Part shown: positions 1 to 64,000 of the stretch, piece after piece | Position numbering within the stretch: position 1 is the first letter of the stretch | Layout of the letters: each line of letters opens with the position of its first letter | NCBI RefSeq assembly: GCF_900109365.1 | Contig: NZ_FNZR01000014.1 | Location: 1-64,000, forward strand | Reading direction: 5' to 3' | From: Parapedobacter koreensis | GTDB lineage: Bacteria > Bacteroidota > Bacteroidia > Sphingobacteriales > Sphingobacteriaceae | DNA: 64,000 nucleotides | Translations under genes and position numbers: made by a program | Notes under the pieces: model-generated | Told to the model about the DNA's origin: nothing | Database searches by the model: none | What the model saw: only the letters and a program-made list of their open reading frames with translations

Positions 1-197
1 TTGAGTCTTTAAGCTCGTAGAGGAAATTCTTTTATATCTCTCTTTAGTACAGAGAGTGGTTTGTTTTGTGTTTTTAATTTATAGAGGAAATATACTAATA
101 TTTATAGCAACAAAGCAAATTTATTTTTACTTTTTTGCCTGTAAGGCATACATTGATATCAGTTGACATTTCTGTTGTTATTTTATTTTCAATATAT

Positions 198-228
198 TTT
201 GAAAATACAGAAACTTCAATTACATTTG
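198..228 (+). promoter_or_regulatory. Bacteroidota-type promoter of the GbsR-like operon
   Basis: TTTG at 198-201, a 19-base spacer and TACATTTG at 221-228 match the Bacteroidota -33/-7 consensus exactly. The box ends 22 bases before the ATG at 251, so the leader is short. The bases before 198 are AT-rich and hold no gene that I can see. Confidence 0.7.
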
Positions 229-250
229 TCCTATCAAAAAATAAATCGTT

Positions 251-757
251 ATGGACTTACAAGCATCCAAACAGCAATTCATCGATACCTGGGGTGCCTT
301 AGGCACTGAATGGGGCATCAACAAATCAGTTGCACAAGTACAAGCCTTACTGCTGGCTTCCACCAATCCATTGTCCACGGATGAAATCATGGACATGCTC
401 AAGATATCACGTGGCAACGCCAATATGAGCCTTCGTCAATTAGTGGACTACGGTATTATCTACAAGAAGGTAATCGCGGGCGACCGTAAGGAGTATTTTG
501 TAGCAGAAAAAGACATTTTCAAATGGGCAATGAAAATTGCTTCGATGCGCAAACAACGGGAAATAGACCCTGTCATGGGGGTACTAGCCGACATCCGCAA
601 AGCAACTGAAGCTGATCGATCCGACGACGGGAAGGATTTCTACGAGGTGGTTTCGGGTATTCAATCATTCGTTGACCAATTGAGCAAAATTGCAGATAAG
701 CTTATTCAATCCAACCGTAGCGAGTTGTTGCTTAAATTACTGAAAGCCCTCATATGA
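251..757 (+). CDS. GbsR/MarR-like transcriptional regulator
   Basis: A 168-residue protein with a winged helix at about residues 25-90. The motif ISRGNANMSLRQLVDYGIIYK is recognition helix plus wing, typical of the GbsR branch of MarR-like regulators, and a helical C-terminal dimerisation part follows. The known member GbsR controls osmoprotectant genes in Bacillus, but the ligand here cannot be inferred. The stop overlaps the start of the next gene (754) by four bases, so it is co-translated with two small membrane proteins that it may control. Family assignment is firm, target unknown. Confidence 0.8.
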   Translation: MDLQASKQQFIDTWGALGTEWGINKSVAQVQALLLASTNPLSTDEIMDMLKISRGNANMSLRQLVDYGIIYKKVIAGDRKEYFVAEKDIFKWAMKIASMRKQREIDPVMGVLADIRKATEADRSDDGKDFYEVVSGIQSFVDQLSKIADKLIQSNRSELLLKLLKALI

Positions 758-1134
758 CAGCTATGAACCATAATATCCTCGCTTATTTCATCTACGGCCT
801 TGTAACCAGTTACATTATTATCAGCGTAGGTAGGTTTTGTCATCGAAATGGACGGGTATTTATCCTTCGCCTATTTCAAGGCAACGCATCGCTCGCAGAT
901 ACGACCAACAACCTACTTTTAGTAGCCTATTGTTTGTTTAATATAGGCTATGCTATTATCCAATTTAGCTTTTGGCAACCGGTAGCTAATATGAACGTGT
1001 TGCTGTATTCCATTGCAGAGAAGACTGGTTTACTCGTGCTTATTCTGGCCGTCACGCATTATTTTAACATTGCGCTCATTTATTGGTTGTCCAAACGTTT
1101 CATACACGCACATATTCAAACAAAAACCCCATAG
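754..1134 (+). CDS. Small integral membrane protein, paralogue A
   Basis: A 126-residue protein with about four hydrophobic segments (residues 9-27, 55-75, 85-105 and a weak last one). I recognise no named family. It aligns by eye with its downstream neighbour, also 126 residues: both have a LFQG/IFAG turn, then an NNLLLVAY-LFNIGYAI versus NSLFKIGF-LLNVGFAL segment, and a final N-x-x-L-aromatic helix ending in a basic tail. It overlaps the regulator by four bases and is clearly in the same operon. Function unknown; a two-subunit membrane complex is one possibility. Confidence 0.7.
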   Translation: MTAMNHNILAYFIYGLVTSYIIISVGRFCHRNGRVFILRLFQGNASLADTTNNLLLVAYCLFNIGYAIIQFSFWQPVANMNVLLYSIAEKTGLLVLILAVTHYFNIALIYWLSKRFIHAHIQTKTP

Positions 1135-1136
1135 TC

Positions 1137-1517
1137 ATGGAAAATCTTATCATCATTGCTTACATTATCTATTTGCCTTTGGCCATTGCACTCACGTTAT
1201 ATGTGGCACATACGTTATTCAAAAACAGTATCGTCTATATGGAAGATATCTTTGCCGGAAGAAAAGAAGTGGCAATGGCTACCAATAGCCTCTTTAAGAT
1301 TGGCTTTTACCTGCTTAATGTCGGATTTGCATTGTACATCCTTAAGATTGGGTACACCCTGCTCTCTGCACAGGAAATTATCGAAGTGCTTTCCCTCAAA
1401 CTTGGTGGGTTCAGTATTTACTTAGGCCTGACGCTTTTCCTCAACATGTACCTGTTTTTCCGAGGCAAACGTGTAGCTAAGCAACGTAGGCTTAATGCCG
1501 ACACGCCTGTACACTAA
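1137..1517 (+). CDS. Small integral membrane protein, paralogue B
   Basis: A 126-residue protein when started at the ATG at 1137, two bases after the stop of paralogue A. A longer in-frame start at 1083 would overlap that gene by 52 bases and is less likely. It has four predicted membrane helices and a basic C-terminus (GKRVAKQRR). It resembles its neighbour in length, spacing and helix motifs, so the pair arose by tandem duplication. Third and last gene of the GbsR-like operon. Function unknown. Confidence 0.7.
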   Translation: MENLIIIAYIIYLPLAIALTLYVAHTLFKNSIVYMEDIFAGRKEVAMATNSLFKIGFYLLNVGFALYILKIGYTLLSAQEIIEVLSLKLGGFSIYLGLTLFLNMYLFFRGKRVAKQRRLNADTPVH

Positions 1518-1522
1518 ACCAA

Positions 1523-2287
1523 TCAGCCACGGTACATGTCCAATGCGATAATCTCCTTCTTGTACGCAGGCGGGAGTATCGCATTTTTCAGTAGTGATTT
1601 GATCCGGATTACCCGGCTCCATTTGTACAAATTCAACATGATGAGCGCAAAAGGGCTGTTTCCAAGATCCAGCAGTTCATTTACTTTCGCGGGAACCAGC
1701 AGCGCTTGGGCTAGTTTTAAAACCAGGTACCTCAACCAACCCAAATGCCCCCTGTATTGGCGATAAAGATCCTTGGTAAAATCGCCATTCAACAAGTTTT
1801 CGTGCAGCGCTGCCGCCCGCATGAGCGACCATTGCTGATAGTCCGCAGGCAAATCGCCGATTTCCATACGCGATCCCACACGCCGAAAAACGTTGAACAC
1901 CTCTTCCTTTTCCTCCAGGCTCAATTTCCTTTCCAGTAGCTCATAAGACCGTATGGAATAATCGATCAGCATGAATAAAACATCACGATAAGCCCAATCG
2001 GGGATACTTTTCCCCCGTTGTTGTTCCACCCCTTTATGGATAGCCGAAATCTTGTCGATGGCATGCATTGCCCCATCATCGGTGGCAAACACAATCTGGC
2101 GTGCATAAGAAACCGTGGAAAACAACCGCTTGAGCGGATCAGCAGGAAGACGCCCCGTAAAGTAAAGCCAATCCACAGCTTTGTTCAAAGCAAATTCCGC
2201 AGCCGCTCCCGCAAAGACCAATAGGATCACATCCCCATTTCCCCAGATCCGGCGGACGATTGACTCCTTACCCACAAAATACGCCAT
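1523..2287 (-). CDS. Oxygenase MpaB-like family protein (DUF2236)
   Basis: A 254-residue protein of the DUF2236 / MpaB-rubber oxygenase fold, a helical family of which some members carry haem. Seen here: an N-terminal GNGDVILLVFAGAAAE segment, the R-LFSTVSYARQIVF stretch, and the A-D/H-KISAIHKGV-type helix that usually supplies metal or haem ligands, followed by YRDVLFMLIDYSIRSYELL. The chosen start is ATG at 2287; a GTG two codons upstream is also open. It converges on the small membrane protein operon with only five bases between stops. The substrate is unknown. Confidence 0.65.
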   Translation of the reverse strand: MAYFVGKESIVRRIWGNGDVILLVFAGAAAEFALNKAVDWLYFTGRLPADPLKRLFSTVSYARQIVFATDDGAMHAIDKISAIHKGVEQQRGKSIPDWAYRDVLFMLIDYSIRSYELLERKLSLEEKEEVFNVFRRVGSRMEIGDLPADYQQWSLMRAAALHENLLNGDFTKDLYRQYRGHLGWLRYLVLKLAQALLVPAKVNELLDLGNSPFALIMLNLYKWSRVIRIKSLLKNAILPPAYKKEIIALDMYRG

Positions 2288-2337
2288 ATGCACTAAAATA
2301 TTTCTTCCAATTCTTGCAAATTTACAATTTCTATTTA

Positions 2338-2354
2338 ACTTTGAAAAAAAAAGT
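2338..2354 (+). promoter_or_regulatory. Palindrome ACTTTG-N5-AAAAGT before the membrane protein / regulator operon
   Basis: A 17-base imperfect palindrome, one mismatch from the perfect ACTTTG-N5-CAAAGT copy at 3328-3344. It lies 10 bases upstream of the ATG at 2365. I infer it is an operator for the winged-helix protein encoded in the same operon. Confidence 0.4.
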
Positions 2355-2364
2355 ACTTTCTACA

Positions 2365-2991
2365 ATGAAAGAAGAAAAGGATTACATCCGAGACCTTGCC
2401 GAGATACGTTCCATGATGGAGCGTACCTCCAAATTTCTGTCGCTATCGGGTTGGGCGGGTATCATGGCCGGTTGCTATGCGCTCATCGGAGCTTATATCG
2501 CACACCAATTCCACGATTTCAATCCTGGGCAGCTGGACTACGATGCCACGGTATCCGGAAAGGGGTACGCCTCGATATCGGGTGTCCTCGTCTTGGCCGT
2601 GTCAATACTCATTTTGGCCATAGGCACGGCTATTTTCCTTTCTTACAAGAAAGCCAATAAACGAGGAGAAAAAGCCTGGAACGCCACATCCAAAAGGCTG
2701 CTGGCCAGTATGTCCGTACCGCTTGTCTCCGGTGGGGTGCTCATCCTTGTGCTGATCGCCAACGGGTTGATAGGCCTCATCGCGCCGCTTACACTCCTGT
2801 TTTATGGCCTGGCCCTGTATAATGCCAGCAGATTCACCTACGCAGAAGTGCGGACATTGGGGCTTATCGAGATCGGCCTCGGCCTCATCAGTGCATACTT
2901 CATCGGCTACGGCCTGCTGTTCTGGGCGCTGGGCTTCGGGCTATTGCATATTATTTACGGCATTTATCTCCATTACAAGTACGAGCGGTGA
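2365..2991 (+). CDS. Multi-pass inner membrane protein, function unknown
   Basis: A 208-residue protein with six or so membrane helices (about residues 22-42, 68-92, 116-135, 139-160, 170-190, 190-205) after a charged, soluble N-terminal helix (MKEEKDYIRDLAEIRSMMERT). The start at 2365 is preferred because the longer frame back to 2260 runs through the promoter region. The stop overlaps the GTG start of the winged-helix gene, so the two are translationally coupled. This arrangement of membrane protein, regulator and DUF4153 protein is common in Bacteroidota, but no biochemical role is established that I know of. Confidence 0.7.
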   Translation: MKEEKDYIRDLAEIRSMMERTSKFLSLSGWAGIMAGCYALIGAYIAHQFHDFNPGQLDYDATVSGKGYASISGVLVLAVSILILAIGTAIFLSYKKANKRGEKAWNATSKRLLASMSVPLVSGGVLILVLIANGLIGLIAPLTLLFYGLALYNASRFTYAEVRTLGLIEIGLGLISAYFIGYGLLFWALGFGLLHIIYGIYLHYKYER

Positions 2992-3287
2992 AAATACAAA
3001 TTGATGGTTTACATAAAGCCTTTGAAAGCAGGATCCGGCTGGGCATCATGTCAGCACTTGCGGTCAATGATATGCTCGACTTCAATTCATTGAAAGAATT
3101 CCTTGATTTGACCGATGGCAACTTGGCGAGCCACATCAAAGCCTTGGAGAAAGAAGCGTTTATCGGCATAAAAAAATCATTCATCGGCAAAAAGCCGAAT
3201 ACCCAATACTTTATGACCGAAGAAGGGAAAAATGCCTTTGACGACCACCTGAAAGCCTTGGAAAAATTAATCAACACGCATAAATAA
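2988..3287 (+). CDS. Winged-helix transcriptional regulator
   Basis: A 99-residue single-domain winged-helix protein. The order is helix (FESRIRLGIMSAL), LDFNSLKEFLDLTDGNLASHIKALEKEAFI as helix-turn-helix, then the wing FIGKKPNTQYFMTEEGKNAF. This is the short ArsR/MarR-like form that usually represses its own operon. It begins with GTG at 2988, overlapping the TGA of the upstream membrane protein. The two related palindromes at 2338 and 3328, in front of the genes on either side, are the natural candidate operators. That link is inference. Confidence 0.8.
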   Translation: MKIQIDGLHKAFESRIRLGIMSALAVNDMLDFNSLKEFLDLTDGNLASHIKALEKEAFIGIKKSFIGKKPNTQYFMTEEGKNAFDDHLKALEKLINTHK

Positions 3288-3327
3288 CAACATCATGATC
3301 ATGCATAGGCCTTTTTTTTCGCCAAAT

Positions 3328-3344
3328 ACTTTGAATTACAAAGT
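3328..3344 (+). promoter_or_regulatory. Perfect palindrome ACTTTG-N5-CAAAGT before the DUF4153 gene
   Basis: Perfect 6-5-6 inverted repeat 62 bases before the ATG at 3406. A related copy lies at 2338-2354. The left arm includes an ACTTTG that could also be the 3' half of a -7 box, so a bound protein would block transcription. Confidence 0.5.
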
Positions 3345-3405
3345 TCTTTTAATAAAATAATTCACAACAGCTAAAAATCAGTTAAACAACAATCAAAGCA
3401 ACATC

Positions 3406-4650
3406 ATGAAGGACAAAATTCTTATCCATATCAATGACCCCAAACAACTTGAGAAGTTGTACCGGGCAGACAAATCAGGTTTTAAGCGGGCGTTCACGTC
3501 GCTGTATCCGGAGCTCGAAGACCGCATCCTTGCCGACTATTGGAATGAGCGGCTAAATTATGTCGACGGGGATATTTCCTGGGGCAGCAGCAAAGATCTT
3601 ATCACCGTGCTCATTGCCGTCGTGCTTGCGGGATTGCTTGCAAAACTACCCGCCTTCCTGCCGGTAGACGAAGCGTTTTTTTACACGCGAAACACGGGCT
3701 TCATTGTTTTTCCACTGCTGTCGGCTTACTTTGCCTGGAAGAATAGGCTGTCACCCAAAAAAATGCTATTTCCTGCCGGTATCATGCTTGTGGGCCTGCT
3801 CGTCATCAACTTTCTTCCCAATGAAAAGGAAAGCGACACCTTACTGCTATCGTGCCTTCATCTTCCGTTTGTGCTATGGTCGATGTTGGGTATCGTTTTC
3901 GTTGGCAAGGTGGGAAATGACAGCGAAAAGCGGCTTGGCTTTTTGACGTACAACGGGGATCTGCTCGTCATGATGGCCCTCATCCTATTGTCTGGTGCAA
4001 TCCTAAGCAGTCTTACCGTTGGGCTTTTCTCGTTGATTGGTTTTAACATTGGTGAATTCTATTTTAAAAATGTGGGAATTGTCGGGCTTGCAGCCGCGCC
4101 CCTTGTAGGCACTTACCTTACCCGGACCAATCCACAGCTCGTAGGCAAGGTTTCTCCGGTGATTGCCAAAATATTCAGCCCATTGGTGCTGGTCATGCTT
4201 ATCGTTTACCTCATAGCAACGGCCTATTCGGGCAAAGATCCGTACAACGACCGCGAATTCCTGCTGATTTTCAATGCATTGTTAGTCGGTGTCATGGCCC
4301 TCATCTTTTTCGCTATCGCCGAAACAACCAAGGCAACCAAAAGCCGGGCAGCGATCTGGATCCTTTTCCTCTTGGCCGTGGTCACCATCATCGCGAATAG
4401 TATTGCGCTATCTGCCATTTCATTCCGGATTTCGGAATGGGGAATCACCCCCAACAGGGCGGCGGTACTGGGTGCCAATGCATTGATTTTAGTCAATCTC
4501 CTGCTTGTAACCATACAACTCTTCAGGGTGTTGTTTAAAAAAGCAGATACCAGCGCGGTCGGCAAAGTCATTGCATTCTATCTGCCCGTCTATTGCCTTT
4601 GGGCAATGATTGTGACCTTTCTATTTCCACTATTATTCGGTTTTGCCTAA
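3406..4650 (+). CDS. DUF4153-type polytopic membrane protein
   Basis: A 414-residue protein with a soluble N-terminal 65 residues (LEKLYRADKSGFKRAFTSLYPEL) followed by about ten to twelve hydrophobic segments to the end. The pattern of paired helices with short loops and the FLTYNGDLLVMMALILLSGAILSSLTVGLF segment fit the DUF4153 family. It is separated from the winged-helix gene by 118 bases containing a palindrome, so it may have its own regulated promoter. No catalytic motif is visible. Function unknown. Confidence 0.65.
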   Translation: MKDKILIHINDPKQLEKLYRADKSGFKRAFTSLYPELEDRILADYWNERLNYVDGDISWGSSKDLITVLIAVVLAGLLAKLPAFLPVDEAFFYTRNTGFIVFPLLSAYFAWKNRLSPKKMLFPAGIMLVGLLVINFLPNEKESDTLLLSCLHLPFVLWSMLGIVFVGKVGNDSEKRLGFLTYNGDLLVMMALILLSGAILSSLTVGLFSLIGFNIGEFYFKNVGIVGLAAAPLVGTYLTRTNPQLVGKVSPVIAKIFSPLVLVMLIVYLIATAYSGKDPYNDREFLLIFNALLVGVMALIFFAIAETTKATKSRAAIWILFLLAVVTIIANSIALSAISFRISEWGITPNRAAVLGANALILVNLLLVTIQLFRVLFKKADTSAVGKVIAFYLPVYCLWAMIVTFLFPLLFGFA

Positions 4651-4671
4651 TGGAATTTTTTTAAAAAATAT

Positions 4672-4702
4672 TTTGCTTAGTGTACAAAATACACTACCTT
4701 TG
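4672..4702 (+). promoter_or_regulatory. Promoter with internal operator, small RNA copy 1
   Basis: TTTG at 4672-4675, a 19-base spacer and TACCTTTG at 4695-4702 give a perfect Bacteroidota promoter. Between and overlapping the boxes is the palindrome TAGTGTA-N5-TACACTA at 4678-4696, whose last two bases are the TA of the -7 box. A protein bound there would exclude RNA polymerase. Copies 2 and 3 keep the same layout base for base in both arms. Confidence 0.7.
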
Positions 4703-4775
4703 TAGCTTCATAATTTAGGTTTATAATTGGTTAGTTAAAAAAGTCTCCATCCTCCCCGTTTGGAGACTTTTTTTA
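4703..4775 (+). ncRNA. Putative small RNA, copy 1 of 3
   Basis: About 70 bases from the predicted start to the end of a T-run. The 5' part (TAGCTTCATAATTTAGG, then TTTATAATTGGTTAG) is shared with copies 2 and 3. It ends in a 12-base perfect hairpin, AAAAAAGTCTCC (4737-4748) with GGAGACTTTTTT (4762-4773), around a 13-base C-rich loop containing CCTCCCCG. Relative to the other copies the stem has changed on both arms (GTCTCC/GGAGAC versus GTTTCC/GGAAAC), so pairing is conserved. No open reading frame of note. It ends five bases before the stop of the opposing isomerase gene. An independent terminator alone would not need the conserved promoter. Confidence 0.55.
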
Positions 4776-4778
4776 TGT

Positions 4779-5675
4779 TCAGCCCACATCGCAGATTGTT
4801 ATCGCTTGTTTCAAGGAAGCCAATGGATCCGGCCGCTTGGGAATAAATTCTTGGGCTACGTGTCCCTTAAACCCCGTTTCTACAATCGCCTTCATAATAG
4901 CCGGATAGTTGAGTTCCTGCGTCTCATCAATTTCATTCCGGCCGGGCACGCCCCCGGTGTGGTAATGCGCAATGTAAGGGCTGTATTTCCGGATGGTAGC
5001 AATTACGTCGCCTTCCATGATCTGCATGTGGTAGATATCATAAAGCAGCTTAAAGCGTTCGGATCCCATTTCATCACATACCGCCACGCCCCAGGCCGTA
5101 TGATCGCATTGGTAATCGGGGTGATCCACCTTGCTGTTCAGCAGCTCCATCACCAAGGTGACGCCGTGCTTTTCCGCCGTATCCATCAACCGTTTCAAGC
5201 CGCTGGCACAATTCCTGATGCCCTGCTCATCATCCAGCCCGTTGCGGTTGCCCGAAAAGCAGATAAGTTGATCATAACCGGCGGCGGCAACCTTGGGAAT
5301 CATCGTTTCATAGTTCGCTACCAGTTCATCGTGGAGCCTGGGGTCGTTGAACCCTTCCGTAATGCCCTTACCGGCCCCATGCGGCAAAGCAGCATGCAGG
5401 CCATATTGCTCCAGCACCGGCCATTCATCCGGCCCCACCAAGTCAATACCCGATATACCCATGTCCTTCGCTGCTTGGCAGAGATCTGCCAACGGGATGG
5501 ACGGATAACACCACCGACAAACCGAATGATTGATTTTACCTTGCAACGCAAAGGGGAGGGCTGTTTCGGCAGCGGATATGCGGTGAAACATGCTGTTGGC
5601 CAGCATTGCGGTTCCGGAGGCAGCGACGGCTTTCAAAGCACTTCTTCTTGACCAAATTTGAGGTGTGGGTTTCAT
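4779..5675 (-). CDS. Sugar phosphate isomerase/epimerase family protein (hydroxypyruvate isomerase-like), exported
   Basis: A 298-residue xylose-isomerase-like TIM barrel. The N-terminus has a twin-arginine signal (WSRRSALKAVAASGTAML) ending near residue 30, so the protein is predicted to be exported folded. Barrel motifs include GISGIDLVGPDEWP, the metal-ligand Glu in VTLVMELLNSKVDHPDY, FKLLYDIYHMQIMEGD and HVAQEFIPKR, as in hydroxypyruvate isomerase relatives. Start at 5675 is chosen because the twin-arginine motif follows it directly. It stands alone between small RNA copies 1 and 2; its promoter must lie close to that of copy 2, which fires in the opposite direction. Substrate not determinable. 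Confidence 0.75.
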   Translation of the reverse strand: MKPTPQIWSRRSALKAVAASGTAMLANSMFHRISAAETALPFALQGKINHSVCRWCYPSIPLADLCQAAKDMGISGIDLVGPDEWPVLEQYGLHAALPHGAGKGITEGFNDPRLHDELVANYETMIPKVAAAGYDQLICFSGNRNGLDDEQGIRNCASGLKRLMDTAEKHGVTLVMELLNSKVDHPDYQCDHTAWGVAVCDEMGSERFKLLYDIYHMQIMEGDVIATIRKYSPYIAHYHTGGVPGRNEIDETQELNYPAIMKAIVETGFKGHVAQEFIPKRPDPLASLKQAITICDVG

Positions 5676-5783
5676 TGGTTCATTATTTTGCGATGTGTCA
5701 AACTTACTAAAAGCCGCTCGGATATGCAATTGTCGCTCACGAATCACCCGCTGCCGGCCACGTCAAAAAAAATTTATATTTTT

Positions 5784-5814
5784 TTTGCATAGTGTAAAAA
5801 ATACACTATCTTTG
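5784..5814 (+). promoter_or_regulatory. Promoter with internal operator, small RNA copy 2
   Basis: TTTG at 5784-5787, a 19-base spacer and TATCTTTG at 5807-5814. The palindrome TAGTGTA-AAAAA-TACACTA occupies 5790-5808, in the same position relative to the boxes as in copies 1 and 3. Confidence 0.7.
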
Positions 5815-5888
5815 TAGCATCATAATTTAGGTTTATAATTGGTTAGTAAAGGTTTCCATTCTCCCCGTTTGGAAACCTTTCGTTTTTT
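5815..5888 (+). ncRNA. Putative small RNA, copy 2 of 3
   Basis: Same layout as copy 1: shared 5' segment TAATTTAGGTTTATAATTGG, then the hairpin AAAGGTTTCC (5848-5857) with GGAAACCTTT (5871-5880), 13-base loop with CTCCCCG, and a TTTCGTTTTTT tail that marks transcription on the + strand. It ends about 17 bases before the stop codon of the opposing permease gene at 5905. It is almost identical to copy 3. Confidence 0.55.
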
Positions 5889-5904
5889 AGTCCCTGCCTG
5901 AATA

Positions 5905-8166
5905 TTATCGACGCCTCCTGCGGATCAATATCATCACGCCGATGGAAGCGATCAGTGCGGGCACCACGGCAATAAGCAAGATCTGCTGTTGCTTGATCTG
6001 CGTGCGGCCTACCGTGATGGTGCGGTCGGTCGCCCGTTCGGTATTGGGACTATAGGGATATTCGCCATCAGAAAACCACCGGAATAGCCGCCCGATGACA
6101 AAACTGGCATTTTGTACACCATACCGCTGGGCGATTTCCCGATTTCCCATGAAATCGGCATCGCCTGACAGGATGATGCGCTGCTCGCGCTTACCTACCC
6201 GACGGTACAACGCGGCCAACAGCAGGTGCTGCGCACGGGCATCCTGTGTGGAATCAAACACCACGGGCTCATTGGCGAGATCAAACGGGCCAAGTTTCCG
6301 CCACGAAGCGGGGCGGCTGGTCAGCAGCGGCACCACCGTAAAATGTGTGCTATCGACCACTTCCAACGGCGCCGCTCCGGGCATGCCTACCGTTGCCCCT
6401 TCAAAAAAGCCGAACCCAAGGCTATCCGCCTGCGGTGCAAACTGGGCTTCAATTCTATCCAGTTCGTTATAAGCGCTCTCCTGCAATACCGTACCTTCCC
6501 CCAGCCGCATGCCCAGCATCTCAGCAATGGGATTGATTAGGTGCTGCTTGCCGGGTTCTCCAGCAAGCAGCAGATTACCGCCCCCGGCAATGTATGCAGC
6601 TATCTTAGTGAGTTCCGTAGCACCATAAGCCTCCAGGGGGTCAGCGATGATGAGTGCGCCAAGGGTGGCCGGTATGGCAGCTACCTGCCGAAGGTCTACC
6701 ACATGGGGTTCGAAACCTTGGTTGATAAGCGAAGCACGGACAGCGCGCCCCTTAGCCACCAGTTGATAAGCACCATCCGCCGCCTTATCCAAGCTGCGTT
6801 CCTGATGGCCCGTAAGCACCCATACGGGGGTGGGACCGTCCAGTAGCCGTTTGACGGCGGCCATTACTTCCGCCTCGCCGGGGTACTGGAAAAGGTCGTC
6901 ATACATCCGGAGCGGGGTGTACCTGCCGTCATATTCCAGCATGCGCACAAAGGTATTGCCTTCGTCAGACAAATCGATACGCCTCCGGATTTGCGCGGGT
7001 GACAATACCCTATCAAAATCAAAGCCCCGTACACCTGCCACTTCGCGAGCCTGCTCCTTTAAGGTACGCGTAGTATCCAGTCCGTACGGTACGGAGTCGT
7101 AATAGGTGATGTAATCCAACTGCATGTGCGGGAGAAAGCGCTGTAAGCGTTCAAAACGGCGCTGGTCGCTAATCCGGTTGCTGGGCTCGCCAAATGCCAC
7201 ATTCCGATCAAGCAAGTTGGTATAGGTGGTGAGCTTTACGGGCTTTTCCAGTCGCTGGAGCAGCTGCTGGGATTTCGTGCTGAACGTTTGGTCTTGTATG
7301 CGCGTGGTATCCCAATACCCGATGAACGGCGAGCGCGAACTGCAATAGGCAATGCCCACCAACAGTGCCGATAGGGATACATGGACGGTCATACGGCGAT
7401 ACCAAGGGCGATGCTGCCGGCTATGGGATAGCTTCACGATCGTCAGGCTAAGGAAATAGGCGACCAAAGCGACCAAATAAAGCACGTCCCTGCTGGTCAC
7501 GAGCCCATTGATAAGCCCCTCCACCTTACCGGAGAGCGACAGCCAATAGGCCATATCGCGCAGCACATCAGTACCTTGCCAGAGGCTACCCACATGATTA
7601 AAAGCCGCCAATACGGCCAATGTGCCCACGGCCGCCACCAGTGGATAGCCTGTAAGGCTCGATAGCAGCAGCCCAATGGCCGAATATACGCACAACAACA
7701 CGTAAAGCGCCATGATACCCGCCAGCACAAAGCGCACATCCAGTGCCTGCACCGACCAGCAGGCCGCCGGCAAGTACAGCAGCACGACACCGCAGAGCAA
7801 TAGTCCATATACCGCCATTGCGGCAAACTTGCCCAGCACAACCTGCACCGAAGTGACCGGCGACGATTGAAGCAGCTTTATCGATCCACTGGCGATTTCA
7901 CGGCTGAGCAGGCCCATCGTCAGCAACGGCACGTAGAGGTACAAGTAGGTAGATACCTGTGTGAGCAGCCCCTCCTCGCCCGCAAATAAAACCCGCGTGA
8001 GCACATTCAGCGGCCGCCCCAGTTGCTGGGCCGTTTCTTGCGCATAGAGTATACCGGTATAGGTGATCCCTCCCTGCACGGCAAAAACCACCAGCAACAA
8101 CCAGGCAATGGGCGAATAAAACAATACCGCCAGCTCTAACCGCGCTATCCGACCGATCTTCCGCAT
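5905..8166 (-). CDS. ABC permease fused to GldG-like domain (second copy)
   Basis: A 753-residue protein. Residues 1-240 form an ABC-2 type permease with six helices (GldF-like: YSPIAWLLLVVFAVQGG, LLTMGLLSREIASGSIKLLQSSPVTSVQVVLGKF). After a seventh helix comes a GldG-like extracytoplasmic domain (about 280-720) with LIIADPLEAYGATEL and GGNLLLAGEP, and a last helix with a basic tail at 725-753. In gliding Bacteroidota GldF and GldG are separate; here they are one chain. Start at 8166 lies one base after the ATPase stop. A paralogue of the same design is encoded on the other side of the ATPase, so the transporter may be a heterodimer. Cargo unknown. Confidence 0.75.
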   Translation of the reverse strand: MRKIGRIARLELAVLFYSPIAWLLLVVFAVQGGITYTGILYAQETAQQLGRPLNVLTRVLFAGEEGLLTQVSTYLYLYVPLLTMGLLSREIASGSIKLLQSSPVTSVQVVLGKFAAMAVYGLLLCGVVLLYLPAACWSVQALDVRFVLAGIMALYVLLCVYSAIGLLLSSLTGYPLVAAVGTLAVLAAFNHVGSLWQGTDVLRDMAYWLSLSGKVEGLINGLVTSRDVLYLVALVAYFLSLTIVKLSHSRQHRPWYRRMTVHVSLSALLVGIAYCSSRSPFIGYWDTTRIQDQTFSTKSQQLLQRLEKPVKLTTYTNLLDRNVAFGEPSNRISDQRRFERLQRFLPHMQLDYITYYDSVPYGLDTTRTLKEQAREVAGVRGFDFDRVLSPAQIRRRIDLSDEGNTFVRMLEYDGRYTPLRMYDDLFQYPGEAEVMAAVKRLLDGPTPVWVLTGHQERSLDKAADGAYQLVAKGRAVRASLINQGFEPHVVDLRQVAAIPATLGALIIADPLEAYGATELTKIAAYIAGGGNLLLAGEPGKQHLINPIAEMLGMRLGEGTVLQESAYNELDRIEAQFAPQADSLGFGFFEGATVGMPGAAPLEVVDSTHFTVVPLLTSRPASWRKLGPFDLANEPVVFDSTQDARAQHLLLAALYRRVGKREQRIILSGDADFMGNREIAQRYGVQNASFVIGRLFRWFSDGEYPYSPNTERATDRTITVGRTQIKQQQILLIAVVPALIASIGVMILIRRRRR

Positions 8167-8167
8167 A

Positions 8168-9124
8168 TCAGTGATCCTGAGCAGCCTGCTTTGACAATTG
8201 ATAAAAGATACCGTCAAGCGATGTTTTCTCCAGGTAGAGTTCCGTCAGTCCCCATCCCGCCGCCACCGCCCGTGCGATGAATGCCGCCGTGATGTCCGAT
8301 CCACCCACAAAGCGGCAACGGAAGCGATGGGGATCTACCTGCTCAATGGCGATGATGTCGGGGATGCGCAACGCTTCCAGCGTAGCGGGCGGATGGGCGA
8401 GCACCGCAATAAAGCTATTCGGGGCCACATGGTTATCGAATGCCGATAGCGTATCATCAAAGACTATCCGCCCGCGTTCGATCATGGCGATGCGGTCGCA
8501 CGTCGCCTGTACTTCGGACAGAATGTGCGTCGATAGGATGACGGCCCGTTCTTCGGCCAACTGCCGGATAAGCTTGCGCACCTCTTGAATCTGGTTGGGA
8601 TCCAAGCCATTGGCCGGCTCATCGAGCACCACCAATTTAGGGCTGTGGATGATGGCCTGCGCGATGCCTACCCGCTGCTGATAGCCTCCGGATAGGTTGG
8701 CAAGCAACCGGCGGCCATGCGCCGCAAGGCCACATTGCGCCTTCACGGCCTCCACCGCTCGCCCTATCGCAGCCTTCGGAACATCCCGCAGGGAGGCACA
8801 ATAGCGCAGGTACTCGTCTACGGTAAGCTCCGGGTACAGCGGTGCCTTCTGCGGAAGAAACCCGAGGCACCGCTTCGCTTCCACGGGATGTTTCCGCAGG
8901 TCAATGCCGTCGATGTAAACCTCGCCCTCCGTTTGATTGATCACCCCACAGAGGATGTTCATGGTCGTAGACTTGCCCGCCCCGTTGGAACCGAGCAAGC
9001 CCAGCACGCCACGTGCGGGGATGGCCAGGTTGATGTCGCGGATGGCCCACTCACGGGCATACCGGTGCGACAAGTGTTCCAGCAGGGCAATGGCCGCAGC
9101 TACAGGCTTCTTGGATGTACTCAT
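8168..9124 (-). CDS. ABC transporter ATP-binding protein (GldA-like)
   Basis: A 318-residue ATPase with Walker A GSNGAGKST (45-53), signature LSGGYQQ (144-150), Walker B LVVLDE (164-169) and switch His in STHILSE. It belongs to the DrrA/GldA group of ABC-2 exporters. The C-terminal 90 residues (RFRCRFVGGSDI...LYLEKTSLDGIFYQLS) are the usual extension of this group. Its start overlaps the stop of the upstream fused permease (ATGA at 9121-9124) and its stop is one base before the next permease, so all three are translated together. It presumably powers both permeases. Confidence 0.88.
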   Translation of the reverse strand: MSTSKKPVAAAIALLEHLSHRYAREWAIRDINLAIPARGVLGLLGSNGAGKSTTMNILCGVINQTEGEVYIDGIDLRKHPVEAKRCLGFLPQKAPLYPELTVDEYLRYCASLRDVPKAAIGRAVEAVKAQCGLAAHGRRLLANLSGGYQQRVGIAQAIIHSPKLVVLDEPANGLDPNQIQEVRKLIRQLAEERAVILSTHILSEVQATCDRIAMIERGRIVFDDTLSAFDNHVAPNSFIAVLAHPPATLEALRIPDIIAIEQVDPHRFRCRFVGGSDITAAFIARAVAAGWGLTELYLEKTSLDGIFYQLSKQAAQDH

Positions 9125-11385
9125 TTTCTCCTCCTTCTGATGATGATAAGCGTGCCCCCCAAGGCCAGCACAGATGGCAGTAGTACCCCTGTCAGGACAC
9201 GAGCCCCCGCAAACTGTGCCTTATCGTACCGAATACGGTTGTCTATCGGGGCAGGCCGCCGGGTATCCGGCGGGTATTCGCCATGGCTAAACCAACGCAG
9301 CAATTGGGTACCCAGCTCAGCGTTGCCCGTCCGGACGTTGTACCGTGACCATTCACCCTTACTCAGGAAATCGGCATCACCCGTGACGACTATACGCTGT
9401 TCTTTACCCGGCAGCTGCCTCACGGTGGCCACTGCAACGATCGCACGTTGCTTCCGGTCGACAGCCGGATCAAACACGACCCGTCCCGTTTTCAGGTCAA
9501 ACGAGGCCGTCCTGTTCCAGGTGTATCGCCCGTCGGTCTCCAATACGGGCGCGGTAACAAACCCGGCCGTATCGCGGTACACAAGGCCCACCGCACCGGG
9601 CATGGTAATGACGGTATCACCAGGCACAGAAAACCCCAAGCCACTGATGCCGCCGCTGAATCGGGCCTGTATGAGATCCGGCTCATAGTCCTTGCTTTCC
9701 TGCAAGAGCTTACCCGGAGCAAACCGCACCCCAAAAGGCTCACTGATCGTATTTAATATAGCCTGGCGGCCAGGTTCTCCCGCCAGCAACAGGTTGCCCC
9801 CTAACGCGATATAGCGTTGGATATTGGCCAGCTGCTCGCCAGTATAAGGCACCAGCGGATCGGCCAGGATAAGCACATCCAAGCTGTCAGGATGCAGCCG
9901 TGGGCTATCGGCCTCAAGGGTTGTCACCTCAGCCCCCTGATTGATCCAGGCCCTGCGGGTATTCAGTGCCGTCATAAGCGGCGGGTAGTCTTTATCGCCA
10001 TCGCGGTAAGGGCTGCGTTCGGCATGGCCCGTAAGCATTCCCACGGTCAATGGTTTGTCCAGCAATCGCTTGACGGCGGCGATCACTTCGGCTTCCCCCG
10101 GATACGCCTCGATATCATGAAACATTCGCAATGGCGTAGTCTTGCCCCGGTACGTCAGCAGCCGCACAAATTGGTTGCGCTCTGCCGATAGGTCCACCCG
10201 CTGGCGGATGGCGGATGGTGGCAGTACGTCAGCCATATCAAATCCATAAGCCGTCGCCCGGCGGAGCGCTTGCTCCCGGAGGGGTATATTCGGATCCAGG
10301 CGAGTATCCGTGGTGTCGTAGAAATACACGTAATCCCGTTCCAACTGGGGCAGGTACCGTCGGATTTGTTCCAAGTTGGATTGGTCAAAGTTGCGGAACC
10401 GCGGCGACCCGATGTGGGCAAGGTTGCCCAAGAGATTGACATAGGTGGTGAGCTGTACCCGCTCGTCCACGCGGGCGATGATTTCTTTGCTCCGCTGGGT
10501 AAATGACTGGGTAGCATAGCGGGTAGCGTCTGCATAATACTGCATACCAGGCCGGGAGCTGGCATATCCCAGTCCCACCACGACCAGCAGCAGCAAGCCA
10601 TAGCGTATTACCTGCACCCACGCAGCACGCCATGCCCGATCCGCATCCAGCTTCATGCTGGTGAGCGTGATAAACAGGCTGATCACCAGCAGGAAATAAC
10701 AGACGTCCTTGCTGCTGATGAGCCCCTTGAGGAAATAGCCCGTGCGGCCCCGCATGGAAAACCAGTACGTGATGTCCCGCACCACGTCGACGCCGCTGCC
10801 CACCTCACCCACATAGTTGAGCCCAGCCAGTACAGCGAGCGTCCCGATGGCCGCTACGGCTTGGTACCGGGTAAGGCTCGAGACGTACAGCCCAATGGCC
10901 GCATAGGCGGCCAGCAACAGGTATAAGCCAAGAAGGGCTGCGGCAAGATACCCCCTATCAAGGTGCGGAATAGCCATACCCGCCACGCCGATGGGAGCCA
11001 GCAAAAGGACGACGAAGAGTAGCCCGAAAACCAGCATGGCTACGTATTTACCAAAGACCAGTTGCCGCGTTGTCACGGGTGCCGACAGCAGTAGCTTGAT
11101 GGAGCCGCTGTGCACTTCGCGGCTTACCAGCCCCATCGTGAGCAGCGGCATATACAGATACAGGTGTCTTTGCATCGTGGCAAATAAACCGCTGCTTCCA
11201 CCAAAGACATCCTGCGTGAGCGAGGGCAGTTCACCGCCCAGTTGTTGGGAAAATATGCGCGCACCCAGCAGATCAGCAAACACCAGACCCGCCTGCACAG
11301 CAAAGACAACCAGCAACAGCCACGCCACCGGAGCGTAAAAGAACGTCTTCAGCTCCAACCCTGCTATCCGGTATACTTTACCCAT
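9121..11385 (-). CDS. ABC permease fused to GldG-like domain (first copy)
   Basis: A 754-residue protein built like the one at 5905-8166: six-helix ABC-2 permease (YAPVAWLLLVVFAVQAG, LLTMGLVSREVHSGSIKLLLSAPVTTRQLVFGKY), a GldG-like domain from about residue 280 with VLILADPLVPYTGEQL and GGNLLLAGEPGRQ, and a terminal helix followed by IIRRRRK. Identity between the two is high throughout, indicating duplication within the operon. Start at 11385 is preferred to the ATG three codons earlier because of spacing; both are possible. It follows the M14 peptidase gene by 31 bases. Confidence 0.75.
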   Translation of the reverse strand: MGKVYRIAGLELKTFFYAPVAWLLLVVFAVQAGLVFADLLGARIFSQQLGGELPSLTQDVFGGSSGLFATMQRHLYLYMPLLTMGLVSREVHSGSIKLLLSAPVTTRQLVFGKYVAMLVFGLLFVVLLLAPIGVAGMAIPHLDRGYLAAALLGLYLLLAAYAAIGLYVSSLTRYQAVAAIGTLAVLAGLNYVGEVGSGVDVVRDITYWFSMRGRTGYFLKGLISSKDVCYFLLVISLFITLTSMKLDADRAWRAAWVQVIRYGLLLLVVVGLGYASSRPGMQYYADATRYATQSFTQRSKEIIARVDERVQLTTYVNLLGNLAHIGSPRFRNFDQSNLEQIRRYLPQLERDYVYFYDTTDTRLDPNIPLREQALRRATAYGFDMADVLPPSAIRQRVDLSAERNQFVRLLTYRGKTTPLRMFHDIEAYPGEAEVIAAVKRLLDKPLTVGMLTGHAERSPYRDGDKDYPPLMTALNTRRAWINQGAEVTTLEADSPRLHPDSLDVLILADPLVPYTGEQLANIQRYIALGGNLLLAGEPGRQAILNTISEPFGVRFAPGKLLQESKDYEPDLIQARFSGGISGLGFSVPGDTVITMPGAVGLVYRDTAGFVTAPVLETDGRYTWNRTASFDLKTGRVVFDPAVDRKQRAIVAVATVRQLPGKEQRIVVTGDADFLSKGEWSRYNVRTGNAELGTQLLRWFSHGEYPPDTRRPAPIDNRIRYDKAQFAGARVLTGVLLPSVLALGGTLIIIRRRRK

Positions 11386-11416
11386 GATGCGCAAAGCTAT
11401 GAAATATCCTTGCGGA

Positions 11417-14227
11417 TTATTGGCTCGCCTTTAAGTGATCCCAATTGATGAGGATATTCCACACCAGCGGGGCATCATGATGGTTTTGATAGCGGTGCAA
11501 CGGATCGAACGTGAAGGCCAGCAGCCGCCCTTTGCCAACGGGCACGTCAAAGATTGCTCCTTCGCCAATGATCTCGTCTTCATTCCTGACCATGCCGGAC
11601 AGCACATAGGGGTATTTCGACGCGTCAACGGCAGTAGCCGCCTCAATCGGTGTATTTTCCTGTGCGGGCAATCCCAGGATAGGCCCCCGGTAAGGCTCGT
11701 CCACTTTGGCCGTCTGTGCGCCGTATTGCAGCAATAGCATATCCTGCCGGTAGCGTTTTTCCACCGCAAGCACGGGGCCGTTGCCACGGAATACAGGGAA
11801 CAGCTCCGGATACCCATAGAACACCGGATTGCCCCGTTGTTTTACCCGCGCCTGCACCACCGATCCCGGATGGAAAAGCCGCGAAGTAGGCTTCACCCCC
11901 AATTCACCACCGATACCCGTGCCAGCCACCATCATGGACGAATTATCCATGGTGACGATAATTCCGCCCTGCTCGGCAAATGCCTGCAAGTTGGCTACCC
12001 CCTCGAAGCCCGGCCCACCGGTGATGTCGTCCGTCGCATCCGGGAAACCATGGGCGGGGTATTCATCCGTCTTGGTATAGGGCATGGGGCCGTACTTCCT
12101 GTCAATCTCGTGGATAAAATCCGTAACGCCTCCACGCAACCTGGGCACCAGTATCACGTCAAACTGCTCCCGCAGGTTGCCGGCCTTGAGGTGATCCTTG
12201 TTGATGGACGTATAAGGGATACCCCGTTGCTCCAAAGTATAGCGCGTCCACCCTTCGTCCTGGGTATAAGCCCAGCTGTGGTATACCGCTACCCTTGGCA
12301 GGGTTACCGGGCGTTGCCTGGCTTCCACTTTTGACGCGGAGGCAACGAGATCCAAGCCGAAGGCAGTAGCTATCGCGGTAGCATCGTCGCTGGAGATGCC
12401 CTCGAATACAATAGAGCCCGCCGGAATACTATCCAGCCCCCCTGGCACCACCCGGTCTTCCTCAATGAGCGCCACACTGGCCGAAGGCCGTTGCTTTTGC
12501 AGCCAATACAGCGCAGCTAATACCGTGTTCTGTGCCTTATACGGAAGGTAATAATAAGCGCCGCTACCCACCACCTTCCCCCGGTGCACGACTTCCTTAT
12601 CCAATAGCTGCAAATTTGCCCTTTCGTATTTCGGCTCAGCAAGCTCCTGCACATCAACGCCAAAGAGCAAGCCGAACGTCCATGCCACGTCATCGTACGG
12701 GGGGTGCTCCGCATCCTTGGGATACTGCTGTTTGGACAGCAGTGTCTTCGCAAAAGGGCCATAGGGCTGGTCCAGCAGCACCACATAATCACCGATGCCT
12801 TCCCCCTGCGTCACCTGGTGCACCTCGATACCCTGAATCAGCAGTTGATTTACAAGGTAAGCGGCCATAGCCGGATCGCGCTGCTTGGCCGGAATGGCAA
12901 ATGCTTTGACGCTGCCCGTTTTTCCCTTTTCGACAGCCTTCACCCCTTTCTGGTAAAAATTTTCAAGCAGCGTAGCGCCGTTCGTTGCCGCATATTGCAG
13001 TGCGGCAATGGCACCAGCCTGCATGTAATTGATGTTGTTGCGGAAGGACCATAGTACTTTTTCGGTGGCCGGATCGGGACGGTACCATTCCCTGGCGGTA
13101 GCCGGTTTCCCGGCATAGCGGCCGTCAGCCAGATCGCGCAGGAACGTATTTGCCCCAGCATTGCCAAACGTCTCGTAGAAGCGGCCGATGCTGTTGTGGT
13201 TATTGGCCACCCAGCCGAGGTACTCCACATGCCACCCATCGAAGAATGCCCAGGTGAAGACACCGGGCAGCCCCTGTGCCGATAGCTGTGTCATCTCGTG
13301 CTGCGCCAGCAGCTGCCATTCGTTTACCGTCACCGGATCAGTGTCCGGATTATACGGCCCCGTGCCGGTAGAGATGTACAACAGCGGTACGGACTCGTGC
13401 AAATCGAGGAATACCGTGGGATACCATTCAAAATACGCCCGGATGGCCGCCTTGCTCAGCTCCTGCGTCACCTGTATCCCGTCGCGGTTGTTGTCATGCA
13501 CCACGTATTTCCCCCAATAGGGCGGTCTTGCGGGCATACCATCATCCCAATCGGTGCGCTGCTTGGAATAACGGTAATACCAGTCGCGCATTTTGTCCCA
13601 CCCATCCGGCTCTGATACCGGATTGATCACCGTGATGACCCGCTCGCGCACCGCGGCAATCGCCTGGGAAGTATCGGTAGCCAGCCGATAGGCCAGCTCC
13701 ATGAGCATCTCCGGCGATCCGGTCTCCGGCGAGTGCAACCCACCATTCAGGTAATACACCGGCTTGGCCTTGCCGATGATGGCCATTGCTTCTTCACGGG
13801 TGATTTTCCGCGGATCGGCCAGTTGAGCCAGCCGTGCCTTATAAGCGGCCAATTGCTGGATGGTCTGCTCATCGGCAATGACGATGAGGTGCATATCGCG
13901 CCCCTCCTCGGAAACGCCGAGGCGGGTCATCTCCACCCGTGGCGAGTGGTCTGCCAATGCCTTGAAATATCCGTAGATTTCCGTGGTATTGTGCATGATG
14001 CCCGGTGCGCCAATGATTTCGCCGAAGTGATCAAGCGGCGACGGTGCAGCAGGATCATCCACGAGATCCAATACCGATGAGGGGAGGAAACGGGCGTCCG
14101 TGGTATAAGCGCGTATTTTTTCATTGTAAGCCCTATCGATGGGCTGGCCTATCGCCAAGCCTCCCGAACAGCATATAGCGGCTGCCAGCAGCCACCTAAC
14201 TGCACCATTACGACTAATTCTATTCAT
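11417..14227 (-). CDS. M14 family zinc metallopeptidase (second copy)
   Basis: A 936-residue secreted protein with a signal peptide (about 1-27). The peptidase M14 domain spans about 65-430, with zinc ligands H165-x-x-E168 in GGLHSPETGSPE and H277 in FLDLHESVPLL. The C-terminal half includes a class I glutamine amidotransferase-like fold (about 650-800: VAVYHSWAYTQDEGWTRY, FDVILVPRLRGG, GGIIVTMDNSS). No lipobox is seen, so it is probably periplasmic. A close paralogue lies 15 bases upstream. The context suggests a peptide or protein substrate connected with the ABC transporter. That is inference. Confidence 0.8.
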   Translation of the reverse strand: MNRISRNGAVRWLLAAAICCSGGLAIGQPIDRAYNEKIRAYTTDARFLPSSVLDLVDDPAAPSPLDHFGEIIGAPGIMHNTTEIYGYFKALADHSPRVEMTRLGVSEEGRDMHLIVIADEQTIQQLAAYKARLAQLADPRKITREEAMAIIGKAKPVYYLNGGLHSPETGSPEMLMELAYRLATDTSQAIAAVRERVITVINPVSEPDGWDKMRDWYYRYSKQRTDWDDGMPARPPYWGKYVVHDNNRDGIQVTQELSKAAIRAYFEWYPTVFLDLHESVPLLYISTGTGPYNPDTDPVTVNEWQLLAQHEMTQLSAQGLPGVFTWAFFDGWHVEYLGWVANNHNSIGRFYETFGNAGANTFLRDLADGRYAGKPATAREWYRPDPATEKVLWSFRNNINYMQAGAIAALQYAATNGATLLENFYQKGVKAVEKGKTGSVKAFAIPAKQRDPAMAAYLVNQLLIQGIEVHQVTQGEGIGDYVVLLDQPYGPFAKTLLSKQQYPKDAEHPPYDDVAWTFGLLFGVDVQELAEPKYERANLQLLDKEVVHRGKVVGSGAYYYLPYKAQNTVLAALYWLQKQRPSASVALIEEDRVVPGGLDSIPAGSIVFEGISSDDATAIATAFGLDLVASASKVEARQRPVTLPRVAVYHSWAYTQDEGWTRYTLEQRGIPYTSINKDHLKAGNLREQFDVILVPRLRGGVTDFIHEIDRKYGPMPYTKTDEYPAHGFPDATDDITGGPGFEGVANLQAFAEQGGIIVTMDNSSMMVAGTGIGGELGVKPTSRLFHPGSVVQARVKQRGNPVFYGYPELFPVFRGNGPVLAVEKRYRQDMLLLQYGAQTAKVDEPYRGPILGLPAQENTPIEAATAVDASKYPYVLSGMVRNEDEIIGEGAIFDVPVGKGRLLAFTFDPLHRYQNHHDAPLVWNILINWDHLKASQ

Positions 14228-14242
14228 GGTATAATAGCGCTT

Positions 14243-17017
14243 TTATTTTTTGTCTAAATGGTTCCAATTGATGACCGCATTCCACACCAGCGGGGCATCA
14301 TGGTGATTCAAGTACCGATGCAGCGGATCAAACGTAAATCCTACCACACGGCCTTTTCCCACCGGCACATTGAACACCGCACCTTCTCCCTGGATAGGTT
14401 CTTCATTGCGCACCATGCCGGAGATGACATAGGGATGATCCTTGGCAGCGTAGTTTTTCGGTGCCACTGCCTTTTCCTGCTCGGGCATTCCCAAAATCGG
14501 GCCCGAATACGGGATGTCCGCCTTAGCGGTAGGCACACCATATTGGAGCACCAGCATATCGCGGTCTTTCTTTTCTACCTGCAGCAGCGGCCCGTTGCCC
14601 CTGAAGATGGGGAATAATTCGGGGTAGCCATACAGAATGGGGCTGGAAGCAATCCGCGCACGCGTCTGCACGATGGAGCCTGGGTGCAGCATACTGCCTG
14701 CGGGCTTCTCGCTTAGCCCCTCGGCAATGCCCACCTCGGCCAGCATCAATGTCGAATTGTCCATGGTGATGAGTGTGCCGCCGTTGTCTACAAACGTGTG
14801 CAAGTTGGCCACCCCATCGAATCCAGGGCCGCCGGTCATGTCATCCGTCGCATCGGGATAGCCATGCGAGGGGTATTCCTTTGTCTTGGTATACGGCATC
14901 GGGCCAAACTTCTTATCCACATCGTGGATGAAATCCTTGCCCGAGCCCCGTAGGCGGGGCACCAGGATCACATCGAAGCGATCATTCAGTTTGCCTTGTT
15001 TAAGATCAGCTTTATCGATGGAAGTATAGGGAATTCCCCGTTGTTCAAGCGTGAAGCGTGTCCACCCTTCATCCTGCGTGTTTGACCAGGTGTGAAATAC
15101 GGCGATACGCGGCAAGGTCACCGGATGTCTGGCAGCGGTGATGGCGGTCCCGGTGGCCAGCAAATCCAAGCCAAATGCAGCCGCGAGTTCATTCGCCCGC
15201 GAAGCACCCAGGCCGCTGAAAACCACGCTGCCCCGGCCAAGGGTATCGGCACCCGATACCACCTCAGCATCCAGCACCTCGAAACTCACCTTCCCATCGT
15301 TTTCCTTGAGCCAGTAGAGGCTCGGCAGCACGGTTTGTTGCGCTTTGTAGGGAATGACATAGGTCGACCCATTGCCGCGCACACTTCCTTTATACACGGT
15401 ATCTTCCGTCAGGAGCTTAAGCACGTTGTCCGGATAGCGGCTCACATCGTTGGCCTCCTGCACATCCACGCCATACAGCAACCCAAACGTCCACGCGATA
15501 TCATCGTATGGCGGAAACTCAGCATCTTTCGGAAATTGTTGCTTGGTGAGCAAGGATACCGCCAGGTTGCGATAAGGTTGGTCCAGTTTGACCACGTAAT
15601 CCCCCTGGTTTGCGCCGGATGCCGCCTCATGCACTTCGATAGCCTGCGCCCGGAGCTGGTTTACCAAGTAAGCCGCCATGAAAGGATCCCGCTGCTTCTT
15701 CGGAATGATGAACGCCTTTAGCGTATCGGTTTTCCCCTTTTCGATGGCTTTCACGCCTTTCTTGTAGAAATTCTCAAGCAGTGTCTTACTATTTATCGAG
15801 GCAAACCGAAGTCCGGCCAACACACCAGCCTGCATGTAGTTGACATTGTTGCGCAATGACCACACGACCTTTGCCGTCGCCGGATCCGGCCGGTACCACT
15901 CGCGGCTGGTCGCCGGTTTGCCGGCGTAGTTGCCGCCGATATCCCGCAGGAAGGTATTTGACCCGGCATTGCCAAACGTTTCATAAAAGCGGCCGATGCT
16001 ATTGTGATTGTTGGCTATCCAGAAGAGGTATCCCGGATACCATCCATCATAGAAGCCCCAGGTAAACACCCCCGGGAGGCCCTGTGCGGCCAGCTGCGTC
16101 ATCTCGTATTGTGCCAGCAGCGACCATTCATTGATGGTGGTCGGGTCGAGATCCGAATTATACGGCCCTGTGCCCACCGAGATGTAGAGCAGGGGCACCG
16201 ATTCATGCAAATCAAGCAGCACGGTAGGATGCCACTCATAATACACCCGGTAAGCCGCCTTGGTAAGCTCCTGAGATACCTGAAGCCCGTCGCGGTTGTT
16301 GTCGTGCACGGTATATTTCCCCCAATAGGGAGGCCGGGTGGGCATACCATCATCCCAATCGGTGCGGGCCTTGGTATAGCGGTTGTACCAGTCGGTCTGC
16401 TTATCCCATCCATCGGGTTCGGATACCGGGTTTATGATGGTGATCACCCCCTCGCGGATATCCTTGATGGATGCAGCGGTATCGGTAGCCAGGCGATAGG
16501 CCAGCTCCATGAGCATATGGGGCGAACCCGTTTCGGGGGAATGCAAGCCGCCATTGAGGAAATAGATTGGCTTGGCCTGCCCGATGATGGTGGCCGCTTC
16601 CGCCGGTGAAAGTTTGCGCGGATCGGCCAGCTTGGCAAGCTGCGCTTTGTAATGGTCGAGGTTGTTCATGGTCTGCTCATCCGCAATCACAATCAACTGT
16701 ATCGGGCGGCCTTCCTCCGTGGTGCCTACCTGGGTCATGCTTACCCGATCCGATGTCTCCGCCAACTTACTGAAATAGCCGTAGATCTGCGTCGTATTGT
16801 ACATAATGCCCGGTGCGCCTACGATCTCGCCAAAGTGCTTCAGCGGTGATGGTACGTTCGGGTCGGTTAGCAGGTTGAGCACCGATGACGGCAAAAACCG
16901 ATCATCCGTAGTGTATTCCTTAATTTTTTGGTTGTAAACTTCATCGATTTGCTGTGCATAACCTGCGGCGTGCACCAGCAATACACCAGAAGCCAATAGG
17001 GTCAATGATCTCTTCAT
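14243..17017 (-). CDS. M14 family zinc metallopeptidase (first copy)
   Basis: A 924-residue paralogue of the downstream peptidase, starting at MKRSLTLLASGVLLVHAAGYAQ (signal peptide, cleavage near residue 22). Zinc ligands H159-x-x-E162 in GGLHSPETGSP and H271 in LLDLHESVPLL are intact, as is the NPVSEPDGWD motif. The C-terminal amidotransferase-like region is also retained. First gene of a five-gene minus-strand operon (two peptidases, permease, ATPase, permease). A longer frame to 17050 adds an unlikely prefix before the signal peptide. Both copies keep their metal ligands, so neither looks like a dead duplicate. Confidence 0.8.
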   Translation of the reverse strand: MKRSLTLLASGVLLVHAAGYAQQIDEVYNQKIKEYTTDDRFLPSSVLNLLTDPNVPSPLKHFGEIVGAPGIMYNTTQIYGYFSKLAETSDRVSMTQVGTTEEGRPIQLIVIADEQTMNNLDHYKAQLAKLADPRKLSPAEAATIIGQAKPIYFLNGGLHSPETGSPHMLMELAYRLATDTAASIKDIREGVITIINPVSEPDGWDKQTDWYNRYTKARTDWDDGMPTRPPYWGKYTVHDNNRDGLQVSQELTKAAYRVYYEWHPTVLLDLHESVPLLYISVGTGPYNSDLDPTTINEWSLLAQYEMTQLAAQGLPGVFTWGFYDGWYPGYLFWIANNHNSIGRFYETFGNAGSNTFLRDIGGNYAGKPATSREWYRPDPATAKVVWSLRNNVNYMQAGVLAGLRFASINSKTLLENFYKKGVKAIEKGKTDTLKAFIIPKKQRDPFMAAYLVNQLRAQAIEVHEAASGANQGDYVVKLDQPYRNLAVSLLTKQQFPKDAEFPPYDDIAWTFGLLYGVDVQEANDVSRYPDNVLKLLTEDTVYKGSVRGNGSTYVIPYKAQQTVLPSLYWLKENDGKVSFEVLDAEVVSGADTLGRGSVVFSGLGASRANELAAAFGLDLLATGTAITAARHPVTLPRIAVFHTWSNTQDEGWTRFTLEQRGIPYTSIDKADLKQGKLNDRFDVILVPRLRGSGKDFIHDVDKKFGPMPYTKTKEYPSHGYPDATDDMTGGPGFDGVANLHTFVDNGGTLITMDNSTLMLAEVGIAEGLSEKPAGSMLHPGSIVQTRARIASSPILYGYPELFPIFRGNGPLLQVEKKDRDMLVLQYGVPTAKADIPYSGPILGMPEQEKAVAPKNYAAKDHPYVISGMVRNEEPIQGEGAVFNVPVGKGRVVGFTFDPLHRYLNHHDAPLVWNAVINWNHLDKK

Positions 17018-17230
17018 AATGAATTGGAAATTTGGTGAGCCAATATACAAATTATATCGGCTTTTACGCGTCGGACAAGCTTATTCATCGGATTTGATTT
17101 TTTCATCATTTTGCAGGTTATCATGAAAACTTGATGGCGATAAGTGGCAACCATTGAACACATTACTTCAAAGCACCAATTTTATTAAAATTTTTAAAGT
17201 GAGGAATTTTAGAAAAAAATGAAAAAAAAT

Positions 17231-17261
17231 TTTGAATAGTGTAAAGAATACACTACCTTTG
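17231..17261 (+). promoter_or_regulatory. Promoter with internal operator, small RNA copy 3
   Basis: TTTG at 17231-17234, a 19-base spacer and TACCTTTG at 17254-17261, with TAGTGTA-AAGAA-TACACTA at 17237-17255. This sits in a gene-free stretch (17018-17361) that holds nothing else I can identify apart from the promoter region of the peptidase operon. Confidence 0.7.
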
Positions 17262-17336
17262 TTGCATCATAATTTAGGTTTATAATTGGTTAGTAAAGGT
17301 TTCCATTCTCCCCGTTTGGAAACCTTTCGTTTTTTA
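17262..17336 (+). ncRNA. Putative small RNA, copy 3 of 3
   Basis: Nearly identical to copy 2: 5' segment TAATTTAGGTTTATAATTGG, hairpin AAAGGTTTCC (17295-17304) with GGAAACCTTT (17318-17327), loop containing CTCCCCG, tail TTTCGTTTTTT. It ends about 26 bases before the stop codon of the opposing FG-GAP gene at 17362. Confidence 0.55.
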
Positions 17337-17361
17337 AGGCAATCCGCTCGTCCACTTCTAT

Positions 17362-18603
17362 TCACTTCTTGGCTTTCCCCAGCAGCAGGCGGCCCTGCGA
17401 AGCCCAGCCACCCACGAATGCATCATCAATGCCATCCCCATCCAGATCACCGATGGTAATGTTCCAATTGCGTCCTACGACGGATTCCGGAATGACTTCT
17501 GCGGTCACATCCGTAAAATACCCCTTTCCATCATTCCGGTAGGCCCGCAGTTGCTCTTCCCCAAAACCCGGCACCGCGAGGGCGCTCAGCAACAAATCCA
17601 GGTGGCCATCGTGGTCGAAATCAACCTCCCGGGCCGAATAGGTAGAAAATTTATGTTCGGGCATGCGCTGTTCCGTTTCGTCCGAGAAGCGTCCCTGGCC
17701 GTCGTTGATGAGTATCCGCGCGCGGGGATTCTTATCCCATACACCGCCGTTGCTGGTGATATTGGCAAATACGATATCCAGGTCGCCATCCCCATCGACA
17801 TCAAAGACCAGTGCTTCACGGGTTTCCAACGGCTCAGGCAGGTCCAGGTTTTCTGCCCGTTCGGTGAATACCCCTTTCCCGTCATTAAACAGCAGCCGGT
17901 TGGGCGGAATTTCATTGCCCACCACCATGTCAAGGAAGCCATCGCCATTCAGGTCGGCCAGCTTGATGCTCTGCGTGGCATCATTCACCTGCGGGAGGTT
18001 TTCCGCCGTGCGATCGATGAAATACCCCGGCCGCTCCGGATCATTTACCCAAAGGAAATCCTGGCCCTCCGCCCCCGAGTTGCCCACCACGATATCCGGC
18101 AAGCCGTCGCCATCCACATCACCGACATCCAGCCCATTGCCCTCGCTCATGCCCAAGAGCCGATCGCTCACATCGCGGAATGTCGCATCGCCATTGCCCA
18201 GGTAATATTCAGGCGTCTGGTCGTCTTCAGCCACAAAGACGACATCGAGGATTCCATCCCCATCAAAATCAGCGGCACGGACGTGTTCGGTATCGTGCTT
18301 GGCCGCTTTGAATACGCCTTTCTTCCAAGTAAGCTTGCCGCTACCATCATTGAGGTAGAGCCTGTTTTCGTCGGCCTCAAGTGCCGCGATGACATCCAAA
18401 TCCCCATCCCCATCGACATCAACGAAGGCGACTTCCAGGATATGGGCCTCCGGATCGGACGGCACGTGGGTAGCGGTGACATCGTGATAGTAGCTCGTCA
18501 TCGCATTGGGCGGTGTGCAAGACGAGAAAGCGCCCATGCCGCCCACAAAAAAAAGGAACGACAGCCGGAGAAAGGGGCGTGGTTTTTTCAAGGTTAAGTG
18601 CAT
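17362..18603 (-). CDS. FG-GAP/VCBS repeat lipoprotein
   Basis: A 413-residue protein with a lipoprotein signal (FFVGGMGAFSSC, lipid Cys near residue 29). Seven Asp-rich calcium-binding loops of the DxDGDGxxD type are visible: DVDGDGDLDVI, DFDGDGILDVV, DVDGDGLPDIV, DLNGDGFLDMV, DVDGDGDLDIV, DFDHDGHLDLL and DLDGDGIDDAF. These mark the blades of a beta-propeller like integrin alpha and VCBS proteins. No catalytic domain follows, so it probably binds rather than cuts. It is a single gene; its 3' end faces small RNA copy 3. Confidence 0.8.
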   Translation of the reverse strand: MHLTLKKPRPFLRLSFLFFVGGMGAFSSCTPPNAMTSYYHDVTATHVPSDPEAHILEVAFVDVDGDGDLDVIAALEADENRLYLNDGSGKLTWKKGVFKAAKHDTEHVRAADFDGDGILDVVFVAEDDQTPEYYLGNGDATFRDVSDRLLGMSEGNGLDVGDVDGDGLPDIVVGNSGAEGQDFLWVNDPERPGYFIDRTAENLPQVNDATQSIKLADLNGDGFLDMVVGNEIPPNRLLFNDGKGVFTERAENLDLPEPLETREALVFDVDGDGDLDIVFANITSNGGVWDKNPRARILINDGQGRFSDETEQRMPEHKFSTYSAREVDFDHDGHLDLLLSALAVPGFGEEQLRAYRNDGKGYFTDVTAEVIPESVVGRNWNITIGDLDGDGIDDAFVGGWASQGRLLLGKAKK

Positions 18604-18754
18604 TGTGTTTGTTTTTTTTCATGCAAGTTAATCTATTTTTCTTGCCATGGCAAAAAAAGTGAATGAGCACGAACGCCCTGTACCAAACATAATCGCGCCA
18701 GCGGAGTTAAGTATTGATAGAAATTTTCACTATTTTTGAAGAAAGAAGGGTACC

Positions 18755-19363
18755 ATGCTATCAAGTTCATTTTTCCAACAGCCTACCTTACATGACGTAG
18801 GCCGGTACATCCGGCTCAAGGGCAGCATCAGCATTGTCCTTCTTTTTTCCGCGTTGGGCCTTGTTGCCCAAGAAAACAAGTTTGACAAAAAAGTAACTGT
18901 AGAAAGATTACCGGTACCCAAAGAAAAAAAGCAGCTTTTCTACCTACAACGCGACCCGGATGAAAACACCATCATCTACCAGCTCAATATGGAAGACAGC
19001 GTGGTGAATGCCGATGATCCGGTAAATGTCTACTGGATTCGCTATACCGAAGGCGGCGTGCGCAAAGACCTCAATTTCGTGCAGCGCACGATGGCATACG
19101 GCATTGATCACAAAGCACTTGGCGATGGTGCCTTCGAATTGCGCCTTGCTGCGTACAAAAACCTTCCACTGCGGCTTTCGTATTGCGACAAGAGCAAAGC
19201 ATATGTTGTATACGCCACTATCAACAGCCGGGAGGCTATCCTGGACCGCATCTTCGTGCGCATCGACGGGGGCAGCATGTTTAAGCCGGACATCGCCTAC
19301 TTTGAGCTCAGCGGGCGCGATACCGCCACCATGGCCAAAGTGTCCGAGCGGATCAAACCATGA
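18755..19363 (+). CDS. DUF4833 domain protein, probably periplasmic
   Basis: A 202-residue protein with a hydrophobic segment at about residues 29-43 (ISIVLLFSALGLVAQ) that looks like a signal peptide behind a longer than usual N-terminus. The body, from LFYLQRDPDENTIIYQLN through PVNVYWIRYTEGG to AILDRIFVRIDGG, fits DUF4833. No function is established. It is divergent from the FG-GAP gene and precedes a PepSY gene by 137 bases. Confidence 0.7.
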   Translation: MLSSSFFQQPTLHDVGRYIRLKGSISIVLLFSALGLVAQENKFDKKVTVERLPVPKEKKQLFYLQRDPDENTIIYQLNMEDSVVNADDPVNVYWIRYTEGGVRKDLNFVQRTMAYGIDHKALGDGAFELRLAAYKNLPLRLSYCDKSKAYVVYATINSREAILDRIFVRIDGGSMFKPDIAYFELSGRDTATMAKVSERIKP

Positions 19364-19407
19364 GGTTTGTACGCTTCACATGGGCGCGCTAAATAAAAAT
19401 ACACGAA

Positions 19408-19459
19408 GGATTTCCCTTTTCTGATCTAAATCTGTTTATTTGCACTTTTTATTTAGATT
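19408..19459 (+). promoter_or_regulatory. Possible operator upstream of the PepSY gene
   Basis: ATCTAAAT and ATTTAGAT form an inverted repeat in the AT-rich stretch before the PepSY-TM gene. Related genes are often iron-controlled, but I cannot match this to a defined Fur or DtxR box. Confidence 0.25.
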
Positions 19460-19500
19460 ACTTCAATACTAACAAACCCAACGACAATTGGCAACCTTCC

Positions 19501-20820
19501 ATGGCTAGTGCAAACCGAAGTACCTGGCAAAAAACCAGGAAGCTATTTAATGACATCCATCTTTGGTTGGGCCTGTCCAGTGGCCTCATCATCTTTGTAG
19601 TCTGCCTTTCCGGCACCATTTATGTCTTCAACACCGAACTCACCGAATGGGGTACACCCCATCTTTATCGTGTAGCGCCCCCAGTGGGTGCCGAGCGGAA
19701 GAGCCCCGATGCCTTCTTGCAACACGTGGAAGCCCATTCCGGCGGGGCCGTTAGCTCCGTAAACGTGCCCAGCGATCCGAAAAGAAGCTACACGTATACG
19801 GTAAGAACAGCCGGCGACAACAGCCGCTTTGGCACCGCATACCTCGTAAACCCATACACCGGCGAACTCCTCGGATCGTCCACCGAAAAAAATGCCGTCA
19901 AGGATTTTATGAGCACGATGTTCAGCCTGCACCGCTGGCTATTGCTGGACAAGATCGAGCAGCCCCTCATTGAGGGCCTGGAAAACCGGCAGCTGGGCAG
20001 CATGATCAGCGGCTGGGCCACCATTATCTTCACGCTGGGATGCATTACCGGCCTGGTCATCTGGTTTCCGCCGAAGGTAAAAAACTGGAAGCAGGGGCTC
20101 AAAATAAAGATGGGCCGCAGTTGGAAGCGTACCAACCACGATTTGCACAATTCATTGGCCTTTTACGCGCTGGCGTTGCTTTTGGTAATGGGCATCACGG
20201 GGCCACAGTGGTCTTTTCCCTGGTACCGCACCGGATTGCAAAAGACGCTGGGCACCTATAAGCCCGAGGCCGGGCCACAGGGCAACACGCCGGGGCCACA
20301 GGGCAACACGCCGGGGCCACAGCCGCACGGTGCGATGGCGCATGGCCACGGTGCTCCAGACAGGGCGCTCCATGCGGCGACCGCAGATACGGCGCAACAA
20401 GCCCCTTCACTCGCCCTATCCGCGCTAATAGCTTCGGCAGACACCCACCTGCCTTATCCCGGCGACTATGCCATCTCCCTGCCAGCAAGTCCTGGCGCTC
20501 CTGCCCAAATCACGAAGACGAAAATCGGCTTTTTTGCACCAGCTGCTGGTGATAAGGTTTCGTTGGATACCCGTACCGGTGCGCTCGTCTCGCTGGACAT
20601 CTTTTCCCAGAAACCCTTTAATGAACGCATCGCAGGCTCCATCAAGGCGCTGCATGTTGGCAATGTATACGGTACCTTTTCGAAAATACTTTACTTCTTC
20701 GCGTGCCTGATTGCTACCACGTTGCCCGTGACGGGAACCCTAATCTGGATCAATAAAATGTGGAAAAAGCAGAAACGCCCCAGGAAAGCGCCCATTGCGC
20801 GGCAAGCCGTCGCTCAATAG
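19501..20820 (+). CDS. PepSY-associated transmembrane protein
   Basis: A 439-residue inner membrane protein of the PepSY-TM family, with helices at about 25-45, 175-200, 220-240 and 395-420. These proteins often accompany siderophore receptors and are thought to act in periplasmic iron reduction or uptake. Seen here: HLWLGLSSGLIIFVVCLSGTIYVF at the start, MFSLHRWLL, and KALHVGNVYGTFSKILYFFACL near the end. The periplasmic loop at about 255-300 has an unusual Pro/Gly/His-rich insert (GPQGNTP repeated, then HGAMAHGHGAPD) that could bind metal. It overlaps the 3' end of bshC by seven bases. Confidence 0.85.
   Translation: MASANRSTWQKTRKLFNDIHLWLGLSSGLIIFVVCLSGTIYVFNTELTEWGTPHLYRVAPPVGAERKSPDAFLQHVEAHSGGAVSSVNVPSDPKRSYTYTVRTAGDNSRFGTAYLVNPYTGELLGSSTEKNAVKDFMSTMFSLHRWLLLDKIEQPLIEGLENRQLGSMISGWATIIFTLGCITGLVIWFPPKVKNWKQGLKIKMGRSWKRTNHDLHNSLAFYALALLLVMGITGPQWSFPWYRTGLQKTLGTYKPEAGPQGNTPGPQGNTPGPQPHGAMAHGHGAPDRALHAATADTAQQAPSLALSALIASADTHLPYPGDYAISLPASPGAPAQITKTKIGFFAPAAGDKVSLDTRTGALVSLDIFSQKPFNERIAGSIKALHVGNVYGTFSKILYFFACLIATTLPVTGTLIWINKMWKKQKRPRKAPIARQAVAQ
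20272..20322 (+). repeat. 21-base in-frame tandem repeat in the PepSY gene
   Basis: Two full units (20272-20292, 20293-20313) and a partial third encode GPQGNTP-GPQGNTP-GPQ. The units look identical, suggesting recent slippage. Confidence 0.85.
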
Positions 20821-22403
20821 ATAATGGTAAACTTGAAATCCAGCGGCCGGAAATGCTGCAGCAGCTCATCAATAAACCGATCGCCATGCTTCACATACAG
20901 CAGGCCGAAGTTTTCCGACCGTTCCTGCAGTGATCCCCCCGGGAATAGCTTGTCCTTGATGCGATCCAACTGGATCAGCGCATCCTCGTGATTCCGCTTA
21001 TCGGCTTTAAGTAGTTTCTTTTCGAGGTTATTGATAGCCTTTTTGAGCCTGGCCTTCACCGCATCCGTACTTGGCCCCAAGCTGGGGTCGATTTTATGCG
21101 CGCGCAGCCGCAGCCTGCTGAATATGGCATTGAGCTCCATCCATTCGTCATTGAGGTTGAGCCGGTGCTTGGTATGCCGCCTCACGTATTCCTTCTTCAG
21201 CTCTTCCGTGTCTTTAAAGATGCTCCGAAACGTCAGGTCCAGGCGAAGTACTTTCACCGCCATGTTGTCATCGGTCACCATTGCCGAATTGCGGGGAATC
21301 AAAATGGGGTAGTCTACCCCGTAATGCTGGAAACAAGCCTTCAATTGCAGCCAATATACGATCTCCGCCCCACCGCCAATGTAGGCGAGGTTTGGCAAAA
21401 TCACTTCCTGATAGAGCGGACGCATCACGACATTCGGACTGAAGCGCTCGGGATGGCGGCGTATCTCGGCTTTCAGCTCGTCTTCGGTAAAATAGATACC
21501 CTGGTGGAGCACTTCGTAGCGCCCGTCGCCGAGCTTTACGATCCGCTCCCTGAACGTATCGGTAAGGTAAAAGAAGTTGATTTCGCGCGCGTGCACCTGG
21601 GTAGCGAAGCCCGCTTCTTCAAGCGCTTTCGAAGTCTGCATGATGGCATCATGGCTGTGCTCACCCAACATATCCTGCTCGATGAACGGCGCAAAACATC
21701 GCTTGAGCGAAGCATCGTCTGCATCCATGACGACCAGCCCATATGCGCCAAACAGTGCATTGACCACATAGCGGGTGGCAGCAGCAAGGTTATCGTGATG
21801 CAGGTAAGCTTCTTCCATTAAGTTGGCCAATTTGGAGGAATTGGCCGACAGGCCGAGGAAGCTTTGGTACTGGCGCACGGTATCCGCCATCCCGGCCGTT
21901 TTCATCCGGCCGGTAGCGCCCTGAGCTGGGGCATCCCAAGCGATTTTCTTACCGTGGAGCCGGGCATGGTTGATTTCGGCAAAGTCGTGGTCTTCGGTGG
22001 CCATCCAATATACCGGCACGAACGTGTATTCCGGAAAAGCCGCTTTGAGGTCGCGTGCCAGCTTAATGGTGGTGACGATTTTGAAGATGAAATACAGCGG
22101 GCCGGTAAAAATATTGAGCTGGTGCCCCGTGGTCACGGTGAAGGTATGCCCATCCCGCAGCGCCTCGATGTTGGCGGCCACTTCAGGCTGGCGATCCAGC
22201 AATTCGCCATATTGACCATGCAAGCTTTGCACCAGCAGGCCCCTATCGGTCTTTCCAGCCTTGGCCTGTACTTGCTGGGCAAATCCCGTGTTATCCGGCC
22301 GGTTGCCCGCAAACGGAGCAAGTGCAGGATCATTGTCCAAATAAGCCAACAGCGTTTTGGAAAAGCTGTTCGTATCGCGGTAGTCTATATAGGTCGCCTT
22401 CAT
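20814..22403 (-). CDS. bshC: Bacillithiol biosynthesis cysteine-adding enzyme BshC
   Basis: A 529-residue protein, the usual BshC length. It joins cysteine to GlcN-malate in the last step of bacillithiol synthesis. Family motifs include FTVTTGHQLNIFTGPLYFIFKI (about 90-111), PVYWMATEDHDFAEI, YIGGGAEIVYWLQLK and ILIPRNSAMV, followed by a coiled-coil stretch at about 410-470 as in the Bacillus structure. It ends the minus-strand run ftsY-rimO-bshC. Assignment is firm; the presence of bacillithiol itself is inferred. Confidence 0.9.
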   Translation of the reverse strand: MKATYIDYRDTNSFSKTLLAYLDNDPALAPFAGNRPDNTGFAQQVQAKAGKTDRGLLVQSLHGQYGELLDRQPEVAANIEALRDGHTFTVTTGHQLNIFTGPLYFIFKIVTTIKLARDLKAAFPEYTFVPVYWMATEDHDFAEINHARLHGKKIAWDAPAQGATGRMKTAGMADTVRQYQSFLGLSANSSKLANLMEEAYLHHDNLAAATRYVVNALFGAYGLVVMDADDASLKRCFAPFIEQDMLGEHSHDAIMQTSKALEEAGFATQVHAREINFFYLTDTFRERIVKLGDGRYEVLHQGIYFTEDELKAEIRRHPERFSPNVVMRPLYQEVILPNLAYIGGGAEIVYWLQLKACFQHYGVDYPILIPRNSAMVTDDNMAVKVLRLDLTFRSIFKDTEELKKEYVRRHTKHRLNLNDEWMELNAIFSRLRLRAHKIDPSLGPSTDAVKARLKKAINNLEKKLLKADKRNHEDALIQLDRIKDKLFPGGSLQERSENFGLLYVKHGDRFIDELLQHFRPLDFKFTIIY

Positions 22404-22451
22404 TGGTAAGCAAAGATAGGGCTTGCCCGCAAAAGCGACGATTGATAACGA

Positions 22452-23786
22452 TTATTTGACAATCGTTCCATATAAATCGAAGTCTTCCGCACGGTCTATG
22501 CGTACCTGCGCAAAGCGGCCCAACGCCAGGTAGTGGCCTTCAGTAGGGATGAGCACCTCATTATCCACCTCGGGCGAGTCGTACTCGGTACGGCCCACGA
22601 AGTGATCGCCTTCCACCTTATCGACCAATACCTTATACGTATTGCCCACCTTCGCCTGGTTGACGTCGTAGGAAATGCCCTGTTGGATTTCCATGATTTG
22701 CTCCACGCGGGCCGCCTTTTCCTCTTCGGGCACATCATCCACCAAGCTATAGGCATGGGTTTTTTCCTCATGCGAGTAGGTGAAGCAGCCCAGGCGGTCA
22801 AACCGCGTGTCGGCCACCCACTGTTGCAGTTCGTCGAAGTCCTGCTCGGTTTCGCCCGGGTATCCGCAGATAAGCGTGGTACGCAGTGCGATATCCGGCA
22901 CGCGGTCGCGGATGGCATGGACGAGATCGATGGTCTTTTGCTTGCTGATGCCCCTGCGCATGGAGCGGAGCATATTATCGCTGATGTGCTGCAGCGGCAT
23001 ATCGAGGTAGTTGCAGATGTTGCTTCGCTCATTCATCACATCGAGGATATCCATGGGGAATCCCGAGGGATAGGCATATTGCAGCCGTATCCATTCGATG
23101 CCTTCTACGTCCGAAAGCCTGCGCAGCAAGTCGGCCAGGTTGCGCTGGCCATACAAGTCCAGCCCATAATACGTCAGGTCCTGGGCAATAAGGATGAGTT
23201 CTTTGGTGCCATTTTTGGCCAGGTGCTGCGCCTCCGCCACCAGGCTCTCCATCGGCTTGGACACGTGCTTGCCCCGCATGAGGGGGATGGCGCAGAATGA
23301 ACACGGCCTGTTGCAGCCCTCGGCAATCTTGAAATAGGCAAAGTGCGCGGGTGTGGTGAGCATTCGCTCGCCCACCAGCTCATGCTTGTAGTCAGCCCCG
23401 ATGGTGCCGAGCAGATCCTGCAGGTCATTGGTGCCGAAGTAAGCATCCACGTTGGGGATTTCGGCCTGCAATTCGGGTTTGTACCGCTCGGAGAGGCATC
23501 CCGTCACGATGACCTTCCCTACCCGGCCTTCGTCTTTGAGCGCGCTGTATTGCAAGATGGTATCAATGGACTCCTGCTTGGCATTGTCGATAAAACCGCA
23601 GGTATTGATGACCACGATATCATCCGCCCTGACATTGGCCGCCTCGTGCACCACCTCCATGCGGTTGCCCCGCAGCTGGCCCATCAGCACTTCGCTATCG
23701 TGTATATTCTTGGAGCACCCCAGGGTCACCACATTTACACGGGGAGCACGCCTTACGGGGGCCGGTTTGCTATGTTTCGTCTTCAT
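22452..23786 (-). CDS. rimO: Ribosomal protein S12 methylthiotransferase RimO
   Basis: A 444-residue radical SAM enzyme. The N-terminal UPF0004 domain has its cluster cysteines at C24 (TLGCSKN), C63 (NTCGF) and C97 (TGCLSERY). The radical SAM cluster is C158-x3-C162-x2-C165 in GCNRPCSFC, and a TRAM domain ends the protein. The GCSKN and FCAIPLMRGKH motifs separate RimO from MiaB. It thiomethylates an aspartate of S12. It lies 24 bases after ftsY and 49 before bshC on the same strand. Confidence 0.93.
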   Translation of the reverse strand: MKTKHSKPAPVRRAPRVNVVTLGCSKNIHDSEVLMGQLRGNRMEVVHEAANVRADDIVVINTCGFIDNAKQESIDTILQYSALKDEGRVGKVIVTGCLSERYKPELQAEIPNVDAYFGTNDLQDLLGTIGADYKHELVGERMLTTPAHFAYFKIAEGCNRPCSFCAIPLMRGKHVSKPMESLVAEAQHLAKNGTKELILIAQDLTYYGLDLYGQRNLADLLRRLSDVEGIEWIRLQYAYPSGFPMDILDVMNERSNICNYLDMPLQHISDNMLRSMRRGISKQKTIDLVHAIRDRVPDIALRTTLICGYPGETEQDFDELQQWVADTRFDRLGCFTYSHEEKTHAYSLVDDVPEEEKAARVEQIMEIQQGISYDVNQAKVGNTYKVLVDKVEGDHFVGRTEYDSPEVDNEVLIPTEGHYLALGRFAQVRIDRAEDFDLYGTIVK

Positions 23787-23809
23787 CCGCTATACGCCTC
23801 GTCGGTTCC

Positions 23810-24772
23810 TCACTTAAATAAGGAATCGACAAATTCTTTTTTGTTGAATAGTTGGAGATCACCTATCTTCTCCCCCACGCCGATGTACTTCACGGGGATT
23901 TTGAATTGGTCGGAGATACCGATGACCACCCCGCCCTTGGCCGTGCCATCCAGCTTGGTGAGCGCCAGCGCATTCACGTCAGTCGCCTGTGTGAATTGCT
24001 TGCATTGTTCGATGGCATTCTGCCCCGTAGAGGCATCCAGCACGAGCAGTATCTCATGCGGCGCACCGGGCACCACCTTCTGCATCACCTGCTTGATTTT
24101 GGTGAGCTCATTCATCAAGGCCACCTTATTGTGGAGCCTGCCGGCGGTATCGATGATGGCCACGTCGTCGCCGTTTGCTACGGCCGATTTCACGGTATCA
24201 TAAGCCACGGAGGCCGGGTCTGAGCCCATGGCCTGCGCCACCACGCGCACTCCTACGCGCTCGCCCCACAGTTTGATTTGGTCTACAGCCGCAGCGCGGA
24301 AAGTATCCGCCGCCCCCAGCACCACGCTGTTGCCAGCTTCCTTGAGTTGGTGGGCCAGCTTGCCGATGGTCGTGGTCTTGCCCACCCCATTGACGCCCAC
24401 CACCATGATGACGTAGGGCTTGTGCTCGCCGTATTCAAAGTGTTCGAAGTCCGCGCTATTGTTTTCCGCAAGGAGCGCCTGGATCTCTTCGCGCAGGATG
24501 GAATGAAGCTCGGAAGTACTCACGTACTTATCGCGGGCTACGCGGGCCTGGATACGTTCGATGATCTTGAGGGTGGTCGTCACCCCCACATCAGAGGTCA
24601 CCAGCACTTCCTCCAGATCATCCAGTACTTCGTCATCCACGGTAGATTTGCCCACCACGGCTTTGGTGATCTTGGAAAAAAAGCCTTCTTTGGTCTTTTC
24701 CAATCCCTTATCCAGGGCTTCCTGTGCTTCGGGGGTTTCCTGCTTTTTTTTGAAAAAATCAAATAATCCCAT
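23810..24772 (-). CDS. ftsY: Signal recognition particle receptor FtsY
   Basis: A 320-residue SRP GTPase: helical N domain (10-85), G domain with P-loop [34 protein letters not shown] and the closing [12 protein letters not shown]. The acidic A domain is almost absent, as usual for Bacteroidota, leaving a short basic [10 protein letters not shown] membrane-binding start. ATG at 24772 is used; the preceding codon is GTG. It receives ribosome-nascent chain complexes at the inner membrane. Confidence 0.95.
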
Positions 24773-24803
24773 CACTTAATAACACTAAACTGGTAAACAT
24801 AAC

Positions 24804-24843
24804 AAAAAAGCCCTTCCGGTAGACACCCCGAAACGGCTTTCAA
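24804..24843 (-). terminator. Terminator after the ribosomal protein genes
   Basis: Read on the minus strand, AAAGCC and CGG pair with CCG and GGCTTT, followed by TTTTTG. It lies between the DUF4295 gene and ftsY, so most transcripts from rpmB-rpmG-DUF4295 should end here. Confidence 0.6.
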
Positions 24844-24863
24844 AAATACCCTGAACACAAAGA

Positions 24864-25049
24864 CTATTGTGCGGCCGCGTCTATGACGGCTTCACGAGCC
24901 GCATCGATGGCTTCTTTCACGTGGTCGTTGTGCGCAATCAGTTCCTTAAAGGTGTATGCGCCGGTCTTCGGAGACCGTACGGCAGTGATTACCTTCGTAT
25001 AGTCCTTGCCTTTGCCTGTTTTGAGTGATGCTACTGCTTTCTTTGCCAT
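24864..25049 (-). CDS. DUF4295 small basic protein
   Basis: A 61-residue lysine-rich protein (MAKKAVASLKTGKGKDYTKVITAVRSP...). DUF4295 sits beside L33 and L28 in nearly all Bacteroidota and is thought to be ribosome-associated, though its role is not established to my knowledge. It lies 18 bases after rpmG in the same operon. Confidence 0.9.
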   Translation of the reverse strand: MAKKAVASLKTGKGKDYTKVITAVRSPKTGAYTFKELIAHNDHVKEAIDAAREAVIDAAAQ

Positions 25050-25067
25050 GTCTTTCTACCCTCAATT

Positions 25068-25250
25068 TTATTTAATCTCTTTATGAACGGTTACACGACG
25101 CAAGACCGGGTTGAATTTCTTCAACTCCAACCGCTGGGTGGTGTTTTTCTTATTTTTCGTCGTGATGTAACGAGACATCCCGGGAAGACCGCTTTCTTTG
25201 TGCTCGGTACATTCCAAAATTACCTGTACCCTATTACCTTTTTTAGCCAT
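25068..25250 (-). CDS. rpmG: 50S ribosomal protein L33
   Basis: A 60-residue L33 with the typical [15 protein letters not shown] start and [19 protein letters not shown] core. Only one of the usual four zinc-binding Cys remains (C14), so this is the zinc-free form. Middle gene of rpmB-rpmG-DUF4295. Confidence 0.95.
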
Positions 25251-25301
25251 TGTTTTACGATATTAGTATCCGCTGAAACCAGCCGGATAGTACGCTTATA
25301 G

Positions 25302-25535
25302 TTATACGTATCCCTTTTTGATAAATTTATTGATGACGGCAGTAATACCGTTCTTATTGATGGTCTTTATCGCTGCGGTCGATACTTTCAGGGTAATCCA
25401 ACGGTTTTCTTCAGGGATGAAGAATCGCTTGGTCTGCAAATTAGGGTAAAATTTACGCTTCGTTTTCACGTTTGAATTGGAAACGTTGTACCCGTTCATC
25501 GCCCCTTTTCCTGTTAAATCACAAACTCTTGACAT
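25302..25535 (-). CDS. rpmB: 50S ribosomal protein L28
   Basis: A 77-residue L28 starting MSRVCDLTGKGAMNGYNVSNSN at 25535. The open frame runs on to 25616, but the upstream residues do not belong to the family. First gene of the operon; the AT-rich 25540-25640 region should hold its promoter. Confidence 0.95.
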   Translation of the reverse strand: MSRVCDLTGKGAMNGYNVSNSNVKTKRKFYPNLQTKRFFIPEENRWITLKVSTAAIKTINKNGITAVINKFIKKGYV

Positions 25536-25675
25536 GATCGTATGCTGTTTTTGTCTTATTAAATGCCTTTTTCGCAAAGAGTTTGCAAATATCAACATTT
25601 GTTTTTTATTATACAATTTTTTTTTGAATTGCCTGTGATATTGGCTTAGCGGGTTTGTTTTGGCAGGGCAGTGGG

Positions 25676-25707
25676 TTGGTTGGTGTTCAAAAAAATTACT
25701 ACCTTTG
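25676..25707 (+). promoter_or_regulatory. Promoter of rbfA-aat
   Basis: TTG at 25676-25678, a 21-base spacer and TACCTTTG at 25700-25707, 44 bases before the rbfA start. Confidence 0.55.
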
Positions 25708-25751
25708 TCATTGAGTATTGGTTACTACCTTTAATATAAAGCACCTATACC

Positions 25752-26123
25752 ATGAGCACAGAAAGTAAAAGGCAGCAGCGGTTTGCCGGGGTAATCCAAC
25801 AGGATTTAGGGGAGCTCTTCCAGCGGGAAGGCGGTGCGTGGGCTCCTGGGGCGTTCATAACGGTCACCCGGGTGAGGGTCACCCCCGATTTGGCCATCGC
25901 ACGGGTATACCTTAGCTTCCTTAATACCAAGCAAGCCAAGGAAGACATGGCTAATATCAAATCACACGCCAACGAAATCCGCTATAAGCTGGGTGCCCGC
26001 ATCAAAAACCAGGCGCGGATTGTGCCGCAGCTGGAGTTTTTCCTGGATGATACCAACGAGTATGTAGAACACATGGATAAGCTCTTTGATGAAATCAGCA
26101 AAGAACCCCGGCAACCGGAATAG
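25752..26123 (+). CDS. rbfA: 30S ribosome-binding factor A
   Basis: A 123-residue KH-fold protein. ESKRQQRFAGVIQQDLGELF, VTRVRVTPDLAIARVYLSF and LGARIKNQARIVPQLEFFLDDT are the family signatures. It assists late 16S rRNA and 30S maturation. Five bases separate it from aat, so the two form an operon. Confidence 0.92.
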   Translation: MSTESKRQQRFAGVIQQDLGELFQREGGAWAPGAFITVTRVRVTPDLAIARVYLSFLNTKQAKEDMANIKSHANEIRYKLGARIKNQARIVPQLEFFLDDTNEYVEHMDKLFDEISKEPRQPE

Positions 26124-26128
26124 ACCGG

Positions 26129-26767
26129 ATGATTTTCGAGCTTGATCCGACCGACATCCATTTTCCCGATCCGGCGCTGGCCGAGCCGGATGGCCTCTTG
26201 GCCTTTGGGGGCGACCTCCGCCCCGAGCGGCTCATGGAAGCCTATACAAAGGGGATTTTCCCATGGTATAGTGATGATACGCCCATTCTTTGGTACGCAC
26301 CGCACGAGCGGTTTGTCCTGTTTCCCGATGAGCTGAAAATCAGCAAAAGCATGCGGCAGGTCCTGCGATCGGGCCGGTTTACCGTGACCCATGACCAAGC
26401 CTTTGCACAGGTGATTGCCGCCTGCGCCACGCAGCCACGCCACGGGCAAGACGGTACGTGGATCACGGGCGACATGCAGCAAGCCTATATCCGGCTGCAC
26501 GAGCTGGGTGTGGCCCACGCGGTGGAAGTATGGCGCGATGCAGCGCTGGTGGGTGGGCTTTACGGCGTAGCCCTGGGCAGCGTCTTTTGCGGCGAAAGCA
26601 TGTTTAGCCGGGAAGCCAACGCCTCCAAGGCGGCGCTGGCCTCACTCTGCCAATCCGGGGATTACAAGCTGATCGATTGCCAGGTCTATACCGAGCACCT
26701 CGCTTCCTTGGGTGCGAGGATGATCAGCCGGGACGCCTATATGGCCTTATTGCAGCCTATAAGCTAA
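26129..26767 (+). CDS. aat: Leucyl/phenylalanyl-tRNA-protein transferase
   Basis: A 212-residue enzyme adding Leu or Phe to proteins with N-terminal Arg or Lys, feeding them to the ClpAP N-degron pathway. Seen motifs: GLLAFGGDL-type start, YTKGIFPWYSDDTPILWYAPHERFV, HGQDGTWITGDMQQAYIRLHELGVAHAVEVW and GGLYGVALGSVFCGESMFSR. Its last 21 bases overlap the end of the convergent PQQ-like gene. Confidence 0.93.
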   Translation: MIFELDPTDIHFPDPALAEPDGLLAFGGDLRPERLMEAYTKGIFPWYSDDTPILWYAPHERFVLFPDELKISKSMRQVLRSGRFTVTHDQAFAQVIAACATQPRHGQDGTWITGDMQQAYIRLHELGVAHAVEVWRDAALVGGLYGVALGSVFCGESMFSREANASKAALASLCQSGDYKLIDCQVYTEHLASLGARMISRDAYMALLQPIS

Positions 26768-28615
26768 CACCTCGCTATTCCCCGATTTGTAATACAATAC
26801 GCCACCAAGTTCGTCTACCTTATATTCGGGTTTCTTGTCCCGCAGCACGATTTCCTTCTCCACCTTGCCCGAGCCCTTCCCTACTTTGACCAAGCCTACT
26901 CCGCCATCCAGATCGGTCAGGATAAACTGGGCATTCTCGGTCGCCGCCGTCGCCCGGAAGCGCTTGTTCATTTCCGCGAACGATGCCGATGCAATATTGG
27001 CAAAGCCCTCCTGGTAGGCTTTCATCTCCTCCCCATAGCTATTGAGCTGGTTGCTGCCGGCATAGGTGCCGTAGCGCCCGCCCTGGTAAGCCGCAGCAGC
27101 AGACATGGCCATCGAGGCCACCGCCAATACGCCGGTAGCCGCCTTGATGAAGCCCCCTTGCCCCGGTGATTTGTGGTACGTGTAGAATTTTTCCGTCCCG
27201 TCAAAATCAAGCAGCATCATGCTTTGGCTGGAAGCGAGCAGTAGCCCCTCATCCCTCACCAGCAAGCTTGTGGGCGCTTCTTTTTCCTTAAACGCAATCT
27301 CGGCCAGCGTGCTGATATCCCCCGTACGCTCGTCTATCGCCACCACTTCGTCTCCCGTACTGATGAGGTAGCGCTGGTGGGCCTTATCGTATGCACTCGC
27401 CACGGCCCGGGCCTTCTTGTACTTGATGGGCTTGTTCCAGATGGATTCCCCGGTGGTGAGGTTTATGATATCCGCATCCGTATCCGTGATGTAGATGAGC
27501 CCTTGGGGGGTGAGCGCCATGGTGTGGATGTTTTCGCCCGTTTTGAGGGGCTTTTTAAAGAGCACGCTGCCATCAAAAGCGATTTTATTGATCCCCCCTT
27601 CGTAGATGCCGAATAGGATGCCATCGTCCATCACGTAGAAATGCTGCACGAAACCGTTTGTCTTGGGGGCTTTCTCCCAAAGATCTTCGCCCGTAGCGGC
27701 ACTCAAAAACCCGATTTTCGACTCGGACGCCCCGGCAAGCCTGCCGGCGATGCCCTTTTTGCCCGAATTGTCTACATCGCTCACGATGGCCAGTCCTTGG
27801 GGCAATATCTCAAACCGGCTCACCTTGCCCTTTATCTTCCGCTCCTGCTTCCAGAGCTGTTCGCCGGTATGGCTTATTTTGTGCACGCGCGTATCGCCAT
27901 TGGCACGCTCTTCAAACCCGTAGATCTCCGTGCCCGATTCATCGGCCACGAGCCAGGTGACCTTATCCAAATCCGCCTCCCATTTGATCTGCCCGGTTTT
28001 GAAGTCCGCGCACACGAGGTTTTTTGTCGTGGGTACCAATACGTTGTCCTTGTTGAGGTAGGGCTCACCAGCCGCCTGTGGGACACTGTTGCCGGTACGC
28101 ACCTTGCCCGCACGGGCATCAAGCGACGAAAAGCCTTCCTGCTGGCCAGTGGCCAGATCATAGATGCCCACGGCCAGCATGTCGTTTTCGGCCTTGGTAC
28201 GGTTGCCCACCACCACCAATTTGTTTTGCGGGAGGAATACCTTGGCTTTGGCTACCAGCTTCCAGCCATTTTCTTCCGTGGCAAAGAGCACCTTGCCCGA
28301 TACCACGTCGATGACCGTCTTCTTCGAGCTCAGCAGGCTCCCCTGGTTGACGATCACATAGGGCGATAGCGGCACAAACTCCAGCTCTTCCTCTTTCACC
28401 TTGCCATACTCCTGAAACACAAAATGCGGTGCATCCGCACCCGGCTTGATGCCGGCAAAGCCCCCGCTGCCTGCCACCAGCAAGACGCCGGCATCCGTAA
28501 GATTCATCAATTCGATTTTTCCCCCCAGATCATAGGTGATGTCTGGCTGATCTTTTTTCTGTGCATAAGCTGCAACAATAAATGCCACCAGCGGTGTCAA
28601 TAGTATCTTTTTCAT
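26747..28615 (-). CDS. Secreted PQQ-like beta-propeller protein
   Basis: A 622-residue protein with a short signal peptide (MKKILLTPLVAFIVAAYAQ). Repeated blades of the PQQ/WD-like type run from about 30 to 500: VISGKVLFATEENGWKL, FKTGQIKWEADLDKVTWLV, SAATGEDLWEKAP, NLTTGESIWNKPI and DERTGDISTLAEI. A Gly/Ala-rich stretch (AAATGVLAVASMAMSAAAAYQGG) and a small C-terminal domain follow. No enzyme active site is visible, and a scaffold role is possible. Start at 28615 is set by the signal peptide. It converges on aat with a 21-base overlap. Confidence 0.65.
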   Translation of the reverse strand: MKKILLTPLVAFIVAAYAQKKDQPDITYDLGGKIELMNLTDAGVLLVAGSGGFAGIKPGADAPHFVFQEYGKVKEEELEFVPLSPYVIVNQGSLLSSKKTVIDVVSGKVLFATEENGWKLVAKAKVFLPQNKLVVVGNRTKAENDMLAVGIYDLATGQQEGFSSLDARAGKVRTGNSVPQAAGEPYLNKDNVLVPTTKNLVCADFKTGQIKWEADLDKVTWLVADESGTEIYGFEERANGDTRVHKISHTGEQLWKQERKIKGKVSRFEILPQGLAIVSDVDNSGKKGIAGRLAGASESKIGFLSAATGEDLWEKAPKTNGFVQHFYVMDDGILFGIYEGGINKIAFDGSVLFKKPLKTGENIHTMALTPQGLIYITDTDADIINLTTGESIWNKPIKYKKARAVASAYDKAHQRYLISTGDEVVAIDERTGDISTLAEIAFKEKEAPTSLLVRDEGLLLASSQSMMLLDFDGTEKFYTYHKSPGQGGFIKAATGVLAVASMAMSAAAAYQGGRYGTYAGSNQLNSYGEEMKAYQEGFANIASASFAEMNKRFRATAATENAQFILTDLDGGVGLVKVGKGSGKVEKEIVLRDKKPEYKVDELGGVLYYKSGNSEVLAYRLQ

Positions 28616-28738
28616 GGTTACTAATTGTGTTATTAAATAGTAGGGTAAAAGTATACCTACCCCGAACGCGGTGGTATCCGGAAAATCACGTATCCGCAAT
28701 ACGGGTTTTTACGTACGCAAAACCGGTAGGATTGCGTA

Positions 28739-28769
28739 TTGGCATGGCCTGCCGGCCAAGGTACTTTTG
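28739..28769 (+). promoter_or_regulatory. Promoter of the 28.8 kb lipoprotein gene
   Basis: TTGG at 28739-28742, a 19-base spacer and TACTTTTG at 28762-28769, 31 bases before the ATG. Confidence 0.55.
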
Positions 28770-28799
28770 CCTTTGTTATAAAGCCAAAACAACATCATT

Positions 28800-29573
28800 A
28801 TGCCAACAAAAATCAATACAACGATCATGTTCGTATGCCTTATTGCATCCTGCAACTGCTTCATTTTATCCTGCAAAAAGAAGGAAGACCCCGAGCCGCA
28901 GCTCCAAGCCACATTCCCCACGCCGAGCTACCCACAGCCCAGTGACGCCGATGCGGTACTGGTAGCCGTGATGGCTTCCGTGCCCGCGCCTGTGGATTTG
29001 CCCACGATACCGGGCATGCCTGCCAGTAGCCTGGAGATCCAATATGGCATGGGCATTGCCGCTTTTAAAGGAAATGCCAAAGCAGATAACGTGCGCTTAA
29101 ACGACACCGAGCTGAAATTTGCCAATGGTGTGCACATGTGGCAGCCAGATTACTCCAACCTGACGAATCCGGCCAACCTCACCGGGATCACCTTCACCAA
29201 TGGTGTCAACTGGAAAGTGACCAACCCGGCCATTGAAAAATCATTGACCAACTTGCCCGGCACACCAAAGGTGACCAGCGCCAAAACCATCACAAAATCG
29301 GCAGGGTATACCATCACCAACCAATCGGTAGGCAATGCCCAGAAGATATTATATGGCATCTACTCCGCCGATGGAAAATTTGTACTTAAAGAAGCTGACG
29401 GGGCAAGTACGCAGATCCATTTTTCCGCTTCGGAACTGGCCGAATTGGGATCTACGGAGCAAGGCATCATACAAGCCAATGCCTATGCTATCCAGGATGA
29501 GACCATCGGTGGGAAGAAAGTTTATTTCGTGCGCCAATCCTCGTATAGCCTGGTATCGGTGGCAATCAATTGA
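28800..29573 (+). CDS. Putative outer membrane lipoprotein, unknown family
   Basis: A 257-residue protein with a lipoprotein signal ending FILSC, followed by a charged, proline-rich linker (KKKEDPEPQLQATFPTPSYPQP). The body is rich in Thr, Asn and Gly with beta character. I see no known domain. The charged residues behind the lipid Cys fit the surface-export signal of Bacteroidota lipoproteins. It has its own promoter and overlaps the convergent response regulator gene by eight bases. Confidence 0.6.
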   Translation: MPTKINTTIMFVCLIASCNCFILSCKKKEDPEPQLQATFPTPSYPQPSDADAVLVAVMASVPAPVDLPTIPGMPASSLEIQYGMGIAAFKGNAKADNVRLNDTELKFANGVHMWQPDYSNLTNPANLTGITFTNGVNWKVTNPAIEKSLTNLPGTPKVTSAKTITKSAGYTITNQSVGNAQKILYGIYSADGKFVLKEADGASTQIHFSASELAELGSTEQGIIQANAYAIQDETIGGKKVYFVRQSSYSLVSVAIN

Positions 29574-30192
29574 CCAAATCGTGGGCAAAGGCATATTTGA
29601 TGAGCCCTACCATGTTGTTGCATTTGATTTTCCGCATGAGATTCTTGCGGTGCACTTCCACGGTACGATCACTGATGCACAGCCGCGCAGCGATTTCTTT
29701 ATTGGTGAGTTCTTTGACGATCAAGCGCAGCACCTCCACCTCGCGGTCCGTGAGCGATTCGTTTGGTTCGTGGTGTTTTGCCAATTGAAACAATCGCTGG
29801 GCGGCTTCAGCGCTGAGGTACGGTTTGCCCGCCAATACGGTTTCCATCGCGATGGCCAGATCGTCCATCGCACTTTTCTTGAGCACGTAGCCATCGGCCC
29901 CTGCCGAAATAGCTTCTTTGACGATAGACGCTTCGTCATGCATGGTCAGTACGATGGTTTTGAGCGCAGGGCGCAATATTTTGGCATGCCGGATGAGTTC
30001 CACGCCGGTCATATCCGGTATGGAATAGTCGGTCACCATCAAATCAGGGGCATTGACTTTAAGAAACGCCAGCGCGTAATTGCCCGATGTCATCGATGCG
30101 ACGATGTCAAACTTGGGGTCTTCCTTGAAAACCATTTTCAACCCATCCGTCAGGATGGGATGGTCATCTACCAATAAAACGCTGTGTTTCAT
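29566..30192 (-). CDS. NarL/FixJ-type response regulator
   Basis: A 208-residue regulator. The receiver domain is at 1-120 with acidic pair D9-D10, phosphorylation site D55 (MVTDYSIPD), switch Thr and K105 in LKKS. The LuxR-type helix-turn-helix at 145-205 has ESLTDREVEVLRLIVKELTNKEIAARL. It is divergent from the sensor kinase at 30262, which is its obvious partner. Start at 30192 gives the canonical MKHSVLLVDDHP. Confidence 0.88.
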   Translation of the reverse strand: MKHSVLLVDDHPILTDGLKMVFKEDPKFDIVASMTSGNYALAFLKVNAPDLMVTDYSIPDMTGVELIRHAKILRPALKTIVLTMHDEASIVKEAISAGADGYVLKKSAMDDLAIAMETVLAGKPYLSAEAAQRLFQLAKHHEPNESLTDREVEVLRLIVKELTNKEIAARLCISDRTVEVHRKNLMRKIKCNNMVGLIKYAFAHDLVN

Positions 30193-30261
30193 CGCCGGTC
30201 TTTGCAAAAAATTTTCTTGGACTGAACGCAAAGTTAACTTATTTTACGATTTTTATAGCAT

Positions 30262-32184
30262 ATGAAAACCTTTTGTAGACCTTTCCTCGCGTTGCTCATC
30301 GGCTGCCTGCCGTCGCTTTGCCGTGCCGCTACCCCAGAGACCGTGCCCGACGAAAGGCAGCAACTCAAACAATGGCTGGACGACTCGTATGAATACCGCT
30401 TCAGCAACCCCGATTCTTCGCTATACTACGGGTTTAAGGTGCTCGATGCCGCCAAGGCATCAAACCTGCGGGATGTCGAAGCCGATGCCCTGCGGAGCCT
30501 GAGCACCACCTACCAAGCACAGGGCGACTACCCACGGGCATTGGAATATGGATTCGAGGCCCTACGCTTAAGCCGGGAGCTGGATGACCCGCTCAAAACC
30601 GCGCATACGCTGAACATCCTTGGCATCACCTATGACCAGCAGGGCAATTTCCCCGAGGCCCTCCACCATTACCGGGAGGCCTATACCATGTATAAGGCCC
30701 TTGGCGATGATGAGTGGCTGGCGATGATCGCCGTCAACCTGGGCATATTGTTCAAGGGCCAGGGGGAGTACGAGCAAGTGATTCCCTACTACCGCGATGC
30801 CTACGCCATCTACCGCAAACTCGGCTTGCCCGCAGAAACCGCATTCTGCGAGACCAACCTGGGCTCGGTATTTTATTACACGCAGCAATACGATAGCTGC
30901 GTCTACTATTCATTGAAAGCGGAAAAAGCATTGGCCGAGCAGGGCTACCTGCAAATCCAGCCCACGGCCCAAAGCAACGCCGGGCTGGGCTACTTCGGCT
31001 TGGGCAGGTTCGGCGAAGCCAAGGACTACCTGGAGAAAGCGTTGGCGGCACACCGGAAATATGCCAACAAAAAGGAAATCGCTTTTGTGCTCATCCAATT
31101 GGCCCAGGTGTACCAGCAGCTCGGCCAACCCCGCAGCTCGTATGGGCTGCTTACCGAAGCCAGGCAAGTGGCGGAGGAGATCGGATCGGCCAAAGAGGCG
31201 ATGGACGCATCAAAGCTGTTGGCCGCATACTATGCCGGCCAAAACGATTACCGCCGGGCATACGAAGCATACGCCGCCTACAGCACGGTAAAGGACACCC
31301 TGTTTGAGGAAGAAAAAGCCCGCGCCCTTACCAACTACCGCATCCAATACGAAACCGGGAAAAAAGAGCAGCAGATCGAAATCCTCCACCAGGAGACAGC
31401 CATCCAGAAGCTGCAATTGCGGCAGCGAGGCCTGCTCCTGCTGGTCGCATTGGGCGTACTCCTTGCGGGTGCCGCCACCGCTTACCTGCTATTCAAACAA
31501 CGGCGGCTGAAGGCCGAGGCGCGCCTGCAACACGCCATCAGCCAGCAGCAGGAAAAGGCGACGCATGATGTGCTGGATGCTGAAGAACGCGAGCGCCGGC
31601 GCATTGCTGCCGATTTGCATGACGGCGTGGGGCAGCTCTTGTCTTCCGCACTGCTCAGCCTCAAGTTTGTAGACAAAGGCATGCGGGCCGGCGAGCCCAT
31701 TCCTTTGGAAACCATCGACCGGGCCATCCAGCTCGTCAAGGAAAGCTATGAGGAAATGCGCGACATATCCCACCAGATGATGCCCAATGCGCTACTCAAG
31801 TCTGGTTTCGTATCCGCCGTACGGGAGTTTATCGGGAAGCTGGACAACCCGTCGATAAAAATAAGCCTCCATGTATCCGGCCTTGATGACCGATTGGAAG
31901 AACGGACGGAAACCATCCTGTACCGCATCATCCAAGAGGGTGTCACGAATGTCATCAAACATGCGGCCGCCACCAGCCTGGCCATCCAGCTGACGAGAGA
32001 AACCGAAGGGATTTCGCTCACCATCGAAGACAATGGAATCGGGTTTGATGCCAGCGGCCTGGTCGAAAAAACAGGTATGGGCCTGAAAAACATCCAGGAC
32101 AGGATAGCCATCCTCAAGGGTTTTCTGGAGATAGACACCGCTCCCAGCAAAGGCACATTGCTGAGTGTATTCGTCCCTTCCTAG
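30262..32184 (+). CDS. TPR-containing sensor histidine kinase
   Basis: A 640-residue kinase of the NarX/DesK type. It has a signal peptide (1-23), TPR repeats at about 60-345, a coiled coil, one membrane helix at about 390-412 (LLLLVALGVLLAGAATAYLLF), HisKA_3 with EERERRRIAADLHDGVGQ, and an HATPase domain with QEGVTNVIKHAA, IEDNGIGFD and GMGLKNIQDRI. The TPR part lies in the periplasm, where it should bind a protein or peptide ligand. It is divergently paired with the LuxR-type regulator. The stop overlaps the end of convergent scpA. Confidence 0.88.
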   Translation: MKTFCRPFLALLIGCLPSLCRAATPETVPDERQQLKQWLDDSYEYRFSNPDSSLYYGFKVLDAAKASNLRDVEADALRSLSTTYQAQGDYPRALEYGFEALRLSRELDDPLKTAHTLNILGITYDQQGNFPEALHHYREAYTMYKALGDDEWLAMIAVNLGILFKGQGEYEQVIPYYRDAYAIYRKLGLPAETAFCETNLGSVFYYTQQYDSCVYYSLKAEKALAEQGYLQIQPTAQSNAGLGYFGLGRFGEAKDYLEKALAAHRKYANKKEIAFVLIQLAQVYQQLGQPRSSYGLLTEARQVAEEIGSAKEAMDASKLLAAYYAGQNDYRRAYEAYAAYSTVKDTLFEEEKARALTNYRIQYETGKKEQQIEILHQETAIQKLQLRQRGLLLLVALGVLLAGAATAYLLFKQRRLKAEARLQHAISQQQEKATHDVLDAEERERRRIAADLHDGVGQLLSSALLSLKFVDKGMRAGEPIPLETIDRAIQLVKESYEEMRDISHQMMPNALLKSGFVSAVREFIGKLDNPSIKISLHVSGLDDRLEERTETILYRIIQEGVTNVIKHAAATSLAIQLTRETEGISLTIEDNGIGFDASGLVEKTGMGLKNIQDRIAILKGFLEIDTAPSKGTLLSVFVPS

Positions 32185-32927
32185 CCGCCCTTTTGCGTCA
32201 CCCAGAAATTATTGAAGCCCAGCCCGCTCTGCAATTCCAGCAGTTGCTGCTGGAGCATCTCCAATACGGCCAGGAAATTATAGACAAATTGTACTTTATT
32301 TTCAGAGTTTTTGACGATGGTATTGAAATCCAGCTTTTTATTGATGGCCACCAGCGAAGCAATAGCTTTCTTCTGCTGCTCTATGGTATAGGGGTACTTC
32401 ACGACCGTATGCCGCACTTCTTTGCTCCGAGAGGCGTAGTTGTACATCAGCCGCTCGTATACCAGCATGAGCTTATACAGATCGAAAGTAGCCAGCTCCT
32501 CTCCCTGGCCGGCATATTCGCCCATGATGCGCAAATCCGTGGTGATATTGCCCCGCTTGGCCTGCATCAGCCGCTGCTCCTCCAGCAAGCGCAATTGCTC
32601 CGATACCTCCTTGAATTGCTTGTAAAGCACCAGCTTCTGTATCAAGTCTTGTTTGGGGTCTATTTCATTGCCCGCTTCATCCAGCTCGGGCCGTGGCAGC
32701 AGCATCCTGGCTTTGATGCGCATCAGCGTAGCCGCCACAAAAATAAATTCGCTGGCCAGCTCCATATTGAGCGCCTGCATGTGCAGGATATAGTCCAGGA
32801 AATCGTTGGTAATCTTGGCGATGGGGATGTCATGGATATTCAGCTCGTCGCGCTCGATAAAGAACAACAGCAAATCAAATGGCCCCTCGAATTGCGGGAG
32901 CTTTATTTCATATCCTTCTGTCTGCAT
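32181..32927 (-). CDS. scpA: Segregation and condensation protein A
   Basis: A 248-residue kleisin linking SMC and ScpB. N-terminal IKLPQFEGPFDLLLFFIERDELNIHDIPIAKITNDFLDYI is the family signature, and the C-terminal winged helix includes FNTIVKNSENKVQFVYNFLAVLEMLQQ. ATG at 32927 is used; the open frame to 32939 would need a TTG. No scpB is nearby, which is usual here. Confidence 0.9.
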   Translation of the reverse strand: MQTEGYEIKLPQFEGPFDLLLFFIERDELNIHDIPIAKITNDFLDYILHMQALNMELASEFIFVAATLMRIKARMLLPRPELDEAGNEIDPKQDLIQKLVLYKQFKEVSEQLRLLEEQRLMQAKRGNITTDLRIMGEYAGQGEELATFDLYKLMLVYERLMYNYASRSKEVRHTVVKYPYTIEQQKKAIASLVAINKKLDFNTIVKNSENKVQFVYNFLAVLEMLQQQLLELQSGLGFNNFWVTQKGG

Positions 32928-33113
32928 TTCAGTTTGCAAACTTACTCAACTTACCCCTGTCTTTCAAAACAATGTGCCTTGCCGCTTGTTTTTGTTTCAA
33001 TTAAACGTGCAAAAAGCTACATTTGCTCATGAAACATGATCCTTGAAAAATTTAGATACATCACCATTGGATAATTATTAGTTACTTTGTACCGTTTTTC
33101 CAAACCGGACACT

Positions 33114-35042
33114 ATGGAGATTGAAGCCGGAGCACTACTCAAAGACATACATACACCTGCAGACCTGAAGCGGCTTAGCCAAGCCGATTTGGCAAAGCTA
33201 TGCGGCGAACTGCGCCAGTACATCATCGATACGGTATCCGTCCATGGCGGGCATTTTGCGGCCAGCCTCGGCGTGGTAGAGCTCACCGTGGCGCTCCACT
33301 ATGTGCTCAATACACCATATGACCAATTGGTATGGGATGTAGGCCACCAGGCCTATGGCCATAAGATCCTCACGGGCAGGCGTCCGGTATTCCACACCAA
33401 TCGCGTGCTGGGCGGCATCAGCGGCTTCCCCAAACGGGGAGAGAGCGAATACGACACCTTCGGCGTAGGCCACTCTTCGACGTCCATCTCGGCGGCGTTG
33501 GGTATGGCGGTAGCCTCGCACTACAAGGGCGAGACCGATCGCCAGCATGTGGCTGTCATCGGCGATGGTGCCATGACGGCGGGCATGGCCTTCGAGGCGC
33601 TCAACCATGCCGGTATCGAAAAGTCCAACCTGCTGGTGATCCTCAATGACAATTGCATGTCTATCGACCCCAACGTGGGGGCACTCAAAGATTACCTCAC
33701 GAGCATCACCACCTCCAAATCGTGGAACCGCTTTCGTGACGATATTGCCTACGTGCTCACCAAGCTATCGGAAATCGGGCCCGATGCACTTGGCGTGGCC
33801 AAAAAAATCGAAAAGAGCATCAAAGGTACGCTCCTCAAAAACAGCAACCTGTTTGAATCGCTCAACTTCCGTTATTTCGGCCCCGTGGACGGGCATGACG
33901 TGAAGCGGCTGGTAAACACCCTGGATGACCTGCGTGGCATCCCCGGCCCCAAACTCCTGCATTGCATCACCGTGAAGGGCAAGGGCTATGCGCTGGCTGA
34001 AAAAGACCAAACCACCTGGCATGCGCCGGGCTTGTTTGACAAGATCACCGGCGAAATCAAGAAATCCAAGGCCGACAAACCCGTCGCACCAAAATACCAG
34101 GATGTCTTTGGGCATACGCTGGTGGAGCTGGCCGAAATGAATGACAAAATCATGGGCATCACCCCGGCCATGCCCTCGGGCTCTTCGATGAACATCATGA
34201 TGAAGGCCATGCCCAACCGGGCTTTTGACGTGGGTATCGCCGAGCAGCATGCGGTGACGTTTTCTGCCGGGCTGGCCACACAGGGCATGGTACCGTTTTG
34301 CAACATCTACTCCAGCTTCATGCAACGTGCCTATGACCAGGTGATACACGACGTGGCTATTCAAAACCTCCATGTGGTTTTTTGCCTGGATCGTGCCGGT
34401 ATCGCGGGCGCGGATGGCCCCACGCACCACGGAGCCTATGACCTCGCTTACATGCGCTGCATCCCCAATCTCAAGGTGGCAGCTCCCATGAATGAGGAAG
34501 AACTGCGCAACCTGATGTATACCGCCCAGCAGGACGGCATGGGTCCCTTCGTGATCCGGTATCCGCGCGGCCAGGGCGTCATGACCGATTGGCGGAGGCC
34601 CCTCAAAGCCCTCGAAGTGGGCAAAGGCCGCAAACTGTGCGATGGCGAAGACGTGGCCCTGCTCAGCATCGGCCACATTGGCAATGAAGCGACAAAGGCT
34701 TGCATCACCCTCAACGAGGAAGGCATCTTCCCCGCACACTACGACCTGCGCTTTGTAAAACCACTGGATGAAGCCCTCCTCCATGAGGTCTTCGGCCAAT
34801 TCAAGAAAATCATTACCATCGAGGATGGATGCATCCAAGGGGGCATGGGTAGCGCCGTGCTGGAATTCATGGCAGACCATGGCTACCAAGCATCCGTAGT
34901 GCGGCTCGGCATACCCGATGAGGTGGTAGAACATGGCGAACAGCAGGAACTTTGGAAACTATGCGGCTATGACAGCCAATCCATCATCCATACCGTGCGG
35001 AAAATAGCGGTAAGCCGCAAAACGGATGTCCTTGCCGGATAA
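33114..35042 (+). CDS. dxs: 1-deoxy-D-xylulose-5-phosphate synthase
   Basis: A 642-residue thiamine diphosphate enzyme making DXP from pyruvate and glyceraldehyde 3-phosphate, first step of the MEP isoprenoid pathway. Motifs: VWDVGHQAYGHKILTGRR, the ThDP motif GDGAMTAGMAFEALNHAG...ILNDN, the transketolase pyrimidine domain with AEQHAVTFSAGLA, and DRAGIAGADGPTHHGAYDL. Start at 33114 gives a normal family start; the frame to 33087 lacks family similarity. Confidence 0.95.
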   Translation: MEIEAGALLKDIHTPADLKRLSQADLAKLCGELRQYIIDTVSVHGGHFAASLGVVELTVALHYVLNTPYDQLVWDVGHQAYGHKILTGRRPVFHTNRVLGGISGFPKRGESEYDTFGVGHSSTSISAALGMAVASHYKGETDRQHVAVIGDGAMTAGMAFEALNHAGIEKSNLLVILNDNCMSIDPNVGALKDYLTSITTSKSWNRFRDDIAYVLTKLSEIGPDALGVAKKIEKSIKGTLLKNSNLFESLNFRYFGPVDGHDVKRLVNTLDDLRGIPGPKLLHCITVKGKGYALAEKDQTTWHAPGLFDKITGEIKKSKADKPVAPKYQDVFGHTLVELAEMNDKIMGITPAMPSGSSMNIMMKAMPNRAFDVGIAEQHAVTFSAGLATQGMVPFCNIYSSFMQRAYDQVIHDVAIQNLHVVFCLDRAGIAGADGPTHHGAYDLAYMRCIPNLKVAAPMNEEELRNLMYTAQQDGMGPFVIRYPRGQGVMTDWRRPLKALEVGKGRKLCDGEDVALLSIGHIGNEATKACITLNEEGIFPAHYDLRFVKPLDEALLHEVFGQFKKIITIEDGCIQGGMGSAVLEFMADHGYQASVVRLGIPDEVVEHGEQQELWKLCGYDSQSIIHTVRKIAVSRKTDVLAG

Positions 35043-35143
35043 CAGGTTTGTTACAGCCCGCTTTTTGTTTCGTTTCAGGATTTACTAACTTAGCTGCCAA
35101 TACCATATTGGTGGTTTACATCCATTTCTCAGAGCAACGCATC

Positions 35144-36793
35144 ATGAACTTAAAGAAACTGCGCTTCATTTTTTTGGCGACATGCCTGTTTTTCACACAA
35201 GCAAATGCCCAAGAATCCATTCCCCGGCCCAAGCTGGTCGTGGGGCTCATGGTTGATCAAATGCGCTGGGACTACCTCTACCGCTTTTATGACCGCTATG
35301 GCGAGGGCGGCTTCAAGCGTTTGCTGGGCGAAGGGTTTTCCTGCGAAAACACCTACATTCCCTATGTACCCACCTACACGGCCATTGGCCACAGCACGGT
35401 ATATACCGGCAGCGTACCTGCCATACATGGCATTGCCGGCAATGACTTCATCATCCAGCAGACGGGGCAGCACATGTATTGCACCCAGGATGACAACGTA
35501 AGCGGCGTAGGCACCGATGAGGCCGAAGGCAAGCAATCGCCCCGCAACCTGCTCGCCTCTACCATCACCGACCAGCTCAAGCTGGCCACCAACTTCCGCT
35601 CCAAGGTGATCGGCATTGCCATCAAAGACCGTGGGGGGATTTTGCCTGCCGGGCACTTTGCCGATGCCGCTTATTGGTTTGAGGGCAATTCGGGCAATTG
35701 GGTATCCAGCACCTTCTACATGCAGGAGCTCCCCGAGTGGGTGCAGCAGTTCAACGCCCAGAAGCTTACGGAAAAATACCTCCAGCAAGACTGGAATACG
35801 CTTTATCCCATTGAAACTTATGGCCAGAGCATCGAAGACGACAATCACTACGAAGCCACTTACCGCGGCGAGGAGTCGCCCGTCTTCCCCAAGAAGCTCG
35901 CGACCCTGGTGAAAGATAACGGCTTCGGGCTGATACGCAGTACGCCATTCGGCAATACTTTGACCCTCGATTTGGCCAAGGCCGCCATCAGCAACGAACA
36001 GCTGGGCCACAATGCCGGCGGGTTTGCCGATTTCCTCTGCGTGAGCCTCTCTTCTACGGACTATGTGGGCCACCAGTTTTCTGTAAACGCCATCGAAATC
36101 GAAGATACGTACCTGCGACTGGATAAGGAATTGGAAGCGTTCTTTGCTTACCTGGATGAGCAGGTAGGGCAAGGCGAATATACCTTATTCCTCACCGCCG
36201 ACCACGGTGCGTCGCACAACCCGCTGTTTTTCATGGACAAGCGGGGCAATGCCGGTTATTTTGACGAGCGCAACGCGCTTTCCGGTATCAACGCCCTACT
36301 GGCCGAAAAATTCGGGCAGGAAAAAATCGTCCGTAGCCTGATGAACTACCAGGTGCATTTGGATTATGACGTGATTAACGCCCATGATTTGGACGAGGAA
36401 GCCATCAAACAAGTGGCCATCAAATTCCTGCGCACGCTGGAAGGCGTGGCCTTCGTGACGGACATGGAAAAGGCTGGTTCCTCCAGCATCCCCGCGCGTA
36501 TCCGCGAGCGCATCGCCAATGGGTATAATCCCAAGCGCAGTGGATGTATCCAGATCATCCTCGAACCGCAGTGGTACAGTGGCTCTCCCCGCGCGCGGGG
36601 CACCACCCACGGTACTTGGGCTTCCTATGATGCCCATATTCCGCTGGTATGGATGGGCTGGGGCATCAAACATGGCGCCACCAACCGCGAGACACATATG
36701 ACTGATATTGCCTCTACCGTGGCTGCGCTGCTGCACATTGAGGAGCCCAACGGGAATATCGGGCATCCGGTGGTGGAATTGTTGGATGAATAA
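35144..36793 (+). CDS. pafA: PafA-type alkaline phosphatase
   Basis: A 549-residue secreted enzyme (signal peptide 1-22). It has D38 (VGLMVDQM), T79 as nucleophile (PTYTAIGHS), N100 (GIAGND) and the K161/R163 pair (AIKDRGG), almost exactly where the Elizabethkingia PafA active site has D38, T79, N100, K162 and R164. Later metal ligands are in SSTDYVGHQFS and TADHGASHNP. PafA is a constitutive periplasmic phosphomonoesterase that is not inhibited by phosphate. Its last codons (VVELLDE) are imitated at 37170-37194, see findings. Confidence 0.88.
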   Translation: MNLKKLRFIFLATCLFFTQANAQESIPRPKLVVGLMVDQMRWDYLYRFYDRYGEGGFKRLLGEGFSCENTYIPYVPTYTAIGHSTVYTGSVPAIHGIAGNDFIIQQTGQHMYCTQDDNVSGVGTDEAEGKQSPRNLLASTITDQLKLATNFRSKVIGIAIKDRGGILPAGHFADAAYWFEGNSGNWVSSTFYMQELPEWVQQFNAQKLTEKYLQQDWNTLYPIETYGQSIEDDNHYEATYRGEESPVFPKKLATLVKDNGFGLIRSTPFGNTLTLDLAKAAISNEQLGHNAGGFADFLCVSLSSTDYVGHQFSVNAIEIEDTYLRLDKELEAFFAYLDEQVGQGEYTLFLTADHGASHNPLFFMDKRGNAGYFDERNALSGINALLAEKFGQEKIVRSLMNYQVHLDYDVINAHDLDEEAIKQVAIKFLRTLEGVAFVTDMEKAGSSSIPARIRERIANGYNPKRSGCIQIILEPQWYSGSPRARGTTHGTWASYDAHIPLVWMGWGIKHGATNRETHMTDIASTVAALLHIEEPNGNIGHPVVELLDE

Positions 36794-36821
36794 AGAATTC
36801 GTTCTTCCGTGCTTCTTCGGG

Positions 36822-36854
36822 TTGAGGTCAAATCGTATATTTTTTGTAATTTTG
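36822..36854 (+). promoter_or_regulatory. Promoter of the small antitoxin-like gene
   Basis: TTGA at 36822-36825, a 21-base spacer and TAATTTTG at 36847-36854. A GGAGG ribosome-binding site follows, five bases before the ATG at 36870, which is stronger than usual for this genome. Confidence 0.5.
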
Positions 36855-36869
36855 TATCTGGAGGTTTAT

Positions 36870-37088
36870 ATGGCAACGATTTCAAATCCACATACAGAGT
36901 TAAATGCACTGCAAATTTCCTTATTGAGGATGTTTAATCGACCGATGTCCGAAAGGGATGTTCTGGAACTGAAAAATGTGCTGGTAAAACATTATGATAA
37001 ACTCCTGAAAAAGGAAGTTACTCGGATCGTAGAAAAAAAAGGATATACACAAGACGATTTTGATAACATGCTCAACGACGAAAGTTAA
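36870..37088 (+). CDS. Antitoxin-like small protein
   Basis: A 72-residue charged, helical protein (SLLRMFNRPMSERDVLELKNVLVKHYDKLLKKEVTRIVEKKGYTQDDFDNMLNDES). I recognise no named family, but the size, the strong ribosome-binding site and the one-base TAATG overlap with a PIN-toxin start make it an antitoxin. Its toxin partner is truncated, so it may be an orphan remnant. Confidence 0.6.
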   Translation: MATISNPHTELNALQISLLRMFNRPMSERDVLELKNVLVKHYDKLLKKEVTRIVEKKGYTQDDFDNMLNDES

Positions 37089-37174
37089 TGCGCGTAGTTG
37101 TCGATACCAATTGTCTACTCGCCTCAATACCGCCCCAAAGCGGGTATTATTGGCTCGCGGATACCGCACGGTAG
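37088..37174 (+). pseudogene. Truncated PIN-domain toxin
   Basis: A 28-codon frame, MRVVVDTNCLLASIPPQSGYYWLAD then TAR-stop. VVVDTNCL is the first strand and first catalytic Asp of a PIN nuclease. The rest of the domain (about 110 residues with the other acidic residues) is missing; the sequence continues directly into bases resembling the 3' end of pafA. It cannot be an active toxin. Confidence 0.65.
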
Positions 37175-37214
37175 TGGTGCTGTTGGATGAATAACAAGGT
37201 ATCAAAGGATACCA

Positions 37215-37252
37215 AAAAGGCCACGGGGCGTATAGCTCCCGTGGCCTTTTTT
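37215..37252 (+). terminator. Strong rho-independent terminator
   Basis: AAAAGGCCACGGG (37215-37227) pairs perfectly with CCCGTGGCCTTTT (37238-37250), followed by TT. The T- and A-runs make it effective from both directions, serving pafA or the antitoxin and the convergent small membrane genes. Confidence 0.85.
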
Positions 37253-37270
37253 GCTGCTTTCTGCGGCGCA

Positions 37271-37447
37271 TTACCTGCGGCGCCGGTGTAGGCGCTGCAA
37301 CAGGAGCGTCACGCTGAAGCTCACTACCGCACCGATGGCGGCGAGGATAGCTGTCTTGAGCACGTCGTGCATGCCCAATTGGCCTGCGATGCTCAGCAAG
37401 GTACCGCCTGTGGTGCCGATGCCGAGCTGTTGGTTAATCTTCATCAT
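37271..37447 (-). CDS. Small membrane protein, holin-like
   Basis: A 58-residue protein with one or two hydrophobic segments (TGGTLLSIAGQLG; LKTAILAAIGAVVSFSVTLLLQ) and a basic tail LHRRRR. Size, topology and tail resemble phage holins, but I cannot assign a family. It overlaps the upstream gene by 14 bases. Last gene of a DUF6266-DUF5675 cassette. Confidence 0.5.
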   Translation of the reverse strand: MMKINQQLGIGTTGGTLLSIAGQLGMHDVLKTAILAAIGAVVSFSVTLLLQRLHRRRR

Positions 37448-37664
37448 CGGCCGCTCCTTTCTTTGCGGCACTTTCCACCGCCTCCAGCACACCCAGTGCC
37501 AGTGCCATGTACTTGGCCACGGCTACCACTTTCAGTGGCAGCTTCAGCGGCGAGGCGATGATCAATTGGCTGGCTACGGCCAGCCCTTCTTTTATCCGGT
37601 CATATACCGTCGGCTTGCCCGCTGCGGGTACCTCCTCGGCTTTGTCGTCTATTTTTGTTTTCAT
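37434..37664 (-). CDS. Small amphipathic membrane-associated protein
   Basis: A 76-residue protein with a charged N-terminus, one long hydrophobic helix (about 28-63: LAVASQLIIASPLKLPLKVVAVAKYMALALGVLEAVE) and an acidic tail GAADDED. No known family. Coupled by overlap to the holin-like gene. Confidence 0.5.
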   Translation of the reverse strand: MKTKIDDKAEEVPAAGKPTVYDRIKEGLAVASQLIIASPLKLPLKVVAVAKYMALALGVLEAVESAAKKGAADDED

Positions 37665-37770
37665 TGTTTTTTTGTTTTTGTTTCAGCATTCCCAACCGCA
37701 CCTCCACTCGTTTTTAGGCCTATTGCTCCACAGCTGGATCCGGTGCGCTCCGCTTCCGTTTCCTAGGATG

Positions 37771-38045
37771 GGGCGCTGTTAGCAAGACCAACGAAACTGT
37801 AACGCTCGCTTCGCTCACGCCACTAGGTTTCTCTTGGGCTTGCTAAGCAGCTTGGGTGGGAATTAAAAAACCCTGCCCACCCCACCCCGGCTTTTACACC
37901 CGTTGCATAGTCCGGCCTTGGGTGCGGGCGCTGTTAGCAAGACCAACGAAACTGTAACGCTCGCTTCGCTCACGCCACTAGGTTTCTCTTGGGCTTGCTA
38001 AGCAGCTTGGGTGGGAATTAAAAAACCCTGCCCACCCCACCCCGG
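37771..38045. repeat. 155-base tandem repeat with hairpins
   Basis: Two 120-base copies (37771-37890 and 37926-38045) look identical or nearly so, at a 155-base period; the 35 bases after each are recognisably related but diverged. Each copy has an outer stem CTGTTAGCAAG / CTTGCTAAGCAG (37776-37786 with 37839-37850, and again 155 bases on) plus GAAAC/GTTTC, and a second hairpin GGGTGGG / CCCACCC. This gene-free stretch (37665-38119) holds nothing else. It resembles a REP/BIME or small non-autonomous element. Confidence 0.75.
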
Positions 38046-38119
38046 TTTTACGCCTGCTGCAGCGTCCAGCCTTGGAGGTCCAAGCGAAGCGACGGAGATC
38101 CCAGCTGGCGATCAGCAGG

Positions 38120-38569
38120 CTAAAACCAATTCTCCACCACCACCCTATTATTCCCCCTCTCAATCTCCCCCACCAGCAGCGGGTACACATAGCGGTAGGC
38201 TGCGGCTGAGTGCATCACCTGGTAGTCCCCATCCAGCAGCTGCCAGTAGGAGCCTGTGAGCGGGCAACCCGCCGTCTGCGTGTGGTAGTTGCCAATGTGG
38301 ATGAAGACCAACTGGTAATTCGGGATTTCCGTGATTTCCACCATGCCCCGGTGCATGTGCGGGTATTTCGGGCCGTAGCGGGCGTTCATGCCTGCGCCGT
38401 GGTTGAGCGAGAGGCCGTACTCCCCCTCGGGGATACAGGTGATGCCGGGTATCTTCTCCGGCCGGATGGCATCTTCCAGCAGGTAGCAGGCAAAGAGCCC
38501 GCCGATGTAGAGGTGGCTGAGGGTACTGTTTTTGCCCTGTGCCACGCGGATGATTCTGATGGGTTCCAT
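38120..38569 (-). CDS. DUF5675 protein, L,D-transpeptidase-like
   Basis: A 149-residue protein. The CIPEGEYGL motif and the IHIGN-x6-GCPL motif (His and Cys of a YkuD-like active site) fit DUF5675, often found near phage lysis genes. It probably acts on peptidoglycan or a related bond, but this is unproven. No signal peptide is visible. Start at 38569 gives MEPIRIIRVAQGKNSTLS, the usual family start. Between a DUF6266 gene and two small membrane genes. Confidence 0.65.
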   Translation of the reverse strand: MEPIRIIRVAQGKNSTLSHLYIGGLFACYLLEDAIRPEKIPGITCIPEGEYGLSLNHGAGMNARYGPKYPHMHRGMVEITEIPNYQLVFIHIGNYHTQTAGCPLTGSYWQLLDGDYQVMHSAAAYRYVYPLLVGEIERGNNRVVVENWF

Positions 38570-38685
38570 TTGTTCGTGATTTATTGATTTACGACATGCG
38601 GAATGCTGGATTCGCTTCCGCAGTGGAAAAAAGCAGCGGGGCTTTCCCCGCCCCGCTGCCAAGGGCCCGGTGGCCCGGAGAGCCG

Positions 38686-39417
38686 CTAAGGCTCGGTTTC
38701 CGTTCCTTCGGGCTCTTCCTCCCCGTCCGGTTCGGGCTCAGGTTCGGAGCCATCGCCCGCGAGTGTCACGGAGCCTACATACTGGCTTGCGGATACGTCC
38801 GTGCCGTCACGATGCTGTGCAAACACCCACACGTGCAGCTCGTGCCCGGCAAATACGGCGGGGAGTTCCAGCGCCAAGCCTTCATCTTGCCGGAATGCAC
38901 TGGTGTTGGTCGTGTATACGTCTTCCGTACGGTTGTAGAGCAGCACAAACACGCGATCGTCGTTGTGCACGCCCGGATCAGGCAGCAGCGGATTCGGCGG
39001 CGGGGTGCGGTCTACCCAGCCAAGGGTGAGCTGGTACGGCTGGTCGGAAGCCAGCGTGAGCCCCATGAGCTTCTCCATGCCGCCGTTGCTGATGGCCACC
39101 TGCGCGTAGTCGATCCCAAAATCCGGGTATTCGCCTACGATTGCATGGTTGATGAATTGGCGGATGCCCTGGTTGAAGCCCGTGTTGCGGCTGCGCACAC
39201 GATCCATGAAACCGATGCGGAGGATGGACTTCATGGGCCGCATGAAGCTTACCGCCATGCCGAAGCGCAGGCGCTGTGCCGCCTGCCGGGGCGAGTTGGA
39301 CTTATTTTTGAAACGCGAGAGACCGCGGATGTAGCCGATGCTGCGCCAGTTGGCGCCCACCACGCTGCCGGCCTTGCCGGAGAAAGAGCCGTTGAGGCCC
39401 TGGTTGTATGTTGCCAT
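38686..39417 (-). CDS. DUF6266 protein
   Basis: A 243-residue protein beginning MATYNQGLNGSFSGKAGSVVGANWRSIGYIRGLSR, the DUF6266 signature. The middle has beta character (NDDRVFVLLYNRTEDVY, HELHVWVFAQHRDG) and the C-terminus is a low-complexity acidic tail of Glu/Pro repeats. No signal peptide. The family is known only from Bacteroidota and its role is unknown. First gene of the cassette; its upstream region carries the short repeats at 39537. Confidence 0.7.
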   Translation of the reverse strand: MATYNQGLNGSFSGKAGSVVGANWRSIGYIRGLSRFKNKSNSPRQAAQRLRFGMAVSFMRPMKSILRIGFMDRVRSRNTGFNQGIRQFINHAIVGEYPDFGIDYAQVAISNGGMEKLMGLTLASDQPYQLTLGWVDRTPPPNPLLPDPGVHNDDRVFVLLYNRTEDVYTTNTSAFRQDEGLALELPAVFAGHELHVWVFAQHRDGTDVSASQYVGSVTLAGDGSEPEPEPDGEEEPEGTETEP

Positions 39418-39536
39418 AACGTTGAAAAATTTAAAAGTTTAAAAATCCTGTTCATTTACTCCGATACGTCTTTGTCACCGGTGATTGCGTATCCTGGCAG
39501 CAAACATAGGGCTACCCCCTGGGCAGGAAGACCAAC

Positions 39537-39576
39537 GATAGGAATTGATAGGAATTGGTAGGGACTGATAGGAAAT
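39537..39576. repeat. Four tandem 10-base units upstream of DUF6266
   Basis: GATAGGAATT, GATAGGAATT, GGTAGGGACT and GATAGGAAAT follow each other without gaps, 120 bases upstream of the DUF6266 start. Iteron-like. Confidence 0.6.
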
Positions 39577-39589
39577 GGGGGCACGTTCG

Positions 39590-39790
39590 CTGCTTCTCTG
39601 CTGCGTATCCGCTTGCGCTCCGCTCCGGCTGGATACCCGCTGCGCACCTGTGTATTGCCCGCTACGCTGTTTCTCCGCTATTTCTCCGCTTGTTGTCCGC
39701 TGCTTCTCCGCTCGTTCTTCGGTGCTCCTCCGCTGCTCCTCCGCTTGAGCAGCGGAGAAACAGCGGAGGAGCACCAACGGAAGTGCGGGG
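39590..39790. repeat. CTCCGCT-rich low-complexity region with a 55-base hairpin
   Basis: The motif CTCCGCT (AGCGGAG on the other strand) recurs many times. At 39721-39775 it forms a near-perfect inverted repeat: GGTGCTCCTCCGCTG pairs with CAGCGGAGGAGCACC, and CTCCGCT with AGCGGAG inside. Frames across it give Glu/Gln/Arg-rich repeats that look like by-products. Together with the iterons it fills the 460 bases between DUF6266 and the ATPase gene. Confidence 0.6.
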
Positions 39791-39877
39791 CAAGTATGGC
39801 TTAGGCAATAGCCGAGTACCCGGTAGGAGCGCAGATAAAACGGAAAGTCGTCGAAGGATGGGTGGGCCGGTTTTTAT

Positions 39878-41194
39878 TTAGGCCAATTGGAGCAATTTTT
39901 CCGTATAATCGACCATGAATAACGGGATGTTTAACATACCATTATCCATTTTTAGATTTCTTAGCGAATATCGAATTCGCACCGGAGGTTTATACTGTTC
40001 GTTGTAGATAGTGAGGCTTCGGCTCCTTACGTTTTCATCGGCCTTGACTTCAATGGGGATAATATCATTCTTTACCTGCAGCAAAAAATCGACCTCCGCT
40101 TGGTTGCCCGATGTCCAATACCGAGGCATGCCTTCAAAACAGGCCACAAGATGCTGCAACACGAAGTTTTCGGTCAGTGCCCCCTTGAATTCCGTAAAGA
40201 GGCGGTTGCCTTCTTTTACGGCGATGGGATCCAACAAGGCGAGGCGGCGCAAAAGCCCGACATCCAAGAGGTATGCTTTAAAGGCAGATAAGTCGTCATA
40301 AGCCGATAAAGGCAGGCCGGGTTTATTGTTCCTAAATATGCGATGGATAAGCCCGGCATGCGAAAGCCAAAGCAATGCATCCTCATAGTCTCTTGCCCTT
40401 GCCCCTTCACGCACCGTTTGATACAGAAATTTTTTATTGTCTCGTGCTAATTGCGACGGGATAGAAGACCAAATATATTGGATTTTCGGTATATCCTTGT
40501 TGTCTGCATGTTTCGAAAAATCGAGCGCATAAGCATTCAATATATCCTGCAATACCTGTTGTGTGGTTTGCACGTCTCCCGTTTCTACCAATGTTGCCAC
40601 CACCTCAGGCATGCCACCGGAAATAAAATATGTTTTCAGTTTGTCCACCAACGGATTGAAGAAAATATCGGGCAACGGCGCCAGCTGATCGATGCCATTC
40701 AGGTAGTCGAACAGTTGTGGGCTATCTATGGAGAGGAATTCGGCGAAACTGATCGGATTGACCTGCATGAAGGTCACTTTGCCCACAGGGAATGATTGTC
40801 CCTTTGACATCGCCACCCCCAATAGCGAGCCCGCGCTTGCCACGGCATATTCAGGGGCGTTTTCGCAAAAGTATTTGAGGGTATTCAATGCATCATTACA
40901 CTCCTGTATTTCGTCAAAAATTATCAGCGTTTTTTGAGGGACGATGGTTCTTCCGTGCACCAATGAAAGGTTTTGCACGATGCGTTGCACATCTTTCGTG
41001 TTCTCGAAAAACTGTTTAAGTTCGGGTTGTTCTTCAAAATTGAAATAGGCCACATCTTCAAATTCCGCTTTGCCCAATTGCTTTAATAACCAGGTTTTGC
41101 CTACTTGTCTTGCCCCCTGCAACACGAGCGGCTTGCGGTTTGGCGTGTTTCTCCATAATCCCAACTTTTGTTGGATGGTGCGTTGTATTTTCAT
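39878..41194 (-). CDS. DUF4143-type AAA ATPase
   Basis: A 438-residue protein with Walker A GARQVGKT (27-34) and Walker B LIIFDE (90-95), then the DUF4143 domain with a winged helix and a PD-(D/E)XK-like ending (VDFLLQVKNDIIPIEVKAD). These ATPases are abundant in Bacteroidota and often treated as mobile or defence-linked, but their role is not settled. Single gene, preceded by an 18-base inverted repeat. Confidence 0.85.
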   Translation of the reverse strand: MKIQRTIQQKLGLWRNTPNRKPLVLQGARQVGKTWLLKQLGKAEFEDVAYFNFEEQPELKQFFENTKDVQRIVQNLSLVHGRTIVPQKTLIIFDEIQECNDALNTLKYFCENAPEYAVASAGSLLGVAMSKGQSFPVGKVTFMQVNPISFAEFLSIDSPQLFDYLNGIDQLAPLPDIFFNPLVDKLKTYFISGGMPEVVATLVETGDVQTTQQVLQDILNAYALDFSKHADNKDIPKIQYIWSSIPSQLARDNKKFLYQTVREGARARDYEDALLWLSHAGLIHRIFRNNKPGLPLSAYDDLSAFKAYLLDVGLLRRLALLDPIAVKEGNRLFTEFKGALTENFVLQHLVACFEGMPRYWTSGNQAEVDFLLQVKNDIIPIEVKADENVRSRSLTIYNEQYKPPVRIRYSLRNLKMDNGMLNIPLFMVDYTEKLLQLA

Positions 41195-41208
41195 CTCCCT
41201 TAGATAAG

Positions 41209-41320
41209 TGCCAAAAATGTGATTTTTTTCACATAATCAATAGTTAATATGTGCAAATCTATAATTTTAGCCAATATTAACTGCCAAAAATGTGTATGAA
41301 ATCACATTTTTGGCAGTTAA
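41209..41320. repeat. Perfect 18-base inverted repeat and direct repeat before the ATPase
   Basis: TTAACTGCCAAAAATGTG (41277-41294) and its exact complement (41303-41320) flank an 8-base loop. TGCCAAAAATGTG also occurs at 41209-41221, just upstream of the ATPase start. Could be an operator set, a terminator of the HTH operon or a transposon end. Confidence 0.7.
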
Positions 41321-41352
41321 GTTGTGATTAGCAAATTCCCTTGCCAAGCCCT

Positions 41353-41673
41353 TTACCCCCTGTACCGGTACTTGCGCGCTTCCATCAGCTCGCGGATATC
41401 GCGCTTGTAGTAGCGGTGCTGCCCCTTGCCGCCACGGGGGTTGAGCTTGCCCTCCCTTACCCAGCGGTAGTAGGTGGCCTCGCCGATGCCGAGGTAGTCT
41501 TTCACCTGCTGCTTATCGAGGTAGTCTTCCAGTTCATCGGCTGATGTATCAGCACCGGGCTGCAGTACAACGCGGCAAAGCCGATGATCGGCCTCCTGTA
41601 GCGCTACCAGTTTTTCCAGCAGCCGGTGCATGTCTTGCACGGTAATGCGGAGCTGGTGGATATCATTTTTCAT
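41353..41673 (-). CDS. Helix-turn-helix DNA-binding protein (excisionase-like)
   Basis: A 106-residue protein: N-terminal coiled-coil (1-35), then a MerR/excisionase-type helix-turn-helix, LDKQQVKDYLGIGEATYYRWVREGKLNPRGGKGQHRYYKRDIRELME. Its start overlaps the stop of the LytTR regulator gene (ATGA), so it is the last gene of a regulatory operon. Confidence 0.78.
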   Translation of the reverse strand: MKNDIHQLRITVQDMHRLLEKLVALQEADHRLCRVVLQPGADTSADELEDYLDKQQVKDYLGIGEATYYRWVREGKLNPRGGKGQHRYYKRDIRELMEARKYRYRG

Positions 41674-42407
41674 GACCCACCGCTTAATTTCAGCAATTTA
41701 GCGCGGTTGGCTTGCGTGATGCTGATGAGCTTACCCTTTGGCAGGCTAAGCATCAGATGACCACTGCTGCGTATTTCCGATATCCGATCCAGCGCTACTA
41801 TATAGCTTTTGTTCGTTTGGAAAAACTGTTTTTTGGGGAGATGTTCTGCCACACTCCCAAAAGACTGCTTAGCCAAGACGGTGATTTCTCCACCGGTTTT
41901 TGGATCCACCAGTGACACGTTGCAATAGTGGTCTACAGCACGCACATAGTTGATGTCTGCTACATCGATAAATTTGCGGATTCCGTTACCGACTTTTACA
42001 TTCAGGTAATCCTGATATACCTCCGGATCTTCCTCGCTCACGCGGCCAAGCCGCCGTTTCGCCAATTGAACGGCTTTCACCAGTCTGTCGAACGGGATAG
42101 GCTTCATCAAATAGTCTACGACCTCCTGTTCAAAACCCTGAGCCATAAACTCCGAGTAAGCCGTACAGATGATGGTAACCGGCGGTTTGGGCAACAAGTG
42201 GAGTAGTTCCATCCCGTTCAGTCTCGGCATGTCAATATCAAGGAACAAAAAATCGACATCATGCTTGTCGAGAAAGGCTCTGCCAGCCTGCGCATCCGGA
42301 AAAATACCAGCAAGGTGGAGTTCGTCAAATTTGGCCAATTGTGTCTGCAACGCGGTCGCATCATTGAAATTGTCATCGATGATGACATACGTAAATAACG
42401 GTTTCAT
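41670..42407 (-). CDS. LytTR-type response regulator
   Basis: A 245-residue regulator with a receiver domain (D11-D12 and phospho-acceptor D57 in FLFLDIDMP; K102 near MKPI) and a C-terminal LytTR DNA-binding domain (YVRAVDHYCNVSLVD, FFQTNKSYIVALDRISEIRSSG). Its partner kinase is encoded 32 bases upstream on the same strand. Confidence 0.87.
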   Translation of the reverse strand: MKPLFTYVIIDDNFNDATALQTQLAKFDELHLAGIFPDAQAGRAFLDKHDVDFLFLDIDMPRLNGMELLHLLPKPPVTIICTAYSEFMAQGFEQEVVDYLMKPIPFDRLVKAVQLAKRRLGRVSEEDPEVYQDYLNVKVGNGIRKFIDVADINYVRAVDHYCNVSLVDPKTGGEITVLAKQSFGSVAEHLPKKQFFQTNKSYIVALDRISEIRSSGHLMLSLPKGKLISITQANRAKLLKLSGGS

Positions 42408-42439
42408 ATATGTGTAGTTTATGGTAATTAATTACTTAT

Positions 42440-43555
42440 TCAATAATGGATAACGATAGCTATCTCATACATCCGGCCTTCATTGACGATGGTTATTTCA
42501 TGCCGTGACGGCGCAAGGTAATCCAATTGCTGCCGGATGCTACGCAACCCAACCCCACTTTTGGGTGCAGCCAACACTTTTGCCGGATCCACACCATTCC
42601 GGCAGGTGATAGCGAGCATTTTTGCGGTACTGCTGAACGCCAGCGTGATGGGCTCATCGACACCAGATTGGTCGGCAAACTTAAATGCATTCTCCAGCAG
42701 CGTACTCATCAAAAAGGGCGGGATCTGCCGGGCAATCAGCGGGTGGCTGGGAAGGATGACCAAAGCGGGCTGGTTATTATTGATTGCTCCATTGAGCAGC
42801 TGCATCAATCTGACGAGGTGGAGCTCCGCTTGCAGGGTCACGAGATTGGCGTCCGGCCCGCCGTGTTGGTAGTAGTAGTTGAGCACCTCCAGATAAGCAT
42901 CGAATAGCTCCGTCACATCCAGTCCCCTACCGATCTTCTCCCGGAGGCTTGCCGTCACACTGTGCAGCCAATGGGATTTCAGCTGGCCCGAAGAAGCTGC
43001 AAAACGGAGCCGCTGGTTTTCTTGCGCTATCCCCCTGTGCTCCTTTTCGGCCGCCAGCGCACGCTCCGCCACCTCCTTGAGTTGCCGCTCTTTTTCAATG
43101 ATCTTCTCCTTTTCAGCCAGCAGCACGAGCTGCCGCGCTTTGTTTAGTTTCGCGAATTGATAGATCAGCACGGCCATCAAGGATTTTTCAAGGTAGGACG
43201 TCAGGTTACGGACGTACTTGCCGATGTGGAACTCCCGGCCTGTATGAAACAGCGCAATACCAACTCCCGGAAACCAAACGTAAATCAGCAGGTACACAAC
43301 CACATACCAGGCGATGATGAGCCCAAACAACTGCACCGCCAACAGCCTGACGCGACTGTAGGTGAAAAACCGGTTGCAAATCCCGTTCAACGAGTAAAAA
43401 ACGACGATGTTGATGCCTATCATCAACGTCAGGCCAGCCAGGTAAACGTCTTTATTTCCCAGCAGATTCATCCCGAATACCACAAGTGAATAGCCGACCA
43501 ACACATACAAGTGATAACGGAAGTGAAAGGAAACATTGGAAAAGGTAGTTTCCAT
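42440..43555 (-). CDS. LytS-like sensor histidine kinase, degenerate H-box
   Basis: A 371-residue kinase with four membrane helices (about 10-110), a coiled coil (130-190), then a kinase core. The usual L-x-x-QxNPHFLFN motif is replaced by LKSHWLHSVTASL; a His remains but the NPHF context is lost. The ATPase domain keeps LLENAFKFA and GVGLRSIRQQL. It may have lost or changed kinase activity. ATG at 43555 is used; the frame to 43609 would start at TTG inside the preceding gene. Confidence 0.78.
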   Translation of the reverse strand: METTFSNVSFHFRYHLYVLVGYSLVVFGMNLLGNKDVYLAGLTLMIGINIVVFYSLNGICNRFFTYSRVRLLAVQLFGLIIAWYVVVYLLIYVWFPGVGIALFHTGREFHIGKYVRNLTSYLEKSLMAVLIYQFAKLNKARQLVLLAEKEKIIEKERQLKEVAERALAAEKEHRGIAQENQRLRFAASSGQLKSHWLHSVTASLREKIGRGLDVTELFDAYLEVLNYYYQHGGPDANLVTLQAELHLVRLMQLLNGAINNNQPALVILPSHPLIARQIPPFLMSTLLENAFKFADQSGVDEPITLAFSSTAKMLAITCRNGVDPAKVLAAPKSGVGLRSIRQQLDYLAPSRHEITIVNEGRMYEIAIVIHY

Positions 43556-43569
43556 TAGGTAATGTTTAT

Positions 43570-43585
43570 GTTCACTTAGGTGAAC
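43570..43585. promoter_or_regulatory. Palindrome GTTCAC-N4-GTGAAC
   Basis: Perfect 6-4-6 palindrome in the 50 bases between the acyltransferase stop and the kinase start. A binding site for an operon regulator is the simplest reading. Confidence 0.45.
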
Positions 43586-43605
43586 AATTTTAACGAAAAA
43601 GCAGG

Positions 43606-44466
43606 TCAATCCCGCCCGTGTCCCAAAAAAGTTTCATGGAGGTAGTACCAATGATCCCATTGCCAAGGCTCCTCGCGGGCGATGGAGGCCAGATCTGCAT
43701 ACATGGCGGCAGTGACTTCCAGCGGTGTTTCGGATGGCATTGCGTCCTGCTGATGACCGTAAGATCGGCTATGCCACAGCGCTACCCCGCCCGCTTGCTC
43801 CCGTATGGCCAGCACGCCGTGAAAGGGTATCCCTGCCCGCCGGGCCAAGTGCGCTAAGCCGATACGCACATGCACATTTACCCCCAAAAAAGGCAGCTGA
43901 TGCACATGCTGCTGGCCGGCGGCCCCTCTATTCCCATCCAAATAGCCCACCACGGTGCGCCCATTTTTTACTGCCCGGAGGATGTGCAGGCCCGCCATCG
44001 GGTGATCTGCCGTGATCAATATACACTGCTTGCTATTGCCACCGATGGATAGGCCTTGTTGCATGAATGCCGTACCCTGCCGTTCTTTCACCGTGCTGGA
44101 TACCAGCAATGCTGTAGGCACGCCGCTTTGGGCCAGCAGGTAGTTGATCAGCCGGTAAGACCCTGTGTGGAACGTACCGATGATGGCCGGACGGTGCCGG
44201 AGGCTATCAAAATCAAGCACGCGCTCTCCACGCCAGTGCCACGGCACCACACCGTGGTGCACCTCATCGAGAAAACACAGCTGCCGGTTTGCGACCGCTT
44301 TCCGGAATAGGTGGAGGTGCCGTTGCAAGGGTATATCCGGCAAGGCAAGCCCCAGGTTGGTGGTGAATAATGCAAACTTGCGGTAGGCTGCCACGCTGGT
44401 GGTGACGGACAGTAATGAGGCTTCCTGCTCTATCTGCTGTTTTTCGTGTAAGTAGTTGTTGTACAT
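43606..44466 (-). CDS. LpxL/HtrB-like acyltransferase
   Basis: A 286-residue protein of the lysophospholipid/lipid A acyltransferase group. IIGTFHTGSYRLINYLLAQSG holds the H-x4-type catalytic region in modified form, followed by VVGYLDGNRG and FLGVNVHVRIGLAHLARRAGIPF, as in HtrB. It lacks the N-terminal membrane helix of true LpxL enzymes, so the acceptor may be something other than lipid A. It is transcribed with the kinase, LytTR regulator and HTH genes, and a short open frame lies upstream. Confidence 0.65.
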   Translation of the reverse strand: MYNNYLHEKQQIEQEASLLSVTTSVAAYRKFALFTTNLGLALPDIPLQRHLHLFRKAVANRQLCFLDEVHHGVVPWHWRGERVLDFDSLRHRPAIIGTFHTGSYRLINYLLAQSGVPTALLVSSTVKERQGTAFMQQGLSIGGNSKQCILITADHPMAGLHILRAVKNGRTVVGYLDGNRGAAGQQHVHQLPFLGVNVHVRIGLAHLARRAGIPFHGVLAIREQAGGVALWHSRSYGHQQDAMPSETPLEVTAAMYADLASIAREEPWQWDHWYYLHETFLGHGRD

Positions 44467-44500
44467 GGTTTATCATTGTTTTGAAAAAGGTTTTTAAAGC

Positions 44501-44521
44501 AAGCCGGGCAATGCCCGGCTT
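44501..44521 (-). terminator. Hairpin between the short frame and the acyltransferase gene
   Basis: AAGCCGGGC-AAT-GCCCGGCTT, a perfect 9-base stem. The following bases on the minus strand (GCTTTAAAAACC) are only moderately T-rich, so it may be an attenuator or processing site. Confidence 0.5.
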
Positions 44522-44526
44522 GACCA

Positions 44527-44721
44527 TCAGAGATAAATGTGCTCGCACTTATCATCTTCATCGAGGATAGGAAAAAGCAATTCGTATGCTTCGTTCAGTG
44601 ATGCTTCCATGATGGAAAGGTGTTTGAGGTTAGTCCTACTCTGTTTCTCAGGTTTTCGGAATCCCCTGTGGCTGGCGGCGCCGCCAACCGCGTTCGTATC
44701 GACATCGGCTAACTTCCGCAT
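44527..44721 (-). CDS. Hypothetical short peptide
   Basis: An open frame of 64 codons; an internal start at 44610 would give a 27-residue acidic peptide (MEASLNEAYELLFPILDED, then DKCEHIYL). It has one Cys and an acidic C-terminal part. I recognise no family and coding is uncertain. It is considered because it directly precedes the acyltransferase, separated by a hairpin. Confidence 0.3.
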   Translation of the reverse strand: MRKLADVDTNAVGGAASHRGFRKPEKQSRTNLKHLSIMEASLNEAYELLFPILDEDDKCEHIYL

Positions 44722-44768
44722 TCCTGTTGGTTCCTCCGCTCAAATCCGCGTGAAAACCGATTTCCTTG

Positions 44769-44828
44769 GCGTGAAAGGGGCAATTTGCTGCGTGACCGGA
44801 TTCACGCAGGCTATTGCACCTTTCACGC
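44769..44828. repeat. Long interrupted inverted repeat upstream of araC-like gene
   Basis: GCGTGAAAGG (44769-44778) pairs with CCTTTCACGC (44819-44828). Inside, GCAAT pairs with ATTGC and CTGCGTGA with TCACGCAG. More CGTGAAA half-sites lie on both sides. It is 82 bases before the AraC-type regulator. Confidence 0.65.
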
Positions 44829-44909
44829 AGGGAAAAACAGCTTTCACGTCATAAATGACGGTTTCGGCCACCTATCGCTTACGTTCGTAGGAGATAAATC
44901 CAAACAATT

Positions 44910-45893
44910 ATGGAAAAACTACTGACCATCCATTTCATCCAAGCGCCGGACAGCCCTTTCAAACCGCTGAACCGGCCTGTCCGCGAAAGCGACTACCGGC
45001 TCCACCACGCGGGCCGCAGTGTACTCGAACATACCGAAGCTCACCTGTATGCCCAGGCCATCGACGGTTGGCAATTCCGGATTTGTTTATATACGGCAGA
45101 TGTAGCCCATAGCCAGCCCATCCGCATCCGGGTAGATGAAGGTTGCGTATTGTTTATCTATCAGCTAAAGGGCAGGTTGGATCGCCTGCTTGACGGCGGA
45201 GTCTCTCTCCGGCTGGAAGCATCACAATATTGCGCCTGCTACCTCGCACCGGGCAACTACGCGACCAACCTGACTCCCGGCAAGCACGAGACCTTAGTCT
45301 TCGGCTTCCCATACGGCTACCTCGTATGGCTTACGCGGCGCTACCCGTCGCTACGCCCGCTGGCCGATGTGTGGAAGACTACTCCCACACAGACTTCATG
45401 CCTGCCCAAGGCCACCATGCAACAGGATGAGTGGCTCACGCTGGCGCGGGTGATACACTGCCCCAAGCGCGGTGACGAGCTGGATGGTGCGCTGAAGGTA
45501 TATTTGGCGCGGTTCCTCGCGCTGTATGACGAGCGGATACAGCGGCTACCGGATACGGGGCAGCATGAAGCATTGCTGGTGAAAATAAGCACATACGTGG
45601 CGGCACATTTTGCCGATCCGCAGGCGGTGAAGCTGGCGGCCATTGCCGCACGTTTCGGCATTTCGGCCAGCCGCTTAAACAAGGCGTTTGCTGCACGTTA
45701 TGAAAGCACCATTGCGGATACCGTAGTACGCTGCCGCATCCAGGTTGCCAAGGGGCTATTGGAAGATACGGCGTTTCCATTGGCTACCATTGCCGAGCAA
45801 GTGGGCTTTGCACATGCCGAAAGCCTCAGCCGGGCTTTCAAAAAAGCGGTGGGGGTATCGCCGATGCATTACCGGCTAACCAAACAAGTCTGA
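44910..45893 (+). CDS. AraC-family transcriptional regulator
   Basis: A 327-residue regulator. The N-terminal 210 residues form a cupin-like sensing part (HHAGRSVLEHTEAHLYAQAIDGWQFR, CACYLAPGNYATNL). The C-terminal double helix-turn-helix spans about 225-325: VKLAAIAARFGISASRLNKAFAARYEST and FPLATIAEQVGFAHAESLSRAFKKAVGVSPMHYR. A good AGGAG ribosome-binding site precedes it. It probably controls the MauE-DUF6520-SusCD unit; this is inferred from position. Its end overlaps the convergent toxin gene by 18 bases. Confidence 0.88.
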   Translation: MEKLLTIHFIQAPDSPFKPLNRPVRESDYRLHHAGRSVLEHTEAHLYAQAIDGWQFRICLYTADVAHSQPIRIRVDEGCVLFIYQLKGRLDRLLDGGVSLRLEASQYCACYLAPGNYATNLTPGKHETLVFGFPYGYLVWLTRRYPSLRPLADVWKTTPTQTSCLPKATMQQDEWLTLARVIHCPKRGDELDGALKVYLARFLALYDERIQRLPDTGQHEALLVKISTYVAAHFADPQAVKLAAIAARFGISASRLNKAFAARYESTIADTVVRCRIQVAKGLLEDTAFPLATIAEQVGFAHAESLSRAFKKAVGVSPMHYRLTKQV

Positions 45894-46166
45894 ATGTGTA
45901 CCGGTACGAACCAATTCGAGCAATCGGATTTCTTCGTTCTCGTCCCAAATCAGCAATAAATCAGGCTTTACATGGCATTCCCAATAGCCACTATAGTTAC
46001 CTTTCAGCTTGTGTGGCCGGTGCTTTGGTGCTAATCCTGAATGGCCATGTTCAACCAGTACTGAAATAAGTTCCTGAAGTAATGCAAAATCTTTTTGCGA
46101 ACGTTTCTTGAGCAGCTTGAGGTCTTTTAGAAACTTGGTGGAGGTTATCAGTTGATAATAGGGCAT
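45876..46166 (-). CDS. RelE/YafQ-family mRNA interferase toxin
   Basis: A 96-residue toxin starting MPYYQLITSTKFLKDLKLLKKRSQKD. The pattern H-x-L-KGNYSGYWECHVKPDLLLIWDENEEIRLLELVRTGTHSDLF matches YafQ, including the HxxLxG region and the terminal His and Phe residues of the active site. The ATG at 46166 is used because the frame beyond it starts at TTG. It follows its antitoxin by 17 bases. Confidence 0.88.
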   Translation of the reverse strand: MPYYQLITSTKFLKDLKLLKKRSQKDFALLQELISVLVEHGHSGLAPKHRPHKLKGNYSGYWECHVKPDLLLIWDENEEIRLLELVRTGTHSDLFG

Positions 46167-46183
46167 AATGGACAAACCGGGGT

Positions 46184-46384
46184 TCAGATACTATTGAACA
46201 GTGCCTCCACACTATCGAATTTCTTGCCTTTACCCTGCTTCAATTCCTGCATCGCGGCGATGGTCTCTTTATTGGGTTCCTTGGCCTTCTCTTTCTTGAC
46301 TTTTACCACAACGCCCAATTCTTTCAGCAACGCTTTTATCAATGCTGTTTTCTCGTCCGGTACCTTAATTTCCAACGTCTGCAT
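46184..46384 (-). CDS. Antitoxin of the RelE/YafQ-type pair
   Basis: A 66-residue protein with a short beta strand (TLEIKVPDEKTALIKALLKELGV) reminiscent of ribbon-helix-helix antitoxins, a Lys/Glu-rich linker and a helical C-terminal toxin-binding part (KFDSVEALFNSI). Placed first in the pair, as usual. Confidence 0.78.
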   Translation of the reverse strand: MQTLEIKVPDEKTALIKALLKELGVVVKVKKEKAKEPNKETIAAMQELKQGKGKKFDSVEALFNSI

Positions 46385-46546
46385 AGCGAAATCAATTTAT
46401 GCAAATATAAGCTTTTACAAATAAACAAGCAACCCAGCCCAACCTTTCACTCCACCTAACCCATCCACCCGCTCACCGGAAAAAAATCCACGCATCGGCC
46501 GTTTCGGTCAGCAACATGGGGCTGTATCCTGCTTTCCTTTGTAAGC

Positions 46547-46984
46547 ATGAAGGCAACGCATTACATCACATTTATCACCGTCGTTTTTATCGGGCTGTTT
46601 TTCTTCACGGGTATGGAGAAGGTATGGTACCATCGTACCTTTCACATCATGCTGCACAAACAGCCCCTGGCGAATTGGATGAAAGCTGCCCTTGACTGGG
46701 GCTTGCCATTGGTAGAGCTCGCAGCAGTGGCCCTGCTTACCATCACCCGTACCCGCTTGTACGGCTTATGGGCATCGGCCGCATTGATGCTGGCATTTGC
46801 CGTATATACCGCATATGCGGCCTCCGAACCCTATGGCGAGGTCGTATGCGCCTGCGGCAAGTTGTTCAGCAGCCTTAGATGGAGCCAGCATTTCTGGGTA
46901 AATGTGGGATTGGCGGCAATGGCTGCCACCGGTGTATTACTGTATCATCGAATTAGTAAGAAGAAAACCGCAGCAGTTGGCTGA
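46547..46984 (+). CDS. MauE/DoxX-like redox-associated membrane protein
   Basis: A 145-residue protein with four membrane helices. The EKVWYHRTFHIMLHKQPL and WGLPLVELAAVALL motifs, and the ACGKLFSSLRWSQHFWVN segment with the conserved C-x-CGKLF-type loop, fit the MauE/DoxX group. MauE supports disulphide formation in methylamine dehydrogenase maturation. Here it lies beside a two-Cys secreted protein and a TlpA-type thioredoxin, which suggests a periplasmic thiol relay. Confidence 0.75.
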   Translation: MKATHYITFITVVFIGLFFFTGMEKVWYHRTFHIMLHKQPLANWMKAALDWGLPLVELAAVALLTITRTRLYGLWASAALMLAFAVYTAYAASEPYGEVVCACGKLFSSLRWSQHFWVNVGLAAMAATGVLLYHRISKKKTAAVG

Positions 46985-47211
46985 CGGCATGTATATACGA
47001 TCTCCGTGCACGGTCGCCGGGCTGGCCAACCCGGCAAGCACAAGGGCGGGACATATGGGATTCCCAAAGCGGTTCGACCAGTAGATTCATCCAATAGGAA
47101 GGCGGCAAAAGCCATGTGCCTTCACCTGCGCCGAAGCGCAAACCAAACAGAACCGGTCTTAGGGAGCCCTGCATCCTGCCCCAGTGATTAACATTAAAAA
47201 ACGGAACAAAT

Positions 47212-47544
47212 ATGATTAAACTAAGAAAGCAGCTACCCTTGGTAGCGATGTTGCTGGCGCTCACAGTGTTCGTCGGCAAGGCCGCGGTGCAGGCATTTAG
47301 CACCGCAAGCAACACGATGTGGTTGTATGACATTGAGTCGGACGACCCCACCAATCCGGCAAACTACGATGAAGCTCCCGCGGGAGCAGAAAACAATTGC
47401 CAGGGCAGCGGGGAAGTATGCGTGGTTGAAGCGCCGGACAACGGCGGCCAACCCAACCTTGAGGCCGTAACCGATTTGTTGGAGGCATTGGAATCCAGAT
47501 CACCGCATGCCAACATCACCTACGGGTTCTTTTCCGGAAACTAA
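47212..47544 (+). CDS. DUF6520 small exported protein
   Basis: A 110-residue protein with a signal peptide (KLRKQLPLVAMLLALTVFVGKAAVQAF) and a short mature part with C63 and C70 (NNCQGSGEVCVVEA). DUF6520 proteins are small Bacteroidota proteins of unknown role; I associate them with MauE and SusCD/TlpA clusters from memory. The two cysteines could form a disulphide. It follows MauE by 227 bases, which hold no frame I can support. Confidence 0.65.
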   Translation: MIKLRKQLPLVAMLLALTVFVGKAAVQAFSTASNTMWLYDIESDDPTNPANYDEAPAGAENNCQGSGEVCVVEAPDNGGQPNLEAVTDLLEALESRSPHANITYGFFSGN

Positions 47545-47569
47545 CGTCGGTTAGACAGCTGATTTGAGA

Positions 47570-47594
47570 ACGGGTGCGGCTTGGCCGCACCCGT
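47570..47594. terminator. Bidirectional hairpin between DUF6520 and susD
   Basis: ACGGGTGCGGC-TTG-GCCGCACCCGT, 11 perfect pairs, between convergent genes. No strong T-run on either side, so termination may be partly by other means. Confidence 0.55.
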
Positions 47595-47599
47595 ATTGG

Positions 47600-48967
47600 T
47601 TAGCGGAGATTTTGAACAATGTTATTCTGACCGATCACGCTGCTTGGAATCAAAAACGTATACCTTGGATCGTTTGCTTCCAACAGATAATCCACGCCTC
47701 CAAGGGTACGCTTCAATGTCGTTACCAAAAAACCTGCTGCATTCAACCTGCGCAAATCACTCCACCGGATTCCACCCCTAAAGACCAATTCTTTTTCCCT
47801 TTCTTCCAGCACCATGCGCAATGCCTGCTCATCAGTGGCGACCTGCCGGGCGACATACGTACCCGTCTGCCATCGCCTGGCGAGCAACTCATCCAGTATG
47901 CGCACGCCATCCTCCCGCCTTCTGGTACGGATGAGGCTTTCCGCCTTGATCAGATATACCTCATCCACGGCCAATCCGGCGAAGACGCTGTGAATATTGC
48001 CATAGTAGGAGCCCTTGAATTGAAGGCTTCCATCGGCGCGGGTATCAAAGAAAAGATATCTACGGAGATCATCTTCGTCATATGACGAATAAAGCACGGT
48101 GTCTACGCGCGCGCGGGCAGCAGCATGTACACCCGAAAGTCCGGATAGCATGGCGTTGAAAATTACTTCAGGATTCAGCTCAGCGAAACTGTTTGCCTGG
48201 TTGGCATCCAACGTGTTATAATCCATCAACTCCGACTGAATAGCGAGGCAGGAATCCGAAGCTTCCAAGGCATCGTCATACCGACCCATCGTAAGATACA
48301 AACGGGCCAGCGCCGCATACGCCGCAGCCTTGGAGGGGCGGGTAGCCAATGCCGCCCGCTCAGGCAAAAGCTGCGCGGCCTGCTTCAGATCAGCCTCAAT
48401 TTGCCGGTACGTATCGCCGACCGTAGAACGCTCTGTGGGTGCATTGATATCCGGTGTAAACCGAAGCGGGAGCCCATAACCGCTGGACTCCTCATCGCGG
48501 CGGTACTGTGGTACGAAAAGCTGTGACAGGTGATAATATGTCCACCCCCTAATGAATAATGCAGCGCCCTTTGCTTGCTGGCGGTCGGGCTCACCCAAGC
48601 CATCAAGCAACGCGTCGTCGATGCCTTCCAGCACGACATTGGCATAAAAAATTTTCTCGTAGCACACTGCCCAATCTTGTTCACTATCTACGTCGGCCTT
48701 CCAGACGTAAGTATCCCGAGCGTGATCCGACCGTGCACCCCAGTCGGTCTCCGTGAGGTAATAATAGTCTGCGGCGATGTCGCCGGATTCGGGATAGTAT
48801 TCATTCATGCGCGCTTGGTAGTCAATCAACGCCTGAAAATCACGGACAGAAGACGGTATCGCAAGCGACGAACTCGGCTTTTCCGCAAGGTAGTCCTCGC
48901 AACCGGACAAGAAAAAACAAAGGCCTGTCAATCCCATCCAAAGCGGTAATTTCTTCATTGCTTTCAT
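47600..48967 (-). CDS. RagB/SusD-family nutrient-binding lipoprotein
   Basis: A 455-residue lipoprotein (CFFLSGC, lipid Cys C23). SusD features: SVRDFQALIDYQARMNEYYPES, KGAALFIRGWTYYHLSQLFVPQY, TPR-like helices around 190-230 and the C-terminal REKELVFRGGIRWSDLRRLN. It forms the lid over its SusC partner 11 bases upstream. The ligand is unknown; no carbohydrate enzymes are nearby, so a peptide or metal complex is as likely as a glycan. Confidence 0.85.
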   Translation of the reverse strand: MKAMKKLPLWMGLTGLCFFLSGCEDYLAEKPSSSLAIPSSVRDFQALIDYQARMNEYYPESGDIAADYYYLTETDWGARSDHARDTYVWKADVDSEQDWAVCYEKIFYANVVLEGIDDALLDGLGEPDRQQAKGAALFIRGWTYYHLSQLFVPQYRRDEESSGYGLPLRFTPDINAPTERSTVGDTYRQIEADLKQAAQLLPERAALATRPSKAAAYAALARLYLTMGRYDDALEASDSCLAIQSELMDYNTLDANQANSFAELNPEVIFNAMLSGLSGVHAAARARVDTVLYSSYDEDDLRRYLFFDTRADGSLQFKGSYYGNIHSVFAGLAVDEVYLIKAESLIRTRRREDGVRILDELLARRWQTGTYVARQVATDEQALRMVLEEREKELVFRGGIRWSDLRRLNAAGFLVTTLKRTLGGVDYLLEANDPRYTFLIPSSVIGQNNIVQNLR

Positions 48968-48978
48968 GATATAAATGA

Positions 48979-51969
48979 TTAAAAGTCCATGGCCAATCCA
49001 AATGCTATACTCCGTGCGGCAGGCGTCGCCAGGTAATCGGGGTCCAATCCCACATCGTTGGCTTTCCAGAGCAGCCCGAGGTTGCGGGCGTAGACCGTTG
49101 CACGGATTTGACGGAAGGGCAGCCGCCCGTTAGACATGTCAAAAACATATGTAATGTTTACATCCTGCAGCCTGATGTGATCACCGCGTTCGGCGGTCAC
49201 CTCCGAATCACGGTAGAAGGCATCCCTATTGGCACTGCCCGGTATGCGCATAGATGGCACGGTAGTCTGACGTTCGTCACCAGCGTGCTGCCAGCGTTTG
49301 TAGTAATCGGCATGCAGCGCCGCCACACCACCCGACAGGAAGGATGCATAAGCCACCGTCTCACGCCGGAAAAAGTATCCAAACCGATACGTCACATTTG
49401 CCGATACGGATAGGTTTTTCCAAGTGAACGTATTGCGGAAAGCGCCGAAATAGGTGGCCAGTGTCGATCCATGCAGCACGACATCTTCTTCCGTGGCATT
49501 CCGCGTGATGTTGTTGTAGTCGTTTGATACTTCACCGTTGAGGTAGCCCATAGGATCGCCGTTTTCGGGGTCAAGCCCGGCAAACCGGTAGCTGATGAGC
49601 GCATAGGGTGTGCGTCCTACAAAGGGTGCGATATTGTTGCCCGTTCCTACCGAACTGCTATACGACCACGGATCGTTGTGGTATTCGGTCAGCATATTGG
49701 TATTATGTGAAAACAGCAAATCGCCTATCCAACCGAATACCCCTACATCGGCGCGGCCCTGTAGTGATATGTCCAATCCGCGATTGCGGATACTTGCACT
49801 ATTCCGGGCAAAGGACGTAAAGCCGGAAGTCGGATCGGCCACTATCGTGCTGATAAGGTCCGTCGCGTCCTTGACGTAGTACTCAATGCTACCGCTCAGG
49901 TATCGGCCCTTGGTGGCAAAATCGAGCCCGATGTTCCATGTGGCCACGTCTTCCCACCGCAGTTCGGGGTTCGGCGGGTTGGCCACGATGGCATACGGGA
50001 AGCGGCCGAGGCGGCTGTATCCCCGGTATTCGATGGTGGTCACTGCCGCCCTGCCATTATCCACATTGCCGGCATGGCCGTAGGTGGAACGCAGTTTCAG
50101 GTGGGGCATGGCCGACCATGCGTAAAACGGTTCCTTGGCAATGTCCCACGCCAGCCCCGCCGACCAGAAGGGCGACCACCTGTCGTTGGTGGCTACGCCG
50201 AACAGGTTGGACGCATCCCGCCGGGCACTTGCCGAGGCGGTGTACCTTCCGTTGTAAGTGTAGGACGCATTGGCATACAGCGATACGAACCGCGATACCG
50301 TGCGGCTGCCGGAGCCCACGTAGGGGATGAACGCCCGGCTGGAGGGGCTGGTATAGCGCGGGTACTGGTTGGCATAGTCCACGCCCTGGCTGATGCGCAG
50401 ATCGGCGTCGTAGCCGTACAGCCTGTCGCTGCCGGATTCCGTGCCCGCGTGCCTTACCTCCCCGCCAGCGATGGCCGCCACGCTGTGCGCGGCCCAGTCA
50501 CGGCGGTAGTTGGCCTGCCCGCGCAGGCCATAGGCCTGCAGGCGGGAACGGCCGGCATCCAGTATGCCCCCGAGCGGGACTGGCCGGATTACGTTGTCGC
50601 CCGCCAGCTGCGTGAAGGAGTTGATAAGGTCGCGCACGTAGTACGACCGCTCATCCTGCAATTGCCGGGAGTCGCTCCATTGGTTTTCATACTGGCCGCG
50701 CACCTCCGTGCTCAGGTGTGCCGTCCACTGGTAGCGTGCCGAAAGGTTGAACAGCAGGTTCTGCAGCTTGGTGGTATTATCCGCCAGGGACAGCTCTTCA
50801 TAGGGCCGGTACCGCCAGTCCAGCAGCCTGCCCGCCCCCGCCGTATCGGCATAGCCCAAGCGGCGGTCGCGCACCACCACGGCGGGCCGGCCCTGTTCGT
50901 CCACGAGGGAGGCATAAGGATATATGCCGCCGGTGGCTCCCATGCGGATGGCACCGGGATGGTTGGCCTGCCGCTCGTTTGCCGAGTAGGCGATGCCGAT
51001 GTCCAGCGACAGCGCATCCACCGGCCGCAGCGAGGTCTGGCTGCGCACGGTCGTGCGCGTATAGCCGTTGCCGCGCTCGGACTGCAGGTTGCGGTCGTAC
51101 CCTGCCGAGAGCAGGGTATTCAGCCGGTCGCTCCCGCCGCTCAGGGAGAGCGCATACTGCTGCATCACCGCATCGCGGTAGAGGTAGCGGCTCTCGTCGT
51201 CGCGGAGGTCATGCCCGCGCAGGGCGTCAATCCGTGCGGCGGCTTCCGCTTCGGACATCAGGCCGCGGCGCTGTTGGTCGAGGATATCCACCACGGGGGT
51301 GACGGCGGGCCACGTGCGCGTATTCATCAGCGCGGCATCGTACACCCCGCGGCCGAAGAGCATGGTTTCGTTGTCTATGTAATCCGTGGGGGCTATCTGC
51401 GGGCGGTAGAACAGGTCGGGCTTCTCCTGCACGGCCACGTTCGAGGTGGCCGACAGCCGGAAGGGCCGGCCGAACTGGCCGCGCTTGGTGGTGATGACCA
51501 GCACGCCGTTGCCGGCGCGAGCGCCCCAGATGGAGGCCGAGGCGGCATCCTTCAGCAGGGTCACGCTGGCCACGTCGTTGGGATTGATGGCATCCAGGTC
51601 GCCCTCATAAGGGAAGTTGTCGAGGATGATGAGCGGTCGGCTGTCGGTAAGGCCGATGGAGCTGAGCCCCCGTACCAATAGCCTGTCCGTGGCCCCGCGC
51701 TTGTCAAACAGCATGCCGGGAACCAGTCCGTCCAGCCGCGAAATGACATCCGTGGAAATCTGCCGGTTGAACAGCTTTTCGTCCACCCGTTCGAACGAGC
51801 CTGTCATCCGTTCGGCGGGCAATGTCTGGTAGCCCGTGGAGATTTGTACTTCTTCCAGCATCACGGTGTCCCTCCGCAGGGTGTCCGTTTCGGACTGTGC
51901 ATGGGCTAAACTGCCGCAGGCTGCAAGGCCTATCGTATTCAGGACGTATAAGAATAGGTTCTTATTCAT
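48979..51969 (-). CDS. SusC/RagA-type TonB-linked outer membrane protein
   Basis: A 996-residue transporter with signal peptide (MNKNLFLYVLNTIGLAACGSLAHAQ). The plug domain has DVISRLDGLVPGMLFDKRG, LLVRGLSSIGLTDSRPLIILDN and VASVTLLKDAASASIWGARAGNGVLVITTKRG, the SusC hallmark. The barrel runs to the terminal aromatic residue (GLAMDF). It lacks both the STN and the carboxypeptidase-D-like N-terminal domains common in this family. Start at 51969 overlaps the TlpA stop by eight bases. Confidence 0.88.
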   Translation of the reverse strand: MNKNLFLYVLNTIGLAACGSLAHAQSETDTLRRDTVMLEEVQISTGYQTLPAERMTGSFERVDEKLFNRQISTDVISRLDGLVPGMLFDKRGATDRLLVRGLSSIGLTDSRPLIILDNFPYEGDLDAINPNDVASVTLLKDAASASIWGARAGNGVLVITTKRGQFGRPFRLSATSNVAVQEKPDLFYRPQIAPTDYIDNETMLFGRGVYDAALMNTRTWPAVTPVVDILDQQRRGLMSEAEAAARIDALRGHDLRDDESRYLYRDAVMQQYALSLSGGSDRLNTLLSAGYDRNLQSERGNGYTRTTVRSQTSLRPVDALSLDIGIAYSANERQANHPGAIRMGATGGIYPYASLVDEQGRPAVVVRDRRLGYADTAGAGRLLDWRYRPYEELSLADNTTKLQNLLFNLSARYQWTAHLSTEVRGQYENQWSDSRQLQDERSYYVRDLINSFTQLAGDNVIRPVPLGGILDAGRSRLQAYGLRGQANYRRDWAAHSVAAIAGGEVRHAGTESGSDRLYGYDADLRISQGVDYANQYPRYTSPSSRAFIPYVGSGSRTVSRFVSLYANASYTYNGRYTASASARRDASNLFGVATNDRWSPFWSAGLAWDIAKEPFYAWSAMPHLKLRSTYGHAGNVDNGRAAVTTIEYRGYSRLGRFPYAIVANPPNPELRWEDVATWNIGLDFATKGRYLSGSIEYYVKDATDLISTIVADPTSGFTSFARNSASIRNRGLDISLQGRADVGVFGWIGDLLFSHNTNMLTEYHNDPWSYSSSVGTGNNIAPFVGRTPYALISYRFAGLDPENGDPMGYLNGEVSNDYNNITRNATEEDVVLHGSTLATYFGAFRNTFTWKNLSVSANVTYRFGYFFRRETVAYASFLSGGVAALHADYYKRWQHAGDERQTTVPSMRIPGSANRDAFYRDSEVTAERGDHIRLQDVNITYVFDMSNGRLPFRQIRATVYARNLGLLWKANDVGLDPDYLATPAARSIAFGLAMDF

Positions 51970-53557
51970 TGCCCGCCTCCTTCCGTACATAACCGTATTT
52001 GGTAAGCGCAATGGGAATGCCGGATACGTCATCTACCTTGCGGTCACTTAAGACAAAGATCTCCAGTTCGCGGCTTTCTTCAATCAGTTCAAATCCCTGC
52101 CGGGCGAGGCATGCCCGTATCGCCTGGATGTCAGAGCGGTCAAGCGCTTTGTCCCAGAGGATTTCGCCCATATAGCCGGTTTCGTCGATGACATATGGAA
52201 TAGCCGCTTGGTACTGGCGATTCAACTGCTGGGTCAACGCTTTTAGCGGGAGCCGTTTCGAGGTTCCACCGGGCAGGTCTGCGGCGGGCTTGGGATCGGA
52301 GCCCGAAAGGCGAATCACTAAGCACGGGATTTCCCTTTTCAAAAGCGCACCGTATAGGCCAGACGCCATATTCAGATCTGTCACCATCCGCTCCAAGCGC
52401 GCATGCCGCGCCATGCTGGCCGGATATACGGATTCGTAACAATAGCTATGCTGGAAAGCATTATAATGCGGGTTTCGCAAATTGTGGGATTCGTATTGCA
52501 CCGCTGAATCCACCAGCAGCAATCTTCTATTGGGCAGATTCGGACTGCCGCTTCTCAATGCCGCATTGTACAGCGTGAGCAGCGGCTGGTTTACATAATA
52601 CGTCCTATGGACATTGTTGACGGAATCTATCACTACACCTGTCCGGTACGTATAGCCATCCCAGTATCCGGATACCATGGCATAATAGAGCGGCTTATGC
52701 AGTTGGTTCCCGGCGTAGGAGGGCGCGTATTGCAGGAACGGATCCGGAGAGATTTGTCTTAGCTCCGGCACATAACCGTCCTCGCCGTCTGCCAACTGGC
52801 TGATTAGGTTTTCGTCCAGATGCTGCGGAATGGTGAGCCCTTTGAATACACCGTCTTTCCGGATAATGGCGAAATAGGGAATCGATTTATCCGGATTGGG
52901 GAAAAGCGCTTTCAGCACACTATCCGCAATGACAGATTGGAACGACTCCCGTAGAGCAACCATGCCGGTATCCGCTGTCCTGCCGAGGAAGGCAGCGACG
53001 GTATTGGCATTTTCATAGGTGACGGGCAATACCACCATGTCTTGGTGGAACCCGGCTTGCAACCTGTGCATCCGCGGCATATTTGCAATGCAGCTTTTGC
53101 ACCACGTAGCCCAAAAATCAAGGATGATGACCTTGCCTCGGTAATTATTGAGGGTAATTGTTTCCGTGCTATTGTCTGCCGCGCTCCAAAGGGTAAGCGG
53201 AATGTCCCACCATTCTGCGGGAACGATATCCCCGATTTGCAGGGGAGTAATGCTATCTCTATATGCTTCATGCTTGGCGTATACACTGGTACTTATCGCC
53301 AGCAGCAAAAAAGCCATTACCCCAATTGCGAGGCCCGGCCCGGGGAGGGCCGATGCCTGCGCATGGGTCTGCACACATAGTTTCTCTTTATGGGTAGCCG
53401 GTGACGGCCTGCCGCCCCGTAGTTTGCGGCGGGGTTGCCTCCGGCCGGATAGTTTTCTTTTCTGCTTTCGGAATATCTCCGATTGTCGGTTGCGCCAGTA
53501 GGCGGACAACCGGTGTATAAGGGCATAGTATCCCCATAAGCGTAAAATTCGCTTCAC
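51962..53557 (-). CDS. TlpA-like thioredoxin fused to a DUF3738-like domain
   Basis: Up to 531 residues from a GTG at 53557. One membrane helix or signal at about 74-94, a TlpA thioredoxin domain at 105-270 with WATWCKSC (C153, C156), then about 150 residues without recognised motif, and a C-terminal part (LKALTQQLNRQYQAAIPYVIDETGYMGEI...ACLARQGFELIEESRELEIFVLSD) that matches the DUF3738/TIGR03435 pattern. The first 70 residues are very basic and may not be translated; an internal ATG at residue 81 is possible. First gene of the susC-susD operon. Confidence 0.75.
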   Translation of the reverse strand: MKRILRLWGYYALIHRLSAYWRNRQSEIFRKQKRKLSGRRQPRRKLRGGRPSPATHKEKLCVQTHAQASALPGPGLAIGVMAFLLLAISTSVYAKHEAYRDSITPLQIGDIVPAEWWDIPLTLWSAADNSTETITLNNYRGKVIILDFWATWCKSCIANMPRMHRLQAGFHQDMVVLPVTYENANTVAAFLGRTADTGMVALRESFQSVIADSVLKALFPNPDKSIPYFAIIRKDGVFKGLTIPQHLDENLISQLADGEDGYVPELRQISPDPFLQYAPSYAGNQLHKPLYYAMVSGYWDGYTYRTGVVIDSVNNVHRTYYVNQPLLTLYNAALRSGSPNLPNRRLLLVDSAVQYESHNLRNPHYNAFQHSYCYESVYPASMARHARLERMVTDLNMASGLYGALLKREIPCLVIRLSGSDPKPAADLPGGTSKRLPLKALTQQLNRQYQAAIPYVIDETGYMGEILWDKALDRSDIQAIRACLARQGFELIEESRELEIFVLSDRKVDDVSGIPIALTKYGYVRKEAGNE

Positions 53558-54366
53558 TGTTCATTGGTTTTTAGTCGTTTATAAAATTATTAACTCCATG
53601 TACCGACCACCAATGCGAAGGAATTTTTGCCAATTATTTGCAAGTATGGATTAAAGCATCTACTTTTAGGGTTCATTGCAAGAAACCGAAATTATAGACA
53701 CCTTCTCCAACCTGGGCTTAAAACGGGTTTTTCCATTCAGCATTGGGGTCGGTGGCAACTGTGGAAGTAGGCTTTTTTGATGGCCTTGCTTTCGGGGTTG
53801 GGGCTTTTTAATTACGCCTTTACCCTACTCACTTCCGTGACTGCCGTATTTTCGGTTTCTGGTCACTCGGGTGACCGGATGATGTTCTTTAATAATGATT
53901 GCAGGGGTTGGGATTGTACCCATTTGATATCGCAAATTGCGACATCTACCACAAGTGGTTTGCGGTGGGGGTACGTTGGTGGTTTGGTAGTCTTCGTTTC
54001 CATAATTTTTAGTTATGTAAAACGAGCTCCCCAAAATAACGTAGGGGGTAAAACCTTACGTCGACCCACTCTTCTCACAAGAGTCGAAACTCTAGTGCAG
54101 ACCTAAAGCAAATGCCTTAGGTGGTACCTGGAAGCGGACTTCAGCAAGGCTCACCCCCTACGCCATTATATAGCAAAGATATAATATTCGTAGGAAATGA
54201 GCTAACCTTACCGCCTCCTTCCCAGGTACCAAGTGAGAAATTGGAGACTCGTTAATCATTAGGCCAAGCCTAAATCAAGCTCAAACTGTATGACTTGCTA
54301 ATTCAAATCATATGCAAATATATGCAAGTTGATTTTAAAAATCAACAAATAATTAAGAATAAATTT
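53558..54366. other. Long non-coding region with clustered palindromes
   Basis: About 800 bases without a convincing gene, at the switch from the GC-richer left part to the AT-rich island. At 53861-53959 three perfect or near-perfect hairpins follow closely: GGTCACTCGGGTGACC (53861-53876), GAT-x-TCGCAA-A-TTGCGA-x-ATC (53926-53946) and ACCACAAGTGGT (53948-53959); TGGG-N6-CCCA precedes the second. ATTATAT-N7-ATATAAT lies at 54165-54185. Small frames on both strands, such as a 46-codon one on the minus strand at 53863-54003, are not convincing. Confidence 0.5.
54041..54161 (+). ncRNA. Candidate structured RNA with closing stem
   Basis: GTAGGGGGT (54041-54049) pairs perfectly with ACCCCCTAC (54153-54161), enclosing ACTCTT-N5-AAGAGT, the 22-base hairpin ACCTAA...TTAGGT (54101-54122) and GAAG-CGGA-CTTC (54131-54142). 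The nested layout suggests a folded RNA about 121 bases long. Either strand could be the transcript. I recognise no known class. Confidence 0.35.
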
Positions 54367-54588
54367 ATGCCTGACTATAAAATTAACCGGATATCAGAAG
54401 TTTTAGAGGAAAAAGAAATGAAGAATAATGATCTGGTCGTTCATCTGAAAGTAAAGAAAGAGACGGTTTCAAGATGGGTAAACAACAAACAACAACCTAC
54501 CTTGAACACACTTAACGATATCGCTAAATTCCTTAAAGTTGACATAAGAGAATTACTTCATCAAAGTGAGTGGGTGAAGGTTAAATAG
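54367..54588 (+). CDS. XRE-family helix-turn-helix regulator
   Basis: A 73-residue Cro/C1-type protein (ISEVLEEKEMKNNDLVVHLKVKKETVSRWVNNKQQPTLNTLNDIAKFLKVDIRELLH). Start at 54367 gives the typical size; the frame opens at 54295. The frame continues for 23 codons behind the TAG stop to a TAA, which may be a decayed C-terminal extension. Likely regulator of the following TIR-like gene. Confidence 0.8.
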   Translation: MPDYKINRISEVLEEKEMKNNDLVVHLKVKKETVSRWVNNKQQPTLNTLNDIAKFLKVDIRELLHQSEWVKVK

Positions 54589-54793
54589 GTTCAATTCTCA
54601 AAAGGAAAGAATGTGGAGGTGGTGAAGGTAGAACCCATCGAAAAATTGGGAGTGGAATAATGCAGATGGGCGAGCTTGCTATGATTCAGAGATGAATTAA
54701 AATGATATCAAAAAAGATAGGCGCGATAAAGCAAAATATCAAGGATACAATCGACTAATTCTAAACAGGAAATGTCATCAAAAGTTATACATA

Positions 54794-55663
54794 ATGGCTC
54801 TTAATCCAAAAAATGTAAATTTTCTCTTTCAGCAAATTGCAAAATCTGAACTCAGAACATATAACAGTGTCGTATCACAGCTTTTTGGTTATTTAGACTT
54901 AGAGGTAAAGGATAATCCTGTTTTTGACAAATATGAGTCAGAATGGTCTAAATGGTCTGAATGGATTGAAGGGGATAATTATGAGTGGAGTTTGCCAAAA
55001 AACATAGACGACACTAAATCTTTAACTTACAATATATACAGAGGGATCGCCAAAAATGATCAGGATTGGCTGATTAATATATCAAGCGAATTATTTCCAG
55101 AAAGGAATTTTAACGATTCGATTTACAAATTCAATAATTCGTTCATAGACTATCTTGGCAAAGCGTTAGAAGATATCATCGAAGCAAATCCGGAAATTGA
55201 AGCAAACACAGCAAAAAAAACCAACAACGATACGGCCTTTATTATACATGGACACGATGATACATTAAAAATGGAGGTGCAGTTATTGTTAAATCGTGCT
55301 GCTGTAAACAGCATCGTTTTGCATGAACAGCCCGACAAGGGCAGAACTATTATTGACAAGCTTTTGGATGAAACAAATAAAGCTGGATATGCAATCGCTC
55401 TTCTTACTCCCGATGACATATTAGAGAATGAAGCGAAACAGGCACGACAAAATGTTATCTTAGAGATAGGTTATTTCATTGGATTGTTAGGAAAGGAGAG
55501 GATTAGGCTTATTGTAAAAGACGGAGTTGAGGTGCCGTCTGATTTGCAAGGAATTCTATATGAAAAATACGAGGCGAGCGGCAGTTGGAAGATAAAACTA
55601 CTGAAAGAAATGCAAGCTGTTGGAATATATGTTGACATGAAAGCCGTGGTTGATCAGTTTTAG
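54794..55663 (+). CDS. TIR-like nucleotide-binding effector (PF10137 type)
   Basis: A 289-residue protein. Residues 148-285 match the TIR-like domain found in Cap12/Pycsar TIR effectors: TAFIIHGHDD, LHEQPDKGRTIIDK, YAIALLTPDD, and QARQNVILEIGYFIGLLGKERI, with E224 as the likely catalytic Glu; then VPSDLQGILYEKYEASGSWKIKLLKEMQ. Known relatives cleave NAD when activated, causing abortive infection. Residues 1-140 form a helical domain I do not recognise, perhaps a sensor. No cyclase gene is seen nearby. Confidence 0.75.
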   Translation: MALNPKNVNFLFQQIAKSELRTYNSVVSQLFGYLDLEVKDNPVFDKYESEWSKWSEWIEGDNYEWSLPKNIDDTKSLTYNIYRGIAKNDQDWLINISSELFPERNFNDSIYKFNNSFIDYLGKALEDIIEANPEIEANTAKKTNNDTAFIIHGHDDTLKMEVQLLLNRAAVNSIVLHEQPDKGRTIIDKLLDETNKAGYAIALLTPDDILENEAKQARQNVILEIGYFIGLLGKERIRLIVKDGVEVPSDLQGILYEKYEASGSWKIKLLKEMQAVGIYVDMKAVVDQF

Positions 55664-56040
55664 GTATTTCAACGAAGATTTATTAGGAGTGACCTCCTTA
55701 AAACCATTAGAATACCAATTCAAGGCTAATTTATAAGGACAAAGGGGAATAGGAGTAAGAAGGGAAGGGAAGTTGTATAGGTTGAGATAAAAACTGTAAC
55801 GAATACTCGGACTGAAACGGAATAACGAGGATTAAGCAGCAACGACTATTGAGAAATTTTTATTAACTATTAATAAGTAAAGAATGCCGACTCATTTGAT
55901 TCCAAAACGGAAAACCAGAGGCACGCTCTCACATATAAAATATTGCTAATCATCTATAATCCTTAAAAGAAGGAATTTTGCTATGGCTAATCAAGGTAAG
56001 GATGGATCTAAGGAGGATATAAACGTAATAAATTTAACAA
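55664..56040 (+). other. Gene-free stretch with one tiny frame
   Basis: 377 AT-rich bases. A 26-codon frame at 55983-56063 (MANQGKDGSKEDINVINLTN...) overlaps the start of the next gene and includes an AAGGAGG; it could be a leader peptide. Nothing else is supported. Confidence 0.3.
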
Positions 56041-56931
56041 ATGAGCATAAAAGAGACCTTTGAAAAAATAGAGAGAGTTATAGACAAATTATACTATAGT
56101 TCTTCATATGTTTCCACTCAATCTTCGGATTTAAAATATACGGCAAAAAATTTAGTTTCATTAAAAGATGCTATTAATGAATTGGCGGATATAGAATTTA
56201 TCCAAACTGAAATAACGGAATTGAAATCATCTGCCTTGTTTAAAAATTATAAAGATGAAGATGCTTTTAACTCTACTGATAATAGCAAAATTTTAGGCGG
56301 AGTACAGGAATTGAGAATCGGTCTCGAATTTCTTCTCAATTATTATTACTCATTGAATCAAGGGGGTGACAGTGTAATTCAGATTAAATTGCCAGAAACT
56401 AAAACATTTGATGAACTATCCAAAATTTCGAATGAACTAAAAAAATCTTTAGAGCTTCCGCTTCTTGACAGTAACACAGATGGTCGTATTGAAATTCTTA
56501 CAGCTGAATCAGGTTCAATTTGGCTTATGGTATCAGTTGGCACCGTTGCAGCAGTCAATTTGGTAGGAGCTATTTGTTGGGCTTCCGCCGTTATCCGCAA
56601 AAAAATGGCTGAAGCCAGAATATTTGAGGCTCATGCGAAAACATTAGATTTGAAAAATGAAGCTTTACAGAACTTAATAGACGCTCAAGAACAACAGTTA
56701 AAAAATATTGTTATTGCTGAAGCAGAGGCAATCGCAACAAACCACTATGACAACCAAGCGCCTGAAACAATCGCACGGTTGAAATTATCATTAGAAACCA
56801 TAGCTGATCTGATTGAACGAGGCGCCAAAATATTGCCAAGCTCGAAGGAAGAAGATATTAAAAAGGTATTTCCTGACTATAGCAATCTTGCCCTTATAGA
56901 ATCAACTATAAAACAGATTGCCAACCAATAA
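56041..56931 (+). CDS. Unknown protein with a central membrane helix
   Basis: A 296-residue protein: helical soluble N-terminal part (1-155), one hydrophobic helix at about 162-184 (WLMVSVGTVAAVNLVGAICWASAV) directly after ILTAESGS, and a long coiled-coil C-terminal half (185-290). No family recognised. The topology, with a soluble sensor-like part and a coiled coil on either side of one helix, is seen in several defence membrane effectors, but that is only an analogy. Confidence 0.65.
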   Translation: MSIKETFEKIERVIDKLYYSSSYVSTQSSDLKYTAKNLVSLKDAINELADIEFIQTEITELKSSALFKNYKDEDAFNSTDNSKILGGVQELRIGLEFLLNYYYSLNQGGDSVIQIKLPETKTFDELSKISNELKKSLELPLLDSNTDGRIEILTAESGSIWLMVSVGTVAAVNLVGAICWASAVIRKKMAEARIFEAHAKTLDLKNEALQNLIDAQEQQLKNIVIAEAEAIATNHYDNQAPETIARLKLSLETIADLIERGAKILPSSKEEDIKKVFPDYSNLALIESTIKQIANQ

Positions 56932-56986
56932 TAAGGATTACTATTAGTTTAAGATATTAAGCCCAATTAAAAATTATGACAAAATA

Positions 56987-57349
56987 ATGCAAAACTTCAC
57001 ACAACAAGAAAGACAAGCTCTTTTAAATGCTTTACAAGCTGGACGACAAAATGCTATTAACGCTGTTAATTTAGCCGCAACTTTAGGCTATCCTACCTTA
57101 CACAATCAACCTAAATTGCGAAAATTAATCAAGGAGTGTATTGAGCTCGAGGGTGATTTAATCGCTTCAAAGACATCTCATCCAAGAGGCTTCTTCCTTA
57201 TCAACGATGAACAAGAATTGGAAAATTATTTAGACAGTTTAGAAAGCAGGACAAGGAGAGATAATGACAGAAGAAATGCCCTTATTGCCAATTGGAACAA
57301 CAATAATCCGGCTTCTCCTATCAATAGGCAGCCACTTACCATTATTTAG
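56987..57349 (+). CDS. Winged-helix-like small protein
   Basis: A 120-residue protein. AINAVNLAATLGYPTLHNQPKLRKLIKECIELEGDLIASKTSHPRGFFLINDEQELENYLDSLESR resembles winged-helix proteins found with phages and restriction systems (helix-turn-helix, then a GFFL-type wing). It lies 12 bases before a disrupted endonuclease gene and may have been its regulator. Confidence 0.6.
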   Translation: MQNFTQQERQALLNALQAGRQNAINAVNLAATLGYPTLHNQPKLRKLIKECIELEGDLIASKTSHPRGFFLINDEQELENYLDSLESRTRRDNDRRNALIANWNNNNPASPINRQPLTII

Positions 57350-57361
57350 AAATTAGATAAC

Positions 57362-58069
57362 ATGCCAGCACAAGACTATATATCTCATCAAGAAGGAGTG
57401 AACCTCAAATTTAAGCGAGAGACCTTATTAAATTATGCCAGTAGCCGATGGGGATTAACTAAGTCAGCCAGTGTTGGTGCGACATCGAAATTAATTAGAG
57501 AATGTGCACCGAAAGCTTTCTAAGAATGGGAAGCATTTTATTTCGGTACGGCCGTGCAAAATAAAAGAAACGGCATACCCATTACTCGCGAATACATCAC
57601 TTCTTTAGGGCAAAAACTATATGTAAAACTAACGGAGGTAGTGCGACAAGAATTAGCAGCTATTACAGAAGAAGAATGCATTGACTACATATATAACCTC
57701 GTGATAAACCGAACATATGAGGGTTATGTAGGTGAGATAGATACTATTTATGGGCAACTACAAGCATTGATAGGCCATGAAATTATGGCCGCTCCTGACG
57801 ATTGGGATAGGCGCTATGGAGTAGACTTTTACATTGCAATCAATGACAAACATATTGGGCTACAAATAAAACCAATTTCTTCGGGTATGACCTTAAACGA
57901 TTATCAATGGGTAGAAATGCATCGACGGGCTCATGAACGTTTTACTCAAGATTTTGGTGGACACGTGTTTTTTGTGTTTTCAGTAAAAAATGGGGACAAT
58001 AAAGCCATCCATAATATAGACGTAGTAGAACAAATTCAAACGGAAATAGCACGTTTGCAAACATTATAA
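57362..58069 (+). pseudogene. Restriction endonuclease-like gene with in-frame stop
   Basis: The frame opens at ATG 57362 (MPAQDYISHQEGVNLKFKRE) and runs to 58069 with one TAA at 57521-57523 between KAF and EWEAFYF; a Glu codon changed by one base would explain it. The intact protein would have 235 residues. The second part has a PD-(D/E)XK-like core (GYVGEIDTIYGQL, DDWDRRYGVDFYIAINDKHIGLQIKP). The N-terminal VGATSKLIRECAPKAF-x-EWEAFY pattern parallels VGQMSDLI...EWEEWY of the MjaI-like endonuclease at 59257, so the two are probably distant relatives. A shorter product from an internal start is possible but would lack the N-terminal domain. Confidence 0.7.
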
Positions 58070-58103
58070 TGCAAATAGAACTATAGGTAGTTATAGGCTC
58101 TCA

Positions 58104-58134
58104 TTGCACTTGCATCATTTTTTCCCTAAGTTTG
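58104..58134 (+). promoter_or_regulatory. Promoter of the methyltransferase gene, leaderless
   Basis: TTGC at 58104-58107, a 19-base spacer and TAAGTTTG at 58127-58134. The ATG at 58139 is only five bases from the -7 box, so transcription should begin at or next to the start codon. Confidence 0.6.
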
Positions 58135-58138
58135 TACC

Positions 58139-59260
58139 ATGTCCATCTCATCCACCCAACATCAGATCATCATCGGCGAAGCTGCCCAGAAAATGGCTGA
58201 ATTAAAAGATCATTCGGTAGATTTGGTAGTGACTTCGCCACCCTATCCGATGATAGAGATGTGGGATGATATTATGGCCAATATCAACCCAGCCATTGGC
58301 GATGACCTGAGGCAAGGCGATGGGGCTGCGGCTTTTGAGCGGATGCATCAATCGCTGGATGCGATATGGGAACAAACTTATAGGGTATTAAAGCCTGGAG
58401 GGTTTGCGTGCATCAATATTGGCGATGCCACCCGTACCATCAACGAACAGTTTGCCCTATATGCCAACCATTCGCGTATCATCTCGGCTTTTATACAACT
58501 TGGCTTTGCCAATATGCCCAATATCCTTTGGCGTAAACAAACCAACGCCCCAAATAAATTCATGGGATCGGGCATGCTACCCGCAGGGGCTTATGTAACA
58601 CTGGAGCACGAATGGATATTGGTGTTTCGCAAGGCGGGTAAACGCACGTTTAAGTCGGAAGCGGAAAAACAATTGCGCAGGGAGAGCGCATTTTTCTGGG
58701 AGGAACGCAACACATGGTTTTCAGACCTATGGGATCTAAAAGGAGTAAAGCAGAAAATAACCAATTCAGGAAGCCGTGATCGCAGCGCGGCTTATCCGTT
58801 TGAGCTCCCTTATCGGCTCATCAACATGTATTCGGTGAAAGGGGATACTGTACTCGACCCCTTTTTAGGTACAGGAACCACTGCTTTGGCCGCCATGGCT
58901 ACCGAAAGAAATAGCGTGGGCATTGACATTGACAGCGCGTTTTTGCCCATTATTGCCGCATCTATCAACGAGGCGGCCCCTTTGCAGCTAAACCAATATA
59001 TCCGCCACCGGATAGAAGCGCATAAAACGTTTCTGCAATTGCGGGCTTTGGACGATAAAAAATCGCCTATCAAACATTTCAATGAGGCATTGAATCTGCC
59101 GGTAATGACTTCACAAGAAATAGAAATAAGGCTCCATTATGTGGACGGTGTGAAGCAACAATCATCCACCTGCTATGAAGTGACTTATCGAGGCGGGGAA
59201 AAAGCTGCGCATTTCGAGGCTCCAAAAAGGCGGGGATTACAAGAGGTGTTGCCTTTCTAA
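58139..59260 (+). CDS. Type II DNA methyltransferase, N4-cytosine/N6-adenine beta class
   Basis: A 373-residue methyltransferase. Catalytic motif IV TSPPYPM (S33-P34-P35-Y36) comes before the AdoMet motif DPFLGTGTTAL (from D240), the beta-class order. SPPY favours N4-cytosine methylation. The last 90 residues are variable. The neighbouring MjaI-type endonuclease suggests the target CTAG, but this is inference. It protects host DNA. It converges on the endonuclease gene with a four-base overlap. Confidence 0.85.
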   Translation: MSISSTQHQIIIGEAAQKMAELKDHSVDLVVTSPPYPMIEMWDDIMANINPAIGDDLRQGDGAAAFERMHQSLDAIWEQTYRVLKPGGFACINIGDATRTINEQFALYANHSRIISAFIQLGFANMPNILWRKQTNAPNKFMGSGMLPAGAYVTLEHEWILVFRKAGKRTFKSEAEKQLRRESAFFWEERNTWFSDLWDLKGVKQKITNSGSRDRSAAYPFELPYRLINMYSVKGDTVLDPFLGTGTTALAAMATERNSVGIDIDSAFLPIIAASINEAAPLQLNQYIRHRIEAHKTFLQLRALDDKKSPIKHFNEALNLPVMTSQEIEIRLHYVDGVKQQSSTCYEVTYRGGEKAAHFEAPKRRGLQEVLPF

Positions 59261-59847
59261 AGACTGGGCAGGTCAAATTCTATGGTTATCCTATCCTTTT
59301 TCTTTTCATAAAAAATAATAGGCGTATCGATCACTTCATTAAGGCCCATTTTCGTCTTATATGTACTTGGCTTGATGCTCACAGCCTGGTCGCCTATAAA
59401 ACCATCGATACCCTTGCTTTCTTCCTCCGGTGTAGCTAAGCGATAAGGCAAAATATATTCACGAGCAACACGTTTTAGTATAGCTTCTTGGAATTTTAAC
59501 CCTGCATAGGTCTTAACGATCACCAATTCTTCCACCCATTGCCTTACGGTGTCCCTATCAATATCCTGTATACTTTTCTGAAATGCTTGTACCATCGCCC
59601 ATACCCTATCGGCAGCGGATTCAATGGCAGCTGGGTTTTGTGACATATACCATTCTTCCCATTCGGCTAAGGTGGAGCCTCCAAACTGCTGAATGAGGTC
59701 GCTCATTTGCCCCACGATTTTCGGTCTTGTACCCTGCGCATTCTGATTTGCTAAATTCAGGATTTGGGTGACATATTTAAGGTATTGATATTTCTTGCCC
59801 GAAAGCAATTCTTGCACCTCGGTATTGGGAATATTAACTTTCTTCAT
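59257..59847 (-). CDS. MjaI-family type II restriction endonuclease
   Basis: A 196-residue protein. ANQNAQGTRPKIVGQMSDLIQQFGGSTLAEWEEWY, VRQWVEELVIVKTYAGLKFQEAILKRVA and LATPEEESKGIDGFIGDQAVSIKPSTYK match my memory of the RE_MjaI family; the E-x-GIDGFIG-x-SIKP part is the catalytic PD-(D/E)XK core. MjaI cuts CTAG. The gene follows the controller gene without a gap (59848/59847) and appears intact, in contrast to the disrupted one at 57362. Confidence 0.8.
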   Translation of the reverse strand: MKKVNIPNTEVQELLSGKKYQYLKYVTQILNLANQNAQGTRPKIVGQMSDLIQQFGGSTLAEWEEWYMSQNPAAIESAADRVWAMVQAFQKSIQDIDRDTVRQWVEELVIVKTYAGLKFQEAILKRVAREYILPYRLATPEEESKGIDGFIGDQAVSIKPSTYKTKMGLNEVIDTPIIFYEKKKDRITIEFDLPSL

Positions 59848-60057
59848 TCAGACACCGTTGAATAATTCGCTTAAACTAATGGACAAGGCTTTGGCTATTT
59901 TTTCAAGATTCACAACGGATATATTGCGTTTGCCGCTTTCTACACTGGCAATGTAACTCCTATCCAAATCGGCAGCATAAGCCAGATCTTTTTGAGACTT
60001 GCCTTTTTGCTCCCTTACTTCCTTGATGCGTAACCCGATTTTGCCTTTGATATCCAC
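59848..60057 (-). CDS. Restriction-modification controller (C) protein
   Basis: A 69-residue XRE-type protein (IGLRIKEVREQKGKSQKDLAYAADLDRSYIASVESGKRNISVVNLEKIAKALSISLSELF), the size and sequence type of C proteins. Such proteins first activate and then repress their own gene and the endonuclease, delaying cutting until the host DNA is methylated. It directly precedes the endonuclease, and a C-box lies 22 bases upstream. Confidence 0.88.
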   Translation of the reverse strand: MDIKGKIGLRIKEVREQKGKSQKDLAYAADLDRSYIASVESGKRNISVVNLEKIAKALSISLSELFNGV

Positions 60058-60079
60058 TGTGTAAAGATGGCAGATTGTA

Positions 60080-60103
60080 GACTATAAGCCAAAGACTATA
60101 AGT
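60080..60103 (-). promoter_or_regulatory. C-box operator of the controller protein
   Basis: On the minus strand: ACTTATAGTC, spacer TTTGG, then CTTATAGTC. This is the double C-box found before many C genes (GACTTATAGTC-type units with a short spacer). The rest of the 60058-60391 region holds no other feature I can name. Confidence 0.75.
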
Positions 60104-60391
60104 AACATTCGTTTTTTGAGGCTTACATCAAAAGAAATCCGTTATCTATAAAGATTATCGAACTTGTTCCAACGGGTTAGCGACTGTCAGCGATTTATGA
60201 ATTTTACGGTAAACCGTAATATAATATTAATTAAAACTTCAACTTTTGAGTTTAGGATTATGCTTTACAACATTTCATGAAGCTATTTCCTTTTTTAACT
60301 TTGGATTTCAACAAATTAGTTTTTACTTTTAACATAGCCAATGTGACCTGCACCTGAAGTAAACGAGATTTTTTGACTACAAACTGATACT

Positions 60392-60874
60392 ATGGATGAA
60401 TCTACAATTAGAAACAGATTAAGGCAAGCCATTGAAACATCACTTGAACAAGCAGATTAAATCCTATTATCTGCTAAAAGCGAGTATGGGAGCGATGTTT
60501 CGAAAAAAGGAACTTTGGCCGTTAGACCTTTTGCCGGTGCACTTGCCAGTTCATTAAAGTGGGCAAAAGAGCTAAAGAAAAGTAATCCTACATTGTCTAA
60601 AGAAATTGATGAATTTACTAACTCACTGCCCGAAGCTAAGGATTTACGTGACATGCTCGAACACGAAGAAGATTATCTAAAAGGAAAAGGCAGAAAGCAA
60701 GCTCAGTTTAGTAAAAACATGGTTGTCAACAATGGTAAATTAACTGTTACAGGCGTTATGCCTCAAGTCATCATGATTGTCAACGAAGGTGTATTAATTG
60801 GTGGAAAAGTTAATGTTCTAAATGCCATCCAACAACTCAAATCACTATTTTATAAACTAAATCTTAATAAGTAA
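60392..60874 (+). pseudogene. Unknown gene with in-frame stop
   Basis: Opens at ATG 60392 (MDESTIRNRLRQAIETSLEQAD) and has a TAA at 60458-60460, after which the same frame continues to 60874 (ILLSAKSEYGSDVSKKGTLAVRPFAG...). The whole would be 160 codons. An internal start near 60515 leaves 119 residues. No family recognised. It precedes the DUF6414 gene by two bases and is probably its former partner. Confidence 0.55.
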
Positions 60875-60876
60875 TA

Positions 60877-61914
60877 ATGAAATCAATTAAAGATTTGATC
60901 TACTTCGATTATGATAAGGCAAAGTCTTTAAATAGTCAATTAAAGGGAGGCTTAATTAGTAAACTCACGAAAGCTATCGAGGAAGAAGGTGGCATATCTT
61001 CCGAGATTGGTTTTGATATTAAAATACTGAAAGGTAGGATTGGAGGAGACGAGAAAAGCAAGTCACTGCGCACTGAAACCATTGAAATATACCATGAATT
61101 ATTGAACGAAGTTGAGATGGTCTTATATGATGCGAAAATATTGACGGATTTGAATGAAGCTTTTGGAAAAGGTGATAGAACATTTAATGAATTCCTAAAC
61201 GATATCCCCAACTTTACTTATGTAAAGGCAAATGGTTGGAGTTTTTTTGAGGACTTCGAAAGATTCAAAAGAATAATGAACAACTTCAATGAGATTCAAC
61301 GCTTGATCTATGCGTCTGTTCTAGAATCAAATACCGAATACAAACAATTAAAAGAGCAAATTAATGAGTTAAAAAAAGGTCTAAAGTCAAACAATAATTC
61401 TAATAATCATAAAGAATTAGCTAAGTTAAAGGCAATTGAAAGAAATTTAGACAAGATAGTAGAACAGGAATCTGAAGCAGTATTTCTGGACGAATCTTTC
61501 GTTGAAAGGTTAGAAACGTTTTTGAACACATTTTCCCCTAATAGACTCAATTTTAGATTAGCGCCATTTGACCATTTTAGCGATTTTCAGATTCTTTCCA
61601 ATCTTAAAAGTGAATATTTATTAAGTGGGACATTTGACAATATCATTTATACTTACGGAAGTAGGCCAAATATAAAATTATCTGTTTTTGGGATAATCAC
61701 ATCTTGCCCTCTTAAAATAGACAACAGAGTTAATCTTAATGATGAATATCTGGGTTATGCGGATGAAGAACTTAAAGATGAAGTTCATTTTGAAAGGGCG
61801 TTCCGCAATGTATTTTCATCATTCGAAAGCTTTGAAAAATTTTTCTTTGTTCCTTCATATCCCAAGATATCACTAAGTCCTATTGCGATTTATCGAGAAG
61901 TAAAATTAGAATAA
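60877..61914 (+). CDS. DUF6414-like protein
   Basis: A 345-residue soluble protein. The start KDLIYFDYDKAKSLNSQLKGGLI fits the DUF6414 family (iYxDxxKxxSLxSQLxGGL), followed by a helical middle with a Lys/Asn-rich coiled coil (155-200) and a C-terminal alpha/beta part. DUF6414 genes are common in defence-type islands; no activity is known to me. Confidence 0.6.
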   Translation: MKSIKDLIYFDYDKAKSLNSQLKGGLISKLTKAIEEEGGISSEIGFDIKILKGRIGGDEKSKSLRTETIEIYHELLNEVEMVLYDAKILTDLNEAFGKGDRTFNEFLNDIPNFTYVKANGWSFFEDFERFKRIMNNFNEIQRLIYASVLESNTEYKQLKEQINELKKGLKSNNNSNNHKELAKLKAIERNLDKIVEQESEAVFLDESFVERLETFLNTFSPNRLNFRLAPFDHFSDFQILSNLKSEYLLSGTFDNIIYTYGSRPNIKLSVFGIITSCPLKIDNRVNLNDEYLGYADEELKDEVHFERAFRNVFSSFESFEKFFFVPSYPKISLSPIAIYREVKLE

Positions 61915-62022
61915 CCTAAGCAAAAACCAGATCAAAAGACAAAAAATACCTCTTAATACAATTTAATCAGAAAATTCTCTACAACTATTAGATGCTTAGG
62001 AGCATACTTGTAACCTTCCATA

Positions 62023-62430
62023 ATGGACAAAAAGAACAATCACGAGAAGATCTACGACAAACTGTCGTCCCTTTTCAACATTAGAATCAAGGCACAATTA
62101 AAAGACAGTCCCCTTGAATTCCATAAGTTGCTTCATATTAAAAACGTAGTAACCGAGAATGAAAACTATGTTATTATATTTAAAGGAAAAGAACACACGT
62201 TGATTTTTAAGGATAGAGATGAACTCATTACAAATTTCATAGCTTACATTGAAATTGAAATCAGTGTACTTGAAGAAGAATTTGAGGAACTAAATCAGTT
62301 TGAAAATTCGAGCATGGGAATCAAATATGATGACAATGAAGTTTATCTGCATCATGAAACAATTGGCCATAGCTTACATAAATTGAATCAGATAAGGGAT
62401 CGGCTTATAAAGGATAAAGCATCGCACTGA
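62023..62430 (+). CDS. Hypothetical protein
   Basis: A 135-residue protein with a small alpha/beta N-terminal half (YVIIFKGKEHTLIFKDRDELITNFIAYIEIEISVLEEEFEEL) and a helical end. No family recognised. It has AT-rich composition like its neighbours. Confidence 0.5.
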   Translation: MDKKNNHEKIYDKLSSLFNIRIKAQLKDSPLEFHKLLHIKNVVTENENYVIIFKGKEHTLIFKDRDELITNFIAYIEIEISVLEEEFEELNQFENSSMGIKYDDNEVYLHHETIGHSLHKLNQIRDRLIKDKASH

Positions 62431-62488
62431 ACGGCGATCTCGTCGTTCGAGACTACCAAATCAACTTAGATTCTAAAACACCAAAATA

Positions 62489-62902
62489 ATGACCACGATA
62501 ATGAAAATGACTGAAGACGAAACCATTGAGCTATTGATGAAACACCTCGTTGAAAAAGGATGGCAAATTGACAGCCACTGTTTAGGTCAGACAAAGGGAT
62601 GCGATATCGTCGCATCTAAAGATGGCAATCAAATGTATATTGAAGCTAAAGGAGCCAAGGCTTCGGACAATGCCCCTACCAAAAAGCGGCAGTATTTTGA
62701 TAGTGGGCAGATAAAGACGCATTTTGGAAAAGCGATTGTGAAAACACTCGAACTAAAGTCTTTATATCCAAATGCGCGGTTTGCCATCGCACATCCGGAT
62801 GATATCTCGATACGAAAAGCAATCGGACACCTTACCCCTTTTCTGTCTGCACTGGGTATCATTCATTATTGGGTCTCTGCGGATGGGGATGTGTTACTTT
62901 GA
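62489..62902 (+). CDS. Small PD-(D/E)XK nuclease-like protein
   Basis: A 137-residue protein. After a helix (TIELLMKHLVEKGWQIDSHCLGQTKGCDIVASKDGNQMYIEAKGAKA) the GCDIVA-x8-YIEAKG motif gives D and E-x-K of a restriction-type nuclease core (Mrr/TnsA-like). Then KTHFGKAIVKTLELKSLYPNARFAIAHPDD, as in stand-alone nuclease domains. A role in defence is plausible but unproven. Confidence 0.65.
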   Translation: MTTIMKMTEDETIELLMKHLVEKGWQIDSHCLGQTKGCDIVASKDGNQMYIEAKGAKASDNAPTKKRQYFDSGQIKTHFGKAIVKTLELKSLYPNARFAIAHPDDISIRKAIGHLTPFLSALGIIHYWVSADGDVLL

Positions 62903-62980
62903 CCAATGCAACCTGGATTCTCATAAAATAAGCAAGGTCTGACAGTATTTTGTGGATAGTTTTGAGAGTCTTATATTATA

Positions 62981-63136
62981 ATGATGAATATGAATTCAGA
63001 TTTAACAATGCGCCAAATTGGGGATAACGAACTTGATAAAAAGATATATCGCTTTGTTTCTTTCGATGCGCTATTAGAAATCATTTCTTATAATAGAATT
63101 ACTTTGCCAAAAGTTTCTACATGGGTTTTGGGATAG
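62981..63136 (+). pseudogene. N-terminal fragment of a DUF2971-like protein
   Basis: A 51-codon frame containing KKIYRFVSFDALLEIISYNRITLPKVSTW, similar to the start of DUF2971 proteins (lyRYtSfe-x-aL-x-il-x-n-x-i), after which VLG-stop replaces the expected D-P-F region. About 200 residues are missing. Confidence 0.45.
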
Positions 63137-63202
63137 AAGTCTTTATTTTGTTAAAAAGTGATGTGAATTCAGAGCTTGATGTAATATAGTTAGCCAAGTG
63201 AA

Positions 63203-63234
63203 TTTGCTATTTAACCCCTTAATCCTTAACTTTG
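63203..63234 (+). promoter_or_regulatory. Promoter of the VapBC-like pair
   Basis: TTTG at 63203-63206, a 20-base spacer and TAACTTTG at 63227-63234, 26 bases before the antitoxin start. Confidence 0.6.
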
Positions 63235-63259
63235 TAAATAATAACAAAGCATAACTACC

Positions 63260-63514
63260 ATGCAAGAGGTAACATTGAAATTCAAGAATAGTAAGACAAT
63301 GGAAGCGCTGTTGGACTTCGCAAAGAAGTTTGACGTGGTAGTGGAAAAGAAGGTGCCCATTCAAAAAACGAAAGGCGCGCCGAAATCCGACCAAAACCAA
63401 TTGCCCATTACATTTGCGAAGCACGCCGATGTCACCGCGTTGGCTGGCATTTGGAAAGACAGGGAAATTTCACTTGAGGAATTGAGGAAAGACGCCTGGG
63501 CTGACCGCATATGA
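63260..63514 (+). CDS. VapB-like antitoxin
   Basis: An 84-residue protein, basic in the first two thirds (LLDFAKKFDVVVEKKVPIQKTKGAPKSDQ) with an acidic C-terminal helix (GIWKDREISLEELRKDAWADRI) of the kind that inserts into PIN toxins. Stop and toxin start overlap (ATGA). Confidence 0.8.
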   Translation: MQEVTLKFKNSKTMEALLDFAKKFDVVVEKKVPIQKTKGAPKSDQNQLPITFAKHADVTALAGIWKDREISLEELRKDAWADRI

Positions 63515-63888
63515 GCTACGTCATTTGCGACACCAATATTTTCATCTCGCTTTTTCGGGGTATTGACACAGCCATTGCAGAACTGCAAGCCATCGGCAGC
63601 GAAAATATATTAATTCCTTCCATTTCGGTGATGGAACTTTACCGTGGTATGCGGAATAAAAGTGAACTCACCCAAATGAAGAAAAAACTGAATAACTACA
63701 ACGTAATTCACTATAACGAAGGGGTATCCGAATTGGCTATCAAATTGGTACTGGACTATCGGCTATCACATGACCTCACGATACCGGATGCCATCATCGC
63801 CGCGATGAGTGTCGTTTACGGGATTCCTTTGTTTACCTACAATGTCAAGGATTTCAAATTCATTCCCCGTATAACATTGCATGAATAA
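63511..63888 (+). CDS. VapC-like PIN-domain toxin
   Basis: A 125-residue PIN ribonuclease: D7 (VICDTNIFISLF), the conserved Glu in SVMELYRGM, the D-x-x-I-P-D in HDLTIPDAIIAA and a last Asp in VKDFKFI. The full acidic set is present, so it should be active. It forms a pair with the preceding antitoxin. Confidence 0.9.
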   Translation: MSYVICDTNIFISLFRGIDTAIAELQAIGSENILIPSISVMELYRGMRNKSELTQMKKKLNNYNVIHYNEGVSELAIKLVLDYRLSHDLTIPDAIIAAMSVVYGIPLFTYNVKDFKFIPRITLHE

Positions 63889-63960
63889 TCGTTGCTGTTT
63901 TTAGGGGGGAGGTCAGGTGGTTTTGTGGCCAATGTATTGCCGGGAACTCTCATATAAATC

Positions 63961-63988
63961 AAAAAGCCATGCCCCTTCGGCTATGGCT
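63961..63988 (-). terminator. Terminator facing a gene beyond the right edge
   Basis: AGCCAT and ATGGCT pair around a C/G-rich loop; on the minus strand the stem is followed by TTTTTGATTT. It should end transcription coming from the right, outside this window. Confidence 0.6.
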
Positions 63989-64000
63989 ATCAATAACTGA

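Follow-up and report, generated by a model that had tools for sequence, protein, structure and literature searches.

As far as the available excerpts go, what is known in detail about how sRNAs control nutrient transporters in Bacteroidota comes from Bacteroides, with the RRM protein RbpB taking part (PMC11697453). According to the same excerpts, the FopS sRNAs form a set of 12–15 paralogues of 65–70 nt, each consisting of a single-stranded stretch and a terminator; their targets are susC translation starts, their partner RbpB binds the 5' portion of the sRNAs, and one occurrence in a phage is described (PMC11697453). Two further systems appear in the portions of the literature at hand: GibS of Bacteroides thetaiotaomicron, which is ~145 nt long and has two seed regions and metabolic, non-susC targets (PMC7366714; PMC11697453), and the DonS-type RNAs, which are cis-antisense to susC (PMC7366714).

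Here, we analysed a 64,000-nt stretch of DNA from Parapedobacter koreensis (the window), in which three small units had been noticed. We consider it rather probable, judging from sequence comparisons, that these units are genes of a multicopy family of trans-acting sRNAs that would block susC translation, as the Sphingobacteriaceae counterpart of FopS. An earlier note on this DNA had named no described family with such a layout; FopS has it, to the extent that its description is accessible (PMC11697453; RF04319). The likeness lies in the many paralogous copies per genome (13 exact copies here and 8–21 in same-genus genomes), in a single-stranded 5' seed with a terminator hairpin behind it, within ~65–70 nt (a length deduced here from promoter and terminator), and in a seed that is complementary, here in silico, to the translation start of susC. 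In contrast, the seed letters differ and an RbpB-type RRM_1 protein was not found in this genome. The accessible part of the FopS description mentions neither an operator dyad nor tRNA-like precursors nor phage copies in numbers (PMC11697453), and relative to it these three features, the operator being a dedicated one, are new. With GibS, as described in the excerpts, the family shares trans encoding, a single-stranded 5' seed against translation starts and a terminator, whereas the length of ~145 nt, the two seed regions and the targets other than susC are features of GibS. The DonS-type RNAs, on the same partial basis, have a negative effect on susC homologues like the one proposed here, but they are encoded opposite their targets in cis, unlike the single seed at scattered loci of the present family.

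The Rfam FopS model (RF04319 BTncRNA_FopS) gave 12.4 bits for copy 1 and 14.2 bits for copy 2 of the window, and 15.6 and 15.0 bits for two copies of group g16, none of which reaches the gathering threshold of 56 (E from 6.4 to 1.5 on the four copies, with E 2.7 for copy 2). For each of these four scanned copies, other families score higher than FopS; since many unrelated families stand beside or above FopS at such loose E-values, its score alone proves nothing. In cmscan the model aligns co-linearly with copy 2. The seeds of the family and of FopS are equal at 20 of 30 positions (p=0.0006 vs shuffles), an optimistic value as the piece was chosen after alignment. The pairing of the FopS consensus seed with Sphingobacteriaceae leaders was not significant, with 14, 22 and 14 of 200 shuffles reaching it in sets of 90, 61 and 34 leaders, respectively. 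Overall, the family would work like FopS and may be a distant relative, but we refrain from assigning it to FopS. At gathering thresholds, Rfam reported only a DUF805b RNA motif in the whole window (44633–44669, − strand), and a search of 12 loci up to E 1 returned nothing relevant.

The three units were found at 4672–4775, 5784–5888 and 17231–17336, all on the + strand. Copy 1 begins with a promoter TTTG-N19-TAccTTTG (4672–4702), copy 2 with TTTG-N19-TAtcTTTG (5784–5814) and copy 3 again with TTTG-N19-TAccTTTG (17231–17261); read from the sequence, the pattern TTTG-N19-TAnnTTTG, the Bacteroidota form of promoter, is perfect in each of the three. Between both promoter boxes of copy 1 lies the operator dyad TAGTGTA-N5-TACACTA (4678–4696), which the dyad search also found, without any change, in copies 2 (5790–5808) and 3 (17237–17255). 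The 5' seed follows, roughly at the expected transcription start: in copy 1 it reads TCATAATTTAGGTTTATAATTGGTTAGT (4708–4735), and segment and core matches place it at 5820–5847 in copy 2 and at 17267–17294 in copy 3, the segment CATAATTTAGGTTTATAATTGGTTAGT being the same in all three. Each unit is closed by an intrinsic-terminator hairpin and a T-run, at 4737–4776 (loop ATCCTCCCCGTTT) and 5848–5889 (loop ATTCTCCCCGTTT), as supported by fold and stem test, and at 17295–17335 (loop ATTCTCCCCGTTT) according to the predicted fold. The stem of copy 1 is changed on both arms (GTCTCC/GGAGAC vs GTTTCC/GGAAAC in copies 2 and 3). No protein is encoded, as the units are without an ORF and, read from the sequence, no ATG occurs from seed to T-run. 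On all of these points, from promoter to non-coding nature, the description given in the earlier note holds.

The dyad has three matches in the window with up to two mismatches, compared to a mean of 0.06 in shuffles, 0/100 of which reach three; likewise, TTTAGGTTTATAATTGG, a 17-mer of the seed segment, has three matches with up to three mismatches and 0/100 shuffles reach that number. In the predicted folds of copies 2 and 3 the seed is open and the terminator closed, and in copy 1 weak pairing is possible for part of the seed (fold z = −3.7, −2.7 and −2.7 for the three copies). A scan of the window for inverted repeats of at least 40 nt gave none at the units. The three units are not due to chance, and it is very likely that they are real and selected.

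Three is only the window's share of what had been called a three-copy family: the 18-nt core AGGTTTATAATTGGTTAG has 13 exact copies in the genome, where the pattern read backward has no match with up to one mismatch and four with up to three. In a sample of relatives searched with up to one mismatch, all 8 other genomes of the genus matched (8–21 matches each), as did 12 of 16 other genomes of the family and 0 of 16 genomes of other families; 13 of the 17 sampled genera of the family have matches. A class-wide sample gave 15/15 genomes of the same family, and 3/380 genomes of other families with one 1-mismatch match each, after which no hairpin was seen, against a backward control of 6/395 genomes. 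The pattern match in the same-family genome G166 looks like chance; a model built on sequence only pointed to two further places in that genome, one with a CTCCCCG hairpin. This model matched 8/295 genomes, all of the same family, and misses both listed genomes of genus g13, so that diverged relatives could be missed. A longer pattern of the window type found 27 stretches in public genomes, from seven named Parapedobacter species, Sphingobacterium psychroaquaticum and one Sphingobacteriaceae isolate; among plasmids, only partial 19-nt matches appeared, in Ligilactobacillus. The units are thus no recent duplication found only here without further covariation, given the matches in 13 of 17 genera and the covarying stem. 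A recent local duplication or a MITE was considered as a candidate and is disfavoured, the seed being common and the flanks and stems different. In the openly licensed literature, 11-nt pieces of the seed occur in no bacterial-sRNA paper (judged by title), and searches for sRNA and noncoding RNA in Sphingobacteriaceae together with Pedobacter, and for Sphingobacterium small regulatory RNA together with TonB-dependent transport, returned nothing.

A terminator-like hairpin follows the core in 114 of 121 distinct copies, compared to 1 of 121 tails with shuffled bases; in this set identical copies were merged and copies too close to sequence ends excluded. For the 31 named copies from public genomes, the query itself contained half of the hairpin including the CTCCCCG loop, and 83 of the 90 copies that remain when they are removed run into such a hairpin. 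As the copies were found with the 18-nt core, its invariance among them is in part built in. The stem test used 16 copies that have the CTCCCCG loop: pairing holds in 99.3% of cells, both sides are altered in 7 of 9 pairs, and sliding the partner by one base reduces pairing to 61.8 or 74.8%; further pair types are not above shuffles (390/500). Together with the spread over genera, these hairpins and the stem covariation support well the reading of the units as selected RNA genes with promoter and terminator. Stem covariation is what is expected for any terminator under selection, and the specific information sits in the seed.

The 13-base loop with CTCCCCG, previously taken to be nearly constant, is not what unites the wider family, which shares the 5' seed instead. 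There are at least two kinds of loop, CTCCCCG and CCCAT, and many copies have CCCAT or another one; it is probably the single-stranded seed, and not the CTCCCCG loop, that forms the functional core. Moreover, the copies stand in three settings: some follow a promoter of their own, some follow a tRNA or tRNA-like gene, and the rest have other surroundings, where GTCTTTT often directly precedes the seed. By one and the same rule, a promoter of their own was assigned to 4/13 copies of this genome, 26/31 of the named set, 3/26 of the family set, 1/18 of the class set and 1/33 of the viral set. Two loci of the same genus (L013 and L054) have CAAATA before the core and no clear T-run hairpin after it, and this layout is possibly that of another kind of RNA.

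Read as its reverse complement, ACTAACCAATTATAAACCTAAATTATGA, the seed resembles a gene leader that ends in the start codon ATG. The genome has 56 SusC genes, and pieces of ACTAACCAATTATAAACCTAAATTATGA stand just before the ATG in several of the first 30 susC leaders. Using RNA duplex energies, the seed pairs with the 56 leaders at a mean of −12.58 kcal/mol, compared to −9.32 for dinucleotide-shuffled seeds of the same composition, 0/300 of which reach the real value. The result is ordinary with 68 other genes located in the window or at the susC loci (−9.88 vs −9.50 for shuffled seeds, 54/200 reaching it). A direct comparison with these 68 genes, made for 30 of the 56 leaders, was in favour of the susC leaders (p=0.001 for energies and 0.0001 for per-gene z). 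Held-out leaders from the top of the listed susC genes of three same-genus and three g13 genomes (34 and 31 leaders, 65 in all, one G196 gene with an internal stop excluded) gave the same picture with the P. koreensis seed, with 0/300 shuffles reaching it. Some points count against the antisense reading: good pairing is confined to part of the susC leaders, 16 of the 56 pair better with the one-base swapped seed, the unswapped P. koreensis seed also beats shuffles on the g13 and G023 leaders, and the start codons were set by a rule (of the ATGs with a hydrophobic stretch, the one farthest upstream) that seems to have picked some wrongly. The family likely consists of antisense sRNAs against susC leaders.

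If so, the seed and its targets could change together. The seed of genus g13, AGGTTTATATTTGGTTAG, carries a one-base change (...TATATTTGG...), and a leader change matching the g13 and g16 seed variants was set as a test before the g13 leaders were fetched. For G344 of g13, 30 of the 30 genes over the cut-off were used, and for G023 34 of 48. The variant AACCAAATA occurs in 7/30 G344 leaders and 0/56 leaders of P. koreensis, and AACCAATTA in 0/30 and 5/56, respectively. In the pooled data, AACCAAATA is found in 0/90 same-genus vs 11/61 g13 leaders (p=2.6e-5) and AACCAATTA in 6/90 vs 1/61 (p=0.24). Among 60 single substitutions of the seed, the real one gives the largest pooled difference in pairing between the lineages and ranks second in the held-out genomes. 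In the held-out leaders only, AACCAAATA is present in 0/34 vs 4/31 (p=0.046, with p=0.06 for the energy difference) and AACCAATTA in 1/34 vs 1/31; the first held-out batch alone, which comprised 30 loci and gave 29 leaders as L306 was not orientable, yields p=0.20. The 15 leaders of g16 (G023) show no preference, with −12.91 for the g16-type and −13.03 for the P. koreensis seed, and the G023 copies mix two seeds, part of them retaining the latter. The covariation of seed and leaders is clear for g13 when pooled, modest in the g13 replication and absent for g16.

The computed results, that is the gene layout, the conservation in many copies across Sphingobacteriaceae, the stem covariation, the seed-leader complementarity above controls and the matching change in one lineage, are best explained by the following model. 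Each unit would give rise to an sRNA of ~66–70 nt, with predicted ends, length and expression, that begins at the mostly single-stranded seed UCAUAAUUUAGGUUUAUAAUUGGUUAGU and stops at the intrinsic terminator. The seed is antisense to the leader and start codon of many mRNAs for SusC-type outer-membrane transporters, e.g., ...AUUAACCAAUUAAUUUAAUUAACCAAGUUAUG, and this pairing would most likely block the initiation of translation, a repression that we infer by analogy with FopS. In this way, a set of transporters could be turned down together, and the window copies would be controlled by a regulator at their dedicated dyad. With regard to the latter, AGTGT-N7-ACACT occurs exactly at four places of the 5.5-Mb genome, three of them the window copies, compared to two in the backward control; with one mismatch allowed the number is near the control level (10 vs 8). 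As three of the four exact sites are the window copies themselves, the genome-wide search pointed to no regulator gene. With at most one change, the dyad also recurs outside the genus, at copies L061 (G024), L360 and L372 (G023) and L111 (S. psychroaquaticum). A DNA-binding regulator acting on the dyad-bearing sRNA genes is likely.

Other readings were weighed against this model. The single-stranded segment could mainly bind an RNA-binding protein, as a chaperone handle or titrating sponge, its antisense likeness being secondary. The segment is nearly constant in host and phage copies, as a protein site would be, and the excerpts on Bacteroides have RbpB bound to the 5' portion of FopS (PMC11697453); however, the pairing with susC beats all shuffled seeds in own and held-out genomes, one lineage shows a joint change of seed and leaders, and neither an RRM_1 nor an Hfq protein was found. 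We regard this reading as unlikely. RRM_1 (PF00076) has no match in the genome at E 0.001, with a positive Bacteroides ihuae control, and neither has Hfq (TIGR02383) at the same threshold, with 5/14 control genomes positive; a chaperone, if one exists, would be of another kind than these two. The complementarity might also be coincidental, susC leaders and seed sharing a composition or a translation-signal motif. Leaders of the family are A/T-rich with a recurrent TAACCAA, and a Tenacibaculum phage has such leader-like text too, but the composition-keeping shuffled seeds never reach the real susC value and the 68 other genes show no excess, which leaves little room for coincidence.

The numerous similar copies per genome, some of them on phage contigs, could suggest that the units are mobile or repetitive DNA (a MITE-like element or a terminator repeat) that regulates nothing in trans. 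Against this, flanks, stems and upstream contexts differ around a common seed, stem changes are compensated, some copies stand behind their own promoter and others behind tRNA or tRNA-like genes, and the units lack inverted repeats of the length scanned for, making such an element very improbable. Finally, being intergenic, the units might be cis-acting leaders or attenuators of neighbouring genes; the next long downstream ORF of each window copy, however, is convergent on the − strand, the neighbours are mutually unrelated (a TIM-barrel isomerase, an ABC-2 transporter and an FG-GAP protein), and a terminator closes each unit, so that we give this reading hardly any credit. The antisense sRNA model remains the preferred one. 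A Sphingobacteriaceae counterpart of FopS with no detectable RRM_1 or Hfq would allow one to test how general such control is, what replaces the chaperone and whether phages exploit it; a readable seed, countable susC targets, a natural lineage experiment, an operator and phage-borne copies are the assets for such tests.

The exact 18-mer core was found in 37 viral contigs (L127–L163). A terminator-like hairpin is present in 30 of the 33 distinct viral copies kept, and the three without it (L145, L148 and L157) are probably chance matches; most viral hairpins are unlike those of the hosts, and 25/33 copies carry a CATAATTTA (or CATAATATA) extension. Contigs L149, L138 and L136 have terminase, portal or head genes and are therefore phages. 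In 3 of the 29 viral contigs scanned with ARAGORN (L136, L150 and L151), the seed is immediately preceded by a predicted tRNA, the anticodon of which is not clear in two of them. We likewise infer a use of these copies by phages, and that they would shut down SusC-type receptors or transporters is a guess. It is conceivable, and at present doubtful, that phages of Sphingobacteriaceae (or of related hosts) carry host sRNA seed genes with terminators of their own, some behind phage tRNAs, and silence SusC transporters during infection, together with a partial release of host copies from a conserved tRNA-Leu-like precursor. If true, phages and hosts would have an antisense RNA in common, directed at transporters that may serve phages as receptors and burden the cell. 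Among named phages there was one match, in Tenacibaculum phage JQ, where the seed-like text is not followed by a hairpin; the matches of a second query were weak, and the best 20 of 84 look unrelated. On its other strand, the JQ match (L385:3001–3029) reads as leader-like text ending in ATG, upstream of the start annotated for the HNH endonuclease gene. The openly licensed literature returned nothing on phage-encoded small RNA with Bacteroides.

In tRNA-trailer sRNAs of the 3'ETS-leuZ type, a tRNA gene immediately precedes the sRNA sequence. Similarly, some seed copies lie 3' of a tRNA, whose processing could release the sRNA; the difference is that the trailer here carries an antisense seed for mRNAs, and this in part of the family only. 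In other genera of Sphingobacteriaceae, 11 distinct elements of 109–117 nt precede the seed by 16–19 nt (L042, L043, L048, L064, L068, L170, L172, L178, L179, L181 and L373, starting at ~1370–1380 in the oriented locus), all of them from loci fetched for the seed. They have a T-arm, a pairing acceptor (TGTAGG../..CCTACA) and a tRNA-Leu-like D-loop, and an ordinary anticodon arm is not visible in any of the 11. Default ARAGORN called none of 10 elements scanned and Rfam up to E 1 none of 6; with introns allowed, ARAGORN called 4 of 14 sequences, as different tRNAs. A search of the openly licensed literature for 3ETS with tRNA precursor and sRNA gave nothing.

Some other features of the window were recorded. 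The region 5905–17050 encodes two M14-peptidase proteins next to each other, apparently tandem paralogues, and beside this pair an ABC ATPase flanked by two ABC-2 transporter/auxiliary proteins that resemble each other. Moreover, there is a direct repeat of 124 nt (99% identical, 155 nt from start to start) at 37771–38049, and an inverted repeat with 53-nt arms, 75% complementary and 9 nt apart, at 41205–41319.
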